Below, piece after piece: positions 1 through 64,000 of a DNA stretch of 64,000 nucleotides (positions are counted from its first letter, which is position 1; every line of letters starts with the position of its first letter). The stretch comes from Glutamicibacter arilaitensis Re117. Its GTDB lineage: Bacteria > Actinomycetota > Actinomycetes > Actinomycetales > Micrococcaceae. Location: the NCBI RefSeq assembly GCF_000197735.1, contig NC_014550.1:1116001-1180000 (forward strand). Reading direction: 5' to 3'. Both the position numbers and the translations under genes were made by a program. Under the pieces are notes generated by a model, which was not told where the DNA came from, made no database searches, and was given only the letters and a program-made list of their open reading frames with translations.

Positions 1-428
1 TCTGCACGGGCGTTGGAGAAAATCTGCTCGGTACCGACGGTTTTGAATCCGCGGCGTTCCAGTACCTTGATGGAGCCAAGGTTGTCCTGGACCACGTGCG
101 CAGTCAGCGGACGCTTGGTGTACTCAGCGAGGAATGCATCTACGGCGCTGGTGGTCAGACCCTTGCCCCAGTACTTGGTGGATGTCCAGAAATTGATCTC
201 AGGCATGTCTCCGTCGAAGACCAAAATGGAGCCAACAACATCGCCTTCATGCTCAATGGTGCGAACCAGAATATTTGGATCGTTCAGAATCGAATTCCAA
301 TGGTGGTCGAATACCGCGCGGTCGGCTGGGTTACGCGCCTGATAAGCGGCCATGAGGTTCGCCTCAGGTTCTTGCTGGTGAGCGAAGAATGCGTCCAAGT
401 CGGAAGGGTGGACTTCACGTAGCTGCAC
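1..428 (-). CDS. GNAT family N-acetyltransferase (RimJ/RimL-like), 3' end cut off
   Basis: About 142 codons are visible, starting at a GTG (428-426) that reads VQLREVHPSD and running off the left edge. The fold matches the RimJ/RimL branch of GNAT enzymes, which move acetyl groups from acetyl-CoA to protein N-termini or small amines: an N-terminal LREVHPSDLDAFF segment, a central strand with GSILVFDGD, the acetyl-CoA loop region YWGKGLTTSAVDAFL, and a late VLERRGFKTVG segment. The family usually has 165-190 residues, so only the tail is missing. Substrate cannot be inferred. It is divergent from nothing obvious; the next gene to the right is a same-strand TetR regulator 70 bp away. Confidence 0.8.
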   Translation of the reverse strand, partial: MQLREVHPSDLDAFFAHQQEPEANLMAAYQARNPADRAVFDHHWNSILNDPNILVRTIEHEGDVVGSILVFDGDMPEINFWTSTKYWGKGLTTSAVDAFLAEYTKRPLTAHVVQDNLGSIKVLERRGFKTVGTEQIFSNARA

Positions 429-497
429 GATAAAGGCCTTTCAGTCTGATGGGGCAGCGTGCCGGTTTCGGCACGCCAATAAACAATGGCTTGAAAC

Positions 498-1124
498 CTA
501 CACTACCGGGGAAGTGAGCGCCGCGAGTGCCATGTTGGACAATAACGGCTTCAGCCCGGACTTTTTGGTCCTCGGCGAGTGGGCGGAATGAGCGGTTGAG
601 TTCAGCAAGCCGAAAACAGCATGGGCGCGGAATCGGTGGGACTGCTTGCTTCCGCTGGGATGCAATTTGGCCAGTTCGGTAGTCCAGAGCCCAATGTAGG
701 AGTTCTGTAGTTTACGAACCAAAGCCAATTCGGCCTTCGGCAATGATTTCAAATCGCGGTCTTGGACCTGCAAGATATCCGGGCGGGACAGCGAGAAATC
801 AGTATGGAAATCAACTAGGCGCGAAAGAATTTCCAAGGGAGTGCCGCCAGCTTCGGTCGCCGCGCAACCGCCAGCATAGATGTCTTTAGACATATCCACT
901 AACAGTGCGATGAGCACTGCCTGCTTGCCGGCAAAATGCCTGTATACCGCTGGACCTGAGATACCGCACGCAGCGCCCAGATCTTCGAGAGAAACCCCGG
1001 CATAGCCGTTCAAAGCGAACAACCGAGTGGCTTCGCGCAAGAGAGCTTCACGTCGTTCAGCTTTGGCGCGCTCACGATCAGTTGGTTCGTTGAGCGACTG
1101 ATATTTACTCGCCAACACCATCAT
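498..1124 (-). CDS. TetR/AcrR family transcriptional regulator
   Basis: A one-domain repressor of about 208 residues. The N-terminal helix-turn-helix is clear (ATRLFALNGYAGVSLEDLG, then GISGPAVYRHFAGKQAVL), the usual TetR signature; the C-terminal half is the variable ligand domain. The reading frame is open to 1157, but the AAGGAG at 1125-1130 lies right next to the ATG-ATG-GTG run at 1124-1116, so the true start is one of these; GTG at 1118 has the best spacing. The acyl-CoA dehydrogenase gene diverges from it across about 230 bp, and TetR proteins in this setting usually repress fatty-acid or branched-chain acyl-CoA catabolism. Ligand and target are inferred from position only. Confidence 0.85.
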   Translation of the reverse strand: MMVLASKYQSLNEPTDRERAKAERREALLREATRLFALNGYAGVSLEDLGAACGISGPAVYRHFAGKQAVLIALLVDMSKDIYAGGCAATEAGGTPLEILSRLVDFHTDFSLSRPDILQVQDRDLKSLPKAELALVRKLQNSYIGLWTTELAKLHPSGSKQSHRFRAHAVFGLLNSTAHSAHSPRTKKSGLKPLLSNMALAALTSPVV

Positions 1125-1357
1125 CTCCTTACGTTTGCCAAGGACTGCTCTGGACAACTGTGACGGCTGCCACTAGTGTCAAAAATGCAGCTGTTTGCAG
1201 ACGCGCAAACAGAAGCCAGTTAATAAATATTAACCATACTCGTCAGGCACCGTGCTTCCAAGAAAAGCACGTGTCCCGAGACTTAAATGACCTACACCGG
1301 AATCTCCAAGAAACAGTTGCAGGGTGTTGGTTTGTCCATCAACAAAGAGAGAGCCTC

Positions 1358-2512
1358 ATGATTGACCTCGAACTCGATGATCAGCACCAAGACCTGGTCG
1401 ACATGGTCCGCGAATTCGCCCAGGAAGTTGTTGCGCCGCAAAGTGCGCAGCACGATGCAGACCATACTTTCCCCTACGACATCGTCAAGCAGATGGGGCA
1501 GATGGGTCTCTTCGGCCTGCCGATCTCTGAAGAACACGGCGGATCCGGCGGAGACTACTTCCACTTGGCGCTGGCCCTGGAAGAACTGGGCAAGGTAGAT
1601 CAGTCCGTGGCCATCACCTTAGAAGCCGGTGTGTCCCTCGGGGCCATGCCGATCTATCGTTTTGGCAATGAAGCGCAGAAGCAGAAGTGGCTGCCGGCAT
1701 TGGCAACCGGTGAACGTTTGGCTGGTTTCGGCCTGACCGAACCCGGCGCGGGTTCTGATGCCTCAGCGGCCTTGACCAAGGCAAAGCTTGAAGATGGCCA
1801 TTGGGTCATCGACGGAGCCAAGGAATTCATCACCAACTCCGGAACCGATATCACTTCCCATGTCACCGCCACCGCAGTGACCGGAGTGGATGAAGCTACC
1901 GGCAAGAAGGAAATCTCGGCGATTATCGTGCCAACCGGCACCGAGGGGTTCACTGCTGAAAAGGCCTATAACAAAGTGGGCTGGCATGCCAGCGATACTC
2001 ATCCACTGAGTTTCAATGGTGCGCGCGTTCCCGAGGAGAACCTGCTTGGAGAGCGAGGCCGCGGCTACGCCTACTTCCTGGAAATTCTTGATGAGGGACG
2101 TATTGCCATCGCCGCCCTGGCAACAGGTGCAGCCCAAGGCTGCGTGGACGAATCGGTGAAGTACGCAAAGACCCGTACTTCCTTCGGCAAGACCATTGGC
2201 CAGTACCAGAGCATCTCCTTCATGATCGCCCGCATGCAGTCCCGTGCTCACGCCGCCCGTTTGGCCTACTACGCCGCTGCAGCAAAGATGCTCGCTGGCA
2301 AGGATTTCAAGATCGAGGCCGCGCATGCCAAGCTCATCGCCAGCGAAGCGGCCATGGATAACGCACGCGAAGCGACCCAGATCTTTGGCGGCTATGGTTT
2401 CATGAACGAAACGCTGGTGGCGCGGCACTACCGCGACTCGAAGATCCTGGAAATTGGCGAAGGCACCACACAGGTTCAGCAGATGCTGATCGCCCGCGGC
2501 TTGGGTCTCTAG
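1358..2512 (+). CDS. acyl-CoA dehydrogenase
   Basis: FAD-dependent alpha,beta-dehydrogenation of acyl-CoA thioesters, passing electrons to ETF. 384 residues, the normal length for short/medium-chain members. Visible family signatures: GFGLTEPGAGSDAS (signature 1), KEFITNSG, the KTRTSFGKTIGQYQ segment, QIFGGYGFMNE, and a C-terminal IGEGTTQVQQ whose Glu is at the position of the catalytic base in MCAD-type enzymes. The frame extends upstream to 1160, but homology to the family begins at MIDLELDDQHQDLVD, so ATG 1358 is chosen. It is divergent from the TetR gene, its likely regulator. Chain-length or branched-chain specificity cannot be read from the sequence. Confidence 0.9.
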   Translation: MIDLELDDQHQDLVDMVREFAQEVVAPQSAQHDADHTFPYDIVKQMGQMGLFGLPISEEHGGSGGDYFHLALALEELGKVDQSVAITLEAGVSLGAMPIYRFGNEAQKQKWLPALATGERLAGFGLTEPGAGSDASAALTKAKLEDGHWVIDGAKEFITNSGTDITSHVTATAVTGVDEATGKKEISAIIVPTGTEGFTAEKAYNKVGWHASDTHPLSFNGARVPEENLLGERGRGYAYFLEILDEGRIAIAALATGAAQGCVDESVKYAKTRTSFGKTIGQYQSISFMIARMQSRAHAARLAYYAAAAKMLAGKDFKIEAAHAKLIASEAAMDNAREATQIFGGYGFMNETLVARHYRDSKILEIGEGTTQVQQMLIARGLGL

Positions 2513-2525
2513 GACCCATCCGTTC

Positions 2526-2567
2526 AAAGAGCGCCATACCCCTTTGGCTGGGGGCGTGGCGCTCTTT
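2526..2567 (+). terminator. hairpin terminator after acyl-CoA dehydrogenase
   Basis: A 17-18 bp stem (AAAGAGCGCCAT... pairing with ...GCGCTCTTT, two wobble pairs) with a 7-nt loop begins 13 bp after the stop codon of the dehydrogenase gene. There is only a short T run, so it is a strong stem with a weak U tail. Confidence 0.6.
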
Positions 2568-2593
2568 GGGCGCTCACAGTAAAACGGCCCATA

Positions 2594-3817
2594 ATGGATT
2601 GGGTGAGCTCCCAGAAAACTTTCATTCCAGCCGGACACCCACGCCGGGTCAGCCTGATCGGTTCCACCGGTTCCATCGGCACCCAAGGGTTGGACGTCAT
2701 CGACGGCGCCCCAGAACTCTTCACGGTGGCTGCCATCAGCGGTGGCTACAACCTTGAACGGCTCGCGCAGCAGGCAGTCAAGCACCGTCCCGCCTTGGTT
2801 GGCAGTGCTGTTGAATCCAAGGAAGAGCTCGCAAGAGCAATCCAGCAGGCTGCAGAACAGGCTTCCGTGAGCGGCTATGCACCGGAACTGGCGGTCGGCG
2901 AGCTCGCTGCCACCGAGGTGGCGGCGTACACCGAAGCCGATGTGGTGCTCAACGGAATTACCGGTGCCATTGGACTGGCTCCGACCATCGCAGCTTTGGA
3001 AGCAGGGCATTTGCTGGCCCTGGCCAACAAGGAATCCCTGATTATCGGCGGACAGGTAGTCAAGCAGATCGCGGCCCCCGGCCAGATCTCACCGGTGGAT
3101 TCGGAGCATTCGGCGTTGGCCCAGGCGCTGCGTTCTGGTGCTCCTGAAGAAGTAGCCAAGTTGCTGGTCACCGCCTCCGGTGGCCCGTTCTTCGGCTACA
3201 GCTACGAGCAGCTGCGCAACGTCACCCCAGCGCAGGCACTGGCTCACCCTACTTGGGACATGGGACGCATGGTGACCACTAACTCGGCCACGATGGTCAA
3301 TAAGGCACTGGAAGTCATCGAAGCCCACCTGCTCTTTGACGTGCCGCTGGAAAAGATTGAACCTGTTGTGCACCGCCAATCCATCATCCATTCCATGGTG
3401 GAGTTCATCGACGGATCGGTCATCGCGCAGGCCTCGCCGCCGGATATGCGCCTGCCAATCGCCTTGGGCATCAATTGGCCCCACCGTGTGCCCGGGGCTG
3501 CCAAGGCCTGCGATTTCTCCACCGCGGCAAGCTGGACTTTCGAACCGTTGGATGAGGAAGTCTTCACCGCCGTCAAACTGGCTAAGCAGGCCGCCTCTGC
3601 TTCCGGTACTCACATGGCCCTCTACAACGCAGCCAACGAAGTTGCCGTGGATGCGTTCCATGACGGAAAGATCGGCTTCACCGACATCGTGGAAACCATT
3701 GAACGCGTACTGAACGAATACACTCCGGCCAGCGATGAGCTATCGGTTGCAACGGTGATGGACACGGACCGTTGGGCCCGAGCCCATGCCGCAAAGATCG
3801 TGGAGGCCAAGGCGTGA
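2594..3817 (+). CDS. dxr: 1-deoxy-D-xylulose 5-phosphate reductoisomerase
   Basis: Second enzyme of the MEP isoprenoid pathway: NADPH-dependent conversion of DXP to 2-C-methyl-D-erythritol 4-phosphate. 407 residues. Recognised from the N-terminal NADPH fold RRVSLIGSTGSIGTQGLDVI, the NGITGAIGLAPT and LANKESLIIGG segments, the metal/substrate motif SPVDSEHSA, the flexible-loop region around ASGGPFFGY and AHPTWDMGR, and NAANEVAVDAF near the end. The last bases overlap the GTG start of the site-2 protease gene (GTGA), so the two are translationally coupled. dxr-rip-ispG is a conserved actinobacterial order. Confidence 0.97.
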   Translation: MDWVSSQKTFIPAGHPRRVSLIGSTGSIGTQGLDVIDGAPELFTVAAISGGYNLERLAQQAVKHRPALVGSAVESKEELARAIQQAAEQASVSGYAPELAVGELAATEVAAYTEADVVLNGITGAIGLAPTIAALEAGHLLALANKESLIIGGQVVKQIAAPGQISPVDSEHSALAQALRSGAPEEVAKLLVTASGGPFFGYSYEQLRNVTPAQALAHPTWDMGRMVTTNSATMVNKALEVIEAHLLFDVPLEKIEPVVHRQSIIHSMVEFIDGSVIAQASPPDMRLPIALGINWPHRVPGAAKACDFSTAASWTFEPLDEEVFTAVKLAKQAASASGTHMALYNAANEVAVDAFHDGKIGFTDIVETIERVLNEYTPASDELSVATVMDTDRWARAHAAKIVEAKA

Positions 3818-5163
3818 GCGCACTGCTATTCATTGGCGGGGTCCTGTTCATGGTCGTGGCCGTAGGCCTATCCATTGCCCTGCACGAGATCGGCCACTTG
3901 GTCCCCGCGAAACTGTTCAAGCTGCGCGTGCCGCAATACATGATCGGCTTCGGCAAGACCCTGGTTTCATTCAAGCGCGGAGAAACCCAATACGGCATCA
4001 AGGCCTTGCCCCTGGGCGGTTACATTTCGATGGTGGGCATGTACCCGCCACGTGAGCAGGTAGCTTCCGAGAAACCGGGCAAGAAGCCGAACCTCTTCCA
4101 AAAGGTTTTCGGCCAGATGGTTGATGATGCGCGCTCGCAGGCCAATGAAAACGTCCTGCCCAGCGACGAAGGCCGGTTGTTCTACCAGCTGCCAATCTAC
4201 AAGCGGATCATCATCATGCTCGGCGGGCCCATCATGAACCTGATCATCGGGTTCGTGGTCATCACCATTGTGCTGACAAGCTTTGGCCAGGCTACGCCGA
4301 CCACCACGGTCGCCGAGGTGTATCAGTGCATCGCCAGTGCGCAGAACGCGAATCAGACCGAATGCACCGATGAGGATGTCACGGCACCAGCCTATGAAGC
4401 TGGATTGCTGCCGGGAGACACGATCACCGCCGTAAACGGTGCCGCCGTCGCACAGGCTGAATGGAACAAGCTCACCGACGTCATCCGGGATCATCCTGGA
4501 GAACCCATCACCCTTGACTACGTCCGCGACGGGCAGAGCCACTCTACAGAGCTGACTCCGTATCTGACCGAGCGCCCGGCCACTGACGAAAATGGTTACG
4601 TACTGCTCGATGAGCAGGGCGAGTACATTATGACCAAGGTCGGTTTCGTTGGCATGGGATCCTTGCAGCAGGACCTGACCCAGCCCTTGAGCGCGGTTCC
4701 CGGAGTGATTGGGGATCAGCTGCTGAAAATTGGCGATGTCATCTTGCATCTGCCGCAGCGCATGGTGGATGTCGCCCAAGCCGCGTTTGGCAGCGAGGAA
4801 CGCGACCCCAACGGTCCGGTGTCCATTGTGGGCGTAGGACGCATCGCAGGCGAGATCAGCGCCGAGGGGTCCATTTCGGTCGCCGACAAGTTCGCAACCT
4901 TGCTTTCACTGGTCGGCGGGTTGAACCTGGCCCTGTTCGCTTTCAACTTGATTCCGCTCTTGCCACTTGATGGCGGCCACGTCGTAGGCGCGCTCTATGA
5001 AGGACTCAAGCGCATGGTCGCGAGGATTTTCAAGATCAAGAAGATCAAACCCGTTGATACGGTCAAGCTCTTGCCGCTGACTTACGTGGTCGTGGTGGCA
5101 ATGCTGGTCATGGGCGGGCTCTTAATATATGCAGATATCTTCAAGCCAATACAGCTGTTCTAA
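3814..5163 (+). CDS. site-2 intramembrane metalloprotease (RseP/Rip1 family)
   Basis: A zinc metalloprotease embedded in the cytoplasmic membrane that cuts transmembrane substrates such as anti-sigma factors after a first cleavage. 449 residues from GTG 3814, which overlaps the dxr stop. The active-site HEIGH motif is at residues 24-28 in the first transmembrane helix; the third zinc ligand is in LLPLDGGH near residue 385-392; a PDZ domain with a DTITAVNG segment lies between. The last 40 residues form another membrane helix. In mycobacteria the orthologue (Rip1, Rv2869c) processes several anti-sigma factors including RskA, and a SigK/RskA pair is present 28 kb away in this window, so RskA is a plausible substrate (inference). 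Confidence 0.93.
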   Translation: MSALLFIGGVLFMVVAVGLSIALHEIGHLVPAKLFKLRVPQYMIGFGKTLVSFKRGETQYGIKALPLGGYISMVGMYPPREQVASEKPGKKPNLFQKVFGQMVDDARSQANENVLPSDEGRLFYQLPIYKRIIIMLGGPIMNLIIGFVVITIVLTSFGQATPTTTVAEVYQCIASAQNANQTECTDEDVTAPAYEAGLLPGDTITAVNGAAVAQAEWNKLTDVIRDHPGEPITLDYVRDGQSHSTELTPYLTERPATDENGYVLLDEQGEYIMTKVGFVGMGSLQQDLTQPLSAVPGVIGDQLLKIGDVILHLPQRMVDVAQAAFGSEERDPNGPVSIVGVGRIAGEISAEGSISVADKFATLLSLVGGLNLALFAFNLIPLLPLDGGHVVGALYEGLKRMVARIFKIKKIKPVDTVKLLPLTYVVVVAMLVMGGLLIYADIFKPIQLF

Positions 5164-5186
5164 GCGTAGAGAAATATCATGTAGGC

Positions 5187-5486
5187 ATGACTGTTTTTGC
5201 TGTTGAATACGCATACGCTGAGAACTCGACCGAGCTGCGCAACGAACATCGTCCAGCGCACCGGGAATACCTCGGCGGCTTCTTGGGCGAAGGCGCTGTA
5301 CGCCTGCTGGCTTCGGGTCCAACCCCGGTCAATGACGGCGCACTGCTGATCTTTGCGGCAGAATCACCAGAGGCGCTGAACGAAGTGCTCCTGAACGATC
5401 CATTCAAGAAGGTTGGCGGTGTCGGCAAGGCTACTGTCACCGAATGGAACCCAGTGATGGGCTTGCTGAACGAATTCGCTTCCTAA
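5187..5486 (+). CDS. YciI family protein
   Basis: A 99-residue ferredoxin-like dimeric alpha-beta protein of the YciI family. Visible are the start MTVFAVEYAY, the family-typical RPAHREYLGGFLGEG segment containing the conserved His, SGPTPVNDGALLIFAAES, and a DPFKKVGG tail matching the usual DPF motif. YciI proteins are small enzymes or accessory proteins; a few have demonstrated dehydrochlorinase or muconolactone-type activity, most are uncharacterised. It sits between the site-2 protease and an ArfB gene, inside what is normally a compact dxr-rip-ispG cluster, and is followed directly by a 40-bp palindrome. Confidence 0.85.
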   Translation: MTVFAVEYAYAENSTELRNEHRPAHREYLGGFLGEGAVRLLASGPTPVNDGALLIFAAESPEALNEVLLNDPFKKVGGVGKATVTEWNPVMGLLNEFAS

Positions 5487-5503
5487 AAGCTCGGTGCGGT
5501 GCG

Positions 5504-5543
5504 CTGGCCTCCGTTGTTCTCCCGGGAGAACAACGGAGGCCAG
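5504..5543 (+). terminator. perfect 40-bp palindrome, probable bidirectional terminator
   Basis: The left 20 bases beginning CTGGCCTCCG are the exact reverse complement of the right 20 bases ending CGGAGGCCAG, with CCCGGG at the centre. As RNA it would give an 18-bp stem with a CCGG loop. It starts 18 bp after the YciI stop. No U tail follows, as is common for actinobacterial intrinsic-type hairpins. Confidence 0.6.
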
Positions 5544-5600
5544 CTGCGTTAACCAGCGTTCATGGCTCAGAATGATAGGGGAGAGGAAGTGGGAAACACC

Positions 5601-6023
5601 ATGGATGTTCAGATCACCGCTACGCTGGCGATCCCTGCGGCAGAGCTGAACTGGCAGTTCTCCCGTTCCTCCGGCCCGGGCGGGCAGCATTTGAATACTA
5701 CTGACTCCCGTGTGGAGCTTTCCTGGGTCATTGGCGCTTCACGGGTCCTGTCTGACTGGCAGCGCCAGCGGCTACTGAGCAAGCTCGGCTCCAAGCTGGT
5801 GGCCGGAGCGCTCGTCGTAACCGCGGCTGAAGAACGATCGCAATGGCGCAACCGCCAGATCGCCCAAGAAAAATTGGCGCACCTCATCCAGCGGGCGCTG
5901 GCCCCTGATGCGCCGGTGCGCAAGGCGACAAAGCCTACACGCGGTTCGCAACGGCGGCGGTTGAGCTCCAAGGCCAATCGCTCGGCCACGAAGGCACTGC
6001 GCCGCAAGCCCGGGATGGAATAA
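5601..6023 (+). CDS. arfB: alternative ribosome-rescue factor ArfB (YaeJ-type peptidyl-tRNA hydrolase)
   Basis: A release-factor-like protein of 140 residues that hydrolyses peptidyl-tRNA on ribosomes stalled at mRNA ends. The catalytic GGQ is visible in SSGPGGQHLNTTDSRVEL, and the C-terminal tail is rich in Lys/Arg (RGSQRRRLSSKANRSATKALRRK), as needed for entry into the empty mRNA channel. It lacks codon-recognition domains, which separates it from RF1/RF2. Start ATG 5601 follows a GAGAGGAAG Shine-Dalgarno-like stretch; in-frame GTG 5589 or ATG 5562 are alternatives. It is transcribed after the palindrome, probably from its own promoter. Confidence 0.92.
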   Translation: MDVQITATLAIPAAELNWQFSRSSGPGGQHLNTTDSRVELSWVIGASRVLSDWQRQRLLSKLGSKLVAGALVVTAAEERSQWRNRQIAQEKLAHLIQRALAPDAPVRKATKPTRGSQRRRLSSKANRSATKALRRKPGME

Positions 6024-6144
6024 ACTCCTAGCACCCCACCGTGTCCCATGTCACTTGAAATGGTGGAATGCATTGGACTGGCATGGTGGTTGAAAGTAGG
6101 TGAAGCGTCAGCTTTCTATGCTTTCTAATCTTAGGAGAACGCCA

Positions 6145-6699
6145 ATGGCCACCAAGGTCCTCACTCTCGTCGGTTCCCTGCGCGAGGGATCGACTAACCA
6201 GCAGCTGGCAGAGGCCGGCTCCCGTAACGCACCTGAAGGTGTTGAGGTGGCCGTGTTCAGCGGGCTGGAGAACATTCCTTTCTACAACGAGGACCACGAC
6301 ATTGAGGGCGGCGTACCTGCTGCCGCCCAGGCCCTGCGCGATGCAGCTGGCGACGCCGACGCATTGATGTTGGTCACTCCTGAGTACAACGGCACCATGC
6401 CGGCAGTCTTGAAGAACGCCATCGACTGGCTGTCCCGTCCTTTCGGCGCTGGCGCGCTGAAGGACATGCCAACCGTAGTTGTCGGCACCGCTTTCGGCCA
6501 GTATGGCGGCGTCTGGGCCCAGGATGAAGCCCGCAAGGCCCTGAACATCGCCGGCGCAAACGTGCTGGAAAACGTCAAGCTGGCCATCCCTAACTCGGTA
6601 GTGCGCTTCGCCGAACTGCACCCAAAGGATGACGTTGAGGTTGTTGAGCAGGTTTCTGGCGTGCTCAAGAGCATCCAGGAAATCGCGGAAGCCAACTAG
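6145..6699 (+). CDS. NAD(P)H-dependent FMN reductase (flavodoxin-like)
   Basis: A soluble FMN oxidoreductase of 184 residues of the azoreductase/chromate-reductase/ArsH-like class. It shows the phosphate-binding start VLTLVGSLREGSTNQQLA, the family motif TPEYNGTMPAVLKNAIDWLSRP (flavin isoalloxazine contact) and a GTAFGQYGG loop. A good AGGAGAA Shine-Dalgarno lies before ATG 6145. The physiological substrate (quinones, azo dyes, metals) cannot be told from sequence. It is followed by a strong hairpin and lies directly before ispG. Confidence 0.9.
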   Translation: MATKVLTLVGSLREGSTNQQLAEAGSRNAPEGVEVAVFSGLENIPFYNEDHDIEGGVPAAAQALRDAAGDADALMLVTPEYNGTMPAVLKNAIDWLSRPFGAGALKDMPTVVVGTAFGQYGGVWAQDEARKALNIAGANVLENVKLAIPNSVVRFAELHPKDDVEVVEQVSGVLKSIQEIAEAN

Positions 6700-6726
6700 G
6701 CTTTGGCGGCACCAACTGCTAAATAG

Positions 6727-6765
6727 TGCGAGATAGGCCACGGTAACACCGTGGCCTATCTCGCA
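6727..6765 (+). terminator. 18-bp perfect hairpin between FMN reductase and ispG
   Basis: TGCGAGATAGGCCACGGT pairs perfectly with its reverse complement across a 3-nt AAC loop. It lies 28 bp after the FMN reductase stop and 75 bp before the ispG start, and again lacks a U tail. It should isolate ispG from the upstream genes. Confidence 0.65.
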
Positions 6766-6839
6766 TGAGTACCCGCTCACCGCGATACGGTGACATACTT
6801 GGACTAGAGAAATACCCACAATCTATTCGGAGGCGTCCA

Positions 6840-8006
6840 TTGACTTCGGTCAGCCTAGGCATGCCGGCAGGCCCACCGCCGGTACTCGCACCACGTCGTA
6901 AGACTCGCCAGTTCCAGGTTGGATCCGTAGGTGTCGGCTCCGACTCGCCGATTTCGGTTCAGTCGATGACTACCACCAAGACCTACGACATCAACGCCAC
7001 CTTGCAGCAGATCGCTGAGCTGACCGCTGCAGGCTGCGACATTGTTCGTGTTGCGTGCCCAACTGATAAGGATGCGGAAGCGCTGAAGATCATTGCGATG
7101 AAGTCGCAGATCCCGGTCATTGCCGATATCCATTTCCAACCAAAGTACGTCTACGCTGCCATCGAGGCCGGCTGTGGCGCGGTGCGCGTGAACCCGGGCA
7201 ATATCCGCCAGTTCGATGACCAGGTCAAGGAAATCGCCCAGGCTGCCAAGGACCATGGCACTTCCATCCGCATCGGCGTTAACGCCGGTTCGCTGGACCG
7301 CCGCCTGCTGGCCAAGTACGGCAAGGCCACTCCTGAAGCGCTGGTTGAATCAGCCGTTTGGGAAGCCTCCCTGTTTGAAGAGCATGGCTTCCATGACTTC
7401 AAGATCTCGGTGAAGCACAATGATCCGGTGATCATGGTTCGCGCCTATGAGATGCTCGCAGAACGTGGCGACTGGCCACTGCACCTGGGCGTGACCGAAG
7501 CTGGTCCAGCATTCCAGGGCACCATCAAGTCAGCTACCGCATTCGGCGCTTTGCTCTCCAAGGGCATCGGCGACACCATCCGCGTATCGCTGTCGGCTCC
7601 TCCGGTTGAAGAGGTCAAGGTCGGCAACCAGATTCTGGAGTCGCTGAACCTGCGTCCGCGCAAGCTGGACATCGTTTCCTGCCCGTCATGCGGGCGTGCC
7701 CAGGTTGATGTGTACACGTTGGCCGAGCAGGTCACCGCTGGTCTGGAAGGGATGAAGGCACCACTGCGCGTGGCCGTCATGGGTTGCGTTGTCAATGGTC
7801 CGGGCGAAGCACGCGATGCCGACCTCGGCGTCGCCTCGGGCAACGGCAAGGGACAGATCTTCGTCAAGGGTGAAGTCATCAAGACTGTTCCCGAAGACCA
7901 GATTGTCGAGACTTTGATTGAAGAAGCCAACCGTTTGGCAGCAGAAATGGGACTGGACAATGACGAGAATCCTTCCTCGGGTTCTCCCGTGGTCTCCGTC
8001 AGCTAG
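6840..8006 (+). CDS. ispG: 4-hydroxy-3-methylbut-2-en-1-yl diphosphate synthase (flavodoxin/ferredoxin)
   Basis: Penultimate MEP-pathway enzyme, a [4Fe-4S] protein that reduces MEcPP to HMBPP. 388 residues from TTG 6840, chosen because GGAGG at 6829-6833 is 6 nt upstream; the open frame extends to 6765. Signatures: [15 protein letters not shown], a TIM-barrel region with PVIADIHF and VRVNPGNI, and the cluster ligands SCPSCGR and [12 protein letters not shown] (Cys-X2-Cys plus a distant Cys). The downstream GNAT gene overlaps its end. In relatives ispG directly follows the site-2 protease gene; here three genes intervene. Confidence 0.96.
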
Positions 8007-8856
8007 AATCAGCCGGCGAAGCGCCGAGGGGGAGCCGCGCACCTTGGGTCGTCATGATACGACAGCCCTCATTGAGCTGCTCGATCGCGACCCCGTCGCC
8101 AATATCTTCACCCGTTCCCAGATGAGCCTGCACCGTTCAGCCGTACCAGATGGGTTCTCCCACATCATTGGGCTGGACGGCGATGATGGTCTTGAATCGG
8201 CATGCTGGGTGGGCGCCAATTTGGCGCCCACCGCCATGCCGGCCGAAGACGCCAAGAGGTATGCGGCGCATGCCCTTGAATCCCGGCAGCGTTTCGCCTC
8301 GGTCTTCGGGCCGGCAGAAACCGTTTTGGCGATGCATGACGTTTTGCAAGGCGGTCAGCTAGAAATTTTCGACGTCCGTGATAATCAGCCGTTGATGGCG
8401 ATCACGGAATGCCCGGCGAGTATTCGCCGTAACCAGCTTCGCCCAGCGCAAGTTCAAGAATTCGATCTGGTGCTGCCGGCCAGTGCTGCGATGTTTGAAG
8501 AAGAACTTGGCTACTCGCCGTTGGAAAACGGCGGAAGCTTTTACCGAAACCGAGTCCGGCAGCTCATCCGTGATGGGCATACCCTGATCGACTGCGATCA
8601 GCGGGGCAACATTATTTTCAAGGCTGATCTAGGCACTGTCACTGACAAAGCAGTCCAGATCCAGGGTGTCTGGGTTAACCCGAAATACCGCGGGCAGGGC
8701 CTCGCCGCCGGCTATATGGCTGCCACCGTGGACTATGCCAAGCAGTTCGCCCCAATTGTGAGCCTGTACGTCAACGATTACAATACCGCGGCGATCAAGA
8801 CTTATCAGCGCATCGGTTTCGAGCAGGTCGGCACCTTCGCCACGATCCTGTTCTAG
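7960..8856 (+). CDS. GNAT N-acetyltransferase with DUF4081 domain (Rv2867c family)
   Basis: A two-domain protein with an N-terminal DUF4081 region ([15 protein letters not shown] is the family hallmark) and a C-terminal GNAT domain with the acetyl-CoA loop [18 protein letters not shown] and the late strand [20 protein letters not shown]. It is the neighbour of ispG across Actinobacteria (Rv2867c beside Rv2868c), which supports the call. Start is uncertain: ATG 7960 overlaps ispG by 47 bp; TTG 8044 has a GGGGGAG upstream but would trim the first strand. Function is unknown in the family; acetylation of an envelope or cell-wall component has been suggested by context only. Confidence 0.88.
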
Positions 8857-8958
8857 CACTTGCCCTCCGGGTGATTGTCTCGAAGTTTTCTTAATTTGCG
8901 TGAAGTGCGTCAGGATCTCTTAGACTCGTAGGTATTGCAACCACAGGCAGGGAGAATT

Positions 8959-9651
8959 GTGCCAGCAGTATTTACCGGCAAGAAGATCATGGCGGTGTCC
9001 TGCGTATTCTCCGTACTGCTCTTGGCTTCCTGCTCAGAAGATGGTCCAATCGAAGGCAACAACAGTAATTCCACGGCGGTAGTGCTGGATGCAAAGCAGT
9101 TGGAGACTGAATTGCAGGAGTTCGCTGAATCCATGCCTGAGGCCAAGGTGTTCGGGGACAAAGCGTTGCGTTCCAGCATTCCAGCTGCACAGGACTGGAT
9201 GGAAAACATTGAAGTGAATCCCAGCAAATGCGGCGTTACTTTTGCCGCGCCTATTGCCGAGCAACTGGAAAATGCCACCATGGGCGCTATTGAATATCCC
9301 GGCGGTTACCTGACCGTTGCCCTATTCAAGGACGAAGAAGTCCTGAAGGAACAATGGCAGGCCAAGAGCGAAGAAAGTTCAGGCTGCTCCCGCTATACGG
9401 TGAAATCCGGAGATGAATCCCGCGCCTACCACCTGGCTAAGCAACCTGTAGATACCCAGGCCGCGCTGAACGAAAGCTATGTAGTGACCAGCAGCGACGG
9501 CTCAACTACAGAACAGCAACTTATCGTTCGTTCGGCCAACTCGAACGTTCTTATCGGGCTGCAAGAGAAGCGGAAATCCGGGACAGCTGCCGAACAAGTT
9601 TCATCAGCAACCGTGGCTGTGCAAACTCTCCTGGGCCAACTCAATCAGTGA
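8959..9651 (+). CDS. putative lipoprotein, first of three tandem paralogues
   Basis: 230 residues from GTG 8959, preceded by GGAGAATT. The N-terminus is a lipoprotein signal peptide: KK, a hydrophobic stretch AVSCVFSVLLL, then lipobox LASC with the acylated Cys. The mature part carries one pair of cysteines, in VNPSKCGVTF and SSGCSRY, and ends in a hydrophilic helix. The next two genes have the same layout and a related (I/V)(K/N)P(E/S)KC motif, so the three form a diverged family. The double-Cys extracellular layout resembles PknH-type sensor domains of mycobacteria, but I cannot confirm homology by eye. It acts outside the membrane; function unknown. Confidence 0.8.
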   Translation: MPAVFTGKKIMAVSCVFSVLLLASCSEDGPIEGNNSNSTAVVLDAKQLETELQEFAESMPEAKVFGDKALRSSIPAAQDWMENIEVNPSKCGVTFAAPIAEQLENATMGAIEYPGGYLTVALFKDEEVLKEQWQAKSEESSGCSRYTVKSGDESRAYHLAKQPVDTQAALNESYVVTSSDGSTTEQQLIVRSANSNVLIGLQEKRKSGTAAEQVSSATVAVQTLLGQLNQ

Positions 9652-9703
9652 CCGGCGCCAACCTCCCAATGCAAGCCCCGGAGAAAACAACAGAAAGACC
9701 GAG

Positions 9704-10453
9704 ATGACTAAGCGTTTGACCCTATGGACTTTGCCGATTGCCTTCATGCTGGCTGTAACCGGCTGCTCTGCAGAACAAAGTTCGGAAAGCACTGATAGTG
9801 CAAGCGGGCAAGCACAGTCGCAAAAAGCATCCCCACCGGCGGGAGAAGGCAAGGCCGGAAAATTGTCGGGGGAGCAGATTGAAGCCATCGCCAAAAATCT
9901 TCTCGACGGAGACCAAGCAGTACAGGTCATTGGCAACGCGCAAATGCAGCAACAACTGAAAATCGCCAAGGAAGCGGATCTGCCCAGCGGAATCAAGCCG
10001 GAAAAATGTGCTGAGCTGAACGCCAAGTACACGGTGACCGATTTGACCGCATCGGTATCGGCAACGGCAACCAGTTCCTCGCAAGCCGTCGGTAAAGTTG
10101 TGCAGATATTCGCTTTGACCGATGACGCTACCCGCCACAACATCTCGAAGGCCTTGAAGCTTGATGACCTGGAGGGCTGTGAAAAAGTGAAGTTGCAGCT
10201 CGGTGGCGAGCAGATCGAAGCTGAACGACAGATCCTGCCACTGGATGTCAAAGCCGACCAGTCGTTGACCATGTCTACCTCGATGGATGCAGGCGGTGGA
10301 CAAACTTTGACTTCGGTAGCTGTGCAGGCCTTGAAGGGTGACAAATTCGTGTTGGTTACCTTGCAGACCGGAACACAGCAAGCAGCCGAGCTGTCCGCCC
10401 AGGCAGTTCAGCTGACTGATCAGGCATTCGCTGGGCTTGAAGCGGCACAGTAG
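9704..10453 (+). CDS. putative lipoprotein, second tandem paralogue
   Basis: 249 residues. Signal peptide MTKRLTLWTLPIAFMLAV with lipobox VTGC, then a low-complexity Ser/Gln/Glu linker. The folded part starts at LSGEQIEAIAKNLLDG and contains the Cys pair in GIKPEKCAEL and LEGCEKVKL. The linker plus LS(G/A)EQ and KPEKCAE match the third paralogue closely and the first loosely. It follows the first lipoprotein gene by 52 bp, probably in one transcript, and ends before a U-tailed terminator. Role unknown; an extracytoplasmic sensing or binding protein is the simplest reading. Confidence 0.82.
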   Translation: MTKRLTLWTLPIAFMLAVTGCSAEQSSESTDSASGQAQSQKASPPAGEGKAGKLSGEQIEAIAKNLLDGDQAVQVIGNAQMQQQLKIAKEADLPSGIKPEKCAELNAKYTVTDLTASVSATATSSSQAVGKVVQIFALTDDATRHNISKALKLDDLEGCEKVKLQLGGEQIEAERQILPLDVKADQSLTMSTSMDAGGGQTLTSVAVQALKGDKFVLVTLQTGTQQAAELSAQAVQLTDQAFAGLEAAQ

Positions 10454-10552
10454 CTTCTATCCGATGACAGCAGTTCCCCTGAGTGCGCGGTGGTTTAGCA
10501 ACAGGTAGCAGTACCGCGGCCATTCGAATCAAGGCTCTTCTAGTCATAATAA

Positions 10553-10595
10553 AATCCCCGGCGATGGAATCATTTCCAACCCGTCGGGGATTTTT
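10553..10595 (+). terminator. intrinsic terminator after the second lipoprotein gene
   Basis: AATCCCCG pairs with CGGGGATT around a 24-nt loop that can pair further, followed by TTTTT. It is one of the few hairpins in the window with a classical U tail. Confidence 0.6.
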
Positions 10596-10663
10596 CTGCG
10601 CGCAGGGGGAAGAATCTCGTTTGACTGGTGGATTCCTGGGGCTCTGTACAAGGGGCTAAACTT

Positions 10664-10693
10664 TTGACCCTTCAAATTTAAAGTTGGTACTAT
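10664..10693 (+). promoter_or_regulatory. sigma-70-type promoter candidate for the third lipoprotein gene
   Basis: TTGACC at 10664-10669 and TACTAT at 10688-10693, 18 bp apart, in an AT-rich stretch about 95 bp before the ATG at 10789. The 335-bp gap between the second and third lipoprotein genes holds this promoter, the terminator above and nothing else that I can see. Confidence 0.4.
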
Positions 10694-11446
10694 TCAATTC
10701 GCTGTAACACTCCTTGGTAGTGCTTTTATTTCCAACATATTGTGAAATGCTGTAACTGGCTATCCAACCACAACGTGAGGAAAACACCATGAAGAAGCGT
10801 TCACTCTGGGTGCTGCCTGTTGCAGCTGCCTTTGTCTTGGCCGGTTGCGGCTCTAACGCAGGAACCGAAGCAGAAACTGGCTCGTCCGAAGCTCCTCAGC
10901 AGTAGGAAAGCACTGGCGTCCCGGCATTGAGCGCTGAGCAGGCCGCTGCAGTTGCCAAGACTTTGGGTGGCGAGGGCGAGAATGTGCAGGTATTGGATAG
11001 CGAAGCGCTCAGCGGCTCGTTAGAAAGTGCCAAGGGCCTGATTGATCAGATGGAGATCAAGCCTGAAAAATGCGCTGAGTACGTCTCCCAGCAAGGAACC
11101 CAGGATCTTGAGGGTATCAATATGGCTGTAGCGATCGAGGTGAATGCAACTGGTGAGAGCAACAGCTACTCCGTGGCCGGCTACGAGGATGCCTCCAAGT
11201 TGGATACGGTCAAGAAGATGATTGATGCCAAGGACTTGCAGGGGTGCGATGAGTTCGCGATGAGCGTTGCGGGCCAAGAGGTTTCCGCTTCCGCCCAGAT
11301 CCTTGAGGCCGACTCCGATGCTGACTCGACCATCGCGACGCACACGGCTGTGGTGATGAACGGAACTGAAGTACCTGGTGGTTCGTACCAGATTCAGGGT
11401 GTTGTAGGCGAGAACGTGGTTTCCGTTTCGCAGACCATAACTGCCG

Positions 11447-11454
11447 AACAAAGC
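11447..11454. repeat. target-site duplication, left copy
   Basis: AACAAAGC lies directly outside the left inverted repeat and recurs at 12790-12797 outside the right one. Eight base pairs is the usual duplication length for ISL3 elements. Confidence 0.9.
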
Positions 11455-12789
11455 GGCTCTTCACAGATGAGGGTGTAGTTGAGGTCTGAATCCGCCGGAC
11501 TCGAGCAGGGATCTGGCGATGTAGTTGGTCAGGTTGCGGAAGCCCAGGGCCGAGCCGCGCAGGTGCTCCAGGCGTCCGTTGATCGCCTCTGTGGGGCCAT
11601 TGCTGGTGCCAGGCCGCTCGAAGTAGGCCAGCACGTCGGTGGCGCGAGCCTTCAGGGTCCGACCGAGCTTGCGCAACTCGTCCAGCCCGGCGGGGACGTC
11701 TTGGCTGACGGCGTCGATGAGCGCCTCCATCGCCGCGCGGCCGAGGGATCGGTCCTTCTCGCGGTAGGCCGCGATCATCCGCTGGTAGATCCCCCAGGTC
11801 GCCTCGACGGGCACGTGCTCCTCGAGCACGAACAGCTCCTGCAGGCGGGTCTGCTGCTTGTCGGTGAGCAGGCCCGCGCCGGTGTGCAACGTTCTACGCG
11901 CACGGTAGAGCGGGTCGTCTTTGCGGCCGCGGTGCCCGTGCAGTTCCTGCTGGACTCGGCGTCGGCACTGGTCGAGGGCATCACCGGCAAGGCGCACGAC
12001 GTGGAAGGGATCCATCACCGCAGCCGCGTCGGGCAGTTCCTCGGCGGTGGCGCTCTTGAACCCGGTGAAGCCATCCATCGCGACGACTTCGATGGCCTCA
12101 CGCCATGCCTGAGGGCGAGCGGCGAGCCACTCCTTGAAGACTCGCTTGGAGCCGCCAGACGTGCTCGTCGACGCCGAGCACGCGGACGCCCTCGAAGCGG
12201 TTCGGGTCCTCGATCAGGACGCGTGTGCCCTGGGCCAGGACGGCATCGTTGGCGGTGTTCCACGCAACCCCGAGCCCCTCAGCGACCCGCGCGACCGTCA
12301 GGTGGGCGATGACGATGCCCTCCAGCGCCCACGCCAGCCCTCGCCGGGAGAGCTTCGCGCGTGGCTCGGCCGCCAAAGACGTGTCTTGGCGCCACACGTG
12401 GCCGCAGCCGGTGCACCGGTAGCGGCGGACCGTGACCTCCAACGTCGTCGGACGCCACCCCAACGGCTCGTGGGCCAGCCGGCGGACAACCGTGCCGCGC
12501 GCGGTTCCTTCACAGCCACAGCGTCGGCACCAGCGGTCGGGTTCGACGACTCGACAGGCCAGGACCGCACCGGCGGGCTCGAGGCGCTGACCGGTGGCCT
12601 CAAGGCCGAGCTCATTCAAGCGGCAGAACATGGTCAGGTCAGGGTCGGTGAAGGTAGCGTCAGGCACGTCGAGGTCTTCCAGATGGGCAGTGTGAGAACT
12701 TCCATCATCGGAAGGCCTCGATGCCTACCCGGGCAGCGCCACGCCGTTCGATCCTTGACTACGCGCTACACCCTCATCTGTGAAGAGCC
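11455..12789 (-). mobile_element. ISL3-family insertion sequence, 1335 bp
   Basis: The element is bounded by perfect 24-bp inverted repeats (11455-11478 and 12766-12789, outer end GGCTCTTCACAG) and by AACAAAGC duplications. Its base composition is clearly richer in G+C than the flanking lipoprotein gene, which points to arrival from a higher-G+C actinobacterium. It carries one transposase gene on the minus strand, now broken. Intact ends and duplication suggest a recent insertion, with transposase decay or internal deletion either before (movement in trans) or after. Confidence 0.92.
11461..12667 (-). pseudogene. ISL3-family transposase, inactivated by internal deletion and frameshift
   Basis: The N-terminal part (12667 to about 12152) has the ISL3 zinc-finger region CRRCG...CTGCGHVW, the helix-turn-helix region and the first catalytic Asp in GVDEHVWR. 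The frame then jumps: sequence resuming with SKRVFKEWLAARPQAW is in another frame and continues through VVAMDGFTGFKS, MDPFHVVRLAGDALD and GPTEAINGRLEHLRG to the stop at 11461. Family members have about 30 more residues between these blocks (a GDKYVT-type strand region), so roughly 100 bp have been lost near 12150 with a change of frame. The product cannot be active. Confidence 0.88.
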
Positions 12790-12797
12790 AACAAAGC
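12790..12797. repeat. target-site duplication, right copy
   Basis: AACAAAGC, identical to 11447-11454, directly after the right inverted repeat. The lipoprotein frame resumes with GACGATGAAGCC. Confidence 0.9.
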
Positions 12798-12890
12798 GAC
12801 GATGAAGCCGTGAAGGCTCTCGTTGAAGAACTGAATAAGGCCGTTGAAGAGGTCAAGGCCGCGGCCAAGTAAGAACTCAACAGTCAATCT

Positions 12891-12924
12891 AAGCCCTTCC
12901 TGTTCCCAGAACCGGAAGGGCTTT
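12891..12924 (+). terminator. terminator of the third lipoprotein gene
   Basis: AAGCCCTTCC pairs perfectly with GGAAGGGCTT across a 13-nt loop, 18 bp after the restored TAA at 12870-12872, followed by a short T run. Its position supports 12872 as the original gene end. Confidence 0.6.
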
Positions 12925-12983
12925 GACGTCTTTGAACAGCAGAACGCTTCCCAAAGATGCGCAAACCGTGGCATTCTCAGTAA

Positions 12984-14150
12984 ATGACTCTGGAACATGG
13001 GATAACGCGCGAGCCCATACAAGCTGCCTTGACAGCCGGCGAAGACCCGGCAAGCAAAGTGCGCAGTCTCAAGAACCTGTATCAGCATTGGGCTCAGGGC
13101 GCTAGCATCCCGGAACTGGTACGTCCCGTAGTGGCCCGCTCATGGTCGCGTGCCGGTTCGCTAGGAAAAGGCATCGTGCCGCTGGATTCTGCGGCCATCG
13201 GCGAACGCAGGGAGTCCAATCAAGAACTCAACGGACTGGTAGGGCTCTTCAGGGACCGTTTGCTCTCCATGGCCACGCAAGCCGGAAACCAACTGGTGAT
13301 ATCTGACCAGCAGGGCTATGTGCTGTGGGTCCATGGCCCCTCGACGGTACGGCGCCGCAGCGACGGCATTGGATTCATCCCCGGGGCGCGATGGCGCGAA
13401 GCCGATGTTGGAACCAATGGAATCGGTGCCGCCATGGCCGAAAGGGCGCCAGTCCAGATCTTTGGTCCCGAACATGCCCGCGAAGAACAGCATTCATGGG
13501 TCTGCACCTCTGCGCCGGTCATCAATCCTTGCACGACGGGCTTGGTTGGCACGATTACCCTGGCAGGATCTTTCCGCACAGCGCACCCGCATTCGCTGGC
13601 CCTGGCCACATCCGTGGCCCGAGAGGCCGAATCCATGCTGCGCGCCGCACATGCATTGAAAATGCAGCATCTGGCGCTGAGTGCCGCAGTGCCGAAGGGT
13701 GAATACCTGCTGGTGGATGCACAGGGATCAGTGGCCGCCGCCCATGGGTATAGCGTCGGTTCCCGCGTTAGCTTGCCGCGGTCCATGAGCGAAGGGCAGA
13801 ACTGGATCGCAGGAGTGGGACTGGTCGATGCGCGCAGCACCGCTGGAGGCTGGGTGCTGCTGCGAACCCAAGAGGATGCCAGTTTGGAATTGATCGCTGG
13901 AACAAATCCGCAGGCCGTGGTGCATTCGCCCAGCGGAGCAACTCGCATTCCGCTCAGTGCAAAGCACTGGCAGATCCTGGCTTTGCTCGCTTCCTGCCCG
14001 TCTGGGGTAGCACTGCAGGAATTGCAACAGCTGTGGCCAGCTGGAACGCCCAACGTCACCATTCGCGCTGAAATCTCCCGGCTGCGCTCTAAACTGCATG
14101 GGCTGATCGTTTCCCGCCCCTATCGTCTGGTTGTGCCGGTGCTGCCTTAA
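12984..14150 (+). CDS. GAF-domain transcriptional regulator (AcoR-like, no AAA+ domain)
   Basis: 388 residues. The N-terminal segment RPVVARSWSRAG and the following GAF domain (LVISDQQGYVLWVHG, then GARWREADVGTNGIGAAM, APVINPCTTGLVGTITL) are those of sigma-54-type acetoin regulators such as AcoR, but the AAA+ ATPase is missing. Instead, the last 70 residues form a winged-helix-like domain (LSAKHWQILALLAS ... NVTIRAEISRLRSKLHGL). This architecture is widespread in Actinobacteria, usually next to oxidoreductase genes whose substrates it senses. The flavin monooxygenase gene starts 110 bp downstream and is the likely target. Confidence 0.85.
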   Translation: MTLEHGITREPIQAALTAGEDPASKVRSLKNLYQHWAQGASIPELVRPVVARSWSRAGSLGKGIVPLDSAAIGERRESNQELNGLVGLFRDRLLSMATQAGNQLVISDQQGYVLWVHGPSTVRRRSDGIGFIPGARWREADVGTNGIGAAMAERAPVQIFGPEHAREEQHSWVCTSAPVINPCTTGLVGTITLAGSFRTAHPHSLALATSVAREAESMLRAAHALKMQHLALSAAVPKGEYLLVDAQGSVAAAHGYSVGSRVSLPRSMSEGQNWIAGVGLVDARSTAGGWVLLRTQEDASLELIAGTNPQAVVHSPSGATRIPLSAKHWQILALLASCPSGVALQELQQLWPAGTPNVTIRAEISRLRSKLHGLIVSRPYRLVVPVLP

Positions 14151-14162
14151 CCCCATCTGGAG

Positions 14163-14179
14163 TGCAACGTTTTGCAACG
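14163..14179 (+). promoter_or_regulatory. direct repeat, possible operator before the flavin monooxygenase gene
   Basis: TGCAACG occurs twice with TTT between them, so the repeats are 10 bp apart, one helical turn. They sit about 90-100 bp before the monooxygenase start in the gap after the GAF regulator, where a regulator site is expected. Confidence 0.35.
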
Positions 14180-14263
14180 CTTCTTATTTGTGGCGTGGAT
14201 CATAGTATTGCTCTCACGCGGCCTCCCGTCGCATAGATTCTCCTCCGGCGATGAAGTGAAGTG

Positions 14264-16060
14264 ATGAGCATGTCCAGCAATGAACTACAAGCACAAGCCC
14301 AAGCTTGGGCCACCCAGTTGCAGCAAGCCTTGGAAGTGGGTGACGTGCAAAGCGCCACCGAGCTCTTTGGTGATGAATGCTATTGGCGGGATCTGACCGC
14401 ACTGACATGGAACTTGCACACCAGCGAAGGCAAAGAGGACATTGCCAAGATGCTTCTGGGTATAGAGCGGGGCGCTTGGCCCAGGAACATCCAGGTGACC
14501 AGCGCGGCAGATGCTGACGGGGTCATTGAAGCCTGGTTTAGTTTCGAAAACGACCGGATGGAAGGGCTAGGGCTCTTCCGGCTGCGCGATAACAAGTGCT
14601 GGACCCTGCTCAGTACCGCACAAGGGCTGCGCGAGTTTCCGGAACCAGCCGGGCTCCGGCGCGAACTCGGCGCGGAGCACGGTTCGTCAATGAGCAAGGA
14701 AAACTGGCTGGATCGGCGCATTGCGCAGCAGCAATCGTTGGGCATTACCGAGCAGCCCTACACGCTGATTATCGGCGGCGGTCAAGGCGGCATCGGTCTG
14801 GCGGCTCGGCTCAAGCGCATGGGAGTGCCCGCGCTGGTCATTGACAAGCATCCGCGCCCGGGCGACCAATGGCGTTCGCGCTACCACTCCCTGGCCCTGC
14901 ACGATCCGGTCTGGTACGACCATATGCCGTACATCGAATTTCCCGACCACTGGCCAGTCTTCACGCCCAAGGACAAAATGGGGGATTGGCTCGAAAGCTA
15001 CACCAAGCTCATGGAGCTGGACTATTGGCCGCTGACCGAGGCTACCAGCGCCCGCCAGGATCCAGAAAGCGACGGGTGGATCGTTGAGGTTCAACGAGAT
15101 GGCGTCCCATTGACCCTGCGCCCTACGCAATTGGTCCTCGCCACCGGCATGTCCGGAATTCCCAACATCCCGCAGTACCCCGGTGCCGAACAGTTCACCG
15201 GGGAGCAGAACCACTCTTCGACGCATCCGGGCGGTGAACGCTACGCAGGCAAGAACGTCGTGGTGATCGGCGCAAACAATTCCGCACACGACATTTGCGC
15301 CGACCTGGTGCAAAACGGGGCCCATCCCACCATGGTCCAGCGCTCCAGCACGCACATTGTGCGTTCTGAATCGCTGATGAAGCACGTACTTGGCGGACTG
15401 TATTCCGAAGAAGCGCTCGCCTCCGGAATCGACCACAACAAGGCAGATTTGATCTTCGCGTCGATCCCGTACAAAGTCCTGCCCGAGTTCCACAAACCCG
15501 CCTTTGCGCAGATCCGCGAACAAGACGCTGGGTTCTATCAGTCCTTGGAGAATGCAGGATTCGACCTGGACTTTGGAGACGACGACTCCGGGTTGTTCCT
15601 CAAGTACCTGCGCAGAGGCTCGGGCTACTACATCAATATCGGAGCCAGCGAGCTGGTAGCCGACGGATCCATCGCCCTGGCCAAGGGCGAGGTCTCCCAT
15701 TTGACCGAGAGCTCCGTCGTCCTGGCAAATGGCACGCAGCTGCCGGCCGATGCGGTGGTCTACGCGACCGGCTATGGGTCGATGAACGGATGGGCTGCGA
15801 AGCTGATTTCGCAAGAAGTCGCAGACGAAGTGGGCAAATGCTGGGGCTTGGGATCTGACACCGCCAAGGACCCCGGCCCATGGCAAGGTGAACTGCGCAA
15901 CATGTGGAAGCCCACCAAGGTCAAGAACCTGTGGTTCCACGGAGGGAACCTGCACCAGTCCCGGCACTATTCCAAGTATTTGGGGCTGCAGCTCAAAGCC
16001 CGGTTTGAAGGAATTCCGACACCGGTCTACGCGCTCGCCGAAACCCACCATCGCGCCTAA
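14264..16060 (+). CDS. flavin-containing monooxygenase with N-terminal NTF2/SnoaL-like domain
   Basis: About 598 residues. The first 150 residues resemble an NTF2-like (SnoaL) fold; then comes the FAD motif LIIGGGQGGIGLAARLKRMG, the DQWRSRYHSLALHDP segment typical of YUCCA/CzcO-type flavoproteins, an FxGxxxHS-like stretch (FTGEQNHSSTHPGG) before the NADPH motif VVVIGANNSAHDICADL, and the late DAVVYATGYGS. The class uses NADPH and O2 to oxygenate N, S or carbonyl carbons. Start among GTG 14261, ATG 14264 and ATG 14270 is unresolved. Substrate unknown; the upstream GAF regulator probably senses it. Confidence 0.88.
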   Translation: MSMSSNELQAQAQAWATQLQQALEVGDVQSATELFGDECYWRDLTALTWNLHTSEGKEDIAKMLLGIERGAWPRNIQVTSAADADGVIEAWFSFENDRMEGLGLFRLRDNKCWTLLSTAQGLREFPEPAGLRRELGAEHGSSMSKENWLDRRIAQQQSLGITEQPYTLIIGGGQGGIGLAARLKRMGVPALVIDKHPRPGDQWRSRYHSLALHDPVWYDHMPYIEFPDHWPVFTPKDKMGDWLESYTKLMELDYWPLTEATSARQDPESDGWIVEVQRDGVPLTLRPTQLVLATGMSGIPNIPQYPGAEQFTGEQNHSSTHPGGERYAGKNVVVIGANNSAHDICADLVQNGAHPTMVQRSSTHIVRSESLMKHVLGGLYSEEALASGIDHNKADLIFASIPYKVLPEFHKPAFAQIREQDAGFYQSLENAGFDLDFGDDDSGLFLKYLRRGSGYYINIGASELVADGSIALAKGEVSHLTESSVVLANGTQLPADAVVYATGYGSMNGWAAKLISQEVADEVGKCWGLGSDTAKDPGPWQGELRNMWKPTKVKNLWFHGGNLHQSRHYSKYLGLQLKARFEGIPTPVYALAETHHRA

Positions 16061-16090
16061 CCAGGCCGCTGCTTGGCGAGCAATGGCACT

Positions 16091-16137
16091 AGCGGACCCG
16101 GAAGATCATGCAACTTTGCAGATCCTCCGGGTCCGCT
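16091..16137 (+). terminator. terminator after the flavin monooxygenase gene
   Basis: AGCGGACCCGGAAGATC pairs with GATCCTCCGGGTCCGCT (one G-U wobble) around a 13-nt loop, 30 bp after the stop. Confidence 0.65.
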
Positions 16138-16469
16138 GTGCATCAGCCGCGTGGTGGCCACAAGGCTTTATCTCGAAATTCTTTTGAAATAGAGTGGCCT
16201 GAATACCTCTCCCAACTTGAAATGAATGCAATGAAAATGCGCGCACTGCCGGTGAATTCAGCGATCGTTGCCTTCACCCTTGGGGCGGATGCACCGGCCG
16301 GCAATGTTCGGCCTGCTCTGACTTCTGCTCCAAAGGCTCCCTGCGCTCCAAGGTCATTGGCTGATCACGCCGTGGGCGGCGCGATCCCTCGCGGACAGCG
16401 CGCGTGCACCGGTTGCATGGGGAGCAAGGAATCGGGTTTCGGCCAAGTGGGCGGGAAAATTCCACACCA
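16138..16469. other. intergenic stretch without recognisable gene
   Basis: Open frames exist on both strands but their translations have low-complexity Pro/Ala/Arg composition, no Shine-Dalgarno and no family motif. It adjoins a decayed GNAT gene and may be further decayed DNA. Confidence 0.4.
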
Positions 16470-16740
16470 TGCGATCAGCTTTTTGTTGAATCCGTCTCAA
16501 CGGCCACCACCCCGAGAGGCTGCAGGATCAGTCGCATTGGCTCGAATCCCAGAGACCGGAATATCAGCCATATCTGTTGCAATCCCGGGGCTGAACAGGA
16601 AGAAACCGCGTCGCTGGGGCAGCAATGCACGAAGAGACTCCCAGTGGTAGCGGGATTCAGGACGGCCGCCATGTAGCCAAGGCCACGAATTCCACGGTGC
16701 GAAAGCACCTGAACTATCGCAACACGATCCCGCTAATGCC
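16470..16740 (-). pseudogene. remnant of a GNAT acetyltransferase gene
   Basis: On the minus strand, three frames together read like the C-terminal half of a GNAT enzyme: HRGIRGLGYMAAVL (acetyl-CoA loop region), then after a shift SLRALLPQRRGFFLFS, then after another shift IFRSLGFEPM, the usual YRxLGFEP ending, and a stop near 16472. A stop also interrupts the sequence just upstream of the loop region. No start or N-terminal half was found. It is therefore a gene fossil with at least two frameshifts. Confidence 0.55.
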
Positions 16741-16826
16741 CTTGAATTTATTGGGAAGTCGTGGGAAGCGGTAGCATTGATCCAGGCCGGCTTTGCGGCC
16801 AAAACCCATTTGATTTTGCATAGCTA

Positions 16827-16856
16827 GTCGGCACCCGAAAACGATTCGGGAGTCGA
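16827..16856 (+). promoter_or_regulatory. hairpin in the proS leader
   Basis: CCCGAA pairs with TTCGGG around AACGA, extended outside by GTCG/CGAC across small bulges, 22 bp before the proS GTG. It may be the end of an upstream transcript or a leader structure; no T-box sequence was seen. Confidence 0.35.
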
Positions 16857-16878
16857 CGGACGGAAAAGGACACCCCGA

Positions 16879-18666
16879 GTGGTTTTGAAGCTTTCCACTA
16901 CCTTCTTGCGCACCTTGCGTGAAGATCCGGTTGACGCCGAAGTCGCCAGCCATAAGTTGCTGGTACGCGCTGGTTACATCCGTCGTGCGGCCCCGGGTAT
17001 TTATACCTGGTTGCCGTTGGGTTTGAAGGTCCTTGCGCGAGTTGAAGCTATCGTTCGCGAGGAAATGAACGCTATTGGTGCACAGGAAGTTCACTTCCCG
17101 GCACTGCTGCCACGTGAACCTTATGAGCAGACCGGACGTTGGGCTGAATACGGCGATGGCCTGTTCCGCCTCAAGGACCGCAAGGATGCGGACTACCTCC
17201 TGGCTCCAACCCACGAGGAAATGTTCACGCTGCTGGTTAAGGACCTGTACAACTCGTACAAGGACCTGCCGGTTTACCTGTACCAGATCCAGAACAAGTA
17301 CCGCGACGAAGCACGCCCACGCGCTGGCCTGCTGCGCGGCCGTGAATTCATCATGAAGGATTCCTACTCCTTCAACATCGATGATGAAGGTCTGGATGAG
17401 GCCTACATGGCCCACCGCGGTGCGTACCTGAAGATCTTCGAGCGCTTGGGCCTGGAAGTTGTTCCAGTGTTCGCTCAGGCAGGTGCCATGGGCGGATCCA
17501 AGTCCGAAGAATTCCTGCACCCTACCGCTATCGGCGAGGACACATTCGTGCGTTCGCCAGGCGGCTATGCTGCCAACGTGGAAGCCGTCACCACCGTGGT
17601 GCCAGAGGCTATCGAGTACACCAACGCACCGGCGTTTGAGGTACTCGATACCCCTGATACCCCAACCATCGAGACCTTGGTCGCAGCAGCCAATTCGCTG
17701 CGTCCACGAGAATCCGGTGCTTGGGAAGCCAAGGACACCTTGAAGAACGTGGTTCTGGCTGTCATCGATCCAGAAGGCAACCGCCAGCTGGTCGTTATCG
17801 GTGTACCAGGTGACCGCCAGGTCGACCTCAAGCGCGTTGAAGCAACGGTTGGCATTGCACTGGACATCACCGGTGAAGTCATCGTCGAGGCAGCGAACGC
17901 CGCAGATCTGGCCAAGCACCCAGAACTGGTTGCCGGGTACATCGGCCCAGGCAACGGCCTGGATAACGCTGTCCTGGGTACCGAAGGCACCAGCGGCATC
18001 ACCTACCTGGTTGATCCTCGCGTGGTTTCGGGCAGCTCGTGGATCACCGGCGCCAACGAAAAGGGCAAGCACGTCTTCGGCCTGGTGGCAGAACGCGACT
18101 TCAGCTTCGATGGCACCATCGAGTCGGTCAACGTGGTTGCTGGCGATCCAGCACCGGATGGTTCCGGCCCGCTGCGCACCGAGCGCGGCATCGAGATGGG
18201 ACACATCTTCCAGCTTGGACGCAAGTACGCTGAAGCGCTGAACCTGAAGGTCCTGGATCAGAACGGCAAGCAGACCGTGGTGACCATGGGCTCCTACGGC
18301 ATTGGCGTAACCCGTGCGGTCGCAGCGCTGGCTGAGGCATACCACGACGAGAACGGCCTGGCCTGGCCAAAGCAGGTCGCCCCGGCCGACATCCACATCG
18401 TGGTTACCGGCAAGGGCCCGGAGCTGCTGGAAGCTGCCGAGAAGCTGGCTGGCCAGTTCGAAGCCGCCGGCAAGGAAGTCATCCTCGATGACCGTCCGAA
18501 GGTCTCGGCCGGCGTGAAGTTCTCAGACGCAGAACTGATCGGTATTCCAACTATTGTCGTTGTGGGCCGCGGCCTGGCTGACGGTGTCGTCGAGGTCAAG
18601 GACCGCGCCACCGGCGAACGCCGTGACGTCAACGTCGAGAACGTCGTTGCTGAACTGACCGCCTAG
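16879..18666 (+). CDS. proS: prolyl-tRNA synthetase
   Basis: Class II aminoacyl-tRNA synthetase charging tRNA-Pro, 595 residues, the bacterial (long) type with an inserted editing domain. Motif 1 region [16 protein letters not shown], motif 2 with [19 protein letters not shown], editing insert around residues 220-400 ([13 protein letters not shown]), motif 3 [14 protein letters not shown], and the anticodon-binding domain ending in [15 protein letters not shown]. Start GTG 16879 follows AAAGGA. In Actinobacteria it is a neighbour of the DUF4439-rimP-nusA block, as here, though 4 kb of other genes now lie between. Confidence 0.97.
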
Positions 18667-18702
18667 GCCGAAACAGCACACAACTGAATAGGGAGCAGCG
18701 CG

Positions 18703-19518
18703 GTGCAAGAGATCCTGGAATTCCTCTCCGTCAACGGCGAACCCGTCTCCATCTGGCCCTTGGTCCTCCTGCTTTTGGCGGCCTTGGGTGCGGGATGGAT
18801 CGACGCGGTGGTTGGCGGAGGCGGCCTGATCCAATTGCCCGCGCTGCTTCTATTTCCCGGTGTTACCCCGGTCCAGGCGTTGGCAACCAATAAGCTGGGG
18901 TCCATTTTCGGCACCACGACCAGTGCCGTGACCTACTATCGGCGCACCAGTCCGGATCTGAAGACCGCTATCCCAATGGCCATAACTGCGATGGCAGGAG
19001 CCTTCGGCGGAGCCGCGTTGGCCACGATCCTGCCGGCTGAAGCCATCCAGCCGATTATCATCGCGGCATTGATCGCGGTGCTGCTTTTCACCATTCTCAA
19101 GCCCAAGGCGGGGGAGCTGTCCCGGCTGCGCTACACCGGTCGTGCGCATTACCTGCGGGCGATCATGATTGGCCTGGTCATCGGCGGATACGACGGCATG
19201 ATCGGACCGGGCACCGGTTCATTCTTGATCATCGCGATGGTCACCGTACTGGGGTACAACTTCCTGCAGTCCTCAGCCAAGGCCAAGATCGTGAATCTGT
19301 GCACCAATATGGGTGCGCTGCTGCTCTTTGTTCCGACGGGGCACGTGCTGGTGGGGCTGGGGCTTGCCATGGGCGTGATGAACATGCTCGGCGGCTATCT
19401 GGGCGCACGCATGGCAATTTCCAAGGGCAGCGCCTTCATCCGCATAGTCTTTGTAATTGTCGTTTCCGGTCTGATCCTCAAACTCGGATCGGACTTGATT
19501 CTGGCCGGCCGCGCGTAG
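18703..19518 (+). CDS. TSUP-family membrane transporter (TauE/SafE)
   Basis: 271 residues, about eight hydrophobic helices. The family repeat signature is visible in both halves: GWIDAVVGGGGLIQLPALLLF with ALATNKLGSIFGT in the first, and GGYDGMIGPGTGSFLIIAM with KIVNLCTNMGAL in the second. TSUP proteins export or import sulfite, sulfonates or other sulfur-containing or organic anions across the cytoplasmic membrane. Start GTG 18703 has AGGGAG ahead of it, 37 bp after proS, so it may be cotranscribed with proS. Substrate unknown. Confidence 0.9.
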   Translation: MQEILEFLSVNGEPVSIWPLVLLLLAALGAGWIDAVVGGGGLIQLPALLLFPGVTPVQALATNKLGSIFGTTTSAVTYYRRTSPDLKTAIPMAITAMAGAFGGAALATILPAEAIQPIIIAALIAVLLFTILKPKAGELSRLRYTGRAHYLRAIMIGLVIGGYDGMIGPGTGSFLIIAMVTVLGYNFLQSSAKAKIVNLCTNMGALLLFVPTGHVLVGLGLAMGVMNMLGGYLGARMAISKGSAFIRIVFVIVVSGLILKLGSDLILAGRA

Positions 19519-19965
19519 CTAGCGGCCGTTGACTGCGGAAATATTGACGGGCCGGTAACCGGCATGGTTCCTGACCCGCTGCGGTTCCATTGCATGGACC
19601 ACTGAACTTGTTGGCATCTGGGCAATCCTGAAGGTCAAGAAGCTGGAGCCCACGGCCATTTTATAGAGTTCTCCGATGCTGGTGTGCTCTTCTAGCGGAT
19701 CTTCGACCTTCAACGCCGTGCAACCAATGGCAACGTACAAGAACCACAACTCGTTGTCTTCGGGATTGAACGTAGCAACAAGCACCGGTGGCTGGTGTGC
19801 GGCCACAAGCGACATCACATCCTTGACGATTTCTTCGGGTTGCGCGATCACAATCGGCATTCCCTGTACCCACCCGTGCGCGCTGAGTTGCTCGCGGCCC
19901 TGGCGCGAACCGATTGCTTCGCTAACCAGTTCAGCTATCTTCGAACGCATGAATCGACCTGGCAT
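19519..19965 (-). CDS. conserved-looking hypothetical protein
   Basis: 148 residues that I do not recognise. ATG 19965 has a strong GGAGG seven bases upstream, so this is very likely a real gene. The protein is soluble, mixed alpha/beta, with no signal peptide, membrane helix or metal motif; it has an N-terminal helix (SKIAELVSEAIGSRQGREQL), two central hydrophobic strands (PVLVATF, LWFLYVAIGCTALKV) and one Cys. It is convergent with the TSUP gene (stop codons adjacent, no spacer) and lies next to an IS630 element, so it may be part of a movable accessory stretch. No function is proposed. Confidence 0.65.
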   Translation of the reverse strand: MPGRFMRSKIAELVSEAIGSRQGREQLSAHGWVQGMPIVIAQPEEIVKDVMSLVAAHQPPVLVATFNPEDNELWFLYVAIGCTALKVEDPLEEHTSIGELYKMAVGSSFLTFRIAQMPTSSVVHAMEPQRVRNHAGYRPVNISAVNGR

Positions 19966-20035
19966 TATCCAACCTCCAATTGACGACCTAGCTGCATATT
20001 GATATGGCGGGCACAGTTCAAAATCGGATTCGATA

Positions 20036-21148
20036 ACCTAAACCCGACCGGCGCGTTAATCCTCTAACGCCGACCAGAGAATGTTAATTTTTGGGTATGC
20101 GAAACCCCGAGGTCACCGATAAAGAACGCCAACAGCTCAAAGACTACAAAAACACCGCACCACACAAGCTCGTCGTGAAGAAAGCAGAAGCTTTACTACT
20201 GCTGTCTGCTGGTGTTGATCCGGTGATTGTTGCTGACTTCGTGGACCGTGAACCTTCCACGTTGGAGGACTGGGTCCGAGACTGGTGCACGCAGCGCATG
20301 GCGTCCTTGTTCACTGGTCACGCGGGAAATCTGAATCGAAGCTTCTTGACCGCGGAGCAAAAAGAAGCCGTGGAACAGGTGCTTTCCCAGCCGCCGGGTG
20401 ATGAGTATTTGCCGGCGCAGTTCTGGGATGTTCCTAAACTAGATCGCTGGTTATCGACTACGTTCAACGTTGAGTATGCTTCGCCCACGTCGTATCAGTT
20501 CTTGTTGCGTATGGCGGGGTTGTCTTTTCATAAGCCGGAGAAGTTTGACCGGCGGCGAGCCGATGACAAGCTCATTGACCAGCGAATCAAAGAGATCCGG
20601 GAAGAACTCGCGGTTCCTTTGGCTGATGAGGATACGTTGGTGTCCGCTGCGGACGAGGTACGTATTGATCAGGAAGCTGTGGTGCGGCGGGCTTGGTATG
20701 AGAAGAATACGAAAACGGTGTTGCAGGTGGACCGGCAGAAGGCTTCGCAGTCGTTTATTGGGTTCTTGGATCAGAACACTGGGCAGTGTTTGACGTTGAG
20801 GTTGGATTGGCAGAATAGTGCCACGATCTTAGAGGCGGTGCAAACCTTGGTGGGGTTGTATCCGGGGAAGAAGATCGTGATTGTGTGGGATAACGCGACG
20901 TGGCATAAGAATCAGTTGCTGCGTGCTGAACTGGGCCTGGGGCAGTCGTTACGGGATGTTCATTTGATCAATTTTCCGCCGTATGCTCCGGATCATAATC
21001 CGATTGAGCATGTGTGGAATGATGCGAAGAACGCGATTAGCAATGTTCAGCGGGATGATTTTGAGTCGACGGTGACGGCGTTTGAGGCGCATACCCGGTC
21101 GCGGTCGTTTGATTACAAGATTTGAGGGTTGGCCGACCGTTTTTGAAA
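20036..21148 (+). mobile_element. IS630-family insertion sequence, boundaries approximate
   Basis: A 344-residue IS630 transposase gene fills this 1.1-kb segment. TA dinucleotides at 20034-20035 and 21149-21150 flank imperfect inverted ends (left ACCTAAACCCGACCGGC, right, reverse-complemented, TTTCAAAAACGGTCGGC; about half the positions match), which fits the TA-target habit of IS630/Tc1 elements. The transposase assignment is firm, the exact ends are not. Confidence 0.6.
20091..21125 (+). CDS. IS630-family transposase
   Basis: 344 residues, apparently intact. The N-terminal helix-turn-helix region (KKAEALLLLSAGVDPVIVADFVDREPSTLEDW) is followed by a DDE nuclease domain: first Asp in SAADEVRID, second in IVIVWDNATWHKNQ, and the Glu in FPPYAPDHNPIEHVWNDAKN, the IS630 signature. 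It cuts and pastes DNA at TA dinucleotides. Codon choice is less G/C-biased at third positions than in neighbouring genes, in keeping with recent transfer. ATG is at 20091 or 20097. Confidence 0.92.
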   Translation: MGMRNPEVTDKERQQLKDYKNTAPHKLVVKKAEALLLLSAGVDPVIVADFVDREPSTLEDWVRDWCTQRMASLFTGHAGNLNRSFLTAEQKEAVEQVLSQPPGDEYLPAQFWDVPKLDRWLSTTFNVEYASPTSYQFLLRMAGLSFHKPEKFDRRRADDKLIDQRIKEIREELAVPLADEDTLVSAADEVRIDQEAVVRRAWYEKNTKTVLQVDRQKASQSFIGFLDQNTGQCLTLRLDWQNSATILEAVQTLVGLYPGKKIVIVWDNATWHKNQLLRAELGLGQSLRDVHLINFPPYAPDHNPIEHVWNDAKNAISNVQRDDFESTVTAFEAHTRSRSFDYKI

Positions 21149-21566
21149 TAAGAGAGCCATAGTTCCTCAATAAAGTGGCGGGAAGCGGAGAATTGCAATC
21201 CGAATCTTCGGATTGAAAACCAAACCTCGAGCACTTGTAATTCACGATAAACCTTTTCCCTGAGAATTTCGAGGGCAGGGAAATTGGAGCGTCATTCATT
21301 TATCGCTGCAGTCATTGAAATAAGGAGTGGAAATTTATCCCCTAAAATTTAAGTTCGTTTCCGAATTCTAATATACGCATGTGAAGTACCAGTTTTACGA
21401 ATCTTCGGAGATGGGACTGCATGAGCAGGAAAAGCATCCCATGGACCTTGGAACTTCGTGGCAGCTTTGAAGGTTGGACTGATTCCCCGGTGGATAAATA
21501 GTCCTTGTGATTATTTTGTAATAATTTTTTGTGACCACTAAGCATTCAAGGCCGGTCGCTTCGGGT
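21149..21566. other. AT-rich stretch without recognisable gene
   Basis: The stretch is visibly richer in A+T than the rest of the window. Short frames on both strands (for example a 29-codon plus-strand frame from GTG 21382) have no Shine-Dalgarno or family motif. It probably came in with, or was damaged by, the adjacent IS630 element. Confidence 0.4.
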
Positions 21567-22640
21567 TTATTCTCCGGCGGCGGCGTTTTTCAGTATGCGG
21601 TTCGCTGGATCGGAGCTGTGCAGAGCTTGAACGACGCTAAAGGCTGTAGCGGAGATCTGTGTTCCGGCCTCTCCATCGGTATTTCCTGCCGCGATGACCA
21701 GCGCATCGGCGAAATCCTGCTCGGCGCCCTGGGCTAGCGCAGCTAAATTGGCTAAACCATCTTCCGGCAGGGCATAGGCAGGTTCACGCAGATCCGCGCA
21801 CTGTCCATCAACAATGCTACGCAGAGCGTGAAGCTGCCGGCCCAATTCACTACGTCGAGCCTCAATGGCATCCTTGGCTGCATCCGCCCCGCGGGCGGCC
21901 TTGAGCTGCAACAGGAAATCAAGTGCGTAGCCACGATCCAAAGCCCGGGCTACTGCCGTTGGCTCGATGTTCTGCGCTTCGGTGATCTTCTTCGCCGGAT
22001 CCAGCAAAGCGGCATCGGGCAGGCATGCTACCGGTTGATCATTCTGATCTGCTTCACCCGAGACTTCGCTCAGCGGCAAGGCCAAGCCGAGATCCTGTTC
22101 TTCGCCAAGGGCGGCGACGGTGCCGCGCGCATCGAGATTAATTTGGAAAGCTATCTGAGCCAGCATCGAGTCCCTGCCAAGTTCGGCCTGGGAAAAATCA
22201 GGCATCGAAGCGGACACGGCACTGACCTTCGAAGCAAGCTCAACCACTGCTTCGGGGGAGTAGCTTTGCGCAAGTGCTACGGGCTGCTGATCATCGAAGC
22301 GCAACTGGCCCAGCAGAGCCGAACCCTGAGATAGGGAACTTGCCAACGCAGCCACGCTCGACGCGGATTCCCCCGGAGCCAATTCGGCTAACTTCCGGGC
22401 TTGGGAAGCCAGATCCTCCAGCTGTGTGCCCAGCTCCCACATCGTGCGTTCATCGTCGCTGGCCTCGTTGACAGTCTCGGGCAGTCCACGCTCAACCAAC
22501 GCACTGCGAAAGACTGTGCTGCCGATGCCCCAAGTCACTGCCGCGACTAGCACCCCGGACAAAACTGGAGCGATCCAGCCTGGAGCGCGGCGTACAGACG
22601 TTGTGGTGCGAGAAGGCGAATGCGGCGATTTTTCAGTCAT
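21567..22640 (-). CDS. membrane-anchored DUF4439-type (ferritin-like) protein
   Basis: 357 residues. A single N-terminal membrane helix (APVLSGVLVAAVTWGIGSTVF) after a basic Ser/Thr-rich head anchors a long alpha-helical exported domain. The C-terminal 140 residues (ALDRGYALDFLLQLKAARG, then AKDAIEARRSELGRQLHALRS and PEDGLANLAALAQGAEQDFADAL) look like the DUF4439 ferritin-like bundle. The mycobacterial counterpart (Rv2844) also lies between proS and rimP, which supports the call. No di-iron EXXH pair is obvious, so a structural or binding role is as likely as an enzymatic one. It is divergent from rimP. Confidence 0.7.
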   Translation of the reverse strand: MTEKSPHSPSRTTTSVRRAPGWIAPVLSGVLVAAVTWGIGSTVFRSALVERGLPETVNEASDDERTMWELGTQLEDLASQARKLAELAPGESASSVAALASSLSQGSALLGQLRFDDQQPVALAQSYSPEAVVELASKVSAVSASMPDFSQAELGRDSMLAQIAFQINLDARGTVAALGEEQDLGLALPLSEVSGEADQNDQPVACLPDAALLDPAKKITEAQNIEPTAVARALDRGYALDFLLQLKAARGADAAKDAIEARRSELGRQLHALRSIVDGQCADLREPAYALPEDGLANLAALAQGAEQDFADALVIAAGNTDGEAGTQISATAFSVVQALHSSDPANRILKNAAAGE

Positions 22641-22815
22641 AGCGATTCGATCATGCCATGCTCAATGCGCAGAAATGGGGCAAGTACGGTGCTGCGCGCC
22701 ACGATGAAGGGAAATTGGGCGTGAGTTCCTTCACCTGAGACCGTTTAGATGTTCTCAATGAGCGCAACGCAATATAGGCTTAACGGACAACATCGAATAG
22801 CGTGGGAGGATATCC

Positions 22816-23382
22816 ATGACCGGAATGCCGGCCGATACCGAACAGGAAGCGCAGCGCCTGACTGCATTGCTCTCCAAGGAAGTAGAATCCCACGGGCTTC
22901 TCTTAGAAGAAGTGAGCCTGCGTCCCTCCGGCAAGCAGATGATCGTGCAGATCATTGTCGACAAGGCCGACGGACATGAATCGCTGAACCTAGATGAACT
23001 CGGTGAAGTTACCACCACCATCTCCAACGCCCTGGACAAGGATGCCGTCTACGCGTCGGCCGCTCCATATGAGCTCGAAGTTAGTTCCCCAGGTCTTTCC
23101 CGCCCGTTGACCGCCCAGCGCCACTGGATCCGCGCCATCAACCGCATGGTCAAGATTTCGCTGGCCGACGGCACGAAGCTTCGTGGACGCCTGCTTGAGG
23201 TCAACGACAGCGACGTTTTGGTTGCTGAACACCGCGAGCCGGCCAAAAAGGGCATGAAGGTCAAGGTGCTTGATCCTGCCACCCATGCCTTTGAAAATAT
23301 CCGTAAAGCTGTTGTCGATCCAGAACTGAACTTCGATGACGCACTATTAGACACCATCGATACTGAAGATTTGGAGGGCTAA
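22816..23382 (+). CDS. rimP: ribosome maturation factor RimP
   Basis: 188 residues; needed for maturation of the 30S subunit. Recognised from LTALLSKEVESHGLLLEEVSLRPSGKQMIVQIIVDK, the central LELDE-like NLDELGEVTTTISNALDK, the YELEVSSPGLSRPLTAQRHW motif, which is nearly invariant, and the Sm-like C-terminal domain. A GGGAGGA Shine-Dalgarno precedes ATG 22816. It starts the conserved rimP-nusA-ylxR-infB block; a TATAGG about 45 bp upstream may be its promoter. nusA begins 2 bp after its stop. Confidence 0.96.
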   Translation: MTGMPADTEQEAQRLTALLSKEVESHGLLLEEVSLRPSGKQMIVQIIVDKADGHESLNLDELGEVTTTISNALDKDAVYASAAPYELEVSSPGLSRPLTAQRHWIRAINRMVKISLADGTKLRGRLLEVNDSDVLVAEHREPAKKGMKVKVLDPATHAFENIRKAVVDPELNFDDALLDTIDTEDLEG

Positions 23383-23384
23383 GC

Positions 23385-24368
23385 GTGGATATTGATCTGA
23401 ATGCGCTGCGCATCCTGGAAAAAGACCGAGACATCCCAATGGATGTCCTGATTCCAACCATCGAGTCCGCCCTGCTGCTGGCTTACAACAAAACCGAAGG
23501 CGCAATGCCCGGTGCCCGCGCACACATTGAGCGCAGCAACGGACACGTAGCGATCCTGGTTGAGGACCGTGACAATGCAGGCGTGCTGCTGGGCGAATTC
23601 GACGACACCCCGCACGGCTTTGGCCGTATCGCGGCATCGACCGCCCGCCAGGTAATCATGCAGCGTTTGCGTGAAGCAGAAGACGCACAGGTTGTTGGCG
23701 AATACGCAGCCCGCGTTGGCACCTTGATTTCCGGTGTAATCCAGCAGGGCTACTCCTCGCACATGGTGCAGGTCAAAATCGGTGATCTGGAAGCACTGCT
23801 GCCACCAGTGGAGCAGTCCCCGGGTGAGAAGTACCAGCACGGCAACCGCCTGCGCGCCTACGTTGTGTCCGCAGAACGCGGCAACAAGGGCCCGGCAGTG
23901 ACCCTGTCCCGCTCGCACCCGAACCTGGTTCGCCTGCTCTTCGAAATGGAAGTTCCAGAAATCGCCGACGGCACCGTTGCCGTTGAAGCACTGGCACGCG
24001 AAGCTGGCCACCGTACCAAGATTGCCGTACATGCAACCAAGGCCGGCGTTAACGCCAAGGGCGCTTGCATTGGCGAAATGGGAACCCGCGTTCGTGCAGT
24101 GATGAATGAACTGAACGACGAGAAGATCGACATCGTTGACTACAACGAGGATCCAGCGAAGTTCATCGCAGCTGCCTTGTCCCCATCGAAGGTCATCTCG
24201 GTAGAGATCCTGGATGCAGAAGAACGCCGTGCCCGCGTGGTTGTTCCTGACTCCCAGCTCTCGCTGGCCATCGGCAAGGAAGGGCAGAACGCCCGCCTGG
24301 CCGCGAAGCTCACCGGCTGGCGCATCGACATTCTCGCTGCGTCCGGCGGCAAGGAACCACAGCTCTAA
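23385..24368 (+). CDS. nusA: transcription termination/antitermination protein NusA
   Basis: 327 residues, the short actinobacterial form without C-terminal acidic repeats. Domains in order: RNA polymerase-binding N-terminus ([28 protein letters not shown]), S1 domain ([30 protein letters not shown]), KH1 ([18 protein letters not shown] ... [16 protein letters not shown]) and KH2 ([27 protein letters not shown]). Start GTG 23385 with GGAGGG 8 bp upstream. It acts on paused RNA polymerase and in rRNA antitermination. Confidence 0.97.
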
Positions 24369-24508
24369 GGAGCTCGTGGTATAAATCCAGTTCAGCGTAT
24401 TGGCCGCCTAGCTTCGTGTGAGCCACAACTCATGCGTGCTATGGCGTTCAAACGCGCTAGACTAGTAGTTGGCTCGTAATAACTTGGGAAGGTGGGGACG
24501 GCGCTCGC

Positions 24509-24829
24509 ATGAAGCTGCATCAGCAACGCACGTGCATTGGCTGTCGAACCGTAACCAGTAAAAATGAGCTGATCCGTTGGGTCTTGAAAGAAGGTGCACC
24601 GCTGCGCGCGGTGAGCCTGGACCAACAAGGTTCCGCCTCCGGGCGGGGCACTTGGACCCATGGAACACAAAAGTGTGTGCAGCAAGCAGTGCAGCGTCGG
24701 GCGTTCGCGCGGGCTTTCAGGTCCGCGGTAGACGATTCGCAGGTACTGCAGGAATTCACTGCATACGAAGATCAGCTGGCAGGAAACCAGCTATCTGGCA
24801 AACATGATGAAAGCGGGTCAGAAATCTGA
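24509..24829 (+). CDS. ylxR: YlxR family RNA-binding protein (DUF448/RnpM)
   Basis: 106 residues. The family signature RTCIGCRTVTSKNELIRWVL is at the N-terminus, followed by GSASGRGTWTH and a CVQQAVQRRAFARAFR helix. The B. subtilis and Streptococcus relatives bind RNA and modulate RNase P. Conserved position between nusA and infB. The 140-bp gap from nusA is longer than in many relatives and may carry a promoter. Confidence 0.92.
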   Translation: MKLHQQRTCIGCRTVTSKNELIRWVLKEGAPLRAVSLDQQGSASGRGTWTHGTQKCVQQAVQRRAFARAFRSAVDDSQVLQEFTAYEDQLAGNQLSGKHDESGSEI

Positions 24830-25005
24830 TGGCAACCCGATGAGTCGGCAATGCTGAGCGCACAACGATGAACAATCAGTTCTGCGTGATCCACCGTGCG
24901 ACGGAAGAATTTCACGAATTACACAGCTGATCTGCCAGACCGCTGATCCTAAGATTTATCTTTTGATACCGGGGTTTGAGCAGATCACATCGACACAGGA
25001 GAGAT

Positions 25006-27948
25006 GTGGCTAAACCCCGCGTTCACGAGCTCGCGAAAGAGCTCGGAATCACTTCAAAAGAAGCACTAACCAAACTGCAGGACATGGGCGAATTCGTTCG
25101 CTCGGCATCCTCGACCGTTGAACCACCAGTAGCGCGCAAGCTGCGCGATGCATTCCCAGGTTCCAACGGCGCCGCTAAGCCAGCAGCTGCGAAGCCAGCC
25201 GCTGCCAAGCCAGCAACCCCTGGAGCACCAAAGCCTGCTTCCAAGCCAGCTGCCTCGGCTCCGAAGCCTGGCTCCAAGCCAGCTCCGGCCGCGCCAGCAG
25301 CCCCTGCAGCACCAGCTCCAGCTGCGCCAGCTGCGCCAGCTGCGCCAGCTGCGCCAGCTGCTCCAGCTGCTCCAGCAGCTCCAACCGCGAAGGCAACCCC
25401 CGGTGCACCATTGCCGGGCGCAGCCCCAGCACCGAAGCCAGGCGCCAAGCCAGCTCCAAAGCCAGGTGCACCACGCCCAGGCAACAGCCCGTTCTCGTCC
25501 CAGCAGGGCATGCGCGGCGCTGAGTCCGGCGAACGCCGTGGCGGAGGCAACCGCGAAGGCGGTCGTGCCCCACGTCCAGGCGCACCACGTCCAGGCGGTC
25601 CACGCCCGGGCAACAACCCATTCTCATCGCAGCAGGGCATGCGCGGCGAAGGTGGCCAGGGCGGTCCTCGCCCACCACGCGACGGCCAGCGCAGCCCACG
25701 CCCAGCACGTGACGGCCAGGGCGGTCCACGCCCACCACGTGACGGCCAGCGCGGTCCACGCCCAGCAGGTGCAGGTGGCCCACGTCCAGCAGGCCAGGGC
25801 GCACCACGCCCAGCCGGCGCAGGCGGCCCACGCCCAGGTGCCGGTGCAGGAACCACTGCAACCCCACGCATGATGCCTAACCGCACCGATCGTCCAGCGC
25901 CAGCAGGTGGCGGACGTCCAGGTGCAGGTGCCGGTGGCCGTGGACGCCCAGGTGGCGGCAACGGCGGCGGTACCGGTGGCGGCTTCCGCCCAGGTGCACC
26001 ACGCGGTCGCGGTGGCGTTGGCGGTGCTTTCGGCAAGGGAGGCGCCGGTCGCGGCAAGCAGCGCAAGTCCAAGCGCGCAAAGCGCCAGGAATTGGAGCAG
26101 ATGAGTGCTCCGTCATTGGGCGGCGTGAATGTTCCACGCGGCACCGGTGACACCGAGATCCGTCTGCGCCGTGGCGCGTCGATCACCGACTTCGCTGACA
26201 AGATTGGTGCCAACCCGGCAGCACTGGTAACCGTACTGTTCCACCTTGGTGAAATGGCTACCGCTACCCAGTCGCTTGACGAGGCAACCTTCGAGGTCCT
26301 GGGCGAAGAGCTGGGCTACAAGGTACTTGTCGTCTCCCCAGAGGACGAAGACAAGGAACTGCTCGAAGGCTTCGGCCTGGACCTGGAAGCCGAACTTGAG
26401 GCTGAAGGCGAAGATGTGCTTGAAGAGCGCGCCCCAGTGATCACCATCATGGGCCACGTTGACCACGGTAAGACCCGACTGCTGGATGCTATCCGCAAGT
26501 CGAACGTTATCGAGGGCGAGCACGGCGGCATCACCCAGCACATCGGTGCTTACCAGATCACCCACGAGCACGAAGGTCGCGAACGCGCAATGACCTTCAT
26601 CGATACCCCGGGCCACGAGGCGTTCACCGCCATGCGTGCCCGTGGTGCCGAGGTCACCGACGTGGCCGTACTGGTTGTTGCAGCCGATGATGGCGTCATG
26701 CCACAGACCGTGGAAGCACTGAACCACGCTCAGGCTGCTGGCGTGCCAATCATCGTCGCAGTGAACAAGGTCGATAAGGAAGGCGCCAACCCTGACAAGG
26801 TCATGGGCCAGCTGACCGAATACGGCTTGGTTCCCGAGGAATACGGTGGCGACACCATGTTCGTGAAGGTTTCGGCACTGCAGAAGCTGGGTATCGACGA
26901 GCTGCTGGACGCTGTCCTGCTGACCTCCGACGTCCTGGAGCTGAAGGCCAACCCAGACAAGTCCGCTCGCGGCGTTGCCATTGAAGCGAACCTGGATAAG
27001 GGCCGCGGTTCGGTTGTTACCGTCCTGGTCCAGTCCGGTACCCTCTGCGTTGGCGACACCATGGTTGTGGGCACCGCCCACGGCCGCGTGCGTGCAATGT
27101 TCAACGAGAACGGCGAAAACCTCGACGTGGCACTGCCATCGCGTCCGGTACAGGTCCTGGGCATGTCCTCGGTCCCACGTGCAGGCGACGGCTTCTTGAT
27201 CACCGAAGACGAGCGCACCGCCCGTCAGATCGCTGACAAGCGCGAAACCGCAGAGCGCAATGCAATGCTGGCCAAGCGCCGTAAGCGCATCACGCTGGAA
27301 GACTTCGATAAGGCTGTTGCAGACGGCAAGATCGATACCCTGAACCTGATCCTCAAGGGTGACGCTTCCGGTGCTGTCGAGGCACTGGAAGACTCGCTGA
27401 TGAAGATCGAGGTTGGCGACGACGTGCAGCTGCGCGTGATCCACCGCGGTGTCGGTGCGATCACCCAGAACGACGTCAACTTGGCTACCGTGGACAACGC
27501 CATCATCATTGGCTTCAACGTCCGCCCAGCCGAGCGTGTGGCAGAACTGGCCGATAAGGAAGGCGTTGACATGCGCTTCTACTCGGTCATCTACTCCGCC
27601 ATCGACGACATCGAGAATGCGCTCAGGGGCATGCTCAAGCCAGAGTACGAAGAAGTGGCCCTCGGTACCGCCGAGATCCGCATGGTCTTCCGCTCGTCGA
27701 AGTTCGGCAACATTGCCGGCTCGATCATCCGCTCGGGCACCATCAAGCGCAACACCAAGGCTCGCCTGGTACGCGACGGCAACGTCGTGGGCGACAACCT
27801 GGCGATCGACTCGCTGCGCCGCGAAAAGGACGATGTCACCGAGGTCCGCGAAGGCTTCGAATGTGGTATCGGCCTGGGGTCGTTCAACGACATCAAGGAA
27901 GGCGACATCATCGAGACCTTCGAGATGCGCGAAAAGCCACGCGACTAA
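25006..27948 (+). CDS. infB: translation initiation factor IF-2
   Basis: 980 residues from GTG 25006, six bases after AGGAGAGAT. The N-terminal domain ([29 protein letters not shown]) leads into a very long Ala/Pro/Gly/Arg-rich linker (about residues 60-360) typical of high-G+C Actinobacteria. The GTPase core begins with the G1 loop [14 protein letters not shown], then [15 protein letters not shown] (G3) and [14 protein letters not shown] (G4), followed by the beta-barrel domains and C2 fMet-tRNA-binding domain ([15 protein letters not shown]). It loads initiator tRNA on the 30S subunit. The linker holds two tandem repeat tracts listed separately. Confidence 0.97.
25321..25383 (+). repeat. 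9-bp tandem repeat in infB
   Basis: GCTGCGCCA is repeated four times, followed by three variants (GCTGCTCCA twice, GCAGCTCCA), coding for an Ala-Ala-Pro string. The unit is a multiple of three, so copy-number change would only alter linker length. Confidence 0.85.
25681..25770 (+). repeat. 30-bp tandem repeat in infB
   Basis: Three consecutive units begin GACGGCCAG and end in CCACGCCCAG/CCACCACGT variants, coding for (R)DGQ(R/G)(S/G)PRP(A/P) units in the IF-2 linker. A second long-range repeat, coding [11 protein letters not shown] twice, flanks it on the left (about 25485 and 25614). Confidence 0.8.
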
Positions 27949-27981
27949 TTGCCGACAAGCAATTAGCAGTGTGACTCACTG

Positions 27982-28027
27982 ATTCGTGGGCGCTTGACCG
28001 ATAAGCTTTGGTCAAGCGCCCACGAAT
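27982..28027 (+). terminator. hairpin terminator between infB and rbfA
   Basis: An 18-bp perfect stem (ATTCGTGGGCGCTTGACC with its complement) and 10-nt loop, followed by TTTG, 33 bp after the infB stop and just before the rbfA Shine-Dalgarno. A smaller CTAATTGC/GCAATTAG hairpin overlaps the infB stop codon. Confidence 0.75.
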
Positions 28028-28049
28028 TTTGAACCATTAGGAGAAAACC

Positions 28050-28484
28050 ATGGCTGATTCAGCCCGCGCCGCACGCCTGGCTAAGCGCGTACAGGTCCTC
28101 ATGGCCCAGTCGTTGCGCACCGTCATCAAGGACGAGCGCATCGACAACGTCACCGTGACCGACGCCCGCGTCACCAACGACCTGCAACACGCTACGGTGT
28201 ACTACACCGTCTTTGGCGATGACGAGATGAAGAAGGACATCGCAACCATGCTGGAAAAGCGTGGCGGTGCCCTGCGCAAGGAATTGGGCCGCAACCTGAC
28301 CATCCGCCTGACCCCGACGTTGGCTTTCGTAGCCGATGAGATCCCAGAGGGTGCATCGCACCTGGAGGAACTGCTGGCCAAGGCCCGTGAGAAGGACGCC
28401 GAGGTTGCAGCCCTGCGCGAAGGCAAGGACTTCGCCGGTGACCAGGACCCGTACAAGAAGGACGAGGACGCCGAAGAAGCCTAA
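28050..28484 (+). CDS. rbfA: 30S ribosome-binding factor A
   Basis: 144 residues; cold-shock assembly factor that binds the 17S rRNA precursor in the 30S subunit. Recognised by RAARLAKRVQVLMAQSLRTVIKDERID, VTVTDARVTNDLQHATVYYTVFG (KH fold) and RLTPTLAFVADEIPEGASHLEELLAKA, with an acidic tail. AGGAGAA precedes ATG 28050. Because a strong terminator separates it from infB, it may depend on partial read-through or a promoter in the short gap. Confidence 0.95.
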   Translation: MADSARAARLAKRVQVLMAQSLRTVIKDERIDNVTVTDARVTNDLQHATVYYTVFGDDEMKKDIATMLEKRGGALRKELGRNLTIRLTPTLAFVADEIPEGASHLEELLAKAREKDAEVAALREGKDFAGDQDPYKKDEDAEEA

Positions 28485-28516
28485 GGGCTTGTGGAGCCGG
28501 CCTCTGCCTGGAACTA

Positions 28517-28553
28517 CGCCCCGGCCAGCACGCACTGCGTGCTGGCCGGGGCG
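28517..28553 (+). terminator. 17-bp perfect hairpin after rbfA
   Basis: CGCCCCGGCCAGCACGC pairs perfectly with its complement around ACT, 32 bp after the rbfA stop. No U tail. Confidence 0.7.
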
Positions 28554-28673
28554 TTGTGCATTAATCCCGGTTCCCCTCACAGCGAAGCGCTAATCCTTGC
28601 CGTACTCTGGTCGCCGCACCCACGGTGGGATAGCGTGAGCAGAAACCATCGGATCCGATCAAAGGTGCAGTCA

Positions 28674-29141
28674 ATGCCAGAATTCACCACCACGCTCAGC
28701 GCTGTTGTCGGGAACAACGTGGGCATCATCGTTCCTGATGACATCGTGTTCGGGTTTGGCCGCGGCAAGCGCGTGCCGGTCACCGTCTGCATCGACGGGG
28801 ACTACACCTACCGCAACACCATTTCTTCCATGCACGGGCAGTTTCTGATTTCATTCAACGCCGAGACGCGGACGGCCACCGGCAAGGGCGCCGGCGATGA
28901 AATCAGTGTGAAACTCGAACTGGACGAAGAGCCGCGCACCGTCGAAGTGCCCGAACCGCTAGCGGTGCTGCTCGCCGCCGAGCCGGAACTGCTCGATGCG
29001 TGGAACCAGCTGTCCTACAGCAAGCAGCGAGGCCATGTGGATCCCATCATTTCGGCCCGTGGCGAGGACACCAGAACGCGCCGGGTGGAGAAAGTCATCA
29101 AGACGCTTCGCACGAATATAGGGGAAGATACACGAGATTAG
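28674..29141 (+). CDS. DUF1905 / YdeI-OmpD-associated family protein
   Basis: 155 residues from ATG 28674 (the frame is open further upstream but crosses the rbfA terminator). The first 95 residues match DUF1905, a small beta-barrel (VVGNNVGIIVPDDIVFGFGRGKRVPVTVCIDG, then YRNTISSMHGQFLISF). The last 50 residues match the YdeI/OmdA C-terminal helix pair (LLDAWNQLSYSKQRGHVDPIISA ... TRTRRVEKVIKTLR). YdeI-type proteins are linked to resistance to cationic peptides in enterics, but the role in Actinobacteria is untested. Confidence 0.82.
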   Translation: MPEFTTTLSAVVGNNVGIIVPDDIVFGFGRGKRVPVTVCIDGDYTYRNTISSMHGQFLISFNAETRTATGKGAGDEISVKLELDEEPRTVEVPEPLAVLLAAEPELLDAWNQLSYSKQRGHVDPIISARGEDTRTRRVEKVIKTLRTNIGEDTRD

Positions 29142-29664
29142 TAAGCAGCGGTAAAGAAGCCGCTGCCCTCAATAATGGGTTCTGTCGCTGGTGAGAATGC
29201 GACTTGAAGCTGGCTGATTGAACTGCCCGCTTTGAAAATGAAGAAGCTTCCGGATATTGAATTACACAACCAGATTTGGAAGACGCCGCATAGGCAACAG
29301 CAAAGCCCTGCCAGGTTCGCCTAGCGGGGCATTGCTGCGCCCTGCCACGGTCAGTAATCGGGGAACAGCCTGGCTAGGGCCACCTCTGACCCTCGTTGAT
29401 TGAAGTGAGGTAAGTTCCGTTCGAAGTGCGGGTATACGACCGAACCGAAGGATCATAATTGGGTTCACTTAGCAGTTGAGCGTTCGTGCTGTCTCATGGC
29501 GTTAGCGAGATATCAGTTTTCTGTGGACCAAGTTTTGCTCAAAACTCACCGGACAGAACTATCTCAAGGGGAGAACGAAGACAGCGCTGTCGCGTTGGGT
29601 CAGCGTCGGTGGCATCGTGAGCTGCAGGCGGTACCAGAGCTAATCCCGTGGAACACGCAGATGC
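29142..29664. other. intergenic stretch without recognisable gene
   Basis: Short frames on both strands show no start signals or motifs. It lies at the left side of a degraded region that continues with a broken isomerase-family gene, so it may hold remnants beyond recognition. Confidence 0.4.
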
Positions 29665-30120
29665 CTAGTCTGAATCGCCCTGATGCCGATCCAGATGCGG
29701 ACGCAGGTCTTCCAGGGCGCTTTTAAGCCGCGCGAAATTTGCGGCGCCGATCAACTGCGCCCAGCGGCGTTCGATGCCCTGTTCAATACCGCGAGCGGCC
29801 TGCTGGGCGGCCAGTCCTCGAGTAGTCAGCAGTACGCGTTGGGCGCGCGCATCGCTGGGGTCCGGCTGCCGCAGCACCAGGCCGGATCTTTCGAGCTCCT
29901 TGAGCAGATAGGCCGCGCTTTGCTTCGTGATTCCAGCGGCGTCTGCCAGTTCCGTGAGCCGGCTGCCCTGCTGGGCAATGCGCGCTGCCAGTCGGCCCTG
30001 CGCCAAGGTGAATTGGAAGCCTTGTTCGTGCAGGGCTGTGGCGATTTCCTCTTCGAAAGCACGCTGGGCAATGAACAACAAAGTTCCGACCGAAAGTTGT
30101 TGAGGGGGATCCATTGACAT
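29665..30120 (-). CDS. MarR family transcriptional regulator
   Basis: 151 residues from ATG 30120 (ATG 30114 is also possible; an upstream in-frame GTG lies inside the operator-like repeats). Winged helix-turn-helix: RLTELADAAGITKQSAAYLLKELERSGLVLRQPDPSDARAQRVLLTTRG is the standard MarR recognition-helix and wing region, shown here by its key parts TKQSAAYLLKELE and DPSDARAQRVLL. MarR proteins release DNA on binding phenolics or on Cys oxidation; there is no Cys here. It is divergent from the broken mycothiol-dependent isomerase-family gene, its presumed target. Confidence 0.88.
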   Translation of the reverse strand: MSMDPPQQLSVGTLLFIAQRAFEEEIATALHEQGFQFTLAQGRLAARIAQQGSRLTELADAAGITKQSAAYLLKELERSGLVLRQPDPSDARAQRVLLTTRGLAAQQAARGIEQGIERRWAQLIGAANFARLKSALEDLRPHLDRHQGDSD

Positions 30121-30125
30121 AGTAG

Positions 30126-30162
30126 TCAGAATACCTGACTGTTTAGTCAGAGTCACTGACTG
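30126..30162. promoter_or_regulatory. MarR operator candidate: clustered TCAG/CTGA palindromes
   Basis: Between the divergent genes lie GTCAG-AATAC-CTGAC (30126-30140) and AGTCA-GAGTCAC-TGACT (30146-30162), two palindromes that share the TGACT/AGTCA half-site and are centred about 21 bp, two helical turns, apart. This is what a dimeric MarR regulator acting on both genes would need. Confidence 0.55.
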
Positions 30163-30182
30163 CTTTGGAGGATGTGTGGGCG

Positions 30183-30663
30183 ATGAACGAAGAACAGATC
30201 TGGGAAGCCATTATTGAGCAGCGCCTGCAGCTGGCAGAAATACTGCGGACGCTGGGTCCGGAATAATAGGGAAGTCCATGGCTGTGCGATGGGTGGACGG
30301 TGCAAGACATTGCGGCACATGTCATCAGTGCCCCGCAGCTAACCGGCGGTGCCATGCTTAACCCAGGACATCGTGCGTCCGCTGTCAATCGAGCACAGCA
30401 TGCCACCGGAGGCAGCCACCGAAGTGGCCCACCGGCTTGCCCGCACCGGAATAATGCTGGGCAGCCGAGCAATCCTCAAGAGGGTGCGCATGAGCGCAAC
30501 TGACGTCCAATACAACCAGGGCACCGGTGAAGAAATCTCCGGGCCGATTGCTGAACTGGTCATGCTGCGCGCTGGAAGAGCACCTCGCTGGGACCAGCTG
30601 GAAGGAGCCGGCGTGGAGCTGGCCCGGCAGATGTGGCTTAAACGCCAGCGGCATTCTGCCTAG
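30183..30663 (+). pseudogene. broken maleylpyruvate isomerase-family (mycothiol-dependent, DinB-like) gene
   Basis: From ATG 30183 the frame reads EEQIWEAIIEQRLQLAEILRTLGPE and then meets TAA-TAG at 30264-30269. The same frame continues with the family motif CDGWTVQDIAAHVISAP; after about 30350 a different frame takes over (TQDIVRPLSIEH, then RTGIMLGSRAILKRVRMS, GEEISGPIAELVMLRAGR) to the stop at 30661. The total is about 50 residues shorter than the usual 210, so a deletion as well as two stops and a frameshift is present. Intact relatives use mycothiol; metal-ligand His in IAAHV remains. Confidence 0.75.
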
Positions 30664-30695
30664 CGCAACGTCAGTGGAACGAGTTGCCGGTATGC

Positions 30696-32261
30696 TCACT
30701 GCACCGTGAACTGCAGACGCTGCCAGCCGCTGGCGCCATTGGGCACCGGGTTGGCTTTTTCGCTGGTCTGCAGCTGTCCTTGCGCGTCATAGGCCCGCAC
30801 TGTGGCTGAATGCATGCCGGGGGCAGCATCTTTCCACGCGAACCGCCACTGCCGCCAGGTATCCACCGAGGCCTCGGCTGCCAGCTCGGCATCTTCCCAC
30901 GGAGAGTCATCGATCTGCACCTGAACGCGCGAGATGCCCCGGGTCTGCGCCCACGCGGTTCCGCCCAGCACCACTTCGCCGGCAGGGACCTTGGCGAACG
31001 GGCGGGGCGTGTCGATCCGGGAGGACATCTTGATTGGACCGCGCTCGGACCAGCCACGGGTAGTCCAGTAGGCAGCCTTGTCCTGGAATCGGGTGACTTC
31101 CAAATCCACCACCCATTTGGTGGCCGAAACATAGCCATACAGGCCCGGAACCACCATGCGCACCGGGAACCCGTGCTCAAAGGGCAACGGTTCGCCGTTC
31201 ATGCCGATGGCCAGCAGCGCCATCCGGTCATCGGTCAGGGCCTGGATCGGAGTGGAAGCACTGAAGCCGTCATGCGAGGCCGAGAGAACCATGTCAGCCC
31301 CGTCCTGCGGCACCGCACGCTCAAGCAATTTGCGCAGCGGATAGCCCAGCCACTTGGCATTGCCTACTAGATCGCCGCCAACAGGATTCGAGACGCAAGT
31401 CAGCGTCAGATAGGTTTCCACCAGCTCTTGGTTCAGCAGTTCGTCGAAGCTCATGGTGAATTCGTTCTCCACCATGCCGTGAATTCGCAAGGACCACTGT
31501 GCCGGGTCGATTTGCGGTACCGAAAGGGCTGTATCGATTCGGTAGAAATTCTGGTTCGGAGTCACGAATCGGGGCATATTTGCCTCAGCAACCTGAACCC
31601 CAGCGGGCAGGGCTTTTGCCTTGGTTCGGGCTGCAGGCAAGCGTAGTGCCTTTCGTGCAGCATCGGCCATGTTGCGCGAAGCGGAGAGGGATGTCGAAAC
31701 GCCGGTAGCAATGGCAGCGGCAGCCAGCGACAAGGCTGAGCTGAGCAAGAAAGTTCTGCGGCTAGGGCCGTGGCTGCCGGCATCTTCGCCTGGACGTGCT
31801 GCAGTGGCTGAGGCCAGCCGGTTGAGCCACTGCAGAACACCCATGCCGGCAACCGCGCCGAGCACCGTCGGCAGGACATCGATCAGGCTGGTGGAGGCAC
31901 GAGTGACCACAGCGCTTGCCATCACCACGGCTAGACCGATAATGGCGGCGCAGGCCAATGCGAAACTTCGCTTGGCCAGAAGCCCGACCAACACGGACAG
32001 TGCCGTTGCCACCACACCTATGGAAATGAACAGCGCCAGCTTGTCGTTGGTGCCGAAAGTTGCAATGGCGAAGTCCTTGAGCCATGGAGGAGTCAGATCG
32101 ATGATGGCCGAGCCCAGGGCGAAAAATGGTGATGAGGCGCTGTTGAAAAATGCCGAGGCGAATTGGGCGACAGCGAACATGACTGTCGCTGCACAGAATC
32201 CAGCCACCGCGTGGAATACGAGAACTCTGCTGTTGCGTTTCTTGGAAATGCCCACTGCCAC
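30696..32261 (-). CDS. membrane-anchored molybdopterin-dependent oxidoreductase (sulfite oxidase family)
   Basis: 521 residues. Five predicted membrane helices (about residues 13-38, 44-60, 74-95, 98-118, 128-147) are followed by an internal twin-arginine-like SRRTFLLSSALSLAAAA (167-183), then a sulfite-oxidase-type molybdopterin domain (RFVTPNQNFYRIDTAL, molybdenum ligand Cys289 in TLTCVSNPVGG, GLYGYVSATKWV) and a C-terminal immunoglobulin-like dimerisation domain. The catalytic part is probably outside the membrane. It has its own SigK-like promoter and lies downstream of rskA-sigK. Natural substrate unknown; relatives act on sulfite or repair methionine sulfoxide. Confidence 0.88.
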   Translation of the reverse strand: MAVGISKKRNSRVLVFHAVAGFCAATVMFAVAQFASAFFNSASSPFFALGSAIIDLTPPWLKDFAIATFGTNDKLALFISIGVVATALSVLVGLLAKRSFALACAAIIGLAVVMASAVVTRASTSLIDVLPTVLGAVAGMGVLQWLNRLASATAARPGEDAGSHGPSRRTFLLSSALSLAAAAIATGVSTSLSASRNMADAARKALRLPAARTKAKALPAGVQVAEANMPRFVTPNQNFYRIDTALSVPQIDPAQWSLRIHGMVENEFTMSFDELLNQELVETYLTLTCVSNPVGGDLVGNAKWLGYPLRKLLERAVPQDGADMVLSASHDGFSASTPIQALTDDRMALLAIGMNGEPLPFEHGFPVRMVVPGLYGYVSATKWVVDLEVTRFQDKAAYWTTRGWSERGPIKMSSRIDTPRPFAKVPAGEVVLGGTAWAQTRGISRVQVQIDDSPWEDAELAAEASVDTWRQWRFAWKDAAPGMHSATVRAYDAQGQLQTSEKANPVPNGASGWQRLQFTVQ

Positions 32262-32284
32262 TCACCTCATGCGTTGCGATCCAT

Positions 32285-32309
32285 GTTCCCCTGCGGAATA
32301 CAGGGGAAC
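32285..32309 (-). promoter_or_regulatory. hairpin in the leader of the molybdoenzyme mRNA
   Basis: GTTCCCCTG pairs perfectly with CAGGGGAAC around a 7-nt loop, between the SigK-like promoter and the start codon. It could end read-through from rskA or shape the 5' end of the message. Confidence 0.4.
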
Positions 32310-32324
32310 AACCACTCATAGTGT

Positions 32325-32352
32325 TTTCGGAACAGGCAGCGCTGCGGATTGG
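32325..32352 (-). promoter_or_regulatory. SigK-type promoter candidate for the molybdoenzyme gene
   Basis: On the minus strand, CCAATCC (32352-32346) is followed after 15 bp by CCGAAA (32330-32325). The same arrangement, CCAATCC-N15-CCGAAT, precedes the fasciclin gene at 34689-34716. M. tuberculosis SigK sites are CCATCC-N16/17-CCGAAT, so the -10 element is the same. The expected start of transcription is about 57 bp before the GTG. Confidence 0.6.
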
Positions 32353-32378
32353 AATCGGCTACAAGAAATTGTGCAGAT

Positions 32379-33200
32379 TTACAGCGACTGGACCATGATG
32401 GGATCTGTTGTCGGGGCAGGGGAGCCGGTGGCCGGCTCGACAGTGATCCCGAAGTGCGTGACTCCCTGCATGGGATCTGAAAGCATGATCATGCCGTCGG
32501 CATCGCCACCAGCGAGCATACCCGCAGGAATCGCCCCATCGGACGAAATCAGCCACAGCTCGTAGCCTTTGTCGCTCGACAGCTCGGGCATGCCAGAAGT
32601 GGATACTGCCATCAGGCCCTCAGCAGCGGAGTAGGACAATGTGATGCGAGCCCCGTCATCCAGTGTCTGGGTTTTCGACTTGGCATCGGGAGCGCTGAGG
32701 ATCTTGGTGAGCTCTTCTTGATGCGAGGCCATGGCAGCCAACTTGTTTTCAAGCTCGCGCTGCTGGGAGGTTTGGTTAATAGCTAATCCGCCCAAGGCCA
32801 CCGCTGCTAGCAGCAGCACGCCTGCTGCCAAGGCGAAGAAGCGTTGCGTACCGCGTCCTGATCCTGCCTGCGGGGCCGGAGGTTGCACCGGGGAACCGGA
32901 TTCAATTTTAGCGTCACTAGTTGGAGCGCTCACGGGGGCGCTGTCCATGGCAGGCTCCTGGTCCTCAGCGGGAGGCAACTGCTCGGTGGTGCGGATGGCG
33001 GCCATAACGCTGCTCTTCAGCCGTGCCGGAGGAGCGATCGGCTGTGCATCAAGGCCTAGCAGCCCAGCAGTTTCCTGCAGGGCATCGAGCTCGTGGCGAG
33101 CCGGGGCGGAATCAGGATACTGGTTCAGCTCTTCGCGTTCATGTTCTCCCAAAGCATCCAGGGCGAAGGTATCGGTCCGCTCGTTCTCATGCTTGTCCAT
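32379..33200 (-). CDS. rskA: anti-sigma-K factor RskA
   Basis: 273 residues. The cytoplasmic N-terminus (about 1-75: RTDTFALDALGEHEREELNQY, ARHELDALQETAGLLGL) is the SigK-binding part; a single membrane helix (FFALAAGVLLLAAVALGGLAI) follows at about 125-145; the extracytoplasmic C-terminus has the RskA fold (GLMAVSTSGMPEL, KGYELWLISSDGAIPAG, FGITVEPATGSP). Its ATG overlaps the sigK stop (TAATG), the usual coupling for a sigma/anti-sigma pair. In mycobacteria RskA is cut by the site-2 protease Rip1, whose homologue is encoded at 3814-5163. Confidence 0.92.
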   Translation of the reverse strand: MDKHENERTDTFALDALGEHEREELNQYPDSAPARHELDALQETAGLLGLDAQPIAPPARLKSSVMAAIRTTEQLPPAEDQEPAMDSAPVSAPTSDAKIESGSPVQPPAPQAGSGRGTQRFFALAAGVLLLAAVALGGLAINQTSQQRELENKLAAMASHQEELTKILSAPDAKSKTQTLDDGARITLSYSAAEGLMAVSTSGMPELSSDKGYELWLISSDGAIPAGMLAGGDADGMIMLSDPMQGVTHFGITVEPATGSPAPTTDPIMVQSL

Positions 33201-33757
33201 TACGCCACTCCCATCAGGTCTCGAAGTTTGCTCATTCCATCGCGTATTCGCGTTTTGGCGGTTCCCACCGGTATTTTCAGCATCTCGGCGACTTCCAGGT
33301 GGGTATATCCGCCAAAGTAAGCCAGGTGTATGGCCTCGCGCTGCGGTACGGTGAGCCGTTGCAGTGCTTGGGAGACGCGCTGGGCTTCATCTTGCAGGAT
33401 GGCGTTTTCTTCCACGTCATCGTAACTGTCTTCGAAGTCCTTGATTCCAATGCGCAAATCCCGTGCCTGGCTTGCTTGGCTCGAACGCACCCGGTCCACG
33501 GCCCGGCGGTGGGCAATGGTCAGTAGCCACGAAGCGGCGGTGCCTCTTGCCGGATCAAATCGCCGGGCCTGTTGCCAGGCTTCGACGAAAGCTTCCTGGG
33601 TGACTTCTTCACTCTGTGCCCTGTCGCGAAGCACCCGCAGCACGAGTCCGAAAACTCGGGAAGCCATGGCATCGTAGAGCAATTCGAAGGCAGACTCTTC
33701 TCCCAGCGCGACCTGTTGCATCAGGGCGTCTGGTGTGCGAACGGAATCGTCTTCCAT
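33200..33757 (-). CDS. sigK: ECF RNA polymerase sigma factor SigK
   Basis: 185 residues from ATG 33757; in-frame starts up to 33811 exist but homology begins near TPDALMQQVALGEESAFELLYD. Region sigma-2: FGLVLRVLRDRAQSEEVTQEAFVEAWQQA with RFDPARGTAASWLLTIAHRRAVDRVR; region sigma-4: LTVPQREAIHLAYFGGYTHLEVAEML and KIPVGTAKTRIRDGMSKLRDL. This is the SigK/SigL-type ECF group regulated by RskA. Two matching promoter-like sites lie before the molybdoenzyme and fasciclin genes; none was found before sigK itself, so autoregulation is not supported here. Confidence 0.93.
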   Translation of the reverse strand: MEDDSVRTPDALMQQVALGEESAFELLYDAMASRVFGLVLRVLRDRAQSEEVTQEAFVEAWQQARRFDPARGTAASWLLTIAHRRAVDRVRSSQASQARDLRIGIKDFEDSYDDVEENAILQDEAQRVSQALQRLTVPQREAIHLAYFGGYTHLEVAEMLKIPVGTAKTRIRDGMSKLRDLMGVA

Positions 33758-33884
33758 GGCGTCGAGTCTATTTGAACTCATGAATCCTAGAGTCTCACGC
33801 ATCGGTGTCAATCGGGTTGTTTGCTCAGGCGTGGCGTTTCGCGAAAAGTCCAGCCTCGGGAATCAATCACTCATTGCACCAGCG

Positions 33885-33920
33885 AAGGTGATGCCTGGAT
33901 TAAACTCCACGCATCACCTT
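33885..33920. terminator. hairpin between fasciclin gene and sigK
   Basis: AAGGTGATGC pairs perfectly with GCATCACCTT across 16 nt. It lies 31 bp after the fasciclin stop and upstream of sigK, so it can end the fasciclin transcript. Confidence 0.55.
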
Positions 33921-33950
33921 CATGCCGGCGGCCTTGCGATTCTGCTGATG

Positions 33951-34613
33951 CTACTTCTTGGCTGGCGGCATCAGGACGGTGTCCACCAGGTACACGGTAG
34001 CGTTGGCGGTCTGCACGCCACCGCAGATGACCGAAGCGCCATTGACCTCGAGGTCGTCGCCGCTGCCGGTGACTTCTACATCCTCGCCCTGGACGGTTGC
34101 ATGGGTTCCGGGAAGATCATCTGGTGCGATCTGGCCGGGAATCACATGGTAGGTCAGGATGCTGCTCAGGGTGTCCGCGTCCTTGGCCACAGCGGCCAGG
34201 TCATCCTTCGGGATTGCGGCGAATGCGTCATCAACCGGAGCGAAGACGGTGAATTCGTCGCCATTGAGGGTGTCGACCAGGTCAACGTCCGGGTTCAGCT
34301 TTCCGGAAACTGCGGAAGTCAGCGTGGTGAGCAACGGGTTGTTGGAAGCTGCAACGGCCACTGGATCCTTGGCCATGCCTGCTACCGAACCGTCACCGGT
34401 TGGCACTGCTTCGGCGTAGGCGGCGCAGCCGCTGCCCACGAGATTGCTTGCCGGATCCATTGCAGATTCGCTTGCCATCGGCGAGCTGCTTTCCGATGCG
34501 GAGGCGGTGGGTGATTCCATGGTTTCCGAACCGGTCGAGCAGGCGCTCAGTCCCATGGCGGCGACTGCGATGAGCCCGAATGCTCCAGCGACTTTGCTGT
34601 ATGTGCGCTTCAT
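33951..34613 (-). CDS. fasciclin-domain lipoprotein (MPT83/MPT70-like)
   Basis: 220 residues. Lipoprotein signal [24 protein letters not shown], a Ser/Glu-rich spacer, then one FAS1 domain with [22 protein letters not shown], the H-box-like [14 protein letters not shown] and the terminal [14 protein letters not shown]1 proteins mediate adhesion or small-molecule binding outside the cell. In M. tuberculosis the FAS1 proteins MPT70 and MPT83 are the main SigK targets, and here the gene lies next to sigK behind a SigK-type promoter, so SigK control is strongly suggested. Confidence 0.93.
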
Positions 34614-34688
34614 GATTTTCTCCTTGCTTCGCCGCGACTGATGTCGTCGGTCCTTTTCCTGTCCGTGCGGATCAGGTTGTCAATGAGC

Positions 34689-34716
34689 ATTCGGGGCTGG
34701 ATGCTCCACGGATTGG
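34689..34716 (-). promoter_or_regulatory. SigK-type promoter candidate for the fasciclin gene
   Basis: On the minus strand, CCAATCC (34716-34710), 15 bp, then CCGAAT (34694-34689). The -10 element equals that of M. tuberculosis SigK promoters and the whole layout repeats at 32325-32352. The predicted leader is about 70 nt. Confidence 0.65.
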
Positions 34717-34913
34717 ATTCTTTTGAAAATATTCTTGCTTCCTGCCGAAAACCCGAGAAAACCGCAGGTACTGCTTGCTGGCGAACCGGGTCTCGGGCAC
34801 TTGAAGCCCGCATTCTGGGCGAAGGCCGGAGCGTTGCCGGCCGCTGGGAATGGGCAGCGAGTGGGATCTGCCACGCTTGTTCCAGCGGGCAGGCTAATTT
34901 CCGGTACAGCCCA

Positions 34914-34919
34914 TATACT
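34914..34919 (+). promoter_or_regulatory. -10 element of a probable leaderless truB transcript
   Basis: TATACT ends 7 bp before the GTG start of truB, which would place the first transcribed base at or next to the start codon. No well-spaced Shine-Dalgarno exists (the GGAAGG abuts the GTG), and no clear -35 was seen. Confidence 0.45.
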
Positions 34920-34926
34920 GGAAGGC

Positions 34927-35850
34927 GTGAGTAAAGCCGGGCAGAACACTGAAGAGCAGGCCTCAGGCCTCGTATTAGTCGACAAAGACCAGGGAATGAC
35001 GTCCCACGATGTGGTGGGCCGCATCCGCAGGCTTGCCGGGACCCGAAAAGTGGGCCACGCAGGTACCCTGGACCCGATGGCCACCGGCGTGCTGGTTATC
35101 GGCGTAAACAAGGCAACCCGGCTCCTTACCTACATCGTCGGACACGACAAGACCTACACCGCCACCATCCGTCTGGGACAGAACACCGTCACCGATGATG
35201 CCGAAGGCGAGATCATTTCCGAGCGCATTGCTGCTGCGGTCAGCGACGAAGACATCGAACGCGAAGTAGCAAAGCTGCGCGGCGACATCGAGCAGATCCC
35301 CAGCTCGGTCTCGGCGATCAAGGTAGATGGCAAGCGCTCGTACGCCCGCGTGCGCGCTGGCGAACAAGTGGAGCTCAAGGCCCGGCCGGTAACCATTTCG
35401 CGATTCGAGATCCATGAAGTGCGCCGCGAAAACGGCGGCAAGATCCTGGACGTGGATGTCACCGTTTCCTGCACGTCGGGAACCTACATCCGTGCACTGG
35501 CCCGCGATCTGGGCGAGGCGTTGAATGTTGGCGGACACCTCACCGCCCTGCGCCGTACCGAGGTCGGTCCGTACAAGATCGAACTCACCCGTACCTTGGA
35601 GCAGCTGGCCCAGGAATTCGAGATTCTCCCGATTGAAAAGGCCGCAGCTGCGCTGTTCCCCAACCGCACGGTCAGCGTCGATGAAGCAGTGGAGCTGTCC
35701 TTCGGCCGTACGATCCCTGCCTCGCACCTGAGCATGGATGTTGCTGAAGGCCAGACCGTTGCCGCTTTCGCTCCCAACGGCGTGCTGGTTGCCCTGTTGG
35801 AAGACAAGGGCGAGAAAGCGCGCACCGCCTTGGTCTTCACCGCCAAGTAA
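34927..35850 (+). CDS. truB: tRNA pseudouridine-55 synthase
   Basis: 307 residues from GTG 34927. Converts U55 of tRNA to pseudouridine. Signatures: GLVLVDKDQGMTSHDVVGRIRR, the catalytic loop KVGHAGTLDPMATGVLVIG with the nucleophilic Asp, KTYTATIRLG, and VSCTSGTYIRALARDLGEAL. The C-terminal PUA-like domain ends at VFTAK. Upstream in-frame sequence back to 34723 is not conserved in type. In relatives truB directly follows rbfA or a DHH phosphoesterase; here 6.4 kb of accessory genes lie between. Confidence 0.95.
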   Translation: MSKAGQNTEEQASGLVLVDKDQGMTSHDVVGRIRRLAGTRKVGHAGTLDPMATGVLVIGVNKATRLLTYIVGHDKTYTATIRLGQNTVTDDAEGEIISERIAAAVSDEDIEREVAKLRGDIEQIPSSVSAIKVDGKRSYARVRAGEQVELKARPVTISRFEIHEVRRENGGKILDVDVTVSCTSGTYIRALARDLGEALNVGGHLTALRRTEVGPYKIELTRTLEQLAQEFEILPIEKAAAALFPNRTVSVDEAVELSFGRTIPASHLSMDVAEGQTVAAFAPNGVLVALLEDKGEKARTALVFTAK

Positions 35851-35867
35851 TCCTGAAAGGACCTAGC

Positions 35868-36230
35868 TTGATTTCCTTGAATGGATTCTTCATCGCCGGT
35901 GCGGTGATCTGTGCGCTGGCACTGGTGGTGGCGGTTATCGCTACCGCCATTCGAAAGCACCCCGATGACTGGGCGCTCATCGGTGCGGCTGCCACCGAGC
36001 TTTTCCTGGTTGTCTATGGGATCTCGGCTGCCATCCGCCAAATTGGCGGTAATCAGGTCCAGGGCGATCCGGTGGAATTCTGGGGGTATCTGATCACGGC
36101 GTTGGTCATGCCGCCGGTGGCCTTCTTCTGGGCTATCAGCGAGAAGAGCCGCTGGTCCAACTCTGTGCTGGCCGCATCAGCCGCCGTCACCTTCGTAATG
36201 CTGTTCCGCATGGAACAGATCTGGCAGTAG
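35868..36230 (+). CDS. small integral membrane protein
   Basis: 120 residues from TTG 35868 (GAAAGGACC upstream). Four hydrophobic segments: about 5-27, 37-57, 71-89 and 96-113. No enzyme motif. It is 17 bp after truB and 11 bp before the next membrane-protein gene, so both probably belong to the truB-ribF transcript. I do not recognise the family; small membrane proteins of this type at the truB-ribF junction are common in Micrococcaceae-like genomes, as far as I recall. Confidence 0.75.
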   Translation: MISLNGFFIAGAVICALALVVAVIATAIRKHPDDWALIGAAATELFLVVYGISAAIRQIGGNQVQGDPVEFWGYLITALVMPPVAFFWAISEKSRWSNSVLAASAAVTFVMLFRMEQIWQ

Positions 36231-36240
36231 GAGTACTTTG

Positions 36241-36708
36241 ATGGGCGAGAAGCCACGCAACTCACGGATCATGCAGGCCGCGCAGAATCGGAACGCCGAT
36301 AAAGCTCCGAAACCGAGCCGGACCACTGGCCTGGGGCGAGTGATCATTGCCGTCTATGGCATCCTCGCGCTGGCCGCCACCGTGCGGGCGGTGTACCAGA
36401 TCATGAGCAAATTCGATGAGGCGCAGGTAGCCTACAGCTTGTCCCTGATTTCCGGATTGATCTATATCGTTGCCACGTTCTCACTGTCTTCAGCCAAGCG
36501 TGGCGCCTGGCTGGTCTCGCTGTACGCGGTGGGCATTGAATTGGTTGGCGTTATCGTGGTGGGCATCTTGTCGCTGACCCATCCCGAAGTTTTCGCGCAT
36601 CCATCGGTATGGAGCGGCTTTGGCGAGGGCTATGGATACATCCCACTAGTCTTGCCGATTGTTGGTTTGTGGTGGTTGTACCGTAACCGTAGTGAGCGTC
36701 ACGCTTAA
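36241..36708 (+). CDS. integral membrane protein
   Basis: 155 residues from ATG 36241, seven bases after AGGAG (TTG 36238 is also in frame). A basic, Asn/Arg-rich head of about 30 residues is followed by four hydrophobic helices (GRVIIAVYGILALAATVRAVY, SLSLISGLIYIVATFSL, WLVSLYAVGIELVGVIVVGIL, YIPLVLPIVGLWWLY). The tail is basic. Family not recognised; the layout resembles actinobacterial proteins of unknown function next to ribF. Confidence 0.75.
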   Translation: MGEKPRNSRIMQAAQNRNADKAPKPSRTTGLGRVIIAVYGILALAATVRAVYQIMSKFDEAQVAYSLSLISGLIYIVATFSLSSAKRGAWLVSLYAVGIELVGVIVVGILSLTHPEVFAHPSVWSGFGEGYGYIPLVLPIVGLWWLYRNRSERHA

Positions 36709-36771
36709 AGACGTGCAAGAATTACTTCGGTGGGTTTTCATTCACCACAAGAGTTTTGTGTAAGGAGCAAA

Positions 36772-37725
36772 GTGCACTATTGGAAGGGCTTGGATGCCGT
36801 CCCCGCGGATATGGCTCCCACTGTCGTGACCATTGGCAACTTTGATGGCGTCCACCTTGGGCACTGCGAAGTGCTGGACGCAGCTGTCACGCAGGCCAAA
36901 GCACGCTCTGCTCAATCAGTGGCGATCACTTTTGACCCGCATCCGGCCTTAGTGCACCGTCCCGACGATGCTCCCGAACTGATCATGGGCATCGCAGATC
37001 GCGTCGATACCTTGGCCAGCGTTGGCTTGGATGCCACGCTGATGATCCACTACACGCTGGAATTCGCTGATCAAAGCGCTGAAGATTTCGTGCGCTCGAT
37101 CATTGTGGAAAAGCTCAATGCCGTAGCCGTAGTTGTCGGACACGATGTGCGCTTTGGACATGGCAATTCCGGGGACTTCAGCTACATGCAGGAGCTGGGA
37201 ACCAAATACGGTTTCGACGTAATTGGCGTGGAAGACGTGGGGGACAAGCGCCGCTTGTCTTCGACCTGGGTTCGCGAAGAACTGGCAGCCGGCAATGTCG
37301 AAGCCGCCGCCGCGATCCTTGGCCGCCCGCACCGCATGCGCGGGGAAGTAGTGCATGGGCATGCCCGGGGTCGCGAGCTTGGATTCCCTACTGCGAATCT
37401 TGATCCCGAAGCCACAGGCATTATCCCTGCTGATGGCGTGTACGCCGGTTGGGTCATCGACGAGGCCGAAGTGCGGTGGCCAGCGGCAATTTCCGTGGGC
37501 TCAAACCCGACCTTTGAAGGAGTGAAGCGTGTGGTTGAAGCCCATGTGATTGATCGCCCGGAAGAAGGCGTGGAAGACTTCGACCTATACGGGCAGCAGA
37601 TTGTTGTGGAGTTCATTTCCCATTTGCGTCCCATGGTGGCTTACCGGGGCATCGAAGCCTTGATTGAACAGATGACTGAGGACGTTGACCAGGCACGCGC
37701 GGTCTTAGCTACCGAACGCCACTGA
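36772..37725 (+). CDS. ribF: bifunctional riboflavin kinase / FAD synthetase
   Basis: 317 residues from GTG 36772 with AAGGAG seven bases upstream. The N-terminal adenylyltransferase domain has VVTIGNFDGVHLGHCEVLDAAV (HxGH-like nucleotide motif) and STWVREELAAGN; the C-terminal riboflavin kinase domain has GEVVHGHARGRELGFPTANLDP, ADGVYAGWV and SVGSNPTF. It makes FMN and then FAD in the cytoplasm, which the several flavoenzymes of this window need. No FMN riboswitch was seen upstream. Confidence 0.96.
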   Translation: MHYWKGLDAVPADMAPTVVTIGNFDGVHLGHCEVLDAAVTQAKARSAQSVAITFDPHPALVHRPDDAPELIMGIADRVDTLASVGLDATLMIHYTLEFADQSAEDFVRSIIVEKLNAVAVVVGHDVRFGHGNSGDFSYMQELGTKYGFDVIGVEDVGDKRRLSSTWVREELAAGNVEAAAAILGRPHRMRGEVVHGHARGRELGFPTANLDPEATGIIPADGVYAGWVIDEAEVRWPAAISVGSNPTFEGVKRVVEAHVIDRPEEGVEDFDLYGQQIVVEFISHLRPMVAYRGIEALIEQMTEDVDQARAVLATERH

Positions 37726-37729
37726 ATTC

Positions 37730-38515
37730 ATGGCTGAAATACCTTCGTTGCCGCAGCGGGCTTTCGTGGTGGGCGCGCAGCGCCGCACTGAACTAGCTTC
37801 TGCGTTCCAAACAGATGCCGAAAGCTACGATAAGATCCGGCCTTCCTATCCGCAGGAATCCTTGGACTTCACGTTGCAGCACCAGCCGTCCACGGCGATT
37901 GATATCGGTTGCGGTTCGGGGATTTTCACCGAACAACTGGTCAGCGAGGGGCTGGAGGTCAGGGCTGTAGATCCATCGGCAGAAATGCTCTCGGTGCTTT
38001 CCCAGCGACTGCCTCAAATCCAGATCACTTGTGCTCCGGGCGAGGACACCGGGCTGGCTAGCGACAGCGCGGATCTGGTGACCTATGCGCAGGCTTGGCA
38101 TTGGGTGGACCACCCGAAAGCCAGCGCTGAGGCCGCCCGCTTGCTTCACGATGGCGGCTGGCTGACCCTGTTGTGGAACCAGCTGGATGTTTCCATTCCG
38201 TGGGTGCACCGTCTGGCTCGCATCATGCATGCAGGGGATGTGCACCGGCCAGAGCTGGAACCACCGCTGGGTGCGCAGTTCCAGAAACCGGAACATGGCA
38301 TCTGGCACTGGTCCATGCCGCTGGAATTCCAAGAAATTATTGAACTGACCAAGTCCCGCAGCTACTACCGCAGGTCGTCGGAGGCTACCCGCGCCAAAGT
38401 GGAAGCAAATTTGGATTGGTATTGGCACGAGCATCTGGGACATGAGCAAGGTGAAAAGGTGCAGGTGCCGTATCTCACCCATGCCTGGAGGTCCCGCCGG
38501 CGCACACGTCGGTGA
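37730..38515 (+). CDS. class I SAM-dependent methyltransferase
   Basis: 261 residues, 4 bp after ribF. Motif I TAIDIGCGSGIFTEQL, acidic residue at the end of strand 2 in VRAVDPSAEML, motif region SADLVTYAQAWHWVDHP, typical of UbiE/COQ5-like type-11 methyltransferases. The C-terminal part is rich in Trp and Tyr and ends LTHAWRSRRR. The acceptor is unknown: this subgroup is found in many Actinobacteria with no fixed pathway. It may be cotranscribed with ribF. Confidence 0.87.
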   Translation: MAEIPSLPQRAFVVGAQRRTELASAFQTDAESYDKIRPSYPQESLDFTLQHQPSTAIDIGCGSGIFTEQLVSEGLEVRAVDPSAEMLSVLSQRLPQIQITCAPGEDTGLASDSADLVTYAQAWHWVDHPKASAEAARLLHDGGWLTLLWNQLDVSIPWVHRLARIMHAGDVHRPELEPPLGAQFQKPEHGIWHWSMPLEFQEIIELTKSRSYYRRSSEATRAKVEANLDWYWHEHLGHEQGEKVQVPYLTHAWRSRRRTRR

Positions 38516-38584
38516 TATGATTGACGATGGTTCTCGCTGCAGTCCGCGGTTGCGAGTTTCCACCGCGAACGTTTTGGCGTTCGC
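38516..38584 (+). promoter_or_regulatory. rpsO promoter and leader with alternative hairpins
   Basis: An extended -10 (TG-A-TATGAT, 38513-38521) is followed by two overlapping hairpins: CGCGGT (38545-38550) with ACCGCG (38562-38567), and GCGAACG (38565-38571) with CGTTCGC (38578-38584). They share bases and cannot form together fully. S15 is known to repress its own translation through leader structures in several bacteria, so this may be its control site. Confidence 0.4.
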
Positions 38585-38622
38585 ACTGACTTATGAACGC
38601 GGTCCAACTCTAGGAGTTTGTT

Positions 38623-38892
38623 ATGGCATTGGATGCCACTATCAAGAACGAAATCATCAAGGCTTACGCTACCCACGAGGGTGACACCGGTTCGCCTGAG
38701 GTTCAGATTGCCGTCATGTCCCGCCGTATTTCGGACCTGACCGAGCACCTGAAGATGCACAAGCATGATCACCACACCCGCCGTGGCCTGATGGCTCTGG
38801 TTGGTCGTCGTCGTCGTATGCTCGGCTACCTGAAGAACACCGACATCGAGCGTTACCGTTCGCTGATCGAGCGTCTGGGCCTGCGCAAGTAG
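38623..38892 (+). CDS. rpsO: 30S ribosomal protein S15
   Basis: 89 residues, full length. Begins [31 protein letters not shown] and contains the rRNA-binding helices [31 protein letters not shown] and the terminal [18 protein letters not shown] precedes the ATG. pnp (polynucleotide phosphorylase) normally follows rpsO, but here a strong terminator and accessory genes come next. Confidence 0.97.
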
Positions 38893-38910
38893 TCCTCTGC
38901 TTCAGAGCAA

Positions 38911-38950
38911 GAAAAATCCCCGTCTCCGCTTCAGGAGACGGGGATTTTTC
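38911..38950 (+). terminator. intrinsic terminator of rpsO
   Basis: A 17-bp perfect stem with A-rich left and T-rich right ends (GAAAAATCCCCG ... CGGGGATTTTTC) and a 6-nt loop, 19 bp after the stop. It can act in both directions. Confidence 0.9.
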
Positions 38951-39039
38951 TTAACCTCCAGGCCGTGGGACCGCGTCATCGGCTCCTGAGTCGTCGGCAC
39001 GAATCTCGAATAATGATCTCCAAAACAGCATTCGCATAG

Positions 39040-39414
39040 ATCTCTGCACCCCAGATACGGCATTGCCGGCAGGAAAAAGACGGAGTTGGCTTCCGAAAGG
39101 GCCCTGAAGCTACTCGAAAGGTTAACACCGCAATTTATTACCTGGCTGTCGGTGCTGCCTTTGTTATCGGAGGAGCCCTCGTTCTCGTAGCCGGTAGGGC
39201 TATCTCCAAGACCATCAAGGAGAACAGCAAGAAGAGCAAGCCGAAGAAGCGCGACTGCTACCTGGCAACGTGCAAGGGCAATATGATCTTCATCAGCGCC
39301 AAGTGCCTGACCAAAATCAAGAATGTCACCCGCGGCAAGAAGGGGTGCAGGTGGCGCTACCACCCGAACAAGCGGAACACTAGCGTTCATCTCTTCTACG
39401 GAATCTCGACCTAA
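39040..39414 (+). pseudogene. start-less C-terminal fragment, basic and Cys-rich; possible orphan toxin module
   Basis: The frame opens after TAG 39037 and runs 124 codons to TAA 39412 without any ATG, GTG or TTG before the hydrophobic segment, so it looks like the 3' end of a longer gene. The product has one hydrophobic stretch (AIYYLAVGAAFVIGGALVLVAG), a Lys-rich hinge (TIKENSKKSKPKKRD) and a compact basic C-terminus with four Cys (DCYLATCKG, AKCLTKI, KKGCRWRY). The next gene, 73 bp on, codes for an acidic protein. Orphan toxin C-termini with their immunity genes have just this look. I do not recognise a toxin family; it could instead be any truncated membrane protein. Confidence 0.45.
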
Positions 39415-39487
39415 GAAATAACCTGCACGAAGCACTGGTGTCACCAGCTACTGTTGGCGGCACTAATCGTGTTTCAATTGTGAAACT

Positions 39488-40045
39488 ATGACTGACTACC
39501 AAGAACTCCTGCAAGCCACTCGTGCGCACTACGGGGTTTGTGCTGCTCCACGCGTGTCGGAAGCTGCAGCACTTCTCACCTCGTTGGGTGGCAAGACCTT
39601 CGACTACTCCAGGTTCGCCGGCAACCTCATCGATGAATACGTAGACTCGGCACGTGTAGTTGCAGCCTACGATATTTCCGACCCAGAGCTCCTTGCTTCC
39701 CGGTCATTGCCGGTTGAACGCGAAATGATGGAATGGCCTCCCGAAGAAGATGAAGACATCTACGACGTTGTGTTCACTAAGGATGAAGAGTTGTGGAACG
39801 TCATTCAGGACGAGCTCGGTGGGATGAGGCGAGCAATTGTCTTGCTTGAGCATGCTGAAGGGGATGCAGGCGCTGTAGGCAACTTCCGTGTAGCTGGATT
39901 CGCACAGTGGCTAAGGGAGACGCTCTGGGCTGCTACCGGTGTCGTTCCGCGAGATCCAGGCTGGCCGGATGAGAGCGCCACTCTGTATGAGAAGGCTTTT
40001 GCGATGCATGGACGGCCAGGTTGCGAACCAGACCCAATCGATTGA
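39488..40045 (+). CDS. acidic hypothetical protein, possible immunity protein
   Basis: 185 residues, strongly acidic in the middle (VEREMMEWPPEEDEDIYD), soluble, no signal or membrane helix. No family recognised. It follows the start-less basic fragment and its stop overlaps the TTG of the next gene (TTGA), so the two are coupled. Size, charge and position fit an immunity protein for the fragment upstream, but this is inference from context. The Shine-Dalgarno is weak. Confidence 0.6.
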   Translation: MTDYQELLQATRAHYGVCAAPRVSEAAALLTSLGGKTFDYSRFAGNLIDEYVDSARVVAAYDISDPELLASRSLPVEREMMEWPPEEDEDIYDVVFTKDEELWNVIQDELGGMRRAIVLLEHAEGDAGAVGNFRVAGFAQWLRETLWAATGVVPRDPGWPDESATLYEKAFAMHGRPGCEPDPID

Positions 40046-40650
40046 CGAGCATTATCGGGCTCATACGGGACACCTGCCAAGCTGCTCGCATCACCAGTCT
40101 TGCCTTCGGTAAGGGCACAGCTAGTGCCGCATTTATTTTCCTTGCGCAGCTGCTTTCGCTGGTGTCCGCCGGGAGCCGTCATATACACCTGACCAGTAAC
40201 AGGTTGGGCGTTTTCGTGCTGCTGCGCAACAGACCGGTGCCGGCTCTGCTCCGATTGTGCTTGTTCCTCGTAGCATTATGCGTTCCAGCTTTGCTGGCTC
40301 TAGCCGTTCGTTTCTTGCAGGTTGGAAGTGCCTGGGTTCAAATTGCCGGATTCGGCATCAGCGCTTTGCTGATGATCTGGTTGGCTGCCGGCATGGCAAC
40401 CATGGCGCGTCAAGGAGAAGTAGCTCTGGGCATCCGTGGTCTACCTGTAGGGGAGCTCTACATTCTCTCTTCGCTTGCTCAAATACCAGGTTCAACCTCC
40501 GGAGTGTTAGCCGATCTTCGCTCAGCCATTTCGGTCTTGCCGTCTAAGTCCGTGGTGGCAGCCATAGCTGCGGATGAAACCATGGCGATGCGATACGAAA
40601 AACTGGGGTTCACACGAGGAAGCGGACTGCAGGTCTTCGTTCAGCGGTAG
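40042..40650 (+). CDS. membrane protein with GNAT-like C-terminus
   Basis: 202 residues from TTG 40042, overlapping the stop of the upstream gene. Three hydrophobic helices (ASAAFIFLAQLLSLVSAG, LLRLCLFLVALCVPALLALAV, VQIAGFGISALLMIWLAAGMA) are followed by a soluble part that ends AIAADETMAMRYEKLGF, the usual last motif of GNAT acetyltransferases (xYExLGF). The family is not one I can name. Its coupling to the acidic gene suggests a shared role, perhaps in the same conflict or surface system. Confidence 0.6.
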   Translation: MTSIIGLIRDTCQAARITSLAFGKGTASAAFIFLAQLLSLVSAGSRHIHLTSNRLGVFVLLRNRPVPALLRLCLFLVALCVPALLALAVRFLQVGSAWVQIAGFGISALLMIWLAAGMATMARQGEVALGIRGLPVGELYILSSLAQIPGSTSGVLADLRSAISVLPSKSVVAAIAADETMAMRYEKLGFTRGSGLQVFVQR

Positions 40651-40754
40651 CCCGCTTCCATACCTCCCGGTTCAGCCTTCCAGATGGCTGGGCTCAAATC
40701 TGCTTGTACCTTGATGCGCCCGGTCAGTATTGCTTCAGCTACGGGATGCGTCAT
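40641..40754 (-). other. short open frame, possible gene tail
   Basis: A minus-strand frame reads MTHPVAEAILTGRIKVQADL ... to a stop at 40643-40641; the frame is open upstream to the terminator stem. It has normal protein composition but no Shine-Dalgarno. It may be the 3' remnant of a lost gene or chance. Confidence 0.25.
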
Positions 40755-40776
40755 ATCAAGGCCAGTGGAAGTTAAA

Positions 40777-40814
40777 AACTCTTGGATCCGCGAAATTACG
40801 CGGATCCAAGAGTT
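40777..40814. terminator. bidirectional terminator
   Basis: AACTCTTGGATCCGCG pairs perfectly with its complement around AAATTA; A and T runs flank both sides. It separates the plus-strand membrane gene from the minus-strand PfpI-like gene. Confidence 0.8.
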
Positions 40815-40848
40815 CTTTATGAATCTTCAGGCTGCATTACATTTTTGC

Positions 40849-41577
40849 TTATTCGGCTCCGTCTTGAGCGGCTGCTTCGGCTTCAGCGGCCTTCTCTTGG
40901 TGGATCACTTCGGCCAAGAGCTTTTCCATTTCCTTGGCGACACCGGCCGCGGAGGCCGGGTTCTGTCCGGTGACCAGGCGTTCGGAGACTTGGACATTCT
41001 CTTCGAAGTTATCGGCGGCAATATGCGTGGCGCCTTGCTCGGTGAGCTTGTCGGCCAAGAAGAACGGAATGATCTTGTCCTTGCCTACGGCGACCTCTTC
41101 ATCGTTGGTGAATGCCGCAACGGTTTTGCCACTCAAGAGCTTCAAACCATGATGCAGTTCGACATCAAGCAGACCGGCCGGGCCGTGGCAGACCGCACCG
41201 ACAACGCCGCCCTTGTTGTAGATGGCGCCGACCAGCTTTTGCAGTCCTTCATTGTCCGGGAAGTCCCACATGGTGCCGTGGCCTCCAACGAGATACACCG
41301 CGTCATACTGTTCGGGATCGACGACTCCCACCCGGGCGGTGTTGTACAGGCCGGCTCGGGTCGTTTCGTCTTGGGTGAATTGCACCTGGATCGGGTCATC
41401 CTGATCCACGGTGTCGCGTGGCGGCTGGCCACCCTTGATTGATGCGAAGTCGACGAAGTGACCGGAATCCCGGAACACCTTCCAAGGATGGGCGGCTTCT
41501 GCGACGTTGTATCCGGTGGGCTCCTTGTCCTCACCGATTTCGGAAACGCTGGTCAGGACCATGAGGATTTTCTTCAA
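40849..41577 (-). CDS. DJ-1/PfpI family protein (Hsp31-like)
   Basis: 242 residues from TTG 41577, which follows AAAGGAG by six bases; ATG 41595 lies inside that Shine-Dalgarno, so the TTG is preferred. The Rossmann-like fold has the nucleophile elbow GAVCHGPAGLL (Cys130-His131), with KKILMVLTSV at the start, the EEVAVGKDKIIPFFLAD helix and the ERLVTGQNPASA end. These features match the Hsp31/glyoxalase III group: glutathione-independent glyoxalase, holdase chaperone or protein deglycase. The last 20 residues are an Ala/Glu-rich extension. Confidence 0.9.
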   Translation of the reverse strand: MKKILMVLTSVSEIGEDKEPTGYNVAEAAHPWKVFRDSGHFVDFASIKGGQPPRDTVDQDDPIQVQFTQDETTRAGLYNTARVGVVDPEQYDAVYLVGGHGTMWDFPDNEGLQKLVGAIYNKGGVVGAVCHGPAGLLDVELHHGLKLLSGKTVAAFTNDEEVAVGKDKIIPFFLADKLTEQGATHIAADNFEENVQVSERLVTGQNPASAAGVAKEMEKLLAEVIHQEKAAEAEAAAQDGAE

Positions 41578-41682
41578 GGCGTGCTCCTTTCGCATTCGTA
41601 CCTCCACCCTTGTACAAAGGGCGGGCCGTTGCAAGGGTTGCACGCCAGTTCCCAGAATTCCTTATCGAAGTCCCAGCGTGTG

Positions 41683-42849
41683 CTAAGTTCGGCGTCGGCG
41701 CAGAAACACAAAGGCCAAAGCGGCAATCACCACAACGAGTACGGAAAGAACCCAAAGCCCCGTCGCGAGACTGGCCGCAGCAGCAATGGATCCGACCAGC
41801 AACGGACCACCGGCATCGCCCATTTCGCGGCCCAGCTCGGCAGATCCCATGGTGCGTCCCATGCGTTCCGGGGCCGTTGACGCGGCTAGATGCGCGAAGC
41901 CCAGAGGGGTGGCGATACCGATGCCGAGGCCCGCTAAAACCGCGCAGGCAAAGAGCGCCGACGTGCTTGGCCACGCAGCGGCAACAGACAAGCCCGCAGC
42001 GATGAGCAACAGCCCGCCGACCATGCCGGCATGTGAGGAAATCAGGGCCTCATCCTTCAGCTTTCCAGCCCAAGGCTGGATCGCTGCGGAGCTCAATGCC
42101 AAGACCGAAACGATGCCCGTGCTCAGCCCATTGTCCAGACCCAACTCGGTGCCCAGCAAGGGCAGGAATCCGACAGCTGTTCACAGCGCGCCGGTGGCCG
42201 CTGCAAGGACGAGGGTGGGCATGAGAAAACCCGGTTCCATCGTTTGGCGGGCAAGATCCTTGATGGTGTAGCGGGTCTTGGGAAGAACCGGGAGCGCCGG
42301 CATGCTGCGCCATACCCACAGTGAGGCAACAAGAGAGATTACGGCCATGGCCGCGAACAGGGCAGGGAAACCGCCGAAGTGGATTAGCAGTGCGCCAAGC
42401 AGCGGGCCAGTGACATATCCCAGGGTTTTCCAAGCCCCGTAGCGTCCGAAGTAACGACCGGTGTTCTATCCCGACATTCGTGCAACGGCGGCCGACGCGG
42501 CTGGTGAGAAGGCCGAGGCCGCGGCTCCTTGCCCGAGTCTTACCAGCCCCAAAGCCAGTGGCGTCTGCGCGAAGATGCCGATGGACGGCATTAGGGTGAA
42601 GACGATCAGCCCACCGATGATGATTGGTTTGGAGCCGATCCGGTCGCTGAGCGTACCGAAGATCGGTTTGAGGATGACTTCGGCGAGATCATATACGGCC
42701 AGCAAAATTCCCAAGGTGAGCAAACTGGTGCCCAGAGTACCGATTTCGGAACCGAGGCCTGCCGCGATGCTATGGGCGCCGAAAGCCGTGGTGAAGCCGG
42801 CTGCATATAGGGGAGCGGCCGTGGTTTTCTTCAACGCGGGAGTGCTCAT
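41683..42849 (-). pseudogene. MFS transporter with two in-frame nonsense codons
   Basis: A single reading frame from ATG 42849 to the stop at 41683 covers a 388-codon major facilitator protein with helices throughout and the loop 2-3 motif GTLSDRIGSKPIIIGG (like GxxxDRxGRR). TAG stands at 42468-42466, in ARMSG-stop-NTGRYFGRYG, and TGA at 42183-42181, in ATGAL-stop-TAVGFLP. No frame change is needed, and both positions are flanked by normal coding sequence. It looks like a drug or metabolite exporter of the 12-helix type that has recently been lost. Confidence 0.85.
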
Positions 42850-43257
42850 ATGAAATGTCGTCCTGACTCACCGAGCGAGGCGCCGTCCCGGGTACGGGAC
42901 AAGGTCTGTGGTGTTGTCGGTGATGAAGAAATGTCAGTCACGAATAGAACTTAACAGCTGTTTAGCCCTGGTGGAAGATCCGTGACTTGCATCGACATTT
43001 TTTGGACGTTATCGCGAAATAGGAATGCCAGCAGGGAAGGCACAGTGAGAAGCGCTGCGGTGAAAGATCAGACAAGCGAAAGTTTCATTTTCAGCCAGCT
43101 CCTAGGACTGAAAAGTGTAAGCGAATCCGGAAGTGAAATTCCCCTGACGTCGCGATGAAAAATTCTGTAATGCGGAACTAATCTTTCGTTTTCCTCCTAT
43201 TGAGAGGATATGCTGAGGTCTAGTTGGAACATCCCATTGAGATGAAAGAGAGTCGTC
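42850..43257. other. intergenic region before the aminotransferase gene
   Basis: About 400 bp between divergent genes, fairly A+T-rich towards the right. It must hold promoters for both sides; a TATGCT at about 43208 could be the -10 of the aminotransferase gene. No open frame with a start signal and no long repeat was found. Confidence 0.4.
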
Positions 43258-44355
43258 ATGAGCAAGACTGTTCTTCAGCGCCACCTGTTCGGACCAGGTC
43301 CATGCAATCCCTATCCAGAAGCAACGGCGGCTCTCGGCCTGCCATTGCTGGGACACCTGGATCCGGAATTCATTGCACGCATGGATCGCGTCGCCAATGG
43401 CTTGCGCACTCTCTGGGGCACCGAGAACTCGCGTACCTTGCCGTTGAGTGCCACCGGCTCGGCCGGCATGGAGGCGGCTTTCGTCAGCACCATCAACCCT
43501 GGCGATGTCGCTGTCATTGCGATCAACGGCCTGTTCGGCGAGCGCATGTGCGAAGTTGCATCCCGCGTCGGAGCCGAAGTGGTCCGTGTAGACCATGAGT
43601 ACGGCACCCCGATTAATGCCCAGCGCGTTGCCCAAGCGCACCCGAACCCAGCTGTCATCGCCGGCGTCCACGCAGAAACCAGCACCGGTGTGGTTTCAGA
43701 CATTGCCGCGCTGGGTGCAATCAAGGGCGATGCCTTGCTGATTACCGATGCAGTGACCTCCATCGGCGGCATGCCAGTGCTGGCCGATGAATGGGGTATT
43801 GACGTTGGCTATGCCGGCACGCAGAAGTGCATTGGCGTTGCCCCTGGTCTGGCACCGTTCACCATTTCGGATCGGGCTTTCGAGCGCCGTGTCGAAAAGC
43901 CGCAGTCCTGGTACTTGGATCTAGGGTTGCTCGGCGGCTATGCCACCGGTGCTACCGGAGGCCAGCGCACCTACCACCACACCGCGCCGGTATCGATGGT
44001 GGCTTCGCTGGAAGCCGGTATTGACCGTATCTTGGCTGAAGGCCTGGATGCTGTGACCGCACGCCACCAGGAAGCTGGCACCTTGCTGCAGGAGGGCCTG
44101 CAGGAAGTGGGGCTGGAGCTTTTCGCCCAGGAAGGCTTCCGTCTGCCGCAGCTGACTACGGTCAACGTTCCTGAAGGTGTTGACTCGGCAAAGGTCCGTG
44201 GGTACCTGCTGGATCGCTTCAACATTGAAATTGGCGGTGGCGTCGGCAAGTATGCCAGCACCGTATGGCGCATCGGCATGATGGGCCCTAATGCGAATCC
44301 GGGATCGGTAGCACTGTTGCTGACTGCGCTTAAGGAAGCGATCGACAAGGCCTGA
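43258..44355 (+). CDS. alanine/serine--glyoxylate aminotransferase family protein
   Basis: 365 residues; PLP enzyme of class V. Visible are the N-terminal FGPGPCNPYPEA, the LSATGSAGMEAAF cofactor-phosphate region, HAETSTGVVSDI, DAVTSIGGMPV and the Schiff-base Lys190 in YAGTQKCIGVAPGLAPF, then a C-terminal small domain with IGGGVGKYASTVWRIGMMG. Members transfer amino groups to glyoxylate from Ala, Ser or (S)-ureidoglycine (PucG). No purine-catabolism gene lies nearby, so the donor is open. A U-tailed terminator follows. Confidence 0.92.
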   Translation: MSKTVLQRHLFGPGPCNPYPEATAALGLPLLGHLDPEFIARMDRVANGLRTLWGTENSRTLPLSATGSAGMEAAFVSTINPGDVAVIAINGLFGERMCEVASRVGAEVVRVDHEYGTPINAQRVAQAHPNPAVIAGVHAETSTGVVSDIAALGAIKGDALLITDAVTSIGGMPVLADEWGIDVGYAGTQKCIGVAPGLAPFTISDRAFERRVEKPQSWYLDLGLLGGYATGATGGQRTYHHTAPVSMVASLEAGIDRILAEGLDAVTARHQEAGTLLQEGLQEVGLELFAQEGFRLPQLTTVNVPEGVDSAKVRGYLLDRFNIEIGGGVGKYASTVWRIGMMGPNANPGSVALLLTALKEAIDKA

Positions 44356-44388
44356 GCGTTTTAGGGCCTGCGATCCTTTGACATGAAT

Positions 44389-44437
44389 CGAGGCGGGACC
44401 GACCAGGAATTCCTGGTTGGCCCCGCCTCGTGTTTTT
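44389..44437 (+). terminator. intrinsic terminator after the aminotransferase gene
   Basis: A 20-bp stem starting CGAGGCGGGA and ending CCCCGCCTCG with two wobble pairs, followed by TGTTTTTT. It also lies at the 3' end of the convergent S66 peptidase gene. Confidence 0.85.
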
Positions 44438-44447
44438 TGTGGTCAGC

Positions 44448-45464
44448 TCAGCCCAACTGTTCCTGCTCATGGGCAAAACGCAACTGCACTGAACCATTAT
44501 TGGATGACAGTGCGGCGTATCCGCCGATTGGCAATGTGAACATGGGCGAGGTGTGCCCGAAATCGAGGTTGGCCACGACCGGGATGCGCTGCAGAATCGG
44601 GTGCTTAGCGATAACTTGCTCCAAAAGACTGCGGGTAATGCCGGATTCCAACTGGAAACGTCCAATTGCCAGCCCGGTGATGAGGGCGCCAGCAGGCGAT
44701 TGCAGAATGGAAGCAAGCTTCCGAGCGACTTCGTGGATGTCTTCTGAGCTATCTTCTTCGATGAACAGTATTGTTCCGTCCAAGGACGGCATGAATTCGG
44801 TGCCCTGCAGCAGATGGAGGGTTCCCAGGTTTCCGCCAATGACCTTGCCGGTTGCCGTTCCCGGGGTGAGGACCCATGGACCTTCGGTCGTGTGTACAGT
44901 CCTGTGGTCTTGATCCATGAACCACAAGTCATCGGTGAACTCGCTAGTGTGCTCAATTGACCATGAATGCTCGTGGGTTGCGGTTTGGAACCATTGTCCA
45001 GTTGGTTCAAAATGATCGCGCATGCCAAAAGATGACCAATGCGCACCGACGTAGGTGACCAATCCGGTTTTGGCGTGCACCGCATTAGCTAGAGCGGTGA
45101 AATCGGAATATCCGCAGAAGACCTTGGGGTTCGCTGCGATGAGCTCCCAGTCGAGGTGGGGGAGCAGTTCGTTTGAATTGAAGCCTCCAATCACCGAGAT
45201 GATTCCCGCCACCGATGGATCGGCAAAGGCCGCGTGCATGTCGGCTATGCGAGAAGAGATTGGCGAGCTGTCGAAACTATCATTCTCATCAACGTGCTTG
45301 CCGAATTCCTGCTTGAGTCCCATGGCAGCGAAGCGTTCATTGATCCACTTCCTGTTGTCGAACTCCAGCACAAACGTGCGCGAGCAAGATGGTGCGATGG
45401 CCCGGAGGGTGTCTCCGGTGCGCAGTCGAGCAGGAACTATCGATGGTGACACTTGAGTTTGCAT
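44448..45464 (-). CDS. S66 family peptidase (LD-carboxypeptidase / MccF-like)
   Basis: 338 residues. The nucleophilic Ser120 is in VFCGYSDFTALANAV, the typical GYSDxT elbow; the Glu and His of the triad are expected in GGNLGTLHLLQGTEF/ILFIEEDSSED and LDFGHTSPMFTLPIGG. S66 enzymes either trim muropeptides (LdcA) or cleave microcin C-type peptidyl nucleotides (MccF). The long insert around ENDSFDSSPISSRIADMHAAF and the HWSSFGMRD segment are more like MccF-type members. No microcin genes are nearby, so it is probably a housekeeping or self-protection peptidase. Confidence 0.9.
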   Translation of the reverse strand: MQTQVSPSIVPARLRTGDTLRAIAPSCSRTFVLEFDNRKWINERFAAMGLKQEFGKHVDENDSFDSSPISSRIADMHAAFADPSVAGIISVIGGFNSNELLPHLDWELIAANPKVFCGYSDFTALANAVHAKTGLVTYVGAHWSSFGMRDHFEPTGQWFQTATHEHSWSIEHTSEFTDDLWFMDQDHRTVHTTEGPWVLTPGTATGKVIGGNLGTLHLLQGTEFMPSLDGTILFIEEDSSEDIHEVARKLASILQSPAGALITGLAIGRFQLESGITRSLLEQVIAKHPILQRIPVVANLDFGHTSPMFTLPIGGYAALSSNNGSVQLRFAHEQEQLG

Positions 45465-45644
45465 GCATTTAGTTTAGGCGTTGACATGGTTCATGAAAAT
45501 GGTAAGTGCAAATTAATAGGCGCTGAACTGAAGAACTTTTCGCAAAGATTAGTAGTATTCGGCGTCAAGGACTGGGAGATCTGCGAAGAATTCGCTAACG
45601 TGGGGCGGGATAGATCTATTTCTCTAAGGAAAGTTGGAAATCAA

Positions 45645-46043
45645 GTGAAGTCTCTCTTCGACTTGGAATTCAAGCGCTTCATTACTCCGTCGATCATCAA
45701 GATCGTTTACATCCTGGTCATGATCTTGCTGGCCATCGGATACATTGGACTTGTCGTTACGTCCTTCCAAGCTGATGCCTTGCTCGGCTTCTTGATGTTC
45801 TTGATCGTGGGACCGCTGTTCGTCCTGATCTACTTGGTGATGGTTCGTGCAGGACTCGAGTCCTTGATTGCGCAGATTCGTACCGCGGAGAACACCGCTG
45901 AGCTTGTTCGCTTGGCTGGTGGCACCCCGCCAGCAGATGGCGGCCCGCGCCCATTCCCAGGTAATCCTCCAGCTCCACAGCAGCCTCAGGATCCAACCGC
46001 CAATGGCGGCCACACGCCACCGGCTAATCCATACCAGAAGTAA
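45645..46043 (+). CDS. DUF4282 domain membrane protein
   Basis: 132 residues from GTG 45645, preceded by AAGGAAAGTTGGAAA. The DUF4282 signature is SLFDLEFKRFITPSIIKIVYIL, with two membrane helices (IVYILVMILLAIGYIGLVV, LLGFLMFLIVGPLFVLIYLVMV), then a short amphipathic helix (LESLIAQIRTAENTAELVR) and a Pro/Gly-rich cytoplasmic tail. Upstream the frame stays open to 45453 but would overlap the start of the divergent peptidase gene. DUF4282 proteins have no known function. Confidence 0.85.
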   Translation: MKSLFDLEFKRFITPSIIKIVYILVMILLAIGYIGLVVTSFQADALLGFLMFLIVGPLFVLIYLVMVRAGLESLIAQIRTAENTAELVRLAGGTPPADGGPRPFPGNPPAPQQPQDPTANGGHTPPANPYQK

Positions 46044-46050
46044 TCCCAAC

Positions 46051-46086
46051 AAAGACTGGCCCGCACCAAGGTGCGGGCCAGTCTTT
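46051..46086. terminator. bidirectional terminator
   Basis: AAAGACTGGCCCGCACC pairs perfectly with its complement with only two bases between; a TTTT follows on the plus strand. It serves the DUF4282 gene and the convergent usp-tct operon. Confidence 0.85.
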
Positions 46087-46112
46087 TATGTGCAGTCCGG
46101 TAGAACAAAGAT

Positions 46113-46514
46113 TTACCAGTTGCTGGACGCCTTCAAGGACAGCACAGGACAAGAGGCCTGGAGCAGAATCCGTTGGGCGTTGCTTCCCATGAGGAATTTG
46201 CCCATGGGGGTCCGCTTGCGCATGCCGATTACGATGAGCTCCGCTCGTTGAGCGCGAGCTATATCGAGAATCTGATCAGCTGCATCGGCACCTTGCGGAT
46301 GGCGTTCAATCCAGAAATCGATACCGGCTTCGGAAAGCCGAGCTTCCAAATCGTGGAATTGTTTCGCATCAATGAGCTTGTCATCAATGAGCTGGTCGCC
46401 TTTTGACGTGTTCACCACGATGAGTCGGGATTCACGGCATTTAGCTTCGAGAATGGCCCGGGCTAGGGCGCTTTCACCTTCAGGCGAGGGAATGTAACCC
46501 ACTACGATCGTCAT
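46113..46514 (-). CDS. universal stress protein (UspA family)
   Basis: 133 residues, one Usp domain. Begins [21 protein letters not shown], has the ATP-binding pattern [21 protein letters not shown] (G-2X-G-9X-G-S/T type) and ends CPVLSLK. Its ATG overlaps the tctA stop by 4 bp (ATGA), so it is the last gene of the tctCBA operon. Usp domains attached to or coupled with transporters often regulate them by binding ATP/AMP; that role here is inference. Confidence 0.92.
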
Positions 46515-48145
46515 GATTCATCACTTTCAGCAGCGTTGGCATGCTCTGTTCTCTTTGCTGATGGCTCCTGCTCCGATGCAGAACCGGTACCGTGCAAGAC
46601 TGGTTTCGCAGTCTCTGCCGCAGTGCCTGCCAACAGTGCGTCGCTGGCTGCGGTGCCAGTGCCGCGCTTGCGTCGAATACTGGAAATCACGACAGGCAAA
46701 AGCAACAGGATTGCAATGAGCACATAGATGCCAACTGCAAGCGGCTCGCTCCACAACCCAGAAACTTCACCGGCGGAAAGCTGGAACGACTTGCGCAACT
46801 GCTCCTCGGCCATGGGGCCAATAATGACACCCAAGATCAGTGGCAGCACTGGAAGCCCGAAGCGGCGCAGGGCAAAGCCCAGCAAACCGATTAGCAGCAG
46901 CAACCAGAGATCCGCGACTTGCATGTTCACGGAGAATGCACCCAGTGTTGCGAAGAACAAGATCCCGGCGTACAGATACGGGCGAGGAATCTTCAGCAGC
47001 TTGGCCCACAGCGGCGCCAACGGCAAGTTGATCAGCAACAGCAAGGTGTTGCCGATGAACAAGCTGGCAATCAACGCCCACACCAAATCTGGCTCATTTT
47101 CGAACAACAGAGGACCGGGCTGGATTCCTTTCATGGTCAAGAAAGCCAGCATGACCGCAGCAGTAGCGTTGGTCGGCAGGCCCAAGGCCAGCATTGGAGT
47201 CAAGGTGCCAGCGGCCGAAGCGTTGTTGGCCGCTTCAGGTCCTGCAACGCCCTCAATGGCGCCGTGGCCGAACTCTTCAGGATGCTTGGACAGCTTCTTT
47301 TCCGTGACGTAGGAAAGGAAAGTCGGAACTTCTGCGCCGCCGGCCGGCAAGGCACCAAAGGGGAAACCGAACGCGGTGCCGCGAAGCCACGGCTTCCACG
47401 AACGCTTCCAATCCTCTTTGCCCATCCAGGGGGCTCCTACGGGGATGGTACGTGCCGGGCTGGTACGCAGGTGGGCGGCAATCCACAATGCTTCACCGAT
47501 GGCGAAGATTGCGACGGCCACCACCACGATGTCCAAACCATCTACCAGTGGTGCGAATCCAAAGGTCAGGCGCTGCTGCCCGGAGACCGGATCCATGCCG
47601 ACCAGGCCAAGGGCCAACCCCAAGCCAAGGGCTGCAAAGCCGCGGATCTTGGAGGAACCCAAAACAGCAGTCACGGTCACCAAAGCCAAGACCATGATGG
47701 CAAAGTAGCTCGGTGCGCCAAGGCTCACCGCGAACTTCACCACGATCGGCGCGACCGTTACCAGCAAGGCAGTGCCGATAGTGCCGGCGACGAAGGAACC
47801 AATGGCAGCAGTGGCCAGTGCCTGAGCTGCACGTCCAGCTTTGGCCATTTTATGGCCTTCAATAGCCGTGATCACCGTGGCAGATTCACCGGGGGTATTT
47901 AGCAGAATCGAAGTGGTTGACCCGCCGTACATGCCGCCATAGTAAATGCCGGCAAACATGATCAGCGCGCTGGATGTTTCCATTCCGAAGGTCAAAGGCA
48001 GCAGCAGTGCCACAGCCATGGCAGGCCCGATGCCAGGCAACACGCCAACGGCGGTTCCCAAGATCACGCCGGCGAAAGCGAAAAGCAAGTTGACAGGGGT
48101 CAGCGCCGAAGCGAATCCGCCCATCAGTAAATCTAGAGTTTCCAT
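46511..48145 (-). CDS. tctA: tripartite tricarboxylate transporter, large membrane subunit TctA
   Basis: 544 residues, about 11-12 helices. Family motifs: [62 protein letters not shown] and [20 protein letters not shown]. The last 45 residues form a charged cytoplasmic tail. The start ATG directly abuts the tctB stop (TAAATG). It forms the transport pore with TctB and takes substrate from the lipoprotein TctC, driven by an ion gradient. Typical substrates are citrate and other carboxylates. Confidence 0.95.
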
Positions 48146-48649
48146 TTAGAGCACACCCGAGAGTATTCCGGCTGGAAGCTTGATGCCCAGACCTAGATAG
48201 AAGCCGTAGAAAGAACCGAAAGCCAGCGCCAGGGAAATGACCAGCGTCAAAACCCAGCGCCGGGCACCCAGGCAGGTGGCTGTCCCAAAGAACATGATCG
48301 TTCCGGAGATAACCCAACCAACCCAGTTCACAATCAGCAGGTTCAGCATGAAGATGCCGATCAGCGGAATCAGGACTTTCCAATCCGAAGGCTGCCTCAG
48401 ATCCACATCCTCGCCTTCTTCGCCCGTCGCGAGGTTTCCTCGCAGCACGGTGATAGCCAAGGCAATGGCCGAAAGAACCAGAATGCCCGACACGACGTAA
48501 GGCAGGGCCTTGGGACCAACAACGTCTGCCTGGGAGTACGTCACATGGAGCTGCGACGCATCAACAAACACAATGATGCCGACGATAAGAAGAAACGCGG
48601 CGAACAGGAGTTCGACGCGTTTCATCTTTGCGGTGCTTACTTCGCTCAC
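48146..48649 (-). CDS. tctB: tripartite tricarboxylate transporter, small membrane subunit TctB
   Basis: 167 residues from GTG 48649, four hydrophobic helices (VELLFAAFLLIVGIIVFVDA, YVVSGILVLSAIALAITVL, VLIPLIGIFMLNLLIVNWVGW, WVLTLVISLALAFGSFYGFY). ASQLHVTYSQADVVGPKALPYVV is the family's first-loop pattern. GTG overlaps the tctC stop (GTGA) and the stop touches tctA. It completes the membrane part of the transporter. Confidence 0.93.
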   Translation of the reverse strand: MSEVSTAKMKRVELLFAAFLLIVGIIVFVDASQLHVTYSQADVVGPKALPYVVSGILVLSAIALAITVLRGNLATGEEGEDVDLRQPSDWKVLIPLIGIFMLNLLIVNWVGWVISGTIMFFGTATCLGARRWVLTLVISLALAFGSFYGFYLGLGIKLPAGILSGVL

Positions 48650-49659
48650 GCCAGACCCAGGGTCTTCAGAACGCTGGCTACGCGCTCATCCTGCTCAGCG
48701 AGGAACGTAGAGAACTCTTCACCGGTCATGAAGGCATCGCTCCAGCCGTTGGTGGCCAATGCTTCCTTCCATTCGGCCGAGTCATGCATTTCGGTGATCA
48801 GCTGGACCCACTTGGCCTTGTCTTCTTCGGAGATCTCAGGTGGTGCGACCAAGCCACGCCAGTTTGAGAAGACCAGATCGATATCAGACTCGGTCAGGGT
48901 TGGGGCATCCACGCCCTCCAAGCGTTCTTCACCACTGGTGGCCAGTACGCGAACCGAGCCCTCTTCGATCTGCTGCATGTATTCGCCGGCGCCGGATGCC
49001 GCGAACGCCAGCTTGTTGCCCAGGATGGCTGGCAGCAGATCGCCACCGCCGTCGTAGGATACGAAGTTCACGTCCTTGGGATCAACGCCCACAGCTTCGG
49101 CCAGCTGCATTGGCAGCAGGTGGTCCGGACCGCCTGGGGACGAGCCGCCACCGACCGAGAGCTTGCTCGGGTCTTCCTTCCAAGCCTTGACTAAGTCGTC
49201 AATGGTCTTGTACGGAGAATCCTTGGAAACCATGATCGCTCCTGGCTCTTCGATGAGCTTGGCGATCGGCGTGGTTTCGGTCAGCTTGGCTTCGGTCTCG
49301 TTGGTGTAGCTGGCGCCCACGACGCCCAGGCCCATGAGCATGGCCAGGTCGCCATTGCCCTTTTCATTGATCATGCGGGCCAAGCCGACGGTGCCGCCGG
49401 CACCTGCAAGGTTGAAGACCTCTGGGTTGCTGGCCAGCGATGCGTCATCCATGACCTTGGCGGCAACACGGGCAGTGGTGTCGTAGCCGCCGCCTGGGGT
49501 GTTCGGCACCATGATGCGGAGGTTCGCGATGGGGCCCTTGGACTCTGCGGCGTCAGTGCTGGAAGACTCTGATGTCACGCCGCAGCCAGTGGCGGTCAGG
49601 GCCAGTGCAGCGGCAGCTGCCAGCGCGCTCAGCGCACGGAACGGCTTGAAGGGTTTCAT
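48646..49659 (-). CDS. tctC: tripartite tricarboxylate transporter, substrate-binding lipoprotein TctC (Bug family)
   Basis: 337 residues. Lipoprotein signal ALSALAAAAALALTATGC with acylated Cys, Ser-rich spacer, then the Bug fold with LRIMVPNTPGGGYDTTARVAAKVM, the family's PGGGxD substrate loop, VNRxGAGG-like FNLAGAGGTVGLARMI and PDHLLPMQLAEAVGVDP. It captures a carboxylate outside the membrane and delivers it to TctBA. First gene of tctCBA-usp; the divergent two-component system starts 230 bp away and probably controls it. Confidence 0.94.
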   Translation of the reverse strand: MKPFKPFRALSALAAAAALALTATGCGVTSESSSTDAAESKGPIANLRIMVPNTPGGGYDTTARVAAKVMDDASLASNPEVFNLAGAGGTVGLARMINEKGNGDLAMLMGLGVVGASYTNETEAKLTETTPIAKLIEEPGAIMVSKDSPYKTIDDLVKAWKEDPSKLSVGGGSSPGGPDHLLPMQLAEAVGVDPKDVNFVSYDGGGDLLPAILGNKLAFAASGAGEYMQQIEEGSVRVLATSGEERLEGVDAPTLTESDIDLVFSNWRGLVAPPEISEEDKAKWVQLITEMHDSAEWKEALATNGWSDAFMTGEEFSTFLAEQDERVASVLKTLGLA

Positions 49660-49888
49660 GGGGATTCAGCCTCTTTGCTTTCATCGGGGTTGCGAGTGAT
49701 ACCAACTTACGTGTCATCGTGAGCCGGGTCACTCTTGCGTACTCAAAGAAAATACTGTTCATTGTGTAACCGGAAATTGTGATCTGAACCATTCGAATCT
49801 TCGGTAAGGTAGCACAGTGCCCGGATGCAGGTGCCAGCAAGGACCTGCCGGGTGCAACGTGGATTTCTGGAATATTGGGGGCGAGGCA

Positions 49889-51499
49889 ATGGGTGCCGTG
49901 CGTTTCTGGCTCGCTAATCTGTACACGCGCCGCAAGCTGACACTTGCAGGGCAGTACCTGATACTGCAATTGCTCATTATCGCGGTGGTGCTGGCCGGGG
50001 TCATCACGGTATCGCTGACCCAGGCCACCAATAACTTCGAAAAAATCGAGGGGCGCCGCAGCCTCTCGGCCGCCGAATCGCTGGCTGCGAACCCCCTGCT
50101 GCGCGTGCTCCTGCCCGAGGCGGAGCCGGAAATGGGTTCGGCGTTGCCTGCCATGGGCGAATCGGTGCGCAGCACCTCGGGTCTCCAATTCGTGACCATT
50201 GCCGATCCCCGGGGAACGGTCGTCACCTCCAGCTACCCGGATGAAGTCGGAACCTCGATACTGCACCCTGAATCCGCCGTCACCGAAGGCCGCGGATGGA
50301 CCGGGGAAATCTGGCGCAATGGCAACCACGTCTTGATTGCGCAGGTTCCGGTGCTGGACGACGAAGGGAAGATGGTCGGCATCGTCAGCGCCGGCCAAAG
50401 CTATCCCAGCACCGGCGAGATGATCCAGGAGATCGCTCCCAACGCCTTGTTCACCCTGGTCATTTCCCTGCTGCTGGGCACCTCCGGCTCAGTCTTGCTG
50501 GCCCGCTGGGTCAAGCACCAGACCCGTGGGCTTGAACCGCGGGAAATTGCAGAGCTTTTCGAGCATCGCGAAGCCCTGCTGCACGGAGTCAAAGAGGGAA
50601 TCATCTCGGTGTCGCCGGATAGCCGGGTGATGCTGGCCAATGATGTCGCCATCGAGCTGCTCCAGCTGCCCAGCCACTGCGTGGGCAAGACCCTGGACGA
50701 ATTGGATGTTGTTCCGCAGGTGCGCCATGCACTGACCACCAGCCAAGAGCTGCCCGACCGGCAATTCCTTGTCGGCGAGCGGGTATTGGTCTTCAACCGG
50801 ATGCCGGTCAAGACCGCCAGGCGGGATTTGGGATCGGTCACCACCTTCCGCGACAAGACCGAACTGACCCTGCTGGAACAAGAACTTGGGGACAGCAAGG
50901 CCACCGCCGACATGCTCAGGGCGCAGACCCACGAATTCGCCAACCAGCTGCACGCAATTTCCGGGTTGATCCAGCTCGGGGAATACGACGAGGTCGTGGG
51001 CTTCATCGATGGCGTGAGCTTCAGCCGGAGCAAGATCTTCGAGGACGTCTCCGCGTGCATCGCCGAACCCACGATTGCCGCGTTGCTGATTGCCAAGTCC
51101 AGCGTGGCCGCCGAGCGAGGGGTGCACCTGAAGATGGCGCCTAGCTCAACCTTGGGCAGGTGCGAGGACCAGCTGGCTCGGGATCTGACCACCGTGATCG
51201 GCAATCTCGTCGACAACGCGATGGACGCGGCCGCTGCGGCTGCCAATCCGGAAATCCAGGTCAGGATCGAGGAAACCAGCGAGCTGGTGCGAATCACCGT
51301 GAGGGACAATGGAGAAGGCATCGCGGAAGATGCCATGGACGAGATCTTTACCCAAGGTTTCTCCACCAAGGACAGTGCGGTTTCCGGCGGCAGGGGCTTC
51401 GGCCTTGCCATCAGCCGCCTGGTTTGCCGCCGCCGCGGTGGAGAGCTGGCCGCGGCCAATGTCCAAGGCGCCCGGTTTACCGCCACGCTCAGGAAGTAG
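49889..51499 (+). CDS. sensor histidine kinase, CitA/DcuS type
   Basis: 536 residues from ATG 49889. First helix QYLILQLLIIAVVLAGVITV, extracytoplasmic PDC/sCache sensor with SLAANPLLRVLLPE and TSGLQFVTIADPRGTVVTSSYPDEVG (a CitA-like carboxylate-binding pattern), second helix ALFTLVISLLLGTSGSVLL, a PAS domain (HGVKEGIISVSPDSRVMLAN), then the SpoOB-type dimerisation helix with His348 in QTHEFANQLHAISGLI and an ATPase domain (VIGNLVDNAMDAA, VRDNGEGI, GRGFGLAI). With the next gene it should sense extracellular citrate or C4-dicarboxylates. Confidence 0.93.
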   Translation: MGAVRFWLANLYTRRKLTLAGQYLILQLLIIAVVLAGVITVSLTQATNNFEKIEGRRSLSAAESLAANPLLRVLLPEAEPEMGSALPAMGESVRSTSGLQFVTIADPRGTVVTSSYPDEVGTSILHPESAVTEGRGWTGEIWRNGNHVLIAQVPVLDDEGKMVGIVSAGQSYPSTGEMIQEIAPNALFTLVISLLLGTSGSVLLARWVKHQTRGLEPREIAELFEHREALLHGVKEGIISVSPDSRVMLANDVAIELLQLPSHCVGKTLDELDVVPQVRHALTTSQELPDRQFLVGERVLVFNRMPVKTARRDLGSVTTFRDKTELTLLEQELGDSKATADMLRAQTHEFANQLHAISGLIQLGEYDEVVGFIDGVSFSRSKIFEDVSACIAEPTIAALLIAKSSVAAERGVHLKMAPSSTLGRCEDQLARDLTTVIGNLVDNAMDAAAAAANPEIQVRIEETSELVRITVRDNGEGIAEDAMDEIFTQGFSTKDSAVSGGRGFGLAISRLVCRRRGGELAAANVQGARFTATLRK

Positions 51500-51509
51500 G
51501 AAGCAAGAA

Positions 51510-52184
51510 GTGATCAAAGTACTGGTGATCGACGATGACTTCATGGTCGCCAAGGTGCACTCTGGATTCGTCAACAGCGAACCGGGGTTCACCGTGGTCG
51601 GCGTGGCGCACTCCGCCGGTGACGCGATCAAGGCCGCCGGCGCGCTCTCGCCGGATCTCATCTTGCTCGATATCCATTTGCCGGACATGAACGGCCTGGA
51701 CCTCTTGCAGCGCCTGCGCGAAGTCCAGCCGGAGCTCGATGTCCTGGTGATCAGCGCGGCGCGGGAAATGGATACCGTGCGCCGCGCGCTTCGTGGCGGC
51801 ATCGTCCACTATCTGATGAAGCCCTTCTCGCGGGATGACCTGCGCGAACGGCTGGAGCACTACGCGAAGGCCTACCAGCCGCTGGGCGAAGCAGCGGACC
51901 AGGAATTGCAGCAGGCCGATGTGAACATGCTCTTCGGGCTCGGCGGACAAAAGCGCCGGCCTCTTCCCAAAGGCTGCAGCGCCGAAACCATGGAACTGGT
52001 TGAGAGCATCGTCAAGGAAGCCGCCGAACCCATCTCGGCCACCGAAACCGCGCAGAAGCTGGGCACGTCCCGGGTGAGCGCTCGCCGGTATCTGGAATAC
52101 CTGGCAGAGGAAAACCTGGCTCAGGTGAACCTGCGCTACGGGGGAGTCGGCAGGCCCGAGCGCCGCTACTCATGGAGGGGCTAG
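51510..52184 (+). CDS. response regulator, CitB/DcuR type
   Basis: 224 residues from GTG 51510, 10 bp after the kinase gene. Receiver domain with VLVIDDDFMVAKVH, phospho-acceptor Asp54 in LILLDIHLPDMNGLDLL, VISAA and the Lys of HYLMKPFSRDDLRERL. The C-terminal helix-turn-helix (TAQKLGTSRVSARRYLEYLAEE) belongs to the CitB/DcuR group. It likely activates the divergent tctCBA-usp operon when the carboxylate is present. Confidence 0.93.
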   Translation: MIKVLVIDDDFMVAKVHSGFVNSEPGFTVVGVAHSAGDAIKAAGALSPDLILLDIHLPDMNGLDLLQRLREVQPELDVLVISAAREMDTVRRALRGGIVHYLMKPFSRDDLRERLEHYAKAYQPLGEAADQELQQADVNMLFGLGGQKRRPLPKGCSAETMELVESIVKEAAEPISATETAQKLGTSRVSARRYLEYLAEENLAQVNLRYGGVGRPERRYSWRG

Positions 52185-52214
52185 CCCCGGAACTTGGGTT
52201 TTGCAGATCAGAAA

Positions 52215-52252
52215 GCACTGTGGCTGCGTCCAAAAGCACGCAGCCACAGTGC
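52215..52252. terminator. bidirectional hairpin between the regulator and monooxygenase genes
   Basis: GCACTGTGGCTGCGT pairs perfectly with ACGCAGCCACAGTGC around 8 nt. The genes on both sides converge here. Confidence 0.7.
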
Positions 52253-52268
52253 GCGGTTCTGCTCAGCG

Positions 52269-53663
52269 CTACTTTGACTTGGCCTTTTCAGTGGCGGCCA
52301 AGTCTTCCACGCTTTCGGACGGAACGGGAGCCATGTAGCGTTCCAGGCTGTCGTCCAATTCGCTGAGCCACGGCGTATGGTGCGTGGCTGCCATGGTACC
52401 GGTCATGACCGAAGGATAAACCTTGTCCCGGTAGGTCATGATGTTTTTCTTCTTGTCGTTCTTCCACGCCATGAAGGTACGGGTGACCTCATCCAGATCG
52501 AACATGGGGTAATCGGTCTGCTCGATGAGATCGCGAATGTAGTCGGCCTGGAACTTCACTTCGTCTTCAGCGGTTTCAATGGCATTAAAACGCTTCAACC
52601 ACGCATCGATGCTGATCCGCTGGTCGCCCGCTGCGGGGATCGAGGCCTTCCCGGTAATCAGATCACGGACGTACCATGCTTGGGCATCGAACATGTTGAA
52701 GGTGAACCACTGGTCCTGGGCGCCCAGGTAATACAGCTTGTTGTTGTTCTCGGATGCGACACCACGGTACAAGGTATCCGGATATACGTTGTTCGGCGAG
52801 TCCAGAGCCAACCCGGAGGGCAAGAACGGGTAATGGTGGAGGTAGCCGGTACAGAGGATTACCGCATCGAACTTGCGTGATACGCCATTGCTGAAATGGG
52901 CCGTGGACCCTTCGAAGCGATCGATGAGCGGAAGCTCCTCAATGCCCTGGGGCCAGTCGAAGCCCATCGGAGCGGTGCGGTAGCTGTAGGTGACCGAGCG
53001 CGCACCCATCTTGAAGGACTGGACGCCGATGTCCTCGGCAGAGTAGCTGGCGCCGATGAGCAGGATGTCCTTGCCGGCGAAGCGCTCGGCTCCACGGAAA
53101 TCGTGGGCATGCATGAGCTCTCCGGGAAAAGTGCCTATTCCTGCGAATTCAGGAACGTTAGGGAAACTGAAGTGGCCGGTTCCGACCACGACATGGGTGA
53201 AGTCGCTAGACGCAGTCTTGCCGGTTTTCAGATCTTCGGTGGTGACGGTGAAGAGCTCGGTGCTTTCGTTGTAATCTACCCAGCGGACCACGGTGGCAAA
53301 GCGCACGTACTTCTTTATATCGGATTTCTCTGCACGGCCATTGATGTAATCCCAGAGCACTGCTCGTGGCGGATAAGATGAAATCGGCCTGCCGAAATGC
53401 TCATCGAAGGTGTACTCGGCGAATTCCAGGGCTTCCTTCGGGCCATTGGACCAGAGATTGCGGTACATGCTCGAGTGCACTGGTTCGCCGTATTTGTCGA
53501 TCCCGGAGCGCCAGTTGTAGTTCCACTGGCCTCCCCAATCATCCTGCTTTTCGAAGCAGACGATTTCTGGGATATCCTGCCCTGTTTTCTTGGCAGAATC
53601 GAAAGCCCGCAGCTGGGCGATGCCGCTGGGTCCTGCTCCAATGATTGCGACGCGTTGAGTCAA
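52269..53663 (-). CDS. flavin-containing monooxygenase (trimethylamine monooxygenase-like)
   Basis: 464 residues from TTG 53663, preceded by GAGAGGAA. FAD motif VAIIGAGPSGIAQLRAF, WGGQWNYNW, the Class B FMO region GTGHFSFPNVPEFAGIGTFPGELMHAHDFR matching FxGxxxHxxxFR, NADPH motif ILLIGASYSAEDIGVQ and the late VILCTGYLHHYPFLP. The MHAHDFR form and overall length are those of bacterial trimethylamine monooxygenases (Tmm), which oxidise tertiary amines to N-oxides and also indole or sulfur compounds. Substrate is therefore probably a small amine (inference). It is not related closely to the monooxygenase at 14264. Confidence 0.9.
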   Translation of the reverse strand: MTQRVAIIGAGPSGIAQLRAFDSAKKTGQDIPEIVCFEKQDDWGGQWNYNWRSGIDKYGEPVHSSMYRNLWSNGPKEALEFAEYTFDEHFGRPISSYPPRAVLWDYINGRAEKSDIKKYVRFATVVRWVDYNESTELFTVTTEDLKTGKTASSDFTHVVVGTGHFSFPNVPEFAGIGTFPGELMHAHDFRGAERFAGKDILLIGASYSAEDIGVQSFKMGARSVTYSYRTAPMGFDWPQGIEELPLIDRFEGSTAHFSNGVSRKFDAVILCTGYLHHYPFLPSGLALDSPNNVYPDTLYRGVASENNNKLYYLGAQDQWFTFNMFDAQAWYVRDLITGKASIPAAGDQRISIDAWLKRFNAIETAEDEVKFQADYIRDLIEQTDYPMFDLDEVTRTFMAWKNDKKKNIMTYRDKVYPSVMTGTMAATHHTPWLSELDDSLERYMAPVPSESVEDLAATEKAKSK

Positions 53664-54179
53664 GCGTTCCTCTCCGGCCTGTAAGCCTTGAAAATCTCGC
53701 GCCGGCCGCAGTACCGGAATCCGGGATATTTGGCCGCGCGTTACAACAAATGTGCTCTAAACCAGTTCTCTAGCCGTGCGGACGGGAGGTGCAGATTTCT
53801 ATATGAAAACCTTCCATAGGCACAGGCTATAAATCCCCATTCTACCAGCCGTCAATTATATGGATCTTGAATGCAGAGGTCAGTGGGTATTTTCGGAATG
53901 AGTCAGCCGGAAGAATAGCGTGCAATCGAATGCCAAAGAGGGTGGTCAGGAGTTGGTACAGAGCAGAAGGGAACGCTGTGGTGCAGCCCCGATGGACCCC
54001 GGATCAGCTGCACAGCGGAATGCGGGTGCTGGAACTTTTGCGAGAGTCTGAAAATACAGGGGCGCAACGTTGAAAACCGCGCGTAATCATGTCGTTGAAA
54101 GGGGAGCTGTGGCAGGACTGAAGAGTCCAGTAGCTTCGTCGCGGTGCCGGGACCTGTCCGGAGGAATTAGCTCCAGGGA
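53664..54179. other. intergenic stretch between monooxygenase and pheA
   Basis: About 515 bp. A plus-strand frame of 68 codons (53867-54073) ends with RWTPDQLHSGMRVLELLRES, which has normal protein composition, but no start signal is evident. The left part must hold the monooxygenase promoter. No repeat or RNA gene was seen. Confidence 0.35.
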
Positions 54180-55040
54180 TTAAACGAAGGACGCTACAGT
54201 ATTCTGTCGGTGCTCGCTGGCCGGATAGGAGCCGAGGATCTTGATTTCCCAGGTGAAGAAGTCCAGCTCCTCTAGGGCTCGGCGTACCGGAAGATCGTCG
54301 GGGTGTCCTTCGATATCAACCATGAAAGTTGTGGCCACGAAGCCGGAACCCACCATGTAGCTTTCCAAGCGGGTGAGGTTCACGCCGTTGGTAGCGAAAC
54401 CGCCCAGGGCTTTGTATAGGGCGCTGGGTACGTTGCGAGCCTGGAAGACCAATGTGGTGATCACGGATTCTGGCATGGTGGAGCGATTCGGGAGATCCTG
54501 CCGGCGTGCAAGTACAACGAAACGAGTTGTATTGGTCTGGTCATCCTCCACTCCTGTAGCCAGCGCTTCCAAGCCATAGAGTTCTGCTGCCAGAGGTGGC
54601 GCCAAGGACAGCTTGGTGGGATCATTCCAATCGCGTACCTCGCGCGCGGAACCTGCGGTATCCCCGGCAATGACCGGGGTCAGCTGGTGCTCGCGGATGA
54701 TCTTGCGGCACTGGCCCAGCGCATGGATGTGGCTGTGCACTTCAGTAGCGCCCGCAATGGTGCTGCCTGGCAGCCCCAGCAGATCGAATCGGATTCGCAG
54801 GTAGTGCTCGGCCACGATCTGCAGCTGCGATTCGGGCAGCAAGACATGGATATCGGCAACGCGTCCGGCCAGCGAATTCTCGATAGGGATCATGGCCAAG
54901 TCCGCTTCGCCGTTTTCCACCATGGAGAAAGCATCTTCAAAGCTGGCGCAGGGCACCGCTTCCTTATCGGGGAAAAGTTCTGTGCAAGCCATATTCGAGT
55001 TGGAACCGGCTTCGCCCTGATAGGAAATCTTGTTGCTCAT
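54180..55040 (-). CDS. pheA: prephenate dehydratase
   Basis: 286 residues from ATG 55040. Makes phenylpyruvate from prephenate in phenylalanine synthesis. Catalytic domain with ISYQGEAGSNSNMA, the conserved MIPIENSLAGRVADI and the TRF motif in NTTRFVVLAR; a C-terminal ACT domain (TTLVFQARNVPSALYKALGGFATNGVNLTRLESYM) binds Phe for feedback inhibition, its GALV/ESRP equivalents being ALYKAL and LESY. It is monofunctional, as usual in Actinobacteria, with no chorismate mutase part. Confidence 0.95.
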   Translation of the reverse strand: MSNKISYQGEAGSNSNMACTELFPDKEAVPCASFEDAFSMVENGEADLAMIPIENSLAGRVADIHVLLPESQLQIVAEHYLRIRFDLLGLPGSTIAGATEVHSHIHALGQCRKIIREHQLTPVIAGDTAGSAREVRDWNDPTKLSLAPPLAAELYGLEALATGVEDDQTNTTRFVVLARRQDLPNRSTMPESVITTLVFQARNVPSALYKALGGFATNGVNLTRLESYMVGSGFVATTFMVDIEGHPDDLPVRRALEELDFFTWEIKILGSYPASEHRQNTVASFV

Positions 55041-55230
55041 TAAAACAACATAGCCCAGCGCTACCGGAGGGCAGAAAAGCAAGTACCAAGGTTTCGTACG
55101 CGTATCGGGAAAGTGCTTCTGGAGTGCGATGGACGTTAAATCGGCTCCCTGTTGGGCAGCAACATCACTGGGGTATGATGTGGATCACTGATGAAGCAGT
55201 GGGGTCTTCTTCTATTCTTGGGGGTGCAAT

Positions 55231-55974
55231 TTGGCGGAACCTACCTTGATTGGTTCGGTGCAAAAGGCGCTTCGCCTGCTTGAAGCTGTGGCATCCAGCG
55301 CTATGCCGTTGCCAGCGAAAAAGTTGGCACGCATGACAGAGCTTCCTTTGCCGACCACTTACCATCTGCTGCGAACTTTGGAGTTCGAGGGGTATCTGTC
55401 CAAGGTAGACGGCGGGTATGCGATAGGCGCCTCAGCGCTAACCGTCCAGAACGAGACCGTGCAAGAATTCCTTCCTCGGATAAGGCCAGTTTTGCGCTCA
55501 CTTAGCGCCGAGCTGGGTGCGGCCACCTATTTGACTACCTACCAAGAAGGCGAAATCCATTTGCTCGCCATGGTCGAAGGGCCTGAAGGTCGCAGTGTGG
55601 ATCTGTGGGTGGGCATCCATGAATCGGGCCATGCCACGGCATTTGGCAAGGCGATCCTGGCCAACGTGAGCGAGGAATTGCGCGATGCCTACATCAACAG
55701 CCATGACCTGCATGACCTGACGCCCCACACCATCACCAGCAAGGGCAACCTGGAGCGCAGCCTGGCCGAGAATGTTCCCATCTGGTCGGATAAGGAAGAG
55801 TACCTGCTGGGGATCAGCTGCCATGCCGCCCCGATCCGTTCCAATGGCTTGGTTGGTGCTGTTGCTGTTTCACTACCCTCGCAGCGCACGTTGGCTGCGG
55901 AAGAAACGGTGAGCCTGAAGCGCGCCGCTCGCAGGTTGGGATTGGCCATGGGGACACCTCTTATCACCATTTGA
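55231..55974 (+). CDS. IclR family transcriptional regulator
   Basis: 247 residues from TTG 55231 (GGGGG upstream). N-terminal winged helix: LIGSVQKALRLLEAVAS, KKLARMTELPLPTTYHLLRTLEFEGYL; C-terminal effector domain with YLTTYQEGEIHLLAM, SGHATAFGKAILANVSEE and GISCHAAPIRSNGLVGAVAVSLP. IclR proteins respond to small organic acids. It precedes the E1alpha-E1beta-lipoyl genes in the same direction with 66 bp between, and most probably controls them. Confidence 0.92.
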   Translation: MAEPTLIGSVQKALRLLEAVASSAMPLPAKKLARMTELPLPTTYHLLRTLEFEGYLSKVDGGYAIGASALTVQNETVQEFLPRIRPVLRSLSAELGAATYLTTYQEGEIHLLAMVEGPEGRSVDLWVGIHESGHATAFGKAILANVSEELRDAYINSHDLHDLTPHTITSKGNLERSLAENVPIWSDKEEYLLGISCHAAPIRSNGLVGAVAVSLPSQRTLAAEETVSLKRAARRLGLAMGTPLITI

Positions 55975-56040
55975 AATTCCTCCTCTTGTTGAGCATATGA
56001 CGTGGGTTGCATGATTGAGTCCTCGGCCCAAGGAGGGGAC

Positions 56041-57015
56041 ATGGACTCGAACACTCAACGTGAGCTTTACCAGCAGATGGTAATGATCAGGACATACGAA
56101 GAGACGATCTTGCGTGAGTATCACGCCGATAAAAAGCCGGTATTCGATATTGGCGCTGGCCTGATTCCCGGCGAAATGCACCTGGCCGCAGGACAGGAAC
56201 CAGTAGCCGCCGGAGTCTGCGCGCATGCAACCGAAGGCGACTCCGTCACCGCGACGCACCGTCCGCATCACTTCGCACTGGCCCACGGTGTGGAGATCAA
56301 TGCGATGACCGCCGAGATCTTCGGCAGGGTTGACGGGCTGGGCCGCGGTCGAGGCGGACACATGCACCTGTTTGATCCGAAAGCCAAATTCTCCTGTTCC
56401 GGAATCATCGGCGAAGGCTTGCCAGTAGCCGTCGGCCAGGCCCTGGCCATGAAGCGCCGAGGCACCAATAATGTAGCCATCGCGGTAGCCGGCGAAGGCG
56501 CCGCCAACCAGGGTGCCTTCCATGAATCGCTGAACCTTGCGGCCCTATGGAAGCTGCCAGTGATCTTCGTGGTGGAAGACAATGATTGGGGAATCTCGGT
56601 TCCGCGCTCGCAGTCCACCTCGGTGCCATCCAACGCGGTGCGAGCAGCCGCCTACGGCATTCCCGGAGTCCGGGTTGAAGACAACGCTGTTGAATCCGTC
56701 TACGAAGAAGCCGGCAAGGCATTTGAACGGGCGCGTAATGGCGGGGGACCGAGCTTGCTGGAAGTGAGCACGCTGCGCCTGTGGGGCCACTTCGAAGGCG
56801 ATGCCCAGGGATACCGCTCCGATCTGGAAGGAGTTCCGGGCCGCGACCCGATTCCGACCTACGAGCAGACCTTGCGCGATGCACGGGTCATTGACGATTC
56901 CTTCGTTGAGCAAACCCGCAGTGAAGCGGTCAAGCGGGTGGAAGCAGCAGTGGAATTCGCCAAATCCAGCCCTGAACCTGATCCATCCACCGCCGGCGAC
57001 TACGTTTTCGCATAG
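56041..57015 (+). CDS. 2-oxo acid/acetoin dehydrogenase E1 component, alpha subunit
   Basis: 324 residues from ATG 56041 behind AAGGAGGGG. Thiamine-diphosphate motif GEGAANQGAFHESLNLAALWKLPVIFVVEDN in the GDG-X-N pattern, with HRPHHFALAHGVEINAMTAEIFGR and GRGRGGHMHLFD, the short-form features of acetoin dehydrogenase and some pyruvate/branched-chain enzymes. It decarboxylates or cleaves the substrate and passes the acyl group to a lipoyl domain. The AcoA-like length favours acetoin or a related C4 substrate, but that is not certain. Confidence 0.92.
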   Translation: MDSNTQRELYQQMVMIRTYEETILREYHADKKPVFDIGAGLIPGEMHLAAGQEPVAAGVCAHATEGDSVTATHRPHHFALAHGVEINAMTAEIFGRVDGLGRGRGGHMHLFDPKAKFSCSGIIGEGLPVAVGQALAMKRRGTNNVAIAVAGEGAANQGAFHESLNLAALWKLPVIFVVEDNDWGISVPRSQSTSVPSNAVRAAAYGIPGVRVEDNAVESVYEEAGKAFERARNGGGPSLLEVSTLRLWGHFEGDAQGYRSDLEGVPGRDPIPTYEQTLRDARVIDDSFVEQTRSEAVKRVEAAVEFAKSSPEPDPSTAGDYVFA

Positions 57016-57032
57016 CGAATAAGGAGCATGAA

Positions 57033-58058
57033 ATGGCTACGGATGCGACAGGCACTCGCCGCCTGAATACTGCCAAGGCCACCGTTGAGGCGATCGCCCG
57101 GGAAATGGAACGCGATGAAAACGTGTTCGTCATGGGTGAGGATGTGGGACCCTACGGCGGCATCTTCTCCTCGACTACCGGCTTGCTGGAACGTTTCGGG
57201 CCAGAGCGGATCATCGATACGCCCATCTCCGAAACAGGCTTCATCGGCGCTGCGATCGGTGCTGCCACCGAGGGCATGCGCCCGATTGTGGAATTGATGT
57301 TCGTGGACTTCTTCGGAGTCTGCATGGATCAGATCTACAACCACATGGCCAAGATCCACTATGAATCCGGCGGCAACGTCAAGGTTCCGCTGGTGCTGAC
57401 CACCGCAGTGGGCGGCGGCTACTCCGACGGCGCGCAGCACTCACAATGCCTGTGGGGCACTTTCGCCCACCTGCCGGGAATGAAGGTCGTGGTGCCCAGC
57501 AACCCAGCGGATGCAGCTGGACTGATGACCGCGGCGATCCGCGACGACAACCCAGTGGTGTTCATGTACCACAAGGGCATCCAAGGCTTGGCGTGGATGA
57601 AGAAGAACCGACGTTCGATTGGCCCGGTTCCTGGAGGGGACCACGTCGTGGAGATCGGCAAGGCCGCGGTACCGCGTAGCGGCAAGGATGTCACCATCGT
57701 GACGCTTTCGCTTTCGGTGCACCACGCACTTGACGTGGCCGAGGAGTTGGCCGGTGAGGGCGTGGATGTCGAGGTCATCGACCTGCGCAGCATTGTTCCC
57801 ATGGATACCCAGGCGATTATCGACTCGGTAACCAAGACCGGACATCTGGTCATCGTAGACGAGGACTACCAATCCTTTGGCCTTTCCGGTGAGATCGCTG
57901 CCCGGATCGCGGAGCATGATCCAACCATCTTGAAGGCGCCGATTGGCCGCGTGGCCAATCCAGATCTTCCAATCCCATACGCTCGGACGCTGGAATACAC
58001 GGTACTGCCGACGCCGGCACGAATTAAGGAAGCAGTATTGAAGCAGGTGGGACGATGA
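57033..58058 (+). CDS. 2-oxo acid/acetoin dehydrogenase E1 component, beta subunit
   Basis: 341 residues; AAGGAG precedes the ATG by six bases. Family features: ERDENVFVMGEDVGPYGGIF, PISETGFIGAAIGAATEGMRPIVELMFVDFF, HSQCLWGTFAHLPGMKVVVPSNPADAAGLM, and the C-terminal transketolase domain VEVIDLRSIVPMDTQAI. It completes the E1 heterotetramer with the preceding gene. Its stop overlaps the ATG of the lipoyl gene by four bases, so stoichiometric synthesis is likely. Confidence 0.94.
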   Translation: MATDATGTRRLNTAKATVEAIAREMERDENVFVMGEDVGPYGGIFSSTTGLLERFGPERIIDTPISETGFIGAAIGAATEGMRPIVELMFVDFFGVCMDQIYNHMAKIHYESGGNVKVPLVLTTAVGGGYSDGAQHSQCLWGTFAHLPGMKVVVPSNPADAAGLMTAAIRDDNPVVFMYHKGIQGLAWMKKNRRSIGPVPGGDHVVEIGKAAVPRSGKDVTIVTLSLSVHHALDVAEELAGEGVDVEVIDLRSIVPMDTQAIIDSVTKTGHLVIVDEDYQSFGLSGEIAARIAEHDPTILKAPIGRVANPDLPIPYARTLEYTVLPTPARIKEAVLKQVGR

Positions 58059-58288
58059 GCCAGGTACTATTCCCCGTACTTTCCGAGAAAGACCCCGATG
58101 CTGAAGGCACCGTTGCCACCTGGTTTGTGGATAGCGGAGCCACCGTGGCCGAAGGTGAACTGATTGCAGAAGTTGCCGTGGACAAGATTGACATGGAAAT
58201 CAACGCACCGGCCGCCGGCGTCTTGACTCACCTAGTCGAGGAGGGTGCCGTCGTTATCCAGAACTCGGCGATTGCCAGCATCGCCTGA
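58055..58288 (+). CDS. free-standing lipoyl domain protein
   Basis: 77 residues forming one lipoyl/biotinyl domain: MSQVLFPVLSEKDPDAEGTV, GATVAEGELIAEVAVDKIDMEI with the modified Lys in the DK-I/V-D turn, and a second half ending VIQNSAIASIA. A normal E2 would go on with a peripheral-subunit-binding domain and a 230-residue acyltransferase; the stop codon is real in this frame and no E2 or E3 gene follows. The domain may serve an E2 core encoded elsewhere, or carry the acyl group to another acceptor. Confidence 0.9.
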   Translation: MSQVLFPVLSEKDPDAEGTVATWFVDSGATVAEGELIAEVAVDKIDMEINAPAAGVLTHLVEEGAVVIQNSAIASIA

Positions 58289-58352
58289 AAAGACCTGCAG
58301 GCTTTTCACCCGTTCCCCCCCCAAAAACGGAGAAACGCCAGCTAAGCAGGAA

Positions 58353-58390
58353 TGCAGCCCCGAAGCTTCCCCCAAGGCTTCGGGGCTGCA
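58353..58390. terminator. bidirectional terminator between the lipoyl gene and oleD
   Basis: TGCAGCCCCGAAGC pairs perfectly with GCTTCGGGGCTGCA around 10 nt. A C8 run and an A5 run lie just to its left. The genes on both sides converge on it. Confidence 0.75.
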
Positions 58391-58412
58391 TCGCGCTGGT
58401 CGCTAAGCGGTG

Positions 58413-59423
58413 TCAGGATGCGCGGTAATGCTCCGCCAGCTTCTGCAAGCCTTCATCGATGCCCACTTCAGGTTTCCAATCGAGAACCTCGTGGGTTTCG
58501 CGCTGGTCGAACCAATGCGCGGTGGACAGCTGCTCGGCTAGGAAGCGGGTCATCGGAGGTTCATCGTGCACCAGGTTGCGCGAACCGGCGGCAAGCCACA
58601 GCTTCTCGATGACCGAGCCGGCGCCGCGGGCCAGCCAGCCTGGAACGTTCAGCTTGGGAGCCGGGGCGCCGCCTGCTTGGCAGATGCCGGCGATCAGCTC
58701 GCCCACTGGCCGCGGTTCGCCGTTGGTAACTACCAGGGCCCGCCCATGGGCGTGATCCATGCGTTCCAGTCCGCGGACAATTGCTGCAGCAGCATTGTCG
58801 ATATAGGTGGTGTCGATCAGTGCAGCACCCTGATCCAGCAACGGCAGCCGTCCGGCTTTGGCTCGTTGGATGACACGTTCCACCAGCTGGGTGTCGCCCG
58901 GACCCCACACCACGTGCGGTCGGATCGCGGTCACGCGAAACGCTGGCGAATCCGCGCCCAGCGCCTGCAACTCAGCGGCGGCCTTGGATCGCGCGTAGGA
59001 TCCATGTGCCTTATCCGGATCAGCTTGGCCCGCACCGGCGCCGGCCAGTGAATCGCCAAAGTGGGCCACGGAAGGCGAAGAGACGAAGACGAAATCCTTG
59101 ACCCCTGCATCCTTGGACGCTTCGAGCAGGTTGCTGGTACCCGTGATATTTGTGGCGACGAAGTCTTCCCACGCACCGGTGAAGGAGACCTTGGCCGCCA
59201 GGTGGATGACCGCGTCCATGGACTCAACGGCGGCGGCTACAGCTTGCTGATCGGCCAGCGAGCCGCGGACTTCATCGGTGGCTGATGCGGAAGCTCCACG
59301 CTGGAAGGTGCGCACATGGTGGCCCTTGTCGCGCAACAGCTGGGCCACAGCGCCGCCGAGCATGCCGCTGGCGCCGGTGACCAGAACACGACGGGCAGTG
59401 CCAGTATTTTCCGATGAATTCAT
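58413..59423 (-). CDS. oleD: 2-alkyl-3-oxoalkanoate reductase OleD (NAD-dependent epimerase/SDR family)
   Basis: 336 residues. Extended short-chain dehydrogenase: RRVLVTGASGMLGGAVAQLL (NADP-binding), VIHLAAKVSFTGAW, and the catalytic Tyr-X3-Lys in GSYARSKAAAELQ. OleD reduces the OleA product to the 2-alkyl-3-hydroxy acid in olefin synthesis. Its ATG overlaps the oleBC stop (ATGA). Assignment rests on fold plus the complete ole operon order, as seen in Micrococcus luteus. Confidence 0.9.
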   Translation of the reverse strand: MNSSENTGTARRVLVTGASGMLGGAVAQLLRDKGHHVRTFQRGASASATDEVRGSLADQQAVAAAVESMDAVIHLAAKVSFTGAWEDFVATNITGTSNLLEASKDAGVKDFVFVSSPSVAHFGDSLAGAGAGQADPDKAHGSYARSKAAAELQALGADSPAFRVTAIRPHVVWGPGDTQLVERVIQRAKAGRLPLLDQGAALIDTTYIDNAAAAIVRGLERMDHAHGRALVVTNGEPRPVGELIAGICQAGGAPAPKLNVPGWLARGAGSVIEKLWLAAGSRNLVHDEPPMTRFLAEQLSTAHWFDQRETHEVLDWKPEVGIDEGLQKLAEHYRAS

Positions 59424-62008
59424 GGCTTGCGGATCCTTCCACCGGCGAGGGTCGCGGTAGCCCAGTCGGCGAGCGCGGCCCGGTCAATCTTGGAATTATG
59501 GCGGATATCCGTTGGCAGGTTGGGCACCACCAGGACGGCGGCCACCTCGGTGCCGGTGGCACCGACCGCGGTGCGTACCTGGCGGGCCAGATCATTGGCG
59601 GCCGGGCCCGGCTTGCGGGCAGGGGGCACGGTTTCCATGACCACCACTGCAGCCTGGGTACCGGCAGGACCGACCCCGACCAATGCGGCACGACCAGCGC
59701 CGGCAACCGATTCAACCGCATGCTCGGCAGCTACCGGGGTAATGGCTCCCTTGGAGGTGCGCAGCACGTGGCCAAGGCGGCCCTCGACCCACAGGCGTCC
59801 GGCCTCATCCAGATGCCCGACGTCGCCGGTGCGGTGCCAGCCGGGGATGGAGGTACTGAGCTGCTCGGTAATCCACAAGCGGTCATAGCGGTCCTTGACG
59901 TGGGGTGCGCGAACCAGGATTTCACCGGTGGCATTCGGGGTGTATTCCGGCTGATCGCCGGCCACGCCCAAGGCGTCAATCGGTGCGATGGCAACAGTGG
60001 CCCCGGCCACGGCGGTGCCCACGCACACTCCATTACCCGCTCCGGCAGCGCGGATCCCGGGCAAGTCGATATCGGTGACCGGCAGTGCTTCGGTCATTCC
60101 GTAGGGGGTATGGACCCGGGCGTTGGGAACCAGATCCTGGACCTTGGCCAGCAAGTGCTCGGGAATCGGGGCGCCGGCCGAGAGCATCAGCGAGACCCCT
60201 TCCAAGGTCTCTCGCTGGGCTGGGTTCAGCGCATCCTGGGTTTCCAGCACGTTAGCCAGCGCGGCAGGGGAGGCGAAGACCGTGGTTGCGTCCACCGCGA
60301 GAGCGGCATCGGCCAGTGCAGCAGCAGTTAGCGTGCGCGGAGCGGTCACATCCATATCGGGGGTGACCGAGGTGGCGCCCAAGGCGGGGCCTAGCAGCGC
60401 GAACGGGGCAAAGCCCGCCACCAGCGCGGAACCGGCCTTGAGGTTGTAGGTTTCGCGCAGGGTATCGCGCATTGCAGCCAGTTCGCGGTGCGTGTACACC
60501 ACGCCCTTGGCCGGGCCAGTGGAGCCGGAAGTGAACAGTACCGCAGCGTCTGCATCCGGGGTGGCCGGTTCAAAGGCCAGTTCCTGCGCAGATGCCTTGC
60601 CGCCAGCTGCGTAGAGTTCGGGCAAGGTATGGGCGACACCCAGCAGCTTGCGCTTGGCAGTTGGCAGGTCTTCGGCAGCAATCTTGATTCCGGGCCAGCC
60701 AAAGAGCCGGGCTCCGGTCAGGGCGCGGTCGATGCCAACCAGGTAGCTTGGTCCAGCGCCCTTGATGGCTCGTCCCATGCCCTTGGTGCCAAGACCCGCA
60801 TCGGCCACCACGATCACTGCGCCCAAGCGCAGGCAGGCGTAGATCAGTGTGGTCAGTTCGATGCCCGGCGGAACCAGCAGGTTCACCCGGTCCCCGGCCT
60901 TCACGCCGATCTGCTGCAGGCCTGCTGCCAGTGCGTTCACGCGTTCGCCAAGCTCGGCCCATGACAGCGAGCGTGCGGGGTTGATGTCCACGACCGCAGT
61001 TGTTTGGTCTTCGGTGCGCGAGTCCAGCTCGGCAAGCATTGGGCGGTATTCACCCAAGGCTTCGGCGCGCGAGATGTTCTTGGAATTCTGCTCGCCGGCA
61101 AGCCACTGGAAGATCGGGGTGGCGATGTCGTTGTCTTCGCCTACCAGGTGGCTGGAGCCTTCGAAGCGGTGCACCTGGGCGTGTGGCAGCCGGGACATCA
61201 AATCGCGCAGGTAGCGGTCGGAGAAGACCGGGTCCTTCGGTCCCCAGAGCATCAGTGCCGGGACCTTCAAGGAGCGCACTGCTTCGGAGATCTCATCCAA
61301 TGCCGGACGGCTCGGGTGCTCTTGGGAGAACGGGATGTCGGCAACGAAGTTGGCGACGCCCTCACGCTTGTCAGCGCTCGTGTAGGGAGCCATGAAGGCC
61401 TTGCGCACTGCCGGAGCCAGCGCAGGCTGCGCCAATGCATGGGTCACCTGCAAGAAGGCGGGAGAAGTCTTGGTGCCCCAGCCATGCACGGCAGGGTGCG
61501 AGGCGAGTTTCAGGGCGGATGGAAGCTCAAAGCCTGCCGGATGGATTGCGGTGTTGGTCAGAACCACGTTTTCCAACTGGTCCGGGTGGGCGACAGCCCA
61601 GCCCAAGGAGATGATCCCGCCCCAGTCGTGGCCCACAGTGGTGATCTTGCCGGTCAGGTCCAGGGCTTGGGTCAGGTCGTTGAGATCATTGACCCGGTCA
61701 GCCAAGCGGCGGAACTTGCCGGTCCTCTCCGAGAAGCCCATATCCAGCTGGTCCACGGCCACTACGCGCCACGGCAGCTGGTGCTCGGAGACATGGTTCA
61801 GCAGGCTGCGCCAGATGTAGGACCAGGTGGGGTTGCCATGTACGCACACCAAGGTGCCTACCGGCTTTATTCCGCGTTGTTCAAGTTCTTCGTTGTTATC
61901 CAGGAAGTGCCACCGGTGCTCGGTGCCCGGGCTGTCCACCTGGGAAGTGGACGGCACGTCCAGATACTTTGAATAAATTGCATTTACACCGGGGAAAAGC
62001 TCGGTCAC
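59420..62008 (-). CDS. oleBC: OleBC fusion: beta-lactone decarboxylase fused to beta-lactone synthetase
   Basis: 862 residues from GTG 62008, overlapping the oleA stop (GTGA). Residues 1 to about 320 are an alpha/beta-hydrolase of the haloalkane-dehalogenase type (LVCVHGNPTWSYIW; nucleophile Asp128 in TVGHDWGGI; late His near RFEGSSHLVGEDND), that is OleB. From about 340 on is an AMP-forming ligase fold (AVLFTSGSTGPAKGVVYTH; GMTEALPV; HRTGDVGHLDEAGRLWVEGR), that is OleC. OleC closes the beta-lactone, OleB removes CO2 to give the cis-olefin. The fusion is known from Micrococcus and other Actinobacteria. Confidence 0.93.
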   Translation of the reverse strand: MTELFPGVNAIYSKYLDVPSTSQVDSPGTEHRWHFLDNNEELEQRGIKPVGTLVCVHGNPTWSYIWRSLLNHVSEHQLPWRVVAVDQLDMGFSERTGKFRRLADRVNDLNDLTQALDLTGKITTVGHDWGGIISLGWAVAHPDQLENVVLTNTAIHPAGFELPSALKLASHPAVHGWGTKTSPAFLQVTHALAQPALAPAVRKAFMAPYTSADKREGVANFVADIPFSQEHPSRPALDEISEAVRSLKVPALMLWGPKDPVFSDRYLRDLMSRLPHAQVHRFEGSSHLVGEDNDIATPIFQWLAGEQNSKNISRAEALGEYRPMLAELDSRTEDQTTAVVDINPARSLSWAELGERVNALAAGLQQIGVKAGDRVNLLVPPGIELTTLIYACLRLGAVIVVADAGLGTKGMGRAIKGAGPSYLVGIDRALTGARLFGWPGIKIAAEDLPTAKRKLLGVAHTLPELYAAGGKASAQELAFEPATPDADAAVLFTSGSTGPAKGVVYTHRELAAMRDTLRETYNLKAGSALVAGFAPFALLGPALGATSVTPDMDVTAPRTLTAAALADAALAVDATTVFASPAALANVLETQDALNPAQRETLEGVSLMLSAGAPIPEHLLAKVQDLVPNARVHTPYGMTEALPVTDIDLPGIRAAGAGNGVCVGTAVAGATVAIAPIDALGVAGDQPEYTPNATGEILVRAPHVKDRYDRLWITEQLSTSIPGWHRTGDVGHLDEAGRLWVEGRLGHVLRTSKGAITPVAAEHAVESVAGAGRAALVGVGPAGTQAAVVVMETVPPARKPGPAANDLARQVRTAVGATGTEVAAVLVVPNLPTDIRHNSKIDRAALADWATATLAGGRIRKP

Positions 62009-63030
62009 CAGGCAATCTCCATCATCGCGGTGTTCAGGCCCGAGCCGACGCCCATGCACAGCACCCGATCGCCCTTCTTCAGCGAATCGGCTTCCTGGGA
62101 CAGGGTCATCGGCAAGGATGCAGGGCCAACGTTGCCCCATTTGGAGAACGTGATCGGCACGCGGTCCTTGACCAGGCCCACGGCCTTGATAATGGCGTTG
62201 GTGTAGGACTTGGAAACCTGGTGGGTCACATAGCGATCCATGGACTTCCAGTTCCATCCGGATTGATGGGCTTCATCCCAGGCATCCACGACCAGTTCGA
62301 GGCCGTTATCCAGCAAGCCCTTGGTGTCCGTGTACATGCCCGAGGGACCGCCGACACACAGCTCGTGGTGCTCGGTGCCGGCACGCGATACGCCGCCGAC
62401 GATGCGGTGCGCTTCCGGGTGCGCATCCGCTGGGCCAATGACCGCAGCGGCGGCGCCGGAACCCAAGGTCAGCGTGGCGAATTCACGCATGTAGTCATCG
62501 CGCGTGGAAGTTTCAGCGTTCAGCCGCTGGAAAGTGGTTTCCTGCGTTGGCTTGGCGTCTTCGCCGGCAACAATCAGGGCGTACTTGATCTGGCCCGAAT
62601 CGATCATGTTCGCGGCCAGGCTCATGCCGTTGACGAAACCGAGGCAGGCATTGGCTACGTCGAAATTCATGGCGGAGGATGGCAAGCCCAAGCCGTTGTG
62701 CACCTTGGAAGCCACCGATGGCTCCAAGTTGCGGCGGGTGACCGAAGTGTTGATCAGCAGGCCGATTTCGCTGGCATCGACACCGGCCTGGGCCAGCGCC
62801 TTCTTGCCGGCAAGAATTGCAGCGTCGTCGAATTCAACGCCATCGGACCACCAGCGGCGTTCCTTGACCCCGGAAACTCGTTCCAGAAGCTTCTTGGACA
62901 GGCGAAGACGTTTCAGGCTAGGAGCAAGTCGCTCGTCGAATTCTGCAGAGCTCACCACCTCGGGTGCGAGGACGCTGTTCACTGATAAAAGCGCAACGTT
63001 GTGGTGCTTAAAGGTGGCATTGCCGTTCAA
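62005..63030 (-). CDS. oleA: OleA, thiolase-superfamily head-to-head condensing enzyme
   Basis: 341 residues from TTG 63030 behind GAAGG. It condenses two long-chain acyl-CoAs into a 2-alkyl-3-oxoacid. Fold and residues match 3-oxoacyl-ACP synthase III/OleA: active-site Cys129 in FDVANACLGFVNGM, His270 in YVTHQVSK, Asn300 in KWGNVGPASLPM, and Glu103 in RRNLEPSVA at the place of the OleA catalytic base. GVKERRWWSDG and the two-substrate loop length also favour OleA over FabH. It heads the oleA-oleBC-oleD operon. Confidence 0.94.
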   Translation of the reverse strand: MNGNATFKHHNVALLSVNSVLAPEVVSSAEFDERLAPSLKRLRLSKKLLERVSGVKERRWWSDGVEFDDAAILAGKKALAQAGVDASEIGLLINTSVTRRNLEPSVASKVHNGLGLPSSAMNFDVANACLGFVNGMSLAANMIDSGQIKYALIVAGEDAKPTQETTFQRLNAETSTRDDYMREFATLTLGSGAAAAVIGPADAHPEAHRIVGGVSRAGTEHHELCVGGPSGMYTDTKGLLDNGLELVVDAWDEAHQSGWNWKSMDRYVTHQVSKSYTNAIIKAVGLVKDRVPITFSKWGNVGPASLPMTLSQEADSLKKGDRVLCMGVGSGLNTAMMEIAW

Positions 63031-63450
63031 AATGGTGCCTTCGTTTCTGCTGGACTATCTATGTGCTGCGTGCTGCATTGAAACGTCGTGGCCGATGAGG
63101 TGAGTGCCATCGGCTGCGTATGTTGTTCTCCCTAGGTTATTCCCTGCATGACGCCAAGACCTATTTGAGCGCGTGTTTTCAGCCGAAAGCTGGAATCAGT
63201 GCCTATGCAGACTATATCGATCCTACAGACTAGTCCTTTGAGAATCATGGAAAGGAGGCGGTTCGTGAATTGGGCTTGCTTCCATCGGGGCAAGGCAGGT
63301 GTGCGCCAAGAAGCGATCATCAGGGTCAAATCTGAAACCCCGAACATGAAAAGCGAGGTGGTTCACATCCCGGTATGGATCTCGGGTTTCATAGATGAAG
63401 CATCAAACATATTGATGCACCCGAGCCCTCATCGACTGAAGCGGTGTCTC
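63031..63450. other. intergenic region between oleA and the YjiH-like gene
   Basis: About 420 bp, holding the ole promoter region on the left. A plus-strand frame from 63199 stays open into the YjiH-like gene but its translation is not protein-like before MTSPAVETK. No repeat or operator could be pointed out with confidence. Confidence 0.35.
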
Positions 63451-64000
63451 ATGACCTCACCTGCAGTAGAAACGAAAGCAAAGTTTCCTGATGTACTGCG
63501 ATTCCTGGCGTACAGCCTGATCGGCATCTTTTTCTTCTTCGTCCCCCGTGGCACTTAACGGCAAGAGCACCATCCCACTGGACCACCGAGTGACCTGGGT
63601 GCAGAACGCGGCTGCACCGGCGGTGCCGGCCTACGCGCTGCTGGTGCTGCTGGCCGGAACGATCATGCCCTTTGCCACCGGCGGTTGGAAGGCTTCCAAA
63701 GTCCGCGGACTGTTCGCCTTCTTGAACGTGCTGGGTCTGCTCGTAGGCTGCGCTCTGGTCTTCGGCTTTGCGCCGGCCTGGCTGATGGAGCCGGACATGG
63801 GTCCATTCCTGTTCGAAAAGCTCGTAATTCCTGTGGGCCTCATTGTTCCCATTGGCGCGATCTTCCTGGCGCTGCTGGTCGGATATGGCCTGACGGAATT
63901 CCTGGGCATCTTCTGCCAGCCCGTGATGCGCCCAGTGTGGCGCACCCCGGGACGCTCAGCCGTTGACGCGGTGGCCTCGTTCGTGGGCAGCTACTCTCTG
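63451..64000 (+). pseudogene. YjiH family nucleoside-recognition membrane protein, frameshifted and cut off
   Basis: From ATG 63451 the frame reads KFPDVLRFLAYSLIGIFFFFVP and then stops at 63567. If one C of the CCCCC run at 63543-63547 is removed, it continues VALNGKSTIPLDHRVTWVQ and on through several membrane helices (AYALLVLLAGTIMPF, FAFLNVLGLLVGCALVFGF, LIVPIGAIFLALLVGYGL) to the right edge. The pattern, including the late GLTEFLGIFCQPVMRPVWRTPGRSAVDAVASFVGSY, is that of YjiH/Gate-domain transporters. A homopolymer error in the sequence is as likely as a true mutation. Confidence 0.75.

Follow-up and report, generated by a model that had tools for sequence, protein, structure and literature searches.

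SigK has historically been studied for the tuberculosis antigens MPT70 and MPT83, and the closest described system is SigK/RskA/MPT70/MPT83/DipZ of Mycobacterium tuberculosis, where the anti-sigma factor RskA is cleaved by Rip1 and the activating signal is reported as unknown (PMC7509140). SigK sites conserved across the Actinobacteria have already been published (PMC7509140, citing Veyrier 2008). The cysteine pair C133/C183 of M. tuberculosis SigK is described there as present in 94% of the ECF18 and 56% of the ECF19 members (PMC7509140), so that the pair is not required for SigK membership. The SigK/RskA/mpt83 system of Yersinia enterocolitica is non-mycobacterial and has a SigK site before its FAS1 gene, as does the locus analysed here, but it belongs to a Gram-negative bacterium and its cysteines matter (PMC7509140). 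In Nocardia, SigK is without both cysteines, as in Glutamicibacter arilaitensis, whereas RskA is mostly truncated to about 80 aa (PMC7509140), the G. arilaitensis RskA being full length with an RskA_C domain. The string "molybd" does not occur in the main text of PMC7509140.

The window, a 64 kb stretch of the G. arilaitensis genome, carries on its minus strand the genes of a FAS1 (fasciclin) lipoprotein, sigK, rskA and a molybdoenzyme, in this order. The sigK gene (33200..33802) encodes an ECF sigma factor of 200 aa without cysteine, and its start is likely ATG 33802, since the N-terminal residues M[HR]E[TI]L..M are conserved in the nearest loci. In profile searches SigK reached 255.4 bits with the model NF007228 (cut-off 226), which exceeded its cut-off in 0 of 14 control genomes, and it matched the solved structure 4nqw of M. 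tuberculosis SigK with E=7.6e-48. It was the sole SigK match at E<=1e-25 in the G. arilaitensis genome, where 16 candidate stretches were scored on first look, and among named relatives Glutamicibacter nicotianae is the closest by SigK (86%). The stop of sigK overlaps at 33200 with the start of rskA (32379..33200), which encodes a membrane anti-sigma factor of 273 aa. This protein has the RskA_C domain (PF10099, 94.9 bits), also exceeds the cut-off of NF052375, shows one hydrophobic segment by hydropathy (residues 117-135) and is encoded beside sigK, all of them features of RskA; a search against solved structures gave no convincing match for it. The FAS1 gene (33951..34613) lies 148 bp from sigK on the same strand, and its product of 220 aa is MPT70/MPT83-like, with a lipobox LSAC read from the sequence, a PF02469 match and E=4.7e-57 to the MPT70 structure 1nyo.

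The molybdoenzyme gene (30696..32261, 521 aa) has a PF00174 match, and its product matched the sulfite oxidase fold of 2ca3 with E=4.7e-20. It remained below the NCBIfam equivalog cut-offs of SorA, SoxC, SorT and MsrP (the best was SorA, 112.2 bits against 600), and on these scores it can be assigned to its sulfite oxidase / MsrP fold family only. N-terminal hydrophobic segments seen by hydropathy are followed by the RR motif SRRTFLL before the catalytic part, and the enzyme is likely exported. In Proteobacteria, systems of the YedY/MsrP type likewise combine an exported molybdoenzyme (MsrP/sulfite oxidase fold) with an adjoining ECF sigma factor and its anti-sigma factor; the pairing is the same, but the sigma and anti-sigma families are other ones. 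By comparison with the M. tuberculosis system, the locus has in common an NF007228 SigK, an adjoining RskA-type anti-sigma factor, a likely target in an MPT70-like FAS1 protein, targets that belong to the envelope, and promoter boxes of the same type. It differs in the missing cysteine pair of SigK, in FAS1 standing beside sigK, in a Thr where 4nqw has Ser, in the molybdoenzyme and DUF4383 genes as likely targets, in the -35 box CCAATCC and in the lack of a site before the sigK unit.

The earlier note had described, for this non-mycobacterial genome, a module of SigK, RskA and FAS1 carrying two matching promoter-like sites, which the model and sequence searches bear out. The pattern CCAATCC-N15-CCGAAW has two matches in the 64 kb, both on the minus strand, and they are the predicted SigK promoters of the FAS1 gene (34689..34716, CCAATCC-N15-CCGAAT, 75 bp before the start) and of the molybdoenzyme gene (32325..32352, CCAATCC-N15-CCGAAA, 63 bp before the start). 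That these two are the only ones in the window, as the note had stated, was confirmed, and 100 dinucleotide shuffles of the window gave 0 matches. FAS1 combines the two features of a SigK target of MPT70/MPT83 type, the 1nyo match and the upstream site, and CC[AC]ATCC-N15-CCGAA, the site type of the SigK regulon, stands before the predicted target genes. Genome-wide, CCAATCC-N14..18-CCGAA has four matches (three N15, one N18) and the reversed pattern none; the shorter CAATCC-N15-CCGAA has five, and the gene setting was examined for three of them. The third N15 site lies on the plus strand at C3:3507644; 79 bp separate its end from the ATG of a gene for a DUF4383 membrane protein (PF14325 match), which overlaps the next gene, encoding a 224-aa protein without Pfam match.

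On this evidence SigK very probably drives the FAS1, molybdoenzyme and distant DUF4383 units from CCAATCC-N15-CCGAA promoters, with RskA likely holding SigK inactive. RskA would do so until an envelope signal arrives, and its removal by regulated proteolysis would be the likely route, as reported for M. tuberculosis (PMC7509140). RNA polymerase with SigK would then start transcription at the three sites, and the DUF4383 gene and the overlapping next gene would form an operon.

The recurrence of the sites was analysed in 120 genomes of the family, searched with CCAATCCG-N14-CCGAA. There were 80 matches in 49 genomes, against 2 for the reversed pattern, and 45 of the 80 lay 5 kb or less from one of 46 family SigK loci, picked by E-value from the SigK search and including the G. 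arilaitensis locus as represented by the window. The pattern was then relaxed to allow any base in front of CAATCC or CCATCC, a spacer of N14-17, and CCGAA or CCGAC; it gave 83 matches in the 46 loci and 1 in the reversed sequence. A site was taken to precede a gene when it lay no more than 320 bp upstream of it or 60 bp into it; on this count, sites preceded 31/38 FAS1, 18/31 molybdoenzyme and 15/17 DUF4383 genes of these loci. Five of the seven FAS1 misses (L090, L091, L100-L102) have a DUF4383 gene with its own site first in the row; the other two (L103, L104) have no site directly upstream and no account of the DUF4383 type. Among the 13 molybdoenzyme misses, three (L067, L075, L076) have a one-mismatch site, CCAATCT, three (L077, L083, L087) have DUF4383 between site and gene, and in seven a site was not detected. 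Outside the family the support for the regulon is weaker than inside: the site preceded FAS1 in 3/3, the molybdoenzyme in 2/3 and a CHRD-like gene in 3/8 cases among 40 more distant SigK-like loci, FAS1 in 12/23, the molybdoenzyme in 10/19 and DUF4383 in 0/1 among 60 other loci of the class, and FAS1 in 34/40, the molybdoenzyme in 10/19 and DUF4383 in 4/5 among 80 named loci, six of which repeat loci already counted.

Across 57 sites, the two boxes and a few flanking bases stood out, and in the family loci the sites lie mostly some 50-105 bp before the gene starts. The support for the sites is sequence conservation, and the boxes might accordingly form the binding site of an activator or a repressor instead of a sigma promoter. 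This is highly improbable, taking into account that the two boxes are different, that their spacing is nearly always 15-16 bp, that they stand at the mentioned distance from the starts and that they resemble the M. tuberculosis SigK consensus.

Sites away from sigK were also considered, and 16 of the 35 off-locus motif matches were examined (L005, L111-L125). Thirteen of them precede genes of the same company: three DUF4383 genes, one second FAS1 gene and nine members of one CHRD-like family, whose products are exported and match CHRD weakly; the remaining three precede unrelated genes. Among the 30 best-scoring DUF4383 loci, at least five of which are sigK loci, a site with two mismatches or fewer was found in the 300 bp upstream in 25 (seven exact), against 0/30 in the first 300 bp inside the gene as control. 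The 30 best-scoring CHRD-like loci likewise had such a site upstream in 25 (12 exact), against 1/30 in the control. The CHRD-like protein was not found in the G. arilaitensis genome, and the same query matches 45 of the 120 family genomes. An Arthrobacter locus (L079, the same as L322, A. wenxiniae) holds a close DUF4383 homologue, a CHRD-like gene and sigK within about 5 kb, which ties the distant DUF4383 operon of G. arilaitensis to the SigK system. The scan that the earlier note had proposed came out in its favour: the sites cluster around SigK loci and in front of genes for exported or membrane proteins, and the controls are near-empty. It is estimated that the 12-base pattern would be expected about 0.5 times in a genome of this size, and so the two sites of the window could be thought of as chance in a gene order inherited without common regulation; the sites, however, recur in front of the same families of genes even at a distance from sigK, and together with the near-empty controls this makes such a reading extremely unlikely.

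A sigma factor other than SigK could also be proposed for these sites, namely another ECF factor of overlapping specificity. The genome has the 16 candidate stretches mentioned, one of them passing E<=1e-25; 13 genomes with a motif match contribute none to the 46 SigK loci; and in one relative (G075) another ECF-like gene, 33% to SigK, comes after a second, site-bearing FAS1 gene. We consider this reading improbable, since 45 of the 80 sites stand beside SigK loci and the -35 base tends, in the raw counts given below, to track the type of SigK.

The earlier note had taken the 15-bp spacing for a lineage variant, and here the result went against it. In 220 distinct SigK loci, where sites CCxATCC-N13..19-CCGAA were counted anywhere in the fetched loci, loci were typed by the recognition helix of SigK, which reads KTR in the window and KSR in M. 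tuberculosis SigK (4nqw). N15 was found in 118/132 CCAATCC and 24/27 CCCATCC sites of Thr-type loci and in 27/30 CCCATCC sites of Ser-type loci, the minor classes being Ser with A (3), Ala with C (2) and G at the third place (7). In 15 genomes of a family (f10) that is likely Mycobacteriaceae, because the best SigK-model scores fall there, CCCATCC-N14..19-CCGAAT had 42 matches, 28 of them N15 and the rest N14 (6), N16 (1), N17 (1), N18 (4) and N19 (2), and 0 in the reversed sequence. N15 is the commonest spacing in every group sampled, and the 15-bp spacing is therefore general; what varies is the third base of the -35 box, where A, found in several families, is one of the two common versions (A/C).

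The raw counts over 226 loci (six of them repeats) were 141 A to 27 C for Thr and 30 C to 3 A for Ser, and without repeats 132:27 and 30:3. A code in which the Thr/Ser position specifies the -35 base was however not accepted and is kept as a lead only: the independent changes are few and the association is not significant on the tree. Starting from the residue, the tree had three differing pairs on supported branches, of which on average 1.1 showed the matching change of base and none the opposite one; starting from the base there were five pairs, the residue following in 0.7, which is not significant. Nocardioides and Microbacterium vary between A and C with Thr unchanged, and L103 (Ser) retains CCAATCC. 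A link of the -35 base to cysteine loss was rejected, as both cysteines occur in 35 of 176 Thr-type loci, repeats included. It is a tentative proposal, with the odds against it, that a SigK/RskA switch free of cysteines controls, across Micrococcales and Nocardioides, a compact regulon for envelope maintenance made up of FAS1, a Tat-exported molybdoenzyme and DUF4383, with the CHRD-like surface protein in other genera, and that the third -35 base is read by the Thr/Ser helix position; if true, one sigma residue would re-address the whole SigK regulon.

At the two columns of C133 and C183, SigK of the window has A and L. The pair is absent in 46/46 family loci (type A) and 78/80 named loci, and present in 42/60 other loci of the class and 27/40 more distant family loci. 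Both cysteines being absent, the disulfide of this pair is excluded as part of the switch in G. arilaitensis.

No promoter site of this motif was found before sigK in the window, in agreement with the earlier note; its suggestion that autoregulation may be lacking is plausible in view of the strong stem-loop after FAS1, and it had not weighed read-through from the FAS1 promoter. The stem-loop (33879..33928, minus strand, -34.4 kcal/mol) lies after the FAS1 stop and before sigK. It has no T-run and is absent from the terminator scan, which requires one, and it is possibly a terminator or a 3' end stabiliser. When 22 of the 46 family loci were folded, the window included, the FAS1-sigK interval of 15 of the 21 others had stem-loops as strong as -29.6 kcal/mol or stronger, with differing sequences, and six had weaker ones (L077, L079, L080, L081, L084, L086). 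Because there is no site before sigK and the stem-loop is strong, sigK-rskA would be transcribed from a separate promoter.

Autoregulation by read-through from the FAS1 promoter is nevertheless a possibility to which we give a minor share of belief. FAS1 and sigK lie on one strand with the short gap given above, the intervening stem-loop is of the kind without T-run that the terminator scan passes over, and sigK of M. tuberculosis is reported to be autoregulated via the promoter of an upstream gene (PMC7509140); in addition, among the 40 more distant SigK-like loci, 19 carry a CCCATCC site some 140-310 bp ahead of the sigK match. Against it stands the strength of the stem-loop in the window and in the 15 other folded loci. 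Considering those 19 loci, autoregulation likely varies within the family, and for G. arilaitensis we favour a separate sigK-rskA promoter. A sigma-70-like promoter at 33811..33784 was rejected as that of sigK; it falls within what is probably the start of the coding sequence and lacks conservation in the nearest loci. With relaxed criteria, the scan matched upstream of sigK in 10/46 loci, at scattered positions, against 68/920 random stretches.

The predicted regulon products point to the envelope, being a FAS1 lipoprotein, a molybdoenzyme with N-terminal segments and RR motif, and small membrane proteins. They may protect or repair it, perhaps against oxidation; that they counter oxidative damage is guessed from the enzyme family of the molybdoenzyme. 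The recurring company of molybdoenzyme, DUF4383 and CHRD-like genes hints at the purpose of the regulon and offers functional leads for poorly known families. The locus belongs to a known kind of system, and its wiring and regulon members are likely new: a search of titles and abstract starts returned no paper that puts SigK in control of DUF4383, of CHRD or of this molybdoenzyme, and a literature search for DUF4383 with a sigma factor returned nothing. G. arilaitensis is a cheese-rind bacterium. With three promoter-like sites and one close SigK match, it offers a non-pathogen setting for the SigK signal and for the role of FAS1, and the cysteine-free SigK and full-length RskA add to its value as a SigK model.

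Structures in the RNA leaders were also considered. A single weak Rfam match, to Ms_IGR-8 over the stem-loop, came from a search of 32100..34900; it had 23.6 bits against 44 (E=0.037) and was treated as chance. A hairpin in the FAS1 leader is not claimed, its mean z being only -0.5 over 31 loci. In the molybdoenzyme mRNA, the predicted 5' leader holds a stem-loop (32284..32310, minus strand) for which the mean z over 17 loci was -2.2 with single-base shuffles.

At about 10 bp downstream of the −10 box of the predicted SigK promoter site, the element TGACAGCCC was recurrent in the FAS1 leaders of many family loci. The window version, TGACAACCT, occupies the same place in the leader (34658-34682). 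In the molybdoenzyme leader, a stem-loop is located close to the predicted 5′ end of the mRNA (window 32284-32310). The mean z of such stem-loops was −2.2 in the molybdoenzyme leaders of 17 family loci, and that of the stem-loops found by the predicted mRNA 5′ end in the DUF4383 leaders was −1.75 (15 family loci), both with single-base shuffles; the stem-loops differ in sequence. Across the hairpin between FAS1 and sigK, Ms_IGR-8 of Rfam was weakly matched (window 33884-33942; 23.6 bits versus a gathering threshold of 44).

In the relative G075, positions 3016-4386 of the off-locus stretch L113 (G075:C15:183500-189600) show a second FAS1 gene, 69% identical, which has its own CCAATCC-N15-CCGAA site and is followed by an ECF-like gene with only 33% identity to SigK. 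It is possible that this arrangement is a duplicated module. A CHRD-like gene was located within 2 kb of the SigK-like gene in all seven loci L196-L202, the two genes being divergent in L199-L202.

In genome G004, one motif-bearing stretch was present in four near-identical copies (contigs C1, C10, C15, and C38), perhaps a repeated element. Genome G024 had a second SigK-like match broken into two pieces (G024:C1:3476350-3476882), which may be a decayed paralogue.
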